Positions 1 through 22,059 of a stretch of 22,059 bases of DNA are shown here, piece by piece (the stretch's first letter is position 1; each line of letters starts with the position of its first letter). This DNA comes from a virus, in the IMG/VR virus record IMGVR_UViG_3300031766_000081, positions 1-22,059 of that record; one strand, given 5' to 3'. The notes under the pieces are model-generated. The model worked only from the letters and a program-made list of their open reading frames with translations, made no database searches and was not told where the DNA came from. Both the position numbers and the translations under genes were made by a program.

Positions 1-506
1 TCTGTTCTTGTTTTTTCTGCAAATTCATGATGTACAATTTTGCCATTAATATGTTTTTCTATTAATGGTTTCCACCAGCCTGGATTTTCAACAATAAGGT
101 GTGCATTACGTCCGTCGGGTAAAAACTTTTTAGCAGGACTAGTTGCAATAATTAAAAATGCAATCTTTGTAAATAATTCATTCATGTGTTTTAATACATT
201 CTCTAAAAATACAGGTTCGATATGCTCTAATACGTCTGTAGAGACAAGCATATCAAATGTTCCTTCGGGTCTAGTATTAAAATTAGAATTTCCTGGATCA
301 TACCCTTGAACAGTCATATCTGGATATGCTTCTTGTAATGCTAAAGTTACTCCACCTTTACCACACCCGTAATCAATAATACTTTTTGGACTATATTTTC
401 TAATCCATTTTTCTGTTTGTTTTAGTCCTTTAGCATCACCAAATGAAGCTTTTTCATTATGCAGTTGAGCTAATTGTAATACATATTCTTCACTAATTGT
501 CTTCAT
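1..506 (-). CDS. SAM-dependent methyltransferase, 3' end cut by window edge
   Basis: Partial gene: 168 codons are visible from the ATG at 504-506 and the frame stays open to the left edge. It has a class I Rossmann methyltransferase layout: motif I IIDYGCGKGG at residues 43-52 binds S-adenosylmethionine, an acidic residue follows strand 2 (GYDPG, 68-72), and VSTDVLEHIEP (88-98) is the motif IV-like segment typical of Methyltransf_11/23 families. The later stretch FLPDGRNAHLIVENPGWW (128-145) is a pattern I associate with phage-encoded small-molecule or sugar methyltransferases. The start overlaps the end of the preceding gene by 14 nt, so it is translationally coupled to it. The substrate cannot be read from the sequence; a sugar, nucleotide or cap-like substrate is possible. 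The methyltransferase fold is confident; the role is unknown. Confidence 0.85.
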   Translation of the reverse strand, partial: MKTISEEYVLQLAQLHNEKASFGDAKGLKQTEKWIRKYSPKSIIDYGCGKGGVTLALQEAYPDMTVQGYDPGNSNFNTRPEGTFDMLVSTDVLEHIEPVFLENVLKHMNELFTKIAFLIIATSPAKKFLPDGRNAHLIVENPGWWKPLIEKHINGKIVHHEFAEKTRT

Positions 507-1227
507 TTAGTCTTTCCTCCTGCTTCCGTATTGCTAGTATACGTTTTAAATACCCTCCCGATATGGAATGATTTACTCCACTATTTAATTGGTTTTGTTT
601 TTCAGAACTTATAAGATGGCAGTGAATTTCTACAGGTTTATCAGACATTGGTACTAGTTGTAACCAAGGTAATCCAGCTGGAATTGTAAGTTCAGTATCG
701 TGTGGAATAAAGATATTATTTAAACAAGCATGTTGGTACTTGTATTCTATAAGTCCTGGAACAGTCCAGTAAGATAAAGGATTATCATGATGCCAATCTG
801 GTTTCATCCAAACCCATTGCACTCCTGTTTCTTCTACTAACGTCCACGGAGATGTAATTTTAACCTGAGCCAATCCTGGCTTATGATGTTCGAAATCACG
901 TCTATCATGTTCTATCATTTGTATATAATCAGGTACTGCATGGAAAAACTTATTGCCACCATTATCTACTTTAGCATGAAGTTCACACCAAGCAGGAAAT
1001 ATAATTCCTTCTTTAAGGATGCCATTAATTGCAGGACAAGTTTTTAATGTTGCAACAGGCATGTTGTCATAGCCAGGCATATCTGTTTCTCTATGCTGTG
1101 GTAATTTTTTCCACCAGTCTGGCAGAAACTTTCTAGCTAACATAGGCTGGTAAGCATCATACTGATCTTTCCTATCAGTATATGCATTTACTACAATAGT
1201 ATCTGTTTTCTGTTTTTTCCAAAACAT
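493..1227 (-). CDS. Conserved phage protein of unknown function (244 aa)
   Basis: I chose the ATG at 1227 (sequence MFWKKQKTD). It follows the stop of the upstream gene by one base (TAATATG) and has GGAG about 12 nt before it. An in-frame ATG at 1251 would add eight residues and overlap the upstream gene by 23 nt. The protein has LPDWWKKLP near residues 36-44, then KTCPAINGILKEGIIFPAW, then ITSPWTLVEETGVQW and a FIPHDTELTIPAG segment. I recall this order (WWKKL, CPG-like, a PxW segment, SPW, IPxGTP) from a widespread phage hypothetical family related to DUF6065-type proteins, with predicted beta-rich structure. No catalytic motif is evident. It sits in the uvsW operon between another unknown and a methyltransferase. 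Confidence 0.8.
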   Translation of the reverse strand: MFWKKQKTDTIVVNAYTDRKDQYDAYQPMLARKFLPDWWKKLPQHRETDMPGYDNMPVATLKTCPAINGILKEGIIFPAWCELHAKVDNGGNKFFHAVPDYIQMIEHDRRDFEHHKPGLAQVKITSPWTLVEETGVQWVWMKPDWHHDNPLSYWTVPGLIEYKYQHACLNNIFIPHDTELTIPAGLPWLQLVPMSDKPVEIHCHLISSEKQNQLNSGVNHSISGGYLKRILAIRKQEERLNEDN

Positions 1228-1228
1228 A

Positions 1229-1735
1229 TTATAGTAACACTCCATAATCAATCATTTCGCTTTGTCGACTAATGTCTTTAACAAAATAAGCACATAAAGG
1301 ATCGTCCCCGTCTTCAATTGGTATTGCTAATAGTTGTCCGTTTTTCATTTTAGGAAAATACCATTTCACATCATTATAAAAATTAGTTATTTTTATTTTC
1401 CCCCAATTTAAAGTATAACTTGTCAAAGGGTTAAACAAGAATGCTTCGAATCCTCGATCATTTAAACTTGTTAACGGCAATACTTCTATATCCCCTGCAC
1501 CTTCACTATCGCCAACAGCTAAACTCCAATCTACTGGCATTGTAATTTCTCTACCATCAATTTCTAATACCATTGCTGGAGAACTAAAACTTTCTAAAAA
1601 TATTAGCGGTATAAAAAAGAAATCAGCTTCCTTAGGGTTTGAATTATCTAAAACAGCAAATCGTACATCGTCTTTTAATTCTTCCGGTAAGTTATTAAGA
1701 TGGAATGTTTTGTTCTCTAGTGTTAATATTTTCAT
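1229..1735 (-). CDS. Hypothetical protein, 168 aa, uvsW operon
   Basis: The ATG at 1733-1735 directly follows the stop of the preceding gene (TAA then ATG), and the gene stops one base before the next ATG, so spacing fits a compact phage operon. It is an acidic soluble protein with no signal peptide or membrane segment. The central segment around residues 68-100 (MPVDWSLAVGDSEGAGDIEVLP, then LNDRGFEAFLFNPL) looks like a conserved beta-rich core. The C-terminal part (KWYFPKMKNGQLLAIPIEDG, DDPLCAYFVKDISRQ) is also well structured. I do not recognise a named family. Gene-like composition and the junctions make it real; function is unknown. Close linkage to the recombination helicase gives only a weak hint of a DNA-metabolism role. 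Confidence 0.75.
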   Translation of the reverse strand: MKILTLENKTFHLNNLPEELKDDVRFAVLDNSNPKEADFFFIPLIFLESFSSPAMVLEIDGREITMPVDWSLAVGDSEGAGDIEVLPLTSLNDRGFEAFLFNPLTSYTLNWGKIKITNFYNDVKWYFPKMKNGQLLAIPIEDGDDPLCAYFVKDISRQSEMIDYGVLL

Positions 1736-1960
1736 TTATTTTTTCCTTTTAGCATTGGCTAATATTTCTGCTGGTGTCTTAGTCCCAGGGTCTAGTTTTG
1801 AAAGTCTGCAACTAAGGAGTTTCTTTTTACCTTTGCTAGTTACAATTACTGGCTGTCCATACTCGTCCAGTTCTATCGCTTTAATTTTAGTAGGCACGTT
1901 ACGAAATCTTCCTACTGCAATTTCATCTCCTACTTTTACTTCTATTAAAAATGTTTTCAT
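1736..1960 (-). CDS. Small basic protein, 74 aa, directly downstream of uvsW
   Basis: The ATG at 1958-1960 lies two bases after the uvsW stop, and the gene ends immediately before the next ATG. The protein is short and Lys/Arg rich, especially at its end (EILANAKRKK). The N-terminal half (IEVKVGDEIAVGRFRNVPTKIKAIELDEYGQPVIV) has the alternating hydrophobic pattern of a small beta-barrel, such as an SH3/KOW-like fold, often used for nucleic-acid binding. That fold is my inference from pattern only. Its tight coupling to UvsW could mean a helper in the same process. No family recognised. Confidence 0.7.
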   Translation of the reverse strand: MKTFLIEVKVGDEIAVGRFRNVPTKIKAIELDEYGQPVIVTSKGKKKLLSCRLSKLDPGTKTPAEILANAKRKK

Positions 1961-1962
1961 AA

Positions 1963-3420
1963 TTAAGTCCAGTCAAGTTTCTCTATAGTAAAAGGATACT
2001 GAGCTTCTTTATAAAACTTCTTACGTTGTGTTAAATGTCGCTTTGCATACTTACATGTTGACGTAATATCCCATATTTGTACAAAGTCTTTATCTTCTGC
2101 CTTACGTACACCTCTGCCTATTGATTGTATTACCCTTACGAAAGACTTGCCCGGCTCAATAAGTACAAGATTAAATATTCTGGGAATATTAATACCGACA
2201 CTAGCAACACCGTAAGTAGCAATAAGACACTTGTTAGTAGCTTCTTTAATTTCGTCATACTGTTCCTTTCTATCAGCTAATTTTACATCACCTTTAATAA
2301 AAACTGCGTCTGGTATTTGTTCTACTAATAATTCACCTGCCTTAATACGGTCTACAAGTATTAATGTATTGCCTGAGTCCTTAATAGAGCTCATCATTTT
2401 GCCTATATGTTCTATTCGTTCTTTATGTGTAACAAGATATTTTAATTCTTCTGCATAGCTATTATGTACTTGTGTATCTATTAGCTGTACTATATTAACA
2501 TGACAGTTAGATAATACACCTTTATCTTGTAATTCTTTTGCACTTATCTTTCCTATTACAGGACCTATACTTGCTAGAATTGCCTGAAATTCAAAATCTT
2601 CTTTTGGTACAGTTCCAGTTAACCCCCATCTAAGTGGAGCATTTTTTAGATTTTGTGTTAATAATTTTTTTAATACATCGGCTTTAGCTTGATGTACTTC
2701 GTCAACAATTAATGTTTCTACGCCGTTTAAAAATTCTGCCAGTGTTACAACAGCATCATAATCTTTACTTTTCTTATCAAGTATATTCAAACTTTGCCAA
2801 GTACAAATTGTATGTGTTTTGCCAAGTTCTTTTCTATCACCAAAGTATACACCAACATCTAATCCACAGTTAATATAATCTTCTTCTGTTTGTGTAACTA
2901 AACTTTTATTAGGAACAATTACAAGTGTTCGACCAAACGGTTCACAAAGATGTGAAAGTGTTGCAGTAATAATTGTTTTACCAGCACCTGTGGCAACTTC
3001 TTGTAATGCTTGTGGAGTTTCTAAAAAGTTATTAATAACTTCAACTTGATAATCTCTTAATATAATTTTCTCGCCCTCTGCTATATGTCCTTTCGGCCAA
3101 GTTTTATGGGCCCAGTAGTTCTTATCAATTTTGTTAAATGTTAAATTATGCTTAATCCGATTGTCACTAATTTCTGCAACTTCTACTCCTGAGTCCACTA
3201 AAGTATTAACAATAATATCAAGATGGTTAACATACCCTGTGCCTCCTATACCAAAAAAGTTAATCTTACCATCCCAACGACCTAATTTATATTGCGGTAA
3301 GTATCTTGCATATGGTACTGCAAACTTTAATTTATTTGCAATCTTACGTCGGTATTCAACCGGAAGATTTTCAACCTTTACGTTAACTTCATCTTGAATT
3401 ACTATGCGACAGCTTACCAT
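1963..3420 (-). CDS. uvsW: UvsW-type RNA/DNA superfamily 2 helicase
   Basis: UvsW is the T4 ATP-dependent helicase that unwinds R-loops and branched recombination intermediates and helps switch from origin-dependent to recombination-dependent replication. The 485-aa length is close to T4 UvsW. Visible SF2 motifs in order are LRDYQ (121-125), Walker A ATGAGKT (143-149), the DEVH box at 240-243, the SAT-like GLTGT motif (about 268-272), and motif VI QSIGRGVRK near residue 430. The N-terminal ~110 residues, including RYLPQYKLGRWDGKINFFG, match the double-stranded DNA binding domain expected for UvsW. The ATG overlaps the stop of the 425-aa upstream gene (TAATG), so the two are translationally coupled and share the promoter at 4707-4735. 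Confidence 0.96.
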   Translation of the reverse strand: MVSCRIVIQDEVNVKVENLPVEYRRKIANKLKFAVPYARYLPQYKLGRWDGKINFFGIGGTGYVNHLDIIVNTLVDSGVEVAEISDNRIKHNLTFNKIDKNYWAHKTWPKGHIAEGEKIILRDYQVEVINNFLETPQALQEVATGAGKTIITATLSHLCEPFGRTLVIVPNKSLVTQTEEDYINCGLDVGVYFGDRKELGKTHTICTWQSLNILDKKSKDYDAVVTLAEFLNGVETLIVDEVHQAKADVLKKLLTQNLKNAPLRWGLTGTVPKEDFEFQAILASIGPVIGKISAKELQDKGVLSNCHVNIVQLIDTQVHNSYAEELKYLVTHKERIEHIGKMMSSIKDSGNTLILVDRIKAGELLVEQIPDAVFIKGDVKLADRKEQYDEIKEATNKCLIATYGVASVGINIPRIFNLVLIEPGKSFVRVIQSIGRGVRKAEDKDFVQIWDITSTCKYAKRHLTQRKKFYKEAQYPFTIEKLDWT

Positions 3421-4697
3421 TAAATTTTTTCTACCTTTCTGCCACTTATATCGCTAAATGGTGTTATGTCAGTATCATACTGCATGTATAAATCAGTACC
3501 TGAAATAAACCCATCTACTTTAGTATAATTTCTTTTACTACCTAAAGTAAATGCACACACAGGTCTCCACTGAGTTTTTATTAAAGGCTTAGGAACCTTA
3601 TTACTATTAATATACACTATTTTTGTCTTATTGTCAACTATATTATTTAAGTGGTTCTCTCTGATGAAATGGTTAAATTCGTTTCCTTTTGGTGAGGGAA
3701 GTCTAAACATAACACTCATTTCTTCTGATGGTATAAAATTTGTAAATCGTCTATGCAGTTCAAATAATTGATCTTGTGCTTGTTTAGTGTCAATAACTAT
3801 TAACAATGGATATCTATCTAACTCATGTATACTTGCTAATACTTGATCAAGACTCCATTTTAATTTATTAATACATATTACTGATTGCGACCTTTGTGTA
3901 ACTTTTGCTGTAAGTTCTGAACAATGTTTAAAACTTTCTAGTACAGCATTCTCGTCAATGTATTCAAGACCATATAAGAATCTTCGATCATAATATTTCC
4001 AAAGATTAGTTTGACTTGGCTCTTCTTTAATAGAATTAACACAATGTTCTAATCCTTTAGTAGGCAGATTAGCTATTTTATAATTGTATATACCCGGAAT
4101 ATAATTTTGTTTATTAGCATCAAATTCTAATAGTTGGTTATATATGTCCATAATTGGTTGTTCTATATTAAACTTCTTTTCAAAACGTTTAGCTATAGTA
4201 ACAAGTCGCATAACATACTTTTCTTCAAATGGAAAAAAATGTTGGTGCTTTTTGTAGAAATATTCTTTATCTACACTATTTTTTAAATCTTCAATATGTT
4301 TTAAAACTTTTTTATTAAAGGGAAATCTAATTACAAGCATTTTCATATCTTTATAATCTAAAAGTTTAATCCAATGCTCTTCATTAATTTTACGTAACGG
4401 ATTACGTAAACGTCCAATACATGATTTCAAATCAATTTCATGTTTATCAAATTGATCTATGTAATAATCAACTAATAATTTTTGTACAAGTGTATATTGA
4501 CGTTGCGTTAATTCTGTACCCCTAAATACTTGTTTAGCAATACTAAACATTATTTTATGGTTGTCTTCGTGTAGTTTAAAATTTTGGAGTTTAGAGAGTG
4601 TAGGGTCGTCATGGAATTTAAGTTGGCTTATTCCAGCAACTAATTCTAAGCAGTCTTCAACAGTAAGGGATTCTTTTCCGACACTTTTTCTAAACAT
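3420..4697 (-). CDS. Unknown 425-aa protein, translationally coupled to uvsW
   Basis: First gene of the uvsW transcription unit. The only plausible start is the ATG at 4695-4697; the next in-frame Met lies far inside. The stop overlaps the uvsW ATG. The N-terminal half is helical and rich in Lys/Asp. The middle (SVICINKLKWSLDQVLASI, then PLLIVIDTKQAQDQLFELH) looks like an alpha/beta core, and the C-terminal part contains NNIVDNKTKIVYINSNKVPKP and RPVCAFTLGS, followed by a beta-like tail. I could not match it to a family with known activity and see no Walker, toprim or nuclease motif. I have the impression that similar proteins precede uvsW in marine T4-like phages, but I cannot verify that here. 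A DNA-repair accessory role is inference from coupling only. No Shine-Dalgarno site fits upstream (see the promoter entry). Confidence 0.8.
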   Translation of the reverse strand: MFRKSVGKESLTVEDCLELVAGISQLKFHDDPTLSKLQNFKLHEDNHKIMFSIAKQVFRGTELTQRQYTLVQKLLVDYYIDQFDKHEIDLKSCIGRLRNPLRKINEEHWIKLLDYKDMKMLVIRFPFNKKVLKHIEDLKNSVDKEYFYKKHQHFFPFEEKYVMRLVTIAKRFEKKFNIEQPIMDIYNQLLEFDANKQNYIPGIYNYKIANLPTKGLEHCVNSIKEEPSQTNLWKYYDRRFLYGLEYIDENAVLESFKHCSELTAKVTQRSQSVICINKLKWSLDQVLASIHELDRYPLLIVIDTKQAQDQLFELHRRFTNFIPSEEMSVMFRLPSPKGNEFNHFIRENHLNNIVDNKTKIVYINSNKVPKPLIKTQWRPVCAFTLGSKRNYTKVDGFISGTDLYMQYDTDITPFSDISGRKVEKI

Positions 4698-4706
4698 AAT
4701 ATAGCT

Positions 4707-4735
4707 ATTATACTAGATTAGAGAGAAGAAGTCAA
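4707..4735 (-). promoter_or_regulatory. Consensus sigma70-type promoter for the uvsW operon
   Basis: Reading the minus strand, the -35 is TTGACT (4730-4735) and the -10 is a perfect TATAAT (4707-4712), separated by exactly 17 nt. The -35 lies inside the last codons of the upstream glycosyltransferase gene. A start site 6-8 nt below the -10 would fall near 4698-4700, essentially at the ATG at 4697, implying a leaderless or near-leaderless mRNA. This is an early-class promoter read by host RNA polymerase, by analogy with T4 early genes. Confidence 0.8.
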
Positions 4736-5572
4736 GTGTTTATGTGGTAATCCTTGTGAAATTTCTTCAATTGTCCATTCAGTATATGCTAAATCATTAA
4801 GCCATTGTTGCCTGTCAGGCATTGTTGGATTATTAATAGTTTCTAATGAATGGTTTCCAACATCCCATGCTAAACTTTCAGGCCCTATAAAAACAGGTAC
4901 GCCTCCAATAACTGCTTGGGTCGCCGGATTACTAGACCAATTTACTACTGCCCATGCATTATGGAACTCGAAGTTAAAGTCATCATATGTGTTTGGAATT
5001 TGCTGAGGTACTTCGTGTGTTACGTTTATAAAGTCTGTAAGAGCGGATTTATCTAGTGTTAATTTATTTCTAGGATGTGAACGAACAATTATAGGTCTTG
5101 CTGTATGATGTCTTATGGTTTCAATAGTAGCAAGAACCCAATCTTCCATTCTTGGCATATCACGCCACTGGTGACTTTTATTATGTTGCCCACATATAAT
5201 TATATCTCTACCACTAGTGCGCCAAGGTTGTAACTTTAAATTGAATAAGTTTGCACGTTCAGGACCATGTTCTTTAGGACCAAAATTTGCTTCCCTATTG
5301 ATTCCGTTGATTCCAACTTTCCATGTTGTACCTCGTTTGATACCACCGACTTCTAAAACTATTATCGGTTTATTCTGCTTCTGGCATATTTCCCATACGT
5401 CTTTGTTTGGAGCCATTCTCCCGTTCCACAGAATACTCCAAATAACAGATACGTCACAGTCATGATCGTTATACACAACATCGTGACCGGAAATACGACA
5501 CCCACTAGCAAAATTATCAAACACAGGTCTACTATTTTTTGCGCCATAGTCTGTCCATAAGCTAAACTTCAT
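4718..5572 (-). CDS. GT-B-like glycosyltransferase/capsule-synthesis family protein, paralogue A (284 aa)
   Basis: Last gene of the glycan cassette. Its second half has the signature shared by the three paralogues here: a hydrophobic strand (RDIIICGQHN, about 137-146), helix, RPIIVRSHPRNK, then AWAVVNWSSNPATQAVIGGVPVFIGP, and a final W-rich segment (DRQQWLNDLAYTEWT...G). The PxxVRxHP and SSNPA...GVPV blocks resemble the donor-binding domain of GT-B enzymes of the KpsC/KpsS-like capsule and lipopolysaccharide families. It therefore probably transfers a nucleotide-activated sugar in the cytoplasm. The ATG (5570-5572) overlaps the end of the preceding GT-A gene by 11 nt. Donor and acceptor are unknown. 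Fold assignment is by pattern and should be tested by structure prediction. Confidence 0.72.
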   Translation of the reverse strand: MKFSLWTDYGAKNSRPVFDNFASGCRISGHDVVYNDHDCDVSVIWSILWNGRMAPNKDVWEICQKQNKPIIVLEVGGIKRGTTWKVGINGINREANFGPKEHGPERANLFNLKLQPWRTSGRDIIICGQHNKSHQWRDMPRMEDWVLATIETIRHHTARPIIVRSHPRNKLTLDKSALTDFINVTHEVPQQIPNTYDDFNFEFHNAWAVVNWSSNPATQAVIGGVPVFIGPESLAWDVGNHSLETINNPTMPDRQQWLNDLAYTEWTIEEISQGLPHKHLTSSL

Positions 5573-6404
5573 TCCAATACTTCTCGTTTCTAGGCACTAG
5601 AAGATCTTTTTTTCTACTACTGCCTTCTGTTTTACGAACACCCTTCATATGATCAAGCCACGCTCCTAAAACAGAATTAATTAAAGGATGTCCGCCTCCT
5701 CCTGTCTTTGCTGTATTATTATAAATGTTTGCACTATAATCTAATACATTAGGATACTTTGCTTTCATTTGATTTAATATATGACCAAATACAAACGAAT
5801 CATGCCATTCATCTAATTTAAAAATACCATCTTCAGCTTCTTCATAATAACGTTCGAATTCGTCTAAAAATTGTCTGCACATTCTATCTTTAATATTTAA
5901 ACCATAAAATCCGCACTCGGGCCAGGTTTGTGATCCTATACCCCTGCCTACATAAGTTATCCATTTATCTCTTGGTAATAAATTTTTAATTTGTTCATAA
6001 CTCCAAGTGCTATGGACAAAAGTATCAGCATCGATCCATACTATCCAAGTAGCTTCAGGATCTTGACATTCTTTAAATACAGAATAAACTTTGTTAGCAA
6101 ATCTAATAGCATGCCATTTAAACTCTTTATGATGATCACGTGGACGTCTTTCAGGCCATGGACATTTGCCATTTGCTTTAGGTACATCTTTCCATTTTTC
6201 TTTAAATGCTGTTAGTTTTGTTAATTCTTTTTGATCTTTAATAGTAATTTGTTGAGGTCTAGGATTACTTGGTTGACAATCTTCAGCATAAACTATTAAT
6301 GGAATATTATTATCAACACGCTCTGCAAAGCTATTAATAAATCTTTGACCGTACTCAACTAGTCCCGGTCTATGAAATGTAGTTACAAATTTAATGTCTG
6401 ACAT
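5562..6404 (-). CDS. GT-A type glycosyltransferase with DAD motif (280 aa)
   Basis: The start ATG (6402-6404) immediately follows the stop of the upstream membrane-protein gene. The N-terminal FVTTFHRPGLVEYGQRFINSF and IPLIVYAEDC are a typical first strand and helix of a nucleotide-sugar binding Rossmann-like domain. WIVWIDADTFV (120-130) carries the DxD metal/nucleotide-binding motif at D125-A-D127. ECGFYGLN and DEWHDSFVFG follow as likely acceptor and catalytic-base segments. The C-terminal LGAWLDHMKGVRK block is one I recall from phage glycosyltransferases. It is probably a soluble inverting or retaining sugar transferase acting on a glycan made by the neighbouring genes. No membrane segment. 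The donor sugar cannot be read. Confidence 0.8.
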   Translation of the reverse strand: MSDIKFVTTFHRPGLVEYGQRFINSFAERVDNNIPLIVYAEDCQPSNPRPQQITIKDQKELTKLTAFKEKWKDVPKANGKCPWPERRPRDHHKEFKWHAIRFANKVYSVFKECQDPEATWIVWIDADTFVHSTWSYEQIKNLLPRDKWITYVGRGIGSQTWPECGFYGLNIKDRMCRQFLDEFERYYEEAEDGIFKLDEWHDSFVFGHILNQMKAKYPNVLDYSANIYNNTAKTGGGGHPLINSVLGAWLDHMKGVRKTEGSSRKKDLLVPRNEKYWNEV

Positions 6405-6662
6405 TTACCATCTCCAAGGCAACATACTAAGGCCTATTAAGTTTAATACAAATTCTACTACAACAACAAATACTAAACCACCACCTATTTGCCATGCCCA
6501 CCATTTCCATCCTGTAAGGCTCCGCGACCATTGTGCAAGTTTACTGTTATGTGCTTTATCATATGCACCAGTTTTATTACCAATTTTTTCTGCCCAGTAA
6601 TTACCATCTAATATATTCTTTAACATTATAAATGGCCACATTAGAATTTTTAATATTTTCAT
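6405..6662 (-). CDS. Small membrane protein in glycan cassette (85 aa)
   Basis: The ATG (6660-6662) overlaps the stop of the zinc-ribbon gene (TAATG) and the stop abuts the next ATG, so it is clearly part of the operon. The C-terminal third, WWAWQIGGGLVFVVVVEFVL followed by NLIGLSML, forms one strong transmembrane segment. The N-terminal part (MKILKILMWPFIMLKNIL) is amphipathic or membrane-associated. The middle is polar and basic. It could anchor cassette enzymes at the inner membrane or contribute to holin-like or envelope functions; the position argues for the former, but this is inference. No family recognised. Confidence 0.72.
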   Translation of the reverse strand: MKILKILMWPFIMLKNILDGNYWAEKIGNKTGAYDKAHNSKLAQWSRSLTGWKWWAWQIGGGLVFVVVVEFVLNLIGLSMLPWRW

Positions 6663-6844
6663 TACTCTTGACCTTCATCTTTATTCTGTGTATATTTTAA
6701 AGCAGTTTTGCCTTTGTTCCGTTTTCCTTGATGGAATACATTTGTTCTTTGCCATGCCATAGCCATTCTAGGGTTACACTTACATTGGTATCTAAATACA
6801 GCATCGCACTTTCTACAAAACCTCGAATTAACTCTACCATCCAT
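6662..6844 (-). CDS. Tiny zinc-ribbon-like protein (60 aa)
   Basis: I place the start at the ATG 6842-6844, which overlaps the stop of the preceding gene (TAATG) and has GAGGAA nine bases upstream. Longer in-frame starts would run deep into that gene. The protein has four cysteines, C10, C13, C21 and C23, in CRKCDAVFRYQCKC, suggestive of a small zinc-binding knuckle. The second pair is CxC, not the usual CxxC, so zinc binding is a guess. The rest is basic (HQGKRNKGKTALKY), consistent with nucleic-acid binding. It lies inside the glycan cassette with no obvious link to sugars. Confidence 0.65.
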   Translation of the reverse strand: MDGRVNSRFCRKCDAVFRYQCKCNPRMAMAWQRTNVFHQGKRNKGKTALKYTQNKDEGQE

Positions 6845-7770
6845 TATATAAAATTCCTCATGTGTTGCCATGCTTCTCCAGTAAGTAAATCTCTGAAGCT
6901 CCAGTGGCATTGTGCTATGTTATTAATCCATTGTTCTCTATCTTTTTTCTGTAGGTTGTTTATGTCAGCTAAGTTAGTATGACATACTTCTGATACTTGA
7001 CTTGCACTAGGATCTTCCACTATTACTGGAACTCCTTCAATTACACTTGCTACAGCCGGACTACTATTATAAACTATTGTAACCATACTTTTTGCTAAGT
7101 CGTGTTCTATACGAGGTTCAAAACTAATACGTACATTAGGTCCGTGAATTTGTTTTGTATATTCAGGAGCCTTTTTATCGCCCGGGTGCGGTCTAACTAT
7201 AATAGGTCGTTGACTGTATTGTCTAATATCTGCTATTTTACTATTAGCCCACTGAACAACATCTTTACCTTTCATTGACCAACCACCATTACGTTGTAAG
7301 CATAACAGAATACATTCGCGTTCATTTATTGACCACGGTTGTAAAGTAACACCTAGGTCTCTTTGAATTTTACGCCACTGACTATCTGTTGAATTACTAT
7401 TACAATAATTCCCAGTATCATTAAAAACGCCATTAAGACTATATCGTAAATAATGATGTGGTTCGTTAGTTACTGCTTTATATAAAAATAAATTACTATC
7501 TGCTGTTATAAATGCTTTATTTCTTGTATTATTTGATATTCCTCTTCTAAGTTGTATATGTGGAACATGGGCACTTCCTTCATGTATAAAGCCTTGCATC
7601 ATCGCAACATCACATTGTAACAATTCAAACCCATCATAAACTAGACCATTATCACCGCATTCTCTTACTCCTGCAATAAAGTTACGTATAATTTGCTCTT
7701 TATGATTATGCTTTAAAGGTTTAGTTCTAGTCCCTGGTGGGATAACTTTTGTGTAACCAACTACTCTCAT
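6844..7770 (-). CDS. GT-B-like glycosyltransferase family protein, paralogue B (308 aa)
   Basis: The ATG 7768-7770 overlaps the stop of paralogue C by four bases (ATGA). The C-terminal half repeats the cassette signature: ECILLCLQRNGGWSM, then RPIIVRPHPGDKK, then MVTIVYNSSPAVASVIEGVPVIVEDP, then REQWINNIAQCHWSFRDLLTGEAW. It matches paralogue A over this whole stretch with the same order and spacing, including the closing tryptophan-rich block. The first half (VGYTKVIPPGTRTK, QCDVAMMQGFIHEG, HVPHIQLRR) differs, as expected if the N-terminal domain sets acceptor choice. I take it to be a cytoplasmic sugar transferase of a KpsC/KpsS-like GT-B fold; the substrate is unknown. Confidence 0.72.
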   Translation of the reverse strand: MRVVGYTKVIPPGTRTKPLKHNHKEQIIRNFIAGVRECGDNGLVYDGFELLQCDVAMMQGFIHEGSAHVPHIQLRRGISNNTRNKAFITADSNLFLYKAVTNEPHHYLRYSLNGVFNDTGNYCNSNSTDSQWRKIQRDLGVTLQPWSINERECILLCLQRNGGWSMKGKDVVQWANSKIADIRQYSQRPIIVRPHPGDKKAPEYTKQIHGPNVRISFEPRIEHDLAKSMVTIVYNSSPAVASVIEGVPVIVEDPSASQVSEVCHTNLADINNLQKKDREQWINNIAQCHWSFRDLLTGEAWQHMRNFI

Positions 7771-8819
7771 TTTATTTTACTCCACGCATATCCATTTAAC
7801 ATCTCGTCATACGTAAATTGATTATTAGCAAGGTAACGACAAAGCCATGTTAATTGTTTACGGCCTGGATGTTTTACAAATTCAATCTGGTGTAATTTTG
7901 TTTCGCAAATATCTTGAGCACAATTAGGGCCTAATACTATTGCAGGTGTTCCATAAATCATTGCTTCTAATGAAGCAATACTATTAAATGTTACTAAACA
8001 ATGTACATCATCTTCTAATGCTTGTTCCATAGTTTGTGTAGAAACCCTAGCTTCTCTACTAGGTTTCTTTCTAATTTCAACTGGTCTTTGTGTATGCTTT
8101 TTAATTTGCATAACAGTATTTTCAATCCAGATATCTAAATCTAATTCAAAATATTTCATTACTTTTTCACTAGGTGGAACTAAAAGAATTTTCTTTCCAG
8201 GTCTAACATCTTTAAACTGTATAGCAAGACGCTTCCATCTTTCACCACTATAATGTTCGGGAGCTTTTATTAATAAATTAGCATCAAGTTTTCTTTGTGC
8301 AGTTATATCATCATCACCTGGCTCTTTTTTATTATCTTCTAATCTATCTCTAGCTGGCATATGAAGATTTTGTAATGCATTTTTAACTATTCGATGATAA
8401 GTTTTCTTACCATTAGGATTCATTGGGCTTGGATTATTTCCAATATAGCCTGTATCCATAAAGTAAAAATCTCTACCTTCTTCGATACATTTTTTAATAA
8501 TTTTAGTTTTACCTAATCCTCTTACTAGGATTGGTGTTTTGTCATTCCAGTCTAAATCATCTGCCCTAATATATTTTCCACCTGATCCTAATGCCATTGC
8601 CATTACAAAAGAATCAACTAATCCAAATGGTGATTTTTCTTTTTTCTCTACTTTTTTAATTCCGCTATCAACACAAATTAGATTAGGCGCTTTAACATCT
8701 TCAAATGCCCGTGTTACTGCATTAACGGCATCCTTAGCATGACCTGTTGCGACTGCGGCAAGTATATGATTAACTAAATCTTTTAATTCAGGTTTCAAAT
8801 GTCTGGGGTCCCATTCCAT
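7767..8819 (-). CDS. GT-B-like glycosyltransferase family protein, paralogue C (350 aa)
   Basis: I prefer the ATG at 8817-8819: it lies two bases after the stop of the preceding gene and has AAGGGAAA upstream, while the longest in-frame start at 8861 would overlap that gene by 40 nt. This is the most divergent of the three paralogues. The signature is still visible: KKILLVPPSEK, TQRPVEIRKKPSREA, then VHCLVTFNSIASLEAMIYGTPAIVLGP and a final TYDEMLNGYAWSKIK block. The HP after VR in the other two is replaced by KP, so activity could differ. An N-terminal segment (ELKDLVNHILAAVATGHAKDAVNAVTRAFEDV) is helical. Probable sugar transferase or a related non-catalytic partner. Confidence 0.68.
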   Translation of the reverse strand: MEWDPRHLKPELKDLVNHILAAVATGHAKDAVNAVTRAFEDVKAPNLICVDSGIKKVEKKEKSPFGLVDSFVMAMALGSGGKYIRADDLDWNDKTPILVRGLGKTKIIKKCIEEGRDFYFMDTGYIGNNPSPMNPNGKKTYHRIVKNALQNLHMPARDRLEDNKKEPGDDDITAQRKLDANLLIKAPEHYSGERWKRLAIQFKDVRPGKKILLVPPSEKVMKYFELDLDIWIENTVMQIKKHTQRPVEIRKKPSREARVSTQTMEQALEDDVHCLVTFNSIASLEAMIYGTPAIVLGPNCAQDICETKLHQIEFVKHPGRKQLTWLCRYLANNQFTYDEMLNGYAWSKIK

Positions 8820-8821
8820 TT

Positions 8822-9568
8822 TTATTTCCCTTGCATTGTTTCTGCAAGTATATCTTTCCAAACTTGATTATACTCACAGTCTCGATAATTTTTAAACCAA
8901 GGCCCACCTTCTGTATAATGTAATGCTTTAGGTTTGCCATCTTCTGGTTCTTGATACCAACCAACTAACCAATTCCACTCGTTTGAAATTTTACCTATTT
9001 CTTCATCTTCAAGCCATGCAAATCTATGTAAATATTTTCCTGTTGTGTTAGGATTATTAATTAAATCAACTGTAATTTTTTGATTACTTGGATGTCCACA
9101 GTTCCATAAGACTACTGAACTCCAATTTTTTCTTGGATATTGTGATTGTACTCGCCCATCCATCTTCATACCCGGTGGAGGATTATGATCGTGTTGTACA
9201 CACATAACTGCATATTTGTCATCAGCTAGATCAAATAATTTTTGTACATCTTCTAAAAATACAACATCGTCATCACAAAATAATGCCCAACCTTTATAAT
9301 TCATTAATGCAGGAACAAGGAATCTTGTAAATGTAAATTCAGTTGAACCAAGTTTATCAGGTTCTCTCCAATACAGTTTACGTTGTCGTAAATCTTCTTG
9401 TGCTAATGGTTCAACATCAATATTGTTAAATCGTTTAATACTATATTCACATACTTGCCATGGTATGTCACTTCGGGTATCATATCCAATAAACACTTTA
9501 TTCGCTATTAATTCCCTAAGTTGTGCCTGGTTAGGATTTCTTAATTGTCTTAGTCCTTTTGTACTCAT
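8822..9568 (-). CDS. GT8-like glycosyltransferase (GT-A fold, 248 aa)
   Basis: The ATG overlaps the stop of the methyltransferase gene by four bases (ATGA, 9565-9568). VFIGYDTRSDIPWQVCEYSI (25-44) is the family-8-like opening strand and helix. ALFCDDDVVFLEDV (95-108) carries the DxD motif (D99-D101) for metal and nucleotide sugar. KALHYTEGGPWF near the C-terminus supplies the histidine and GxxPW-like block typical of GT8 metal coordination. The hydrophobic core fits the GT-A fold, and no membrane segment is present. It probably transfers a hexose or similar residue onto the glycan built by this cassette. The sugar cannot be predicted from sequence alone. Confidence 0.82.
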   Translation of the reverse strand: MSTKGLRQLRNPNQAQLRELIANKVFIGYDTRSDIPWQVCEYSIKRFNNIDVEPLAQEDLRQRKLYWREPDKLGSTEFTFTRFLVPALMNYKGWALFCDDDVVFLEDVQKLFDLADDKYAVMCVQHDHNPPPGMKMDGRVQSQYPRKNWSSVVLWNCGHPSNQKITVDLINNPNTTGKYLHRFAWLEDEEIGKISNEWNWLVGWYQEPEDGKPKALHYTEGGPWFKNYRDCEYNQVWKDILAETMQGK

Positions 9569-10257
9569 GCATGTTCCTTCCTACACCAGATTGCTGTTTG
9601 GTCAATAGTATGTATCTTCATAGTGTCTCCGAAGACGTCATGAAAGGCTTTTTTACTACCTTGCCAACTATTATAGTCATCAATTACACATATACCACCT
9701 ATTGATAACTTAGGCCAAAGTACTTGTAATTCTTTATATGTACTTTCATACCAATCAGTATCTAGCCGAAGAAGTGCAATATTAGTTGGTACATTTCCCG
9801 GATTCTCAAGTGTTTTACATACGTCACCAACAACATACTTGGTTTGATTTTGTGGAATAAATGGATTTATATTTTCTACAACTTCGTGTAATTCTGCTCT
9901 ACACCACTGATCATAACCATTTTTTGCTTTAGTACTTTGATGTGCAAATCCATAAGAACCATCAGCATTGATTCTATAATCATCTTCAGTTGGTGAAGTC
10001 ATACCTTCGAATGTATCATACAACCAAAACTGTCTTTTACTTTTTGTATTACCTAACCAAGCACTAATTATTTGTCCGCCTTTATAAACACCACATTCTA
10101 CTATAGCACCTTCAATTTTTTCTTTGTCTAATTCTTTAATAGTACGAAACGTATGTAAAAGTCTTTCCCCACTTGTCATAGTATAAGGTTTACATACGTT
10201 TAGCATGTTCCATTCATCTTCTGTAAACTCTTCTCTACGATCTTCGTTCAATATCAT
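9565..10257 (-). CDS. TylF/MycF-like O-methyltransferase (230 aa)
   Basis: TylF-family enzymes are metal-dependent O-methyltransferases acting on sugars or related small molecules. The features seen are an N-terminal TSGERLLHTFRTIKEL helix, motif I IVECGVYKGG (52-61) for S-adenosylmethionine, FWLYDTFEGM as the next acidic motif, and ALLRLDTDWYEST and ICVIDDYNSWQG, which supply the Asp residues that bind the divalent metal in this family. Length fits the family. The start overlaps the preceding nucleotidyltransferase-cupin gene by 23 nt and the stop overlaps the next GT gene, so it is embedded in the sugar cassette. A methylated sugar product is the natural reading. The exact hydroxyl and sugar are unknown. 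Confidence 0.86.
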   Translation of the reverse strand: MILNEDRREEFTEDEWNMLNVCKPYTMTSGERLLHTFRTIKELDKEKIEGAIVECGVYKGGQIISAWLGNTKSKRQFWLYDTFEGMTSPTEDDYRINADGSYGFAHQSTKAKNGYDQWCRAELHEVVENINPFIPQNQTKYVVGDVCKTLENPGNVPTNIALLRLDTDWYESTYKELQVLWPKLSIGGICVIDDYNSWQGSKKAFHDVFGDTMKIHTIDQTAIWCRKEHA

Positions 10258-10996
10258 CTTCTACGCACCTATCACCGTATTGTACTTCTAATATATGACA
10301 CGGTTCTTTTGTTTCATTACAACCTTGATGCCATTGTCTTTTGTGAATTGTAAATGACTGATTTTCTTTGTACCGTCCAAGTTCATCAAAATCGGATGAA
10401 ATATTTATTGTATTAACTAAACACGTTCCTTTAAGAATATACCAATGTTCTGATCTATCTTGATGGCGTTGCATACTTAAACTTTTACCAGGTTCTATTA
10501 CCAATTCTTTAACTTTGTATCCTGCTTTGTCGTCTAGTACTCTATACCATCCCCAGTTACGTATTGTTTTAGGATTCTTCCATTCTTCTAATATCCAACT
10601 ACTAGAATTTTGTTTAACTTCGCCACCAACCCCAAAAACAAAATCTACGTTAGGCCATTCATTCATTTCGGGAATATTGTCTTTAGTTCTATCTCCACCA
10701 TTTGCAAATATTATTTTTGATCCTATTGATGTTGATGCAATTAATTTAGAAATAGCATTGTTGGCTGTGTCATCTTCGTCATTAAAGTCCATAACCCAGT
10801 CAACATTTTTTAAATTTTTTACTATTGCAATACGTTCTTTTAACGGCATAAACGCACGACCTTTTTTACGTACTAACCATGCATCAGAATTAATTCCAAC
10901 AACTAGTTGGTCGCCTAGTTTTTTAGCCGCTTCAAAATAAGCTATATGGCCCGAGTGAAGTGGATCGAATCCACCGGTTACTAATACAATTGTCAT
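10235..10996 (-). CDS. Nucleotidyltransferase fused to ManC-type cupin domain (253 aa)
   Basis: Two domains are evident. Residues 1-~140 form a cytidylyltransferase-like domain with GGFDPLHSGH (8-17; the HxGH motif binds the nucleotide phosphates), GINSDAWLVRKKGR and PLKERIAIV, similar to HldE/RfaE C-terminal and glycerol-phosphate cytidylyltransferases. Residues ~150-253 match the cupin of mannose-6-phosphate isomerase type II (ManC C-terminus): VIEPGKSLSMQRHQDRSEHW, ILKGT, and EVQYGDRCVEDDIER near the end. The fusion suggests one protein that activates a sugar or polyol phosphate and isomerises or binds the sugar. It is first in the glycan cassette, 17 nt after the peroxiredoxin stop. The activated compound is unknown. 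Confidence 0.85.
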   Translation of the reverse strand: MTIVLVTGGFDPLHSGHIAYFEAAKKLGDQLVVGINSDAWLVRKKGRAFMPLKERIAIVKNLKNVDWVMDFNDEDDTANNAISKLIASTSIGSKIIFANGGDRTKDNIPEMNEWPNVDFVFGVGGEVKQNSSSWILEEWKNPKTIRNWGWYRVLDDKAGYKVKELVIEPGKSLSMQRHQDRSEHWYILKGTCLVNTINISSDFDELGRYKENQSFTIHKRQWHQGCNETKEPCHILEVQYGDRCVEDDIERRS

Positions 10997-11013
10997 TACA
11001 ACTGTATTTAATA

Positions 11014-11712
11014 TTATCGGAGAGAAGCTTGTATATAATTGATTATTGTTTCGGGATCAGATACTTCGTATGGATCATCGTCATTACCTGTTTGATTAAA
11101 TCCAGGTTCAACAAATGCTTGATCAACAATACCGTTAATAACATATAGTGAATAACGCCACGATCGTGGACCAAATCCTAAATGTCGTTTGTTACAACTA
11201 ACGCCTAATGCTTGAGAAAAGTCGCCATTACCGTCTGAAAGTAATTTAACATTTTTAATACCAAGACTTTCAAACCATGCATTCATAACAAACCCATCAT
11301 TAACTGAAACACAATATACTTCGTCTACACCTAGACCTTTAAATCTATCATATGCTTCGTCGTATGCTGGTAATTGTTTGGTTGAACATGTTGGTGTAAA
11401 TGCTCCAGGTAAACCAAATATTACAATTTTTTTCTTAGGGAAAATCTCAGCAGTAGTAATTTTTTGAAAGTCACCCATTACTCTATTAACAAAAGTAACA
11501 TTAGGTATTCGGTCAAATCTTTCTATTTTTTGAATAGAGCCCGGTAAGGCAGGATGACCTGTTCGTTCGTATTTGTCTTTATATGCCTTAGCATACTCAT
11601 CAGGAGTAGGTGGTCTTGTAGTTTCGTTTTCAAATGTTTTATCAGTACTACGATGATTACCGCCGTATTGATCTTGGATTTGTTTTCCAACATTAGTGTC
11701 AGTTAGTTTCAT
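11014..11712 (-). CDS. Peroxiredoxin (Prx5-like) with N-terminal extension
   Basis: Thiol peroxidase that reduces hydrogen peroxide or organic hydroperoxides. The active-site motif PGAFTPTC has the conserved PxxxTxxC arrangement, with peroxidatic Cys109 counted from the chosen start. VYCVSVNDGFVMNAW, KLLSDGNGDFSQALG, and the catalytic-arginine region GFGPRSWRYSLYV follow in the order expected for Prx5/hybrid-type peroxiredoxins. I chose the ATG at 11710-11712: it forms an ATGA overlap with the upstream 56-aa gene and has GGAGG 11 nt before it. A TTG at 11730 would add six residues. About 70 residues precede the catalytic fold (PPTPDEYAKAYKDKYER and flanks) with no recognised domain. It probably protects the infected cell from oxidative damage; the electron donor is unknown. 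Confidence 0.9.
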   Translation of the reverse strand: MKLTDTNVGKQIQDQYGGNHRSTDKTFENETTRPPTPDEYAKAYKDKYERTGHPALPGSIQKIERFDRIPNVTFVNRVMGDFQKITTAEIFPKKKIVIFGLPGAFTPTCSTKQLPAYDEAYDRFKGLGVDEVYCVSVNDGFVMNAWFESLGIKNVKLLSDGNGDFSQALGVSCNKRHLGFGPRSWRYSLYVINGIVDQAFVEPGFNQTGNDDDPYEVSDPETIINYIQASLR

Positions 11713-11879
11713 TTGTATATTTTCCTCCAACGCTGATCATATATGTTCTTGTCGTTTTCTGTTAGTACATATCCGGGATTGTTTGCTAGTTTTATTGCTA
11801 AATCCCTTAGTTCTATTCCTTCTTGTGTTAACTCTGCATCTGGTACATCTTTTAATTCATCTAAGTATTTCCAGCTCAA
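11709..11879 (-). CDS. 56-aa protein with TTG start
   Basis: Translating the minus strand from TTG at 11877-11879 gives 56 codons: SWKYLDELKDVPDAELTQEG and on to RWRKIYK, then TGA. Support comes from a very strong Shine-Dalgarno AGGAGG seven bases before the TTG, and from its stop overlapping the peroxiredoxin ATG as ATGA. It also fills the otherwise empty gap after the 151-aa gene. The protein is acidic and helical at the N-terminus and basic at the C-terminus, with no cysteine or membrane segment. Function unknown. Confidence 0.7.
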   Translation of the reverse strand: MSWKYLDELKDVPDAELTQEGIELRDLAIKLANNPGYVLTENDKNIYDQRWRKIYK

Positions 11880-11891
11880 AGTGCCCCCTCC

Positions 11892-12347
11892 TTATAGTCT
11901 TGCGTCTTCCATTCCAGCAACTCGAAGCTTCACTATATTAGTTAGTTGCCATTGCTTTTGGTCTAGAGCTTTTGTGACTCCCAACCATTTATTTCGCATT
12001 AGTGCGAATTCGTTAATGATTTTTTCATAATCAACTACATCAGCTTCGCCGTCAACATACTTTTCGACATCACGACTGCTTAATGCTCGTTGATAATTTT
12101 CCAAATATTTTTTAAAAAATGAACTCCTTAAACGCCGTAATTCAATATTTAAGTATTCTAGTATTGCTTCAAGCTCTTGAAGTTGATTAAAACGTTGTTC
12201 AACTAAACCAGGCATTTCAGCCGCGGCTTTTTCAACACTACCTTTAATCCGTATTTCAGCTTTTGCTTCTTCAAGCTCATGTTCAAAATACCCAATTGCG
12301 GCAGGTATCTTACTAATATCTTTAGCAACATCTGAATACCAGCCCAT
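11892..12347 (-). CDS. Helical 151-aa protein, candidate UvsY-like recombination mediator
   Basis: UvsY helps UvsX load onto gp32-coated single-stranded DNA; T4 UvsY is 137 aa and mostly helical. This protein is 151 aa, almost entirely helical by pattern (ELEEAKAEIRIKGSVEKAAAE, QELEAILEYLNIELRRLRSS), basic in the middle (RRLRSSFFKKYLENYQRAL), and ends with QWQLTNIVKLRVAGMED. It lies two genes after uvsX in the same transcription unit. Size, fold pattern and location support a UvsY role, but I see no unmistakable sequence match to T4 UvsY, so no gene symbol is given. The ATG overlaps the preceding stop (TAATG), with GAGGAT upstream. Confidence 0.72.
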   Translation of the reverse strand: MGWYSDVAKDISKIPAAIGYFEHELEEAKAEIRIKGSVEKAAAEMPGLVEQRFNQLQELEAILEYLNIELRRLRSSFFKKYLENYQRALSSRDVEKYVDGEADVVDYEKIINEFALMRNKWLGVTKALDQKQWQLTNIVKLRVAGMEDARL

Positions 12348-12586
12348 TAATAATCCTCGTCGTCGCTATCGTCATCATAATCTTGTTCTTCATCTTCAAG
12401 ATAATAAGAAATAGCTTTATCTAGGTCATTGTCAGAACCCAACGCATCTCGAAATGCTTCATCAGAACACCCAAAATCTGCACATAAATCAACAAACCGT
12501 TCTGCAACGGTTTCCATGCTTTTTTTATCAACATATTCTTTAAAGCATTGCCAAATTTCGCTGACATGCGATCCACTTTCGATCAT
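12347..12586 (-). CDS. Small acidic protein (79 aa) between uvsX and UvsY candidate
   Basis: The ATG lies 7 nt after the uvsX stop, and its ribosome site (AAGGAG) is made by the last uvsX codons, so translation follows uvsX. The core ERFVDLCADFGCSDEAFRDA with LGSDNDLDKAISYYLED reads as a compact three-helix domain. The tail (DEEQDYDDDSDDEDY) is strongly acidic, which is common in proteins that contact DNA-binding partners or mimic DNA. Its placement between UvsX and a possible mediator suggests an accessory role in recombination, by inference only. No named family recognised. Confidence 0.72.
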   Translation of the reverse strand: MIESGSHVSEIWQCFKEYVDKKSMETVAERFVDLCADFGCSDEAFRDALGSDNDLDKAISYYLEDEEQDYDDDSDDEDY

Positions 12587-12593
12587 ATAATCC

Positions 12594-13652
12594 TTACTCC
12601 TTTATGTTAGTAGTATCTTCAACTTCAGGTTCTTCTGCTTGAAAAGAATCGAAGTTATTCATAATTATGTCTAACTTCTCTCCTGACCAGTCTTTTCGAT
12701 ATTCAAGAGTTTCCTTTCCTGTCGAATCAGTGTATTTAAGTCGATTGCCTTGCTGTACTAGTAGGCCTTTCTTCTCAAATAAATCTACTAACCCCGAGTA
12801 TGGGTCCATGCCTGTATCATATGGTATTTTAACTTGCACACCTTCAAAAGGTTTTGCATAACGTGTTTTCATAACTTTACAAGCGGCTCTAATGCCTCTT
12901 ACATCAGTTACTTTTTTACCATCTAAATCTTCTTTAAGTTTTAGTTTTTTCATTGCAACTACAATACTAGATGCATAGATAAATCCTTGACCTCCACTAA
13001 TCTTATCGTCGGGATCAAACATATCTTGTGATGCGTAAGTATGATTAGTACATACTAGTCCTACGTTATGTGAACCAATCATATTAACTGTATTACGTAC
13101 TAATGAAGTAAGTGCTTTAGGTTTACGACCCATATCACCCTTCATATCACCCTTATTAAACTGATCTACATCAGTTGGTGTTAGTAACATACCCAGACTG
13201 TCAATAACAAACAACACTTTAGGTCGGTCTACGTCTGCCATTTCTCTATATTCAGACATAAATGTACTAATAGTTTTAGCAACATCGTCGATCATTGACA
13301 TGTTAAGTTTTAGGATTTTCTTTTCGTCTGTGTCTACTGAAAGTGCTTGTAACCATTTTTCATCTAATGCATTTTCACTATCAATTAGTACAACAAAGAT
13401 CCCTTGATCTTGTGCCGCTTTAACAATGTTACCTGCACAAATATATGATTTACCTGCACCTGATTCTCCAGCAAATACAGTAACTTTGCCTAAAGGAACA
13501 CCTTTATTAAAGTCACCACTTACTAGATAATTGAGTGCATAATTACCTGTACTAATCCAATCTGTTGGATCATTAAAGCCTGAGCTCATACCTGTAATAG
13601 ATTTTGTTAAGTTTTTACGAAACTTAGAAACGTCAAATGCTCTATTGGTCAT
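12594..13652 (-). CDS. uvsX: UvsX RecA-like recombinase
   Basis: UvsX forms filaments on single-stranded DNA and catalyses strand exchange for recombination-dependent replication and repair. From the ATG at 13650-13652 it is 352 aa, near T4 UvsX. Walker A is GESGAGKS (62-69), Walker B is in VLFVIDSLGML, and GLVCTNHTYASQ plus ISGGQGFIYASS correspond to the DNA-binding loop region of RecA/UvsX proteins. The tail EEPEVEDTTNIKE is acidic. I prefer this start because AGGAGA sits 6 nt upstream; the in-frame TTG at 13670 lacks such a site. It follows gp32 after a hairpin, so the two are probably co-transcribed with adjusted ratios. Confidence 0.96.
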   Translation of the reverse strand: MTNRAFDVSKFRKNLTKSITGMSSGFNDPTDWISTGNYALNYLVSGDFNKGVPLGKVTVFAGESGAGKSYICAGNIVKAAQDQGIFVVLIDSENALDEKWLQALSVDTDEKKILKLNMSMIDDVAKTISTFMSEYREMADVDRPKVLFVIDSLGMLLTPTDVDQFNKGDMKGDMGRKPKALTSLVRNTVNMIGSHNVGLVCTNHTYASQDMFDPDDKISGGQGFIYASSIVVAMKKLKLKEDLDGKKVTDVRGIRAACKVMKTRYAKPFEGVQVKIPYDTGMDPYSGLVDLFEKKGLLVQQGNRLKYTDSTGKETLEYRKDWSGEKLDIIMNNFDSFQAEEPEVEDTTNIKE

Positions 13653-13678
13653 AATTTCTCCTTTATCCAATTATTATA

Positions 13679-13702
13679 AGGGTGACTGTTTCCAGCCACC
13701 CT
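13679..13702 (-). promoter_or_regulatory. Intercistronic GNRA hairpin between gene 32 and uvsX
   Basis: In the minus-strand RNA, AGGGUGGCUG pairs with CAGUCACCCU (10 bp with one G-U pair) around a GAAA tetraloop. It begins 14 nt after the gene 32 stop and is followed by UAUAAUAAUU, not a U run. It therefore looks more like an mRNA-stabilising 3' structure or partial attenuator than a classical terminator. It could keep gp32 message abundant relative to uvsX. Confidence 0.7.
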
Positions 13703-13716
13703 ATATAACATAGTTC

Positions 13717-14694
13717 TTAGTTGGTTTGACGTGAACGGATCATCTTTAAGATGTCTTCCGCTTTATTATTATCCGCCGCCGGTGCTACTTCTTCAGCAAC
13801 TGCTTCAGTAGTAGTAGCTGGTGCTACTGCTTCTGGAGTTGGAGTTACTGGAGTTGGATTTGGAGTTGGACTTGGTGTACTTGCTTTAACAGGATCTCCT
13901 GTACGAGCTGACATTCCCGCTGGGCGGAAATAGTTACCAAATTTTTCCATATCATATGCTTCACCATCAACTGATGCTTCAAACATATCTTTAATAGCTT
14001 TAACTTCTACTTCGCCTGGTTTCTTAGGCAAGTAATCGTTTAATGTAAACAAGCCATGATCTTCTACAGCTTTATACTCATCTTCATTTAATGGACGCTC
14101 TCTGCGTGACCAAGATGAAGTTGAATAGTCTGCATAACCACCTTTAGAAGTTTTAGAAATTCTAAAGTCTACACCTGCGGTATAGTCGGTTGGCATTTCC
14201 TGCATATCAGGATCCATTAATGCACCCTTAATGATTTGGAAAATTTGAGGTCCAATAATAAAACGTCTAACTGGATTTTCTGGAGTGGTATCCTCGCTAA
14301 GAGGGTTATCAGTTACAAAGCCCTGAAATACATATGAACGTTTCTTCCAATACTTACGTCCCATATCTTCTAGGTTTTTATCTTTGAACCAACCACGTAC
14401 TTCTGAAAGTACAGGGCATGTTTCGCCATACATTTCCATACATGGAACTTGTACTTGTACAGGTCGTGAATCGGTTTGATTCTTAACTCCTGCAAAAGGT
14501 AGTTTAATCATCAATCGTTCTTTCCAGAAGAAAGTATTACTTTCATCTCCGTCTGGTAAGAAACGAAGCGTTGCTGACTCACCTTCTTTTAAATTCCAAA
14601 ATGGGTAAATTGCGTTGTCGCCGCCGCCGGAACCGCCTGAAGAGCGATTTTCTTGTTCTTTCAATTTTGCACGAATTTCTGCTAGTGTTGCCAT
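13717..14694 (-). CDS. 32: gp32 single-stranded DNA binding protein
   Basis: gp32 coats single-stranded DNA and coordinates replication, recombination and repair. I start at the ATG 14692-14694 (MATLAEIRAKLKEQ), with AGGAGG 9 nt upstream; it is 325 aa. The N-terminal basic helix corresponds to the cooperativity domain. The central domain includes SATLRFLPDGD, a gp32 hallmark matching IRFLP in T4, and VPCMEMYGETCPVLSEV, matching the T4 zinc segment. Only two cysteines (C85, C93) remain there, and the T4 HxxC-type partner ligands are not visible, so zinc binding is probably lost. The C-terminus carries a Pro/Thr/Ala-rich linker (about 270-305) before a short KAEDILKMIRSRQ tail. It has its own promoter upstream. 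Confidence 0.94.
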   Translation of the reverse strand: MATLAEIRAKLKEQENRSSGGSGGGDNAIYPFWNLKEGESATLRFLPDGDESNTFFWKERLMIKLPFAGVKNQTDSRPVQVQVPCMEMYGETCPVLSEVRGWFKDKNLEDMGRKYWKKRSYVFQGFVTDNPLSEDTTPENPVRRFIIGPQIFQIIKGALMDPDMQEMPTDYTAGVDFRISKTSKGGYADYSTSSWSRRERPLNEDEYKAVEDHGLFTLNDYLPKKPGEVEVKAIKDMFEASVDGEAYDMEKFGNYFRPAGMSARTGDPVKASTPSPTPNPTPVTPTPEAVAPATTTEAVAEEVAPAADNNKAEDILKMIRSRQTN

Positions 14695-14763
14695 AATTAT
14701 AGCCTCCTTTAAGTTGTTATAAGCCTTCGTTGCTTGTGCCTTTAATAGTAGCACATAATATAT

Positions 14764-14792
14764 ATGTTACTATCTTTTACTTAGTAAGTCAA
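14764..14792 (-). promoter_or_regulatory. Sigma70-type promoter for gene 32/uvsX operon
   Basis: On the minus strand, TTGACT (14787-14792) is followed after exactly 17 nt by TAACAT (14764-14769). The spacing is ideal and the -35 is identical to the promoter upstream of the uvsW operon. The predicted start site near 14757 leaves a leader of about 60 nt before gene 32. It lies in the 124-nt gap between the 761-aa gene and gene 32, which otherwise holds nothing clear. Confidence 0.72.
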
Positions 14793-14818
14793 GTTCTTAT
14801 TTGCCGAAAAAGTGGTTT

Positions 14819-17104
14819 TTACTGGGGTATACCAGCCAAATGTTTCACACGAGACATTTCGTCGTCTTGATTGTGAAATAATTTGTCAATCATTCTTTCT
14901 GCATAAGGAATACTCTTCTCACCAAATTCTTTTTCTACAGATGTTAAAACTGCCGTTTCGCCTTTTGGAAATCTATTAGTAGTATAATCATAATAGCTTT
15001 TGATTAGTTCTTCTAGTCTTTCCGATGGTTTCTTTCCGTCATCTTTTTTGTCATCACGTTCTTTGCCTTTTGCCTTTACAATTTTTTTAAGTATCTCAGG
15101 ATCAAAATATTGGCCTTTGTCTGGATGATCTAGTGGTGCCGCCTCTGCAGGTACTTCTGCGTCTGCAGGTACTTCTGTGTCTGCTGTATGGTCTGCATCG
15201 TCTGGGCTACCTAATTGTATTTGATCCATAACCTCTGGTGCTTTAGCTTCTATCCATTTCATTACAAGTGGTGTTACGTTAATGTCGGAATCTTTTTGTC
15301 CAATTTTACGGAACATTTCTTGTAATTTTGGATCATCAATAATGCCTGCTAAACTTGAAATAGCATTTGCACCGTTAACACCTGCTGGAAAATGATCAGC
15401 AACCAATTCGTTAATTTTACTAATTGCTTGGCTCTTAGTTTCTTCATCACCATCTAATAATGAATTTTCAGCTTCACCAACAATATAAGAAATAGCTTTT
15501 TCATATTCTGCTACTGGATCAAATGCTTGTGGTTCTAATTCTTCACTAGTACCATACTCACTTTCGATATCGTCGACCATTCGATTGTAAATTTCTTCAT
15601 GGTCATCATCTGGATGTAACCCATGCTCAACTGAAACGTCGTCGTACATATCTTGTATTGCTTTTTCAATCTCAGGACCATGTTTTCCTCTTTGGCCTTG
15701 ATCTATTAATTCATAAGGATCATTGTCATTTGCAATTTTAGTTAAGAACTCATCAACATTCGATCCGTGACCTTCTTGTGCTTTATATAATCTATGTCCA
15801 GGATCTCTTTCATTATCTCTAGTAGCCATTCTTTTGTTAGCGTCTATAGTCATATCTTTCATTATATCAGCCGCGTCGTCTTTAATTGGCCATGAGTTAA
15901 GTCCGTCATCAAAATCATGAGAACTTAAACGAGCTTTATTAAATCCTTCATCTCTCATGTCACCTGTAACTGACTTAGGATCAACTCTTGCATTGTCACC
16001 ATCGACATGAGCTGTATAATGTAAGTCAGCCCAAGATTCTTCACCATCGTCGCCAACTACTTCCCACTCAATTGAGCCTTCGATATCGTTTTGATCTGTT
16101 TTTTCAGATAATAAGTCTTCTGGCCCAAGTTCTTCAACTTTTTTAGAATCATTAATAAGTTTATAAACATACGGAAATACACTTTTTAGTTCTTCATTAA
16201 ATGATCTAATAGTTAATTCATCAATCCAACTGTTACTAACTTCTTCTGGAACATCTTCTAATACTTCTTGTTTATAATTCTCAATAGCATTTTTATAATA
16301 TGCTTCACGTTGTAATTTTAAACATTCTTTTTTAACAGTCTCTAATCGTTCGTTAACAGCATTAACATAACCTTTTAAGCCTTCTGCCATTACTGCACTA
16401 CGATTCATATAAGTTTTAAATTGACGTAATTTAGAAAGTTCTTCGCTGAGTGATACGATATGTTTTCCAAATTCATCATAAAGATGTCCGCCTTCACTTA
16501 CATGACGTGCTAAGGCTCTTGCACCGTTTAAATGTCTAAACGGATATTTAAATCTTTCACCGTTGTCGCTTTCAATATAAATGCTATGAACGTGTTGTGT
16601 TCTCGATCCAGCAACTTCTGGATTAACTGCTTGTGTATGTTTAAGTACTAAACGAGCTTTGTCGACATCTTCATAGCTTGTTCGACTCGTTCCGTACATT
16701 GTAGATTCACTCATTGTTTTGTCTCCGGAGCTATTTTTAGTTAAGTGTGCATAATCTCGTTTATCAAGATTTGACTTTGTAATATCACGTATATCAAAAT
16801 TCATCATATTTTTCTTAGAAAATACTCTTAATTCTTTTAAGAAATTATACCAGTTTTCTTTAACGTGATCTGATTGATCAGTTATAAAAGAATCATTATA
16901 AGTTACTATTACACCGTCTTGTTCGTTAATAGCAATACTTACTTTGCCTAGTATTTTTTCGCCTTCTTTAAAATCAAAGTCATAATAACGAGCTGTTTTT
17001 GGATCGTCAGTAACTACTCCATCTGCATCACCTATTGTAACTGATGGAAATCGACCTCTAATTTTAGCAAATAAATTTTCTGATATTTTATCCATTGTAC
17101 TCAT
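14819..17104 (-). CDS. Large unknown protein, 761 aa, between gp17 and gp32
   Basis: Largest gene in the window. It starts at ATG 17102-17104, 8 nt after the gp17 stop, with no obvious Shine-Dalgarno site; a second ATG three codons later is an alternative. The N-terminal 120 residues (NLFAKIRGRFPSVTIGDADG, then ARYYDFDFKEG) look globular. Residues about 160-220 contain HVHSIYIESDNGERFKYPFR and LNGARALARHVSEGGHLYDEF. A helical region follows, then a long acidic part, a repeat-like EVPADAEVPAEAAP stretch near 655, a Lys/Asp-rich linker, and the end MSRVKHLAGIPQ. I see no enzyme motif. Position after gp17 suggests a late virion or head-associated protein, but that is inference. I know no named family. 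Confidence 0.85.
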   Translation of the reverse strand: MSTMDKISENLFAKIRGRFPSVTIGDADGVVTDDPKTARYYDFDFKEGEKILGKVSIAINEQDGVIVTYNDSFITDQSDHVKENWYNFLKELRVFSKKNMMNFDIRDITKSNLDKRDYAHLTKNSSGDKTMSESTMYGTSRTSYEDVDKARLVLKHTQAVNPEVAGSRTQHVHSIYIESDNGERFKYPFRHLNGARALARHVSEGGHLYDEFGKHIVSLSEELSKLRQFKTYMNRSAVMAEGLKGYVNAVNERLETVKKECLKLQREAYYKNAIENYKQEVLEDVPEEVSNSWIDELTIRSFNEELKSVFPYVYKLINDSKKVEELGPEDLLSEKTDQNDIEGSIEWEVVGDDGEESWADLHYTAHVDGDNARVDPKSVTGDMRDEGFNKARLSSHDFDDGLNSWPIKDDAADIMKDMTIDANKRMATRDNERDPGHRLYKAQEGHGSNVDEFLTKIANDNDPYELIDQGQRGKHGPEIEKAIQDMYDDVSVEHGLHPDDDHEEIYNRMVDDIESEYGTSEELEPQAFDPVAEYEKAISYIVGEAENSLLDGDEETKSQAISKINELVADHFPAGVNGANAISSLAGIIDDPKLQEMFRKIGQKDSDINVTPLVMKWIEAKAPEVMDQIQLGSPDDADHTADTEVPADAEVPAEAAPLDHPDKGQYFDPEILKKIVKAKGKERDDKKDDGKKPSERLEELIKSYYDYTTNRFPKGETAVLTSVEKEFGEKSIPYAERMIDKLFHNQDDEMSRVKHLAGIPQ

Positions 17105-17109
17105 ATTGT

Positions 17110-17116
17110 TATTTAT
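17110..17116 (-). promoter_or_regulatory. ATAAATA late-promoter-like motif at gp17/761-aa junction
   Basis: ATAAATA on the minus strand overlaps the gp17 stop codon and ends 5 nt before the next ATG. It resembles the T4 late promoter core TATAAATA, but this placement would give a leaderless transcript, so it may be coincidental or serve an internal start. Confidence 0.3.
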
Positions 17117-18705
17117 CTGTATTGCGTCGTAACCATAATAGGCATTGGCGGTACAAAGTCCTCTGGGTTTTCGTCATCAGCTTGATTAAAGGTATCATAT
17201 ACCCTTGGATCCCATGCTTTTAGTACTGTAATCATTCGCATTGTTAATATAGAAGCCATTACTAAGTCATCAGTTTCACCAGGCTTTGCTTTAAAGCCAG
17301 ACCCAGCCGCAACAAACCCTTTAAGCTCAGTAATTAATGGTTTACTGTTTATTTTCATTCTATCGTTTTCGATCATTGTTTTGAGTTTAGCACAAGCACT
17401 TACTTTTGATATGTGTGTAGTATTAAATCCTTTGCGGAATTTACGTATATGTCCTTTTTTCATCGGCTCACTAACAAACATACCTGGTATATTTTCTTCA
17501 CCAAAATCATTAATAACAATAAGGGCGGCTTCACCTATAGCATTATTTTCTACACTCCAGTAAATATTTTGTCCTGTTGTATTTCCAACATCTTTAATAT
17601 AGTTACATATATCTTTCATAATTCTAATTTGTGCAGGAATTGGAGTTGTATTATGACGCCATTCTGCAATTTGTATATATGTAGGTAATTCAATAACTTG
17701 AATTGCTGAATAATCACCTCCAGTACCCATTGCTGGATCTAAAGCAACTACATACGTTTTATCTCCTGATGGTTTTCCGTACCAACGAGTTTGACCCATA
17801 TTAAGTACAGGATCTACTCCCTCTAATGTTGATAATTTAATTGAATTAATTAATGTTTCATCATAAACTAAGAATTCACAACCGTACTCTCGTCTAAATC
17901 TTTCCTCGCCAATACGCCCTACTTCTGCTTTTGCCCAGTCATCGTCTCTATCTGGATGAGCGTCCCACGGTGCAGTATATCCATGAAATCCATTAATTCC
18001 AACTTCGTTTTCATTACCGTTGTCGTCAAATTTATTTTGTGATTCTTTCCATATAATTGCAAAAGTATCTTCGTCTGAGTTTGGTGTTGATGTAATAATT
18101 GCACGACCACCTGTTGCTAGTGTGGGTGACATTGAAGTCCAAAACTCATCAGCAATACTTGGATTAACAAAAGCAAACTCATCACAGTATAGTAATGATA
18201 TAGACATACCTCTACCAGTATTACCTGTAGTAGTAGCACTTACTAATCTACTACCGTTTTCAAATTCCATTGACCCTTTGTTATAATTTGTTACTCCAGC
18301 ACGAATAAAGTCTGGACATAATTCATATCCATAACGAACACGTTGCATAATTTCTTGAGCACCAGCAAACTTATGTGCGGCAATTAATATTGTTTGATCA
18401 GGATGGAACATAGCATACCATAAAAGATATGCAGACGCACAAGTAGTTTTACCACTTTGACGCGGTAACATATTAACATTGAATCGATGGTTATGGTAAG
18501 CACTTAATAGTTCTTCTTGATATTTAAAAGGTTTGAATAACATTTTACCTTCAACAGGATGTTGAATATACATGAAATTTTGTGCAAAGTGTAAATAACC
18601 TGAATCAGGATCCATACAGGCTTTTAAGTGCTTTATTTCTGCTTCGCCGAACTTTTCACGTAAGTGAGCTTTTTTAGTTAATACGCCGTCTAAACTTTTT
18701 ACCAT
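17113..18705 (-). CDS. 17: gp17 terminase large subunit
   Basis: ATP-driven packaging motor and headful nuclease. From the ATG at 18703-18705 it is 530 aa, slightly shorter than T4 gp17 (610). ATPase domain: PRQSGKTT (81-88) is Walker A, LLYCDEFAFV (171-180) is Walker B with the catalytic glutamate, and ITSTPN is the coupling motif. RNase H-like nuclease domain: YVVALDPAMGTGGDYSAI, SVENNAIGEAAL and DDLVMASIL supply the expected Asp/Glu residues. An in-frame TTG at 18723 lies inside the terminator hairpin and is unlikely. No clear ribosome site precedes the ATG. It is separated from gp16 by three genes and a terminator, unlike the adjacent 16-17 pair of T4. Confidence 0.97.
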   Translation of the reverse strand: MVKSLDGVLTKKAHLREKFGEAEIKHLKACMDPDSGYLHFAQNFMYIQHPVEGKMLFKPFKYQEELLSAYHNHRFNVNMLPRQSGKTTCASAYLLWYAMFHPDQTILIAAHKFAGAQEIMQRVRYGYELCPDFIRAGVTNYNKGSMEFENGSRLVSATTTGNTGRGMSISLLYCDEFAFVNPSIADEFWTSMSPTLATGGRAIITSTPNSDEDTFAIIWKESQNKFDDNGNENEVGINGFHGYTAPWDAHPDRDDDWAKAEVGRIGEERFRREYGCEFLVYDETLINSIKLSTLEGVDPVLNMGQTRWYGKPSGDKTYVVALDPAMGTGGDYSAIQVIELPTYIQIAEWRHNTTPIPAQIRIMKDICNYIKDVGNTTGQNIYWSVENNAIGEAALIVINDFGEENIPGMFVSEPMKKGHIRKFRKGFNTTHISKVSACAKLKTMIENDRMKINSKPLITELKGFVAAGSGFKAKPGETDDLVMASILTMRMITVLKAWDPRVYDTFNQADDENPEDFVPPMPIMVTTQYR

Positions 18706-18710
18706 ACTAG

Positions 18711-18717
18711 TATTTAT
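18711..18717 (-). promoter_or_regulatory. ATAAATA late-promoter-like motif before gene 17
   Basis: ATAAATA on the minus strand lies between the terminator and the gp17 ATG, 5 nt before the start codon. gp17 needs a new start site after the strong terminator, which favours some promoter here, but the motif is too close to the ATG for a normal leader. Low confidence. Confidence 0.3.
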
Positions 18718-18723
18718 TGGCAA

Positions 18724-18747
18724 AAATAGGACCCGAAGGTCCTATTT
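18724..18747 (-). terminator. Rho-independent terminator with UUCG loop
   Basis: In the minus-strand RNA, AAAUAGGACC pairs perfectly with GGUCCUAUUU around a UUCG tetraloop, giving a 10-bp stem whose 3' arm merges into a short U run (UAUUUUUG). It lies 38 nt after the stop of the 120-aa gene and just before gp17. The near-palindromic design (CGAA loop on the other strand) means it could also act bidirectionally. Confidence 0.88.
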
Positions 18748-18785
18748 GAGTTTAAAATATTTGGGAGGAAATATTGTGTTTGTAA

Positions 18786-19148
18786 TTATGTTAGTGTAAT
18801 ACCTGTTACAGCCGCTACAGTAGTACCACGTAAGTCTACGTTGTTTACCCCTGCACCATCTGTTCCGTCACCTAAGTTACGTAATCTTGCTTGAATATCC
18901 GCGGCTGAAAGTGATGGATCTGTAATCATATAAATGATTCCTGTTGCCGCATCAACTAATTGATACATTAACGGGCTAACTTCTTTAATAATTAGTTCGC
19001 CTGCTTCATTAACTGCATCGTCTTCTGCTCGCAAATCAATTGCCGCCGCTGAATTATTTTTTGCAGTAACTAACCACCCTTTGGCATTATGTTGATACAA
19101 TGTTCCAACTGTTACACCTAGTCCGTTTACTCTTGTAAAGCCTACCAT
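18786..19148 (-). CDS. Unknown 120-aa protein, possible virion component
   Basis: The ATG overlaps the stop of the upstream gene (TAATG), and a strong terminator lies just downstream, so it ends a transcription unit. It is a soluble, beta-rich small protein: MVGFTRVNGLGVTVGTLYQH, WLVTAKNNSAAAIDLRAEDD, IIKEVSPLMYQLVDAATGI, and a Thr/Val-rich end (RGTTVAAVTGITLT). The pattern resembles small proteins I recall from marine T4-like phages that are thought to be structural, such as decoration-like proteins, but I cannot name a family. High expression is plausible because a terminator follows directly. Confidence 0.7.
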   Translation of the reverse strand: MVGFTRVNGLGVTVGTLYQHNAKGWLVTAKNNSAAAIDLRAEDDAVNEAGELIIKEVSPLMYQLVDAATGIIYMITDPSLSAADIQARLRNLGDGTDGAGVNNVDLRGTTVAAVTGITLT

Positions 19149-19969
19149 TATTTTTTCCCTTTATCTTTTGCCGCTTTAACATCTTTAACATCTACTTTTA
19201 ATGCTTTTGCAATCTCTTCATCTGAATCACCATCTTGTGTCATTGTGTCAATGTCTTTCACTTTACCTTCTTTAACTTTTTTATCTTTAATAGCTTTTTT
19301 CATTGGCTCTTTTTTATCGCCATCTTTGTCCATATCAAGAAAGTCTGGTTTTGCTTTCTTTTCTTCTAACGCTTTCCAAAGTTCTTCTTTAATTGAACCT
19401 TCTAAACGAGTTAGTTCAGCTCTAATTGACATTGGATTATCGCCACCTGCTACTTTTGGATAAGATTTTTTAGGTCCGTTTAATCCACCTGATAAATCTT
19501 TAGTCATAAGTTTTGTATCACCATATTTTTCATCTGGTGCATTAGCGTAATCTGTTCCTTCATCACCGTCATCATCTTTTTTATCATCGCCATCATCTTT
19601 ATCACCAATGCCAGCAAGTTTTATAATATCCATGCCTTTATCTGATGGTCCATCATCTGGTTCACCACATGGTGAATCACCTGGAGGTGGTCCCATATCC
19701 ATTGGAGGCATGCTTGGTGGCATGTCCATTGGACCATGATCGTGATCGTCTGGTTTTGGTAAATCAACTATGTTTCTAAATTTTTCAATATCCATTCTTG
19801 GATTTGGATCACTAATTTCGCCTGCCGGGCCTGCATCTTTTAGTCCCGCATTCTGCATCATTTTTAAAAGTACTCCAACGTCATCAGCAGTATCGCCTGA
19901 CATTGAAATATTCATTGATGCTTGTTCATTCAAGCTATCAATTTTTTTGTATATGTCATTTAACTTCAT
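19148..19969 (-). CDS. Low-complexity acidic/basic protein, 273 aa
   Basis: The ATG overlaps the stop of the 190-aa gene (TAATG), with AGGGAG upstream. Four parts are visible. A short N-terminal helix leads to ASMNISMSGDTADDVGVLLK (17-36), which I recall from marine phage hypothetical proteins. A Pro/Met/Asp-rich stretch follows (MDMPPSMPPMDMGPPPGD). Next come Asp/Lys blocks with a KLAGIGDKDDGDDKK motif, and then a Lys-rich tail containing KPDFLDMDKDGDKKEPMKKA. The DxDxDG stretch looks like a calcium-loop fragment but lacks the acidic residue expected at position 12. Most of the protein is probably disordered. It may act in the head or prohead, by position only; function unknown. Confidence 0.75.
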   Translation of the reverse strand: MKLNDIYKKIDSLNEQASMNISMSGDTADDVGVLLKMMQNAGLKDAGPAGEISDPNPRMDIEKFRNIVDLPKPDDHDHGPMDMPPSMPPMDMGPPPGDSPCGEPDDGPSDKGMDIIKLAGIGDKDDGDDKKDDDGDEGTDYANAPDEKYGDTKLMTKDLSGGLNGPKKSYPKVAGGDNPMSIRAELTRLEGSIKEELWKALEEKKAKPDFLDMDKDGDKKEPMKKAIKDKKVKEGKVKDIDTMTQDGDSDEEIAKALKVDVKDVKAAKDKGKK

Positions 19970-20541
19970 TATTTGCTCCCTATAGGACTAGTTGTTCCTT
20001 GATCACCCATATCATGTTTTTGTTCTGTATCACTTATGCCATCTGGAACTTGTTTATTTTCACGTTCTGAACGAACTTTTTCAAGTTCCTTCAATAAAGC
20101 CATTACTCTACCGTCGCCACTTGTGACTTCTGGATTTGGAATAGCTGATTCCATTTCAGAACCTAAGTTAGCAGTATAAACTTTGTCATACTGTTCTCTA
20201 TCTTGGTATTCTTCTTGTGGCTCACCTTCACCTCGTACAATAACATGAGATTCACTAATGCCACACGCTATTGCAACATATTGTTGTAATACTTGTGGAG
20301 TAGTTGGATAAGTTAGTTCAACGTCATAGTAGTGAACATGTGTATTTTGTAATTGTGGAAAATCTAAAGGTCGTTCGGTAATAGGTGTTCTTTTACCAGC
20401 TGACATATTTGAAACTTTAAACTTCTGTAATGCACTTTCTAATGTATCAGCACATCCTTCAGGCAAATCGCCAGCTACACCGATTTTAAAGGTGTACGTT
20501 TTTTGTGCTTCATTTAAATGTTCAACAAATGTTTTACTCAT
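19969..20541 (-). CDS. Conserved-looking protein, 190 aa, downstream of gp16
   Basis: It starts at ATG 20539-20541 with AAGGAA 9 nt upstream, 23 nt after the gp16 stop, and an ATAAATA motif sits at the right distance for a late promoter. The N-terminal part (TYTFKIGVAGDLPEG and CADTLESALQKFKVSNMSAG) and PITERPLDFPQLQNTHVHYY look like a ferredoxin-like alpha/beta core. VELTYPTTPQVLQQYVAIA and ESHVIVRGEGEP continue it. The last 50 residues are polar and probably disordered. I recall similar proteins next to terminase genes in T4-like cyanophages, usually called hypothetical. No catalytic motif seen. Confidence 0.78.
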   Translation of the reverse strand: MSKTFVEHLNEAQKTYTFKIGVAGDLPEGCADTLESALQKFKVSNMSAGKRTPITERPLDFPQLQNTHVHYYDVELTYPTTPQVLQQYVAIACGISESHVIVRGEGEPQEEYQDREQYDKVYTANLGSEMESAIPNPEVTSGDGRVMALLKELEKVRSERENKQVPDGISDTEQKHDMGDQGTTSPIGSK

Positions 20542-20564
20542 GACTTTGTTTCCTTGTTATACTG

Positions 20565-21053
20565 TTATTTATCCATGTGCTTTAGTTTTTCTAGTAGACT
20601 ATTGCGATCTGTAACTACATACCCTTCGCCGTTTACTATATTAGCATCATCAATCGAGCTTTCTTTATCCATTTTTTCTTTTTTAAGCTGTAATTCTACC
20701 ATTTTTAGCTTTTTATCAAGTTTTGCATTCTTGGCGTCTAAGTTAGTTTTAAGCATTTGCCCTGCAACTTCAAAAACACGCCCTGAATACCGTGCTTCAA
20801 CATTCATACCTAGATCCATTAAATCTTCATATGCCTGCATAGATTTATCAGAAACTTCATTTAACTCTTTATCAGCTAGTTCTCCTAGACCCTTTACCTG
20901 CGGTAACGCCGCTGTAATTTTGTCAAATTCAGCTATTTCGCGAAATGTTTCTTTTTGTTCCTGCTTCGCTTCTAGTTTAGCTTTATTGTTATCTGCATCT
21001 ATAATTTCTTTTGATTCAGGTAAGTTTAGGAGTTCTTCTAACTTCTTAGTCAT
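20565..21053 (-). CDS. 16: gp16 terminase small subunit
   Basis: gp16 recognises phage DNA and regulates the gp17 motor during packaging. The protein is 162 aa (T4 gp16 is 164) and mostly coiled-coil helical. It has TAALPQVKGLGELADKELNE, AYEDLMDLGMNVEARYSGRVFEVAG as the central helical motif, and LDAKNAKLDKKLKMVELQLKKEK as a long oligomerisation helix, followed by GEGYVVTDRNSLLEKL. This order fits marine T4-like gp16. The ATG overlaps the iscU stop by 8 nt, with AAGGAAAG just upstream, so gp16 is translationally coupled to the iron-sulfur scaffold gene. Confidence 0.88.
   Translation of the reverse strand: MTKKLEELLNLPESKEIIDADNNKAKLEAKQEQKETFREIAEFDKITAALPQVKGLGELADKELNEVSDKSMQAYEDLMDLGMNVEARYSGRVFEVAGQMLKTNLDAKNAKLDKKLKMVELQLKKEKMDKESSIDDANIVNGEGYVVTDRNSLLEKLKHMDK
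20566..20572 (-). promoter_or_regulatory. Candidate late promoter (ATAAATA) before 190-aa gene
   Basis: ATAAATA on the minus strand overlaps the gp16 stop and lies 24 nt before the next ATG. A start about 6 nt below it would leave a normal short leader carrying the AAGGAA ribosome site. The motif matches the T4 late core TATAAATA except for its first base. Confidence 0.45.
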
Positions 21054-21423
21054 TTCTTTCCTTGTAATTTTTTATCGCTGATTTAATAGCATCCTCGGCT
21101 AAAACACTACAATGTATTTTAACTGGGGGTAATGCTAACTCATCTGCAATATCCATATTTTTAATTTCTCCTGCTTGATCTAAAGTTTTACCTTTTAACC
21201 ATTCAGTTACTAAACTTGAACTTGCAATAGCTGAGCCACAACCAAATGTTTTAAATTTAGCATCTACTATTTGTTCTTCGTCTACTTTAATTTGTAATTT
21301 CATAACATCACCACATGCTGGTGCTCCAACCATTCCAGTTCCAACATTTGGATCGTCTTTATCAAACGTACCTACATTTCGCGGGTTTTCGTAATGATCT
21401 AATACTTTTTCACTATATGCCAT
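21046..21423 (-). CDS. iscU: IscU iron-sulfur cluster scaffold, complete, phage-encoded
   Basis: IscU receives sulfur from IscS and iron, assembles a [2Fe-2S] cluster, and hands it over with HscA/HscB. The 125-aa protein is full length (E. coli IscU is 128) and very close to the bacterial enzyme as I remember it: MAYSEKVLDHYENPRNVG at the start, GAPACGDVMKLQIKV with Cys37 and Asp39, FGCGSAIASSSLVTEW with Cys62, and LPPVKIHCSVLAEDAI with His104 and Cys105. The LPPVK HscA-binding motif is intact, so it could plug into host chaperones. It lies between the gp4/membrane genes and gp16 and overlaps gp16 by 8 nt, so it is part of the packaging operon. No IscS, HscA or ferredoxin gene is in the window. 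Confidence 0.97.
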   Translation of the reverse strand: MAYSEKVLDHYENPRNVGTFDKDDPNVGTGMVGAPACGDVMKLQIKVDEEQIVDAKFKTFGCGSAIASSSLVTEWLKGKTLDQAGEIKNMDIADELALPPVKIHCSVLAEDAIKSAIKNYKERND

Positions 21424-21454
21424 AATACTTCTCTTTTCAATTTAACTACGTGTA

Positions 21455-21461
21455 TATTTAT
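21455..21461 (-). promoter_or_regulatory. Candidate late promoter (ATAAATA) before iscU
   Basis: ATAAATA on the minus strand overlaps the stop of the 56-aa membrane gene and lies 31 nt before the iscU ATG, leaving room for a leader of about 25 nt that contains AAGAGAAG. It resembles the T4 late core TATAAATA and would express iscU and gp16 late. Confidence 0.45.
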
Positions 21462-21628
21462 TTCTTATTTTGGTTGAACAGCTCAAAAAGAGTGTGGACT
21501 TTCTCGCGTAGGACTTCTATTGACGAATGCATTTTAGCTAATACAATTACTAATGTAACGAATCCTAAAAATATTGGCCATAAACTTGCTATTACATTAA
21601 GTGAATCTGCCGTGGTTCCATCCGTCAT
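21458..21628 (-). CDS. Single-pass membrane protein, 56 aa
   Basis: Translating the minus strand from ATG 21626-21628 gives 56 residues ending at a TAA. The ATG overlaps the gp4-like stop as ATGA, and AAGGAAAAAGGAA precedes it. Residues about 12-32 (VIASLWPIFLGFVTLVIVLAK) form one transmembrane segment, followed by a polar helix SSIEVLREKVHTLFELFNQN. The small size and single span would suit a small membrane-active phage protein, but nothing identifies it as a holin or spanin. It fills the gap between gp4 and iscU. Confidence 0.78.
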   Translation of the reverse strand: MTDGTTADSLNVIASLWPIFLGFVTLVIVLAKMHSSIEVLREKVHTLFELFNQNKK

Positions 21629-22059
21629 TTCCTTTTTCCTTTATGAAATATGTCATGTTCATTGATGACTCTAAATACAATCTTTCTTTGTTTACACCAA
21701 TATCTTGCGGCTTCCCATTTTGCAAGATTCTGTACATATTGAGCTTGTCGGTACTTATTTCTTCCGATGCTCTCTTTCTTCATCTGGTTTTCAGGTTTGA
21801 CTTCTATTAATTCAACATGCCCTTTTCCTTTTGCATCTGTATATTGAATCATAAAGTCTGGAACATAAACTGTAAGTTTTCCTGTTAAAGGATTCCTATA
21901 AGGAATCTTAACTGACTCACTTGCCCATTTAGACACGGATGGGCTTTCATCACAAAATTTCATAAATGCGAATTCCCAACTAGATCTATAAAGGGGTGTT
22001 TTGTTGCCTAAGTATTTTTCTGTATGTTTAAGACTATAGCGTCCCTGTGCATATTTCGC
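21625..22059 (-). CDS. 4: gp4-type head completion nuclease (TnsA-like), 5' end cut by window edge
   Basis: Partial gene: the frame is open from the right edge for 144 residues to the stop at 21625, so the true start lies beyond the window; an internal ATG at 21963 is not the start. The visible part reads YSLKHTEKYLGNKTPLYRSSWEFAFMKFCDE, ESVKIPYRNPLTGKLTVYVPDF and HVELIEVKPENQ. Its layout (R-S-xWE, PxY, PDF, IEVKP) corresponds to T4 gp4, a TnsA-like restriction-fold nuclease; the Glu, Asp and ExK residues fit the fold's metal site. gp4 (with gp50/65) acts in head completion after packaging, before tail joining. It leads the operon membrane protein-iscU-gp16. Confidence 0.88.
   Translation of the reverse strand, partial: AKYAQGRYSLKHTEKYLGNKTPLYRSSWEFAFMKFCDESPSVSKWASESVKIPYRNPLTGKLTVYVPDFMIQYTDAKGKGHVELIEVKPENQMKKESIGRNKYRQAQYVQNLAKWEAARYWCKQRKIVFRVINEHDIFHKGKRK

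Follow-up and report, generated by a model that had tools for sequence, protein, structure and literature searches.

An iscU scaffold gene as optional cargo at the gp4–gp16 junction of T4-like phages from environmental DNA

Organization of the iscU locus

The stretch of DNA analysed here, hereafter referred to as the window, comprises 22,059 nucleotides of an IMG/VR virus record (IMGVR_UViG_3300031766_000081) and represents a T4-like phage known solely from environmental DNA. A complete iscU gene lies on its minus strand among head and packaging genes, and the features relevant to this work are as follows:

11014–11730, minus strand, peroxiredoxin (PHROG 2281, E 6.3e-63; Redoxin, PF08534)
17113–18723, minus strand, gp17-like terminase large subunit (PHROG 36964, E 9.6e-125; PF03237, PF17289)
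20565–21053, minus strand, gp16-like small terminase candidate, 162 aa (PHROG 445 'terminase small subunit', E 0.0028; position upstream of gp17)
21046–21053, minus strand, 8-nt overlap between the iscU stop and the gp16-like start (from ORF coordinates)
21046–21423, minus strand, iscU, complete, 125 aa, ATG start (TIGR01999, PF01592, invariant active-site residues)
21455–21461, minus strand, ATAAATA motif, starting 38 nt upstream of iscU
21458–21628, minus strand, 56-aa ORF between gp4 and iscU, with one likely membrane segment as judged by eye
21625–22059, minus strand, gp4-like head closure protein, running past the window end (PHROG 218, E 1.2e-39)

The profile matches make the gp4 and gp17 assignments solid; the gp16 name is a putative one, given on account of position and of weak profile matches, the second of which is to PHROG 16202, a family of unknown function (E 1.4e-12). 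The 8-nt overlap of iscU with this gp16-like ORF, as originally described, is real and likely reflects translational coupling, and the corresponding overlap measures 8 nt in the related contigs L002 and L004 and 4 nt in L087 to L089. It had further been stated that iscU is next to gp4, and the two genes indeed belong to the same block, but the 56-aa ORF intervenes, with a similar ORF of 56–68 aa occupying the same place in L001 to L004.

The ATAAATA motif is similar to TATAAATA, the -10 element from which T4-type phages start late transcription. It occurs five times on the coding strand of the window and not at all on the opposite strand, is situated no more than 60 nt from 3 of the 27 window gene starts, and is present upstream of iscU in L004, L087 and L089 and absent there in L002 and L088. 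Scanning the window for TATAAATA with one mismatch revealed no enrichment (68 found versus 84 expected), and the promoter-like motif offers a weak hint. Since ATAAATA also precedes gp16 in five of the six iscU-less relatives looked at, it appears as if iscU had slipped in behind the gp16 promoter. The originally described placement of a complete iscU within a head and packaging block is supported; the gp16 overlap and the upstream motif would fit co-expression of these genes late in infection, from which we infer that iscU is expressed late.

Authenticity of the locus

A second viral record matches the window at 99.98% identity along 9,673 bases that include iscU, and iscU is located at the same gp4–gp16 junction in seven viral contigs besides the window, one of which is the same phage as the window and two of which are near-copies of each other. 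The junction recurs in six diverged contigs (L002, L003, L004, L087, L088 and L089) with an IscU protein identity of 80–94%, the proteins of L002 and L003 being identical. A chimeric contig, the artefact on which the original prediction was said to stand or fall, and host contamination at iscU are both ruled out, because these further contigs repeat the same junction.

A misassigned host isc operon is likewise ruled out. The bacterial ISC system has iscR, iscS, hscB and fdx, none of which is found among the examined neighbours of the window gene or in any of 80 viral iscU loci (the best 80 of 575 relatives), and host isc operon neighbours are equally missing from L001 to L004, which have the junction of the window. 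These loci are therefore not host-operon-like, and the partners of the encoded protein would come from the host. Partial hscA matches (40–47% identity, more than 5 kb from iscU) are present in 6 of the 80 loci, and an iscA-type gene in 69 of them. With gp4 and gp16-like flanks, gp17 downstream and several contigs that agree, iscU is a metabolic gene of host type within genuine phage DNA. Among the records that match iscU are two named 'Acinetobacter phage MD-2021a' (CAKLQH020000011.1 and CAKLQF020000009.1); in CAKLQF020000009.1 the inspected region consists of chromosomal DNA with a whole isc operon, so that the phage label looks wrong there.

The window gene encodes a complete ISC-type scaffold

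The window protein scores 221.1 bits against the NCBI curated TIGR01999 iscU profile (cut-off 192.4), and its scores against the NifU_clost, NifU_proper and SufU models in the same kind of profile search fall below their cut-offs. It also matches Pfam NifU_N (PF01592, 181.8 bits) and PHROG 8429, 'NifU-like Fe-S cluster assembly protein' (144 bits), and its top solved-structure match is the IscU scaffold chain 2l4x (E 4e-63), aligned end to end. Residues C37, D39, C62, L98-P99-P100-V101, H104 and C105, assessed in an alignment that also included 3lvl, are invariant in 45 of 45 rows from the viral collection and phages and in 98 of 98 bacterial rows; numbering is that of the window protein, which has one residue fewer than 2l4x ahead of C62. 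The lysine of LPPVK is present in the window IscU, the invariance count covering the LPPV residues. Consequently, the claim of a full-length IscU with three cysteines, Asp39, His104 and LPPVK stands, and the protein shares its length and all of these residues with bacterial ISC-system IscU (TIGR01999; 2l4x, 3lvl, 1q48).

The gp4–gp16 junction is a variable cargo slot

Among the best 80 of a larger number of gp17 (terminase) relatives (L084 to L163, near-copies kept), 59 have both flanks, and their gp4–gp16 junction is empty in 36 (27–49 nt), holds other cargo in 18 and iscU in 5. The junction is hence a cargo slot in which iscU is optional. That related phages might lack the gene at this site had been named as grounds for abandoning the original prediction; the gene is indeed lacking in 54 of the 59, a pattern which reveals a cargo slot and not an artefact. 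When six of the slot cargo proteins were scanned by family, one was an FkbM methyltransferase, one a sulfotransferase and four had no match. All five iscU carriers have a gp17 at least 86% identical to that of the window, and below 86% there are none among 53; L004, which carries iscU, is outside the set of 59, its available gp17 being a partial piece.

An instance of this turnover is provided by L089, which possesses iscU, and L090, from which it is absent. Starting at the iscU–gp16 junction, these contigs share 99.7% identity along 11,580 bases, compared with 84.6% upstream, and they represent a natural with/without pair whose break is at the edge of iscU. The record to which L090 belongs, G007 (126,586 bases, possibly incomplete), has no PF01592 match. 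On a gp16 plus gp17 tree of 44 hand-picked rows, with L004 left out, the presence of iscU needs two changes, and L090 is the odd one. A separate observation in these contigs is that a piece of the 761-aa protein of the window matches within the adjoining p273 homologue (L087 7061–7297, L089 2654–2887, L090 9112–9345), suggesting a segment shared by, or moved between, two genes.

A slot that holds unrelated genes or nothing, together with a near-identical L090 devoid of iscU, could mean that iscU is a passenger in an insert-tolerant site and of little benefit to the phage. The constraint on the gene makes this highly improbable: pairwise dN/dS among same-site iscU is 0.12–0.26 (15 pairs), compared with 0.03–0.12 for gp16 and 0.06–0.40 for gp17, which points to purifying selection on iscU that is looser than on gp16. 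Moreover, internal stops or short matches were found in none of 195 extracted viral and bacterial sequences, a set of best matches in which broken copies are under-sampled, and iscU is also carried by phages in which it has other neighbours.

Relatives and apparent spread of phage iscU

The close match to gamma- and betaproteobacterial IscU had originally been taken as a sign of recent transfer from such a host. However, the top bacterial match among those fetched reaches 83% (Methylophilaceae), versus 89% for IscU of L005 to L008 and 87% for L009, viral contigs in which the gene has other neighbours. In an IscU tree the window groups with L001, L003, L008 and L009 (98/96). Beside this group, with weaker support, are L004 and, less tightly, L080, L087 and L088, and L089 is placed elsewhere. 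This tree comprises 53 rows out of 143 (the window and 142 unique ones), with L012, L026 and L082 left out as long branches and with phage and bacterial groups thinned, bacteria partly at random; an earlier IscU tree had 94 rows. The test rejects a single clade for the iscU genes at this site (p-AU 0.0154), which fits replacement by the iscU of other phages; as it followed inspection of the earlier tree, this result counts as suggestive. One clade of all phage iscU rows fails to be rejected (p-AU 0.417), 125 columns resolving little.

Given the closer phage homologues and the rejected same-site clade, iscU seems to be mobile from phage to phage, and its kinship would then say little about which host the phage infects now. 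These comparisons do not support a recent transfer out of a gamma- or betaproteobacterial host, and an older descent from these groups, further back, is likely. Nor does the view that phages rarely carry iscU agree with the 575 stretches of the viral collection that encode a relative of the window IscU, some of which may be host DNA, or with marine viral iscU published in 2017 (PMC5332604).

Candidate iron-sulfur clients

It had been proposed that the additional scaffold may serve a phage iron-sulfur (Fe-S) protein, a proposal for which G007, the closest long relative of the window phage by gp17, supplies plausible candidates. Between positions 120214 and 125336 it encodes an aldehyde dehydrogenase, a 4Fe-4S ferredoxin, a POR_N protein and two TPP_enzyme_C proteins, one of which matches solved oxalate and pyruvate oxidoreductase beta chains. 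The three oxidoreductase-type proteins (POR_N and both TPP_enzyme_C) are all below NCBIfam cut-offs, and the enzyme is probably of the 2-oxoacid:ferredoxin oxidoreductase type, with a substrate that the matches do not specify. At 114974–118325, G007 has saccharopine dehydrogenase, proline dehydrogenase and beta-eliminating lyase family genes. The main gap in the proposal is that scaffold and client genes are not seen together in one genome of the lineage: neither iscU nor an A-type carrier was found in G007, and the iscU-bearing members are fragments of 7–22 kb.

Relatives of the G007 PorA protein are present in six other viral contigs (75–91% identity, one partial). Two contigs have POR_N, TPP beta-type, 4Fe-4S ferredoxin, Nfu (PF01106) and A-type carrier (PF01521) genes in one run (L316, 8164–12325; L319, 9980–14421), and a third combines one alpha and one beta-type gene with an A-type carrier near baseplate wedge genes (L318, 1887–6858), with no ferredoxin match in that stretch. 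In a search confined to 398 Pseudomonadota genomes, with matches of any kind in 146, G007 PorA reaches about 31% identity at best over most of its length and up to 39% in short pieces. Being that far from Pseudomonadota, it suggests that this lineage took different cargo genes from different donors, and it renders unsafe the suggestion, drawn from IscU kinship, of a proteobacterial host and against one relying only on Suf.

Radical SAM proteins were also considered as the reason for carrying iscU and rejected, since their counts do not track iscU across records: the iscU-bearing G022 (L064), G023 (L073) and G024 (L060) have 10, 19 and 11 matches, the iscU-less G012 and G014 have 9 and 6, and the iscU-bearing G001 to G006, G018 and G019 have none. 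G022, G023 and G024 are large virus records in which iscU and A-type carrier genes occur together.

Fe-S clusters are targets of oxidants, and iscU could instead be general stress cargo, whose product mainly rebuilds host clusters damaged during infection and sustains respiration and core metabolism with no special phage client. In line with this, the window encodes a peroxiredoxin, a possible partner in oxidative-stress defence, and in L010 an iscU–iscA pair follows an Fe/Mn superoxide dismutase gene, with UvdE also in the context. Nevertheless, a peroxiredoxin is also present in the iscU-less L090 and L091, so the two do not travel together, and the fact that other phages cluster Nfu and A-type carrier genes with genes for Fe-S enzymes speaks for clients; we regard a mainly stress-related role as rather unlikely. 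Elsewhere, the contexts of iscU include DnaJ (L009) and, in L005, whose IscU is among those 89% identical, ferredoxin, GTP cyclohydrolase and glutaredoxin, together with a QueE-like protein that is below NCBIfam cut-offs and has no Pfam match.

Proposed role of the phage scaffold

We favour, with a probability of roughly 0.57, the reading that iscU encodes a working scaffold, carried as optional cargo of the slot, which would act late in infection with host IscS, HscA and HscB and would feed both phage and host Fe-S proteins. Transcription of the gene probably takes place late, on a message shared with the packaging genes, and its translation is probably coupled to that of gp16; its product would plug into host IscS as sulfur donor and into HscA/HscB for cluster release, and the added scaffold capacity may allow Fe-S clusters to be built or replaced still late in infection. 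The likely recipients would be phage Fe-S proteins, such as the ferredoxin and the 2-oxoacid:ferredoxin type oxidoreductase of G007, and damaged host proteins, possibly including those of respiration.

The same contact with host IscS could serve a different end, namely to take sulfur from TusA and tRNA thiolation and thereby alter frameshifting or translation, with clusters being secondary. IscU and TusA compete for IscS according to the title of PMC11302665, and a phage study describes a Pseudomonas host mutant in the last isc operon gene with lowered phage production (PMC5175280). The latter work discusses sulfur flux, tRNA U34 thiolation and the lambda gpG/gpGT ratio, citing Maynard et al. 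2012, and mentions that the E. coli counterpart of that gene has been linked to tRNA thiolation and lambda gpG/gpGT. Yet Asp39 and the HscA-binding LPPV would be needless for a mere IscS binder and are invariant in every viral row, and the frequent iscA-type neighbour fits cluster delivery. We regard sulfur diversion as improbable, but as a serious rival all the same. A dead-decoy IscU was set aside in view of the conserved Asp39 and LPPV, an argument that does not touch an IscU which is fully functional and serves to drain sulfur.

The working-scaffold reading can be extended to the wider lineage, in which T4-like phages would own an Fe-S supply line: iscU from the slot along with Nfu and A-type carriers encoded elsewhere, all of them exchangeable, would mature phage ferredoxin and 2-oxoacid:ferredoxin oxidoreductase and so rewire, during infection, the central carbon metabolism of a non-proteobacterial, possibly nitrite-oxidising host. 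We consider this extension unlikely and offer it as speculation; the lead for a nitrite-oxidising host is the published statement that Nitrospinae have POR and OGOR.

Published precedents and significance

Viruses with iscU are already in print, and the window is a well-resolved further example. Nishimura et al. 2017 (PMC5332604) placed six environmental viral IscU in a clade with gammaproteobacterial homologues and, in the part of the article available, report marine T4-like genomes with A-type carrier (ATC) and/or IscU, along with further Fe-S proteins in the same genomes; the gp4–gp16 site, cargo turnover and phage-to-phage exchange of iscU are not described in that part. HMO-2011-type phages, which belong to a different phage group, likewise have phage-borne iscU, together with erpA (PMC9038755). 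Lake Baikal viruses assigned to Nitrospirota possess, according to PMC7678222, a ferredoxin oxidoreductase, an OGOR epsilon subunit and an Fe-S assembly gene, which its authors propose to mature the viral ferredoxin. These freshwater viruses combine Fe-S assembly and oxidoreductase genes in one virus and represent a partial precedent for G007, L316, L318 and L319, with G007 carrying alpha, two beta-type and ferredoxin genes. An oxygen-minimum-zone study counts viral nifU under Fe-S assembly. We noticed no report of iscU in a packaging operon in the literature searched, a search that did not target the slot and whose coverage leaves out most subscription journals.

Listed so far among auxiliary genes, phage iscU is resolved here to a case with an exact insertion site and a natural with/without pair, and the signs of passage from phage to phage imply that the host cannot be read from iscU kinship. 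Should phage Fe-S enzymes be served by the scaffold, phages would carry the supply of a cofactor along with the enzymes that depend on it; should tRNA thiolation instead lose sulfur to it, this would represent a new way of tuning translation.

An Fe-S cluster in lambda gpL-type tail tips was reportedly described by Tam et al. in 2013. As a separate observation, G007 encodes three glycine-rich proteins (35936–36682, 37470–38240 and 38251–39051) with 24, 26 and 28 cysteines, CCC runs included, which sit among large, probably tail-related genes.
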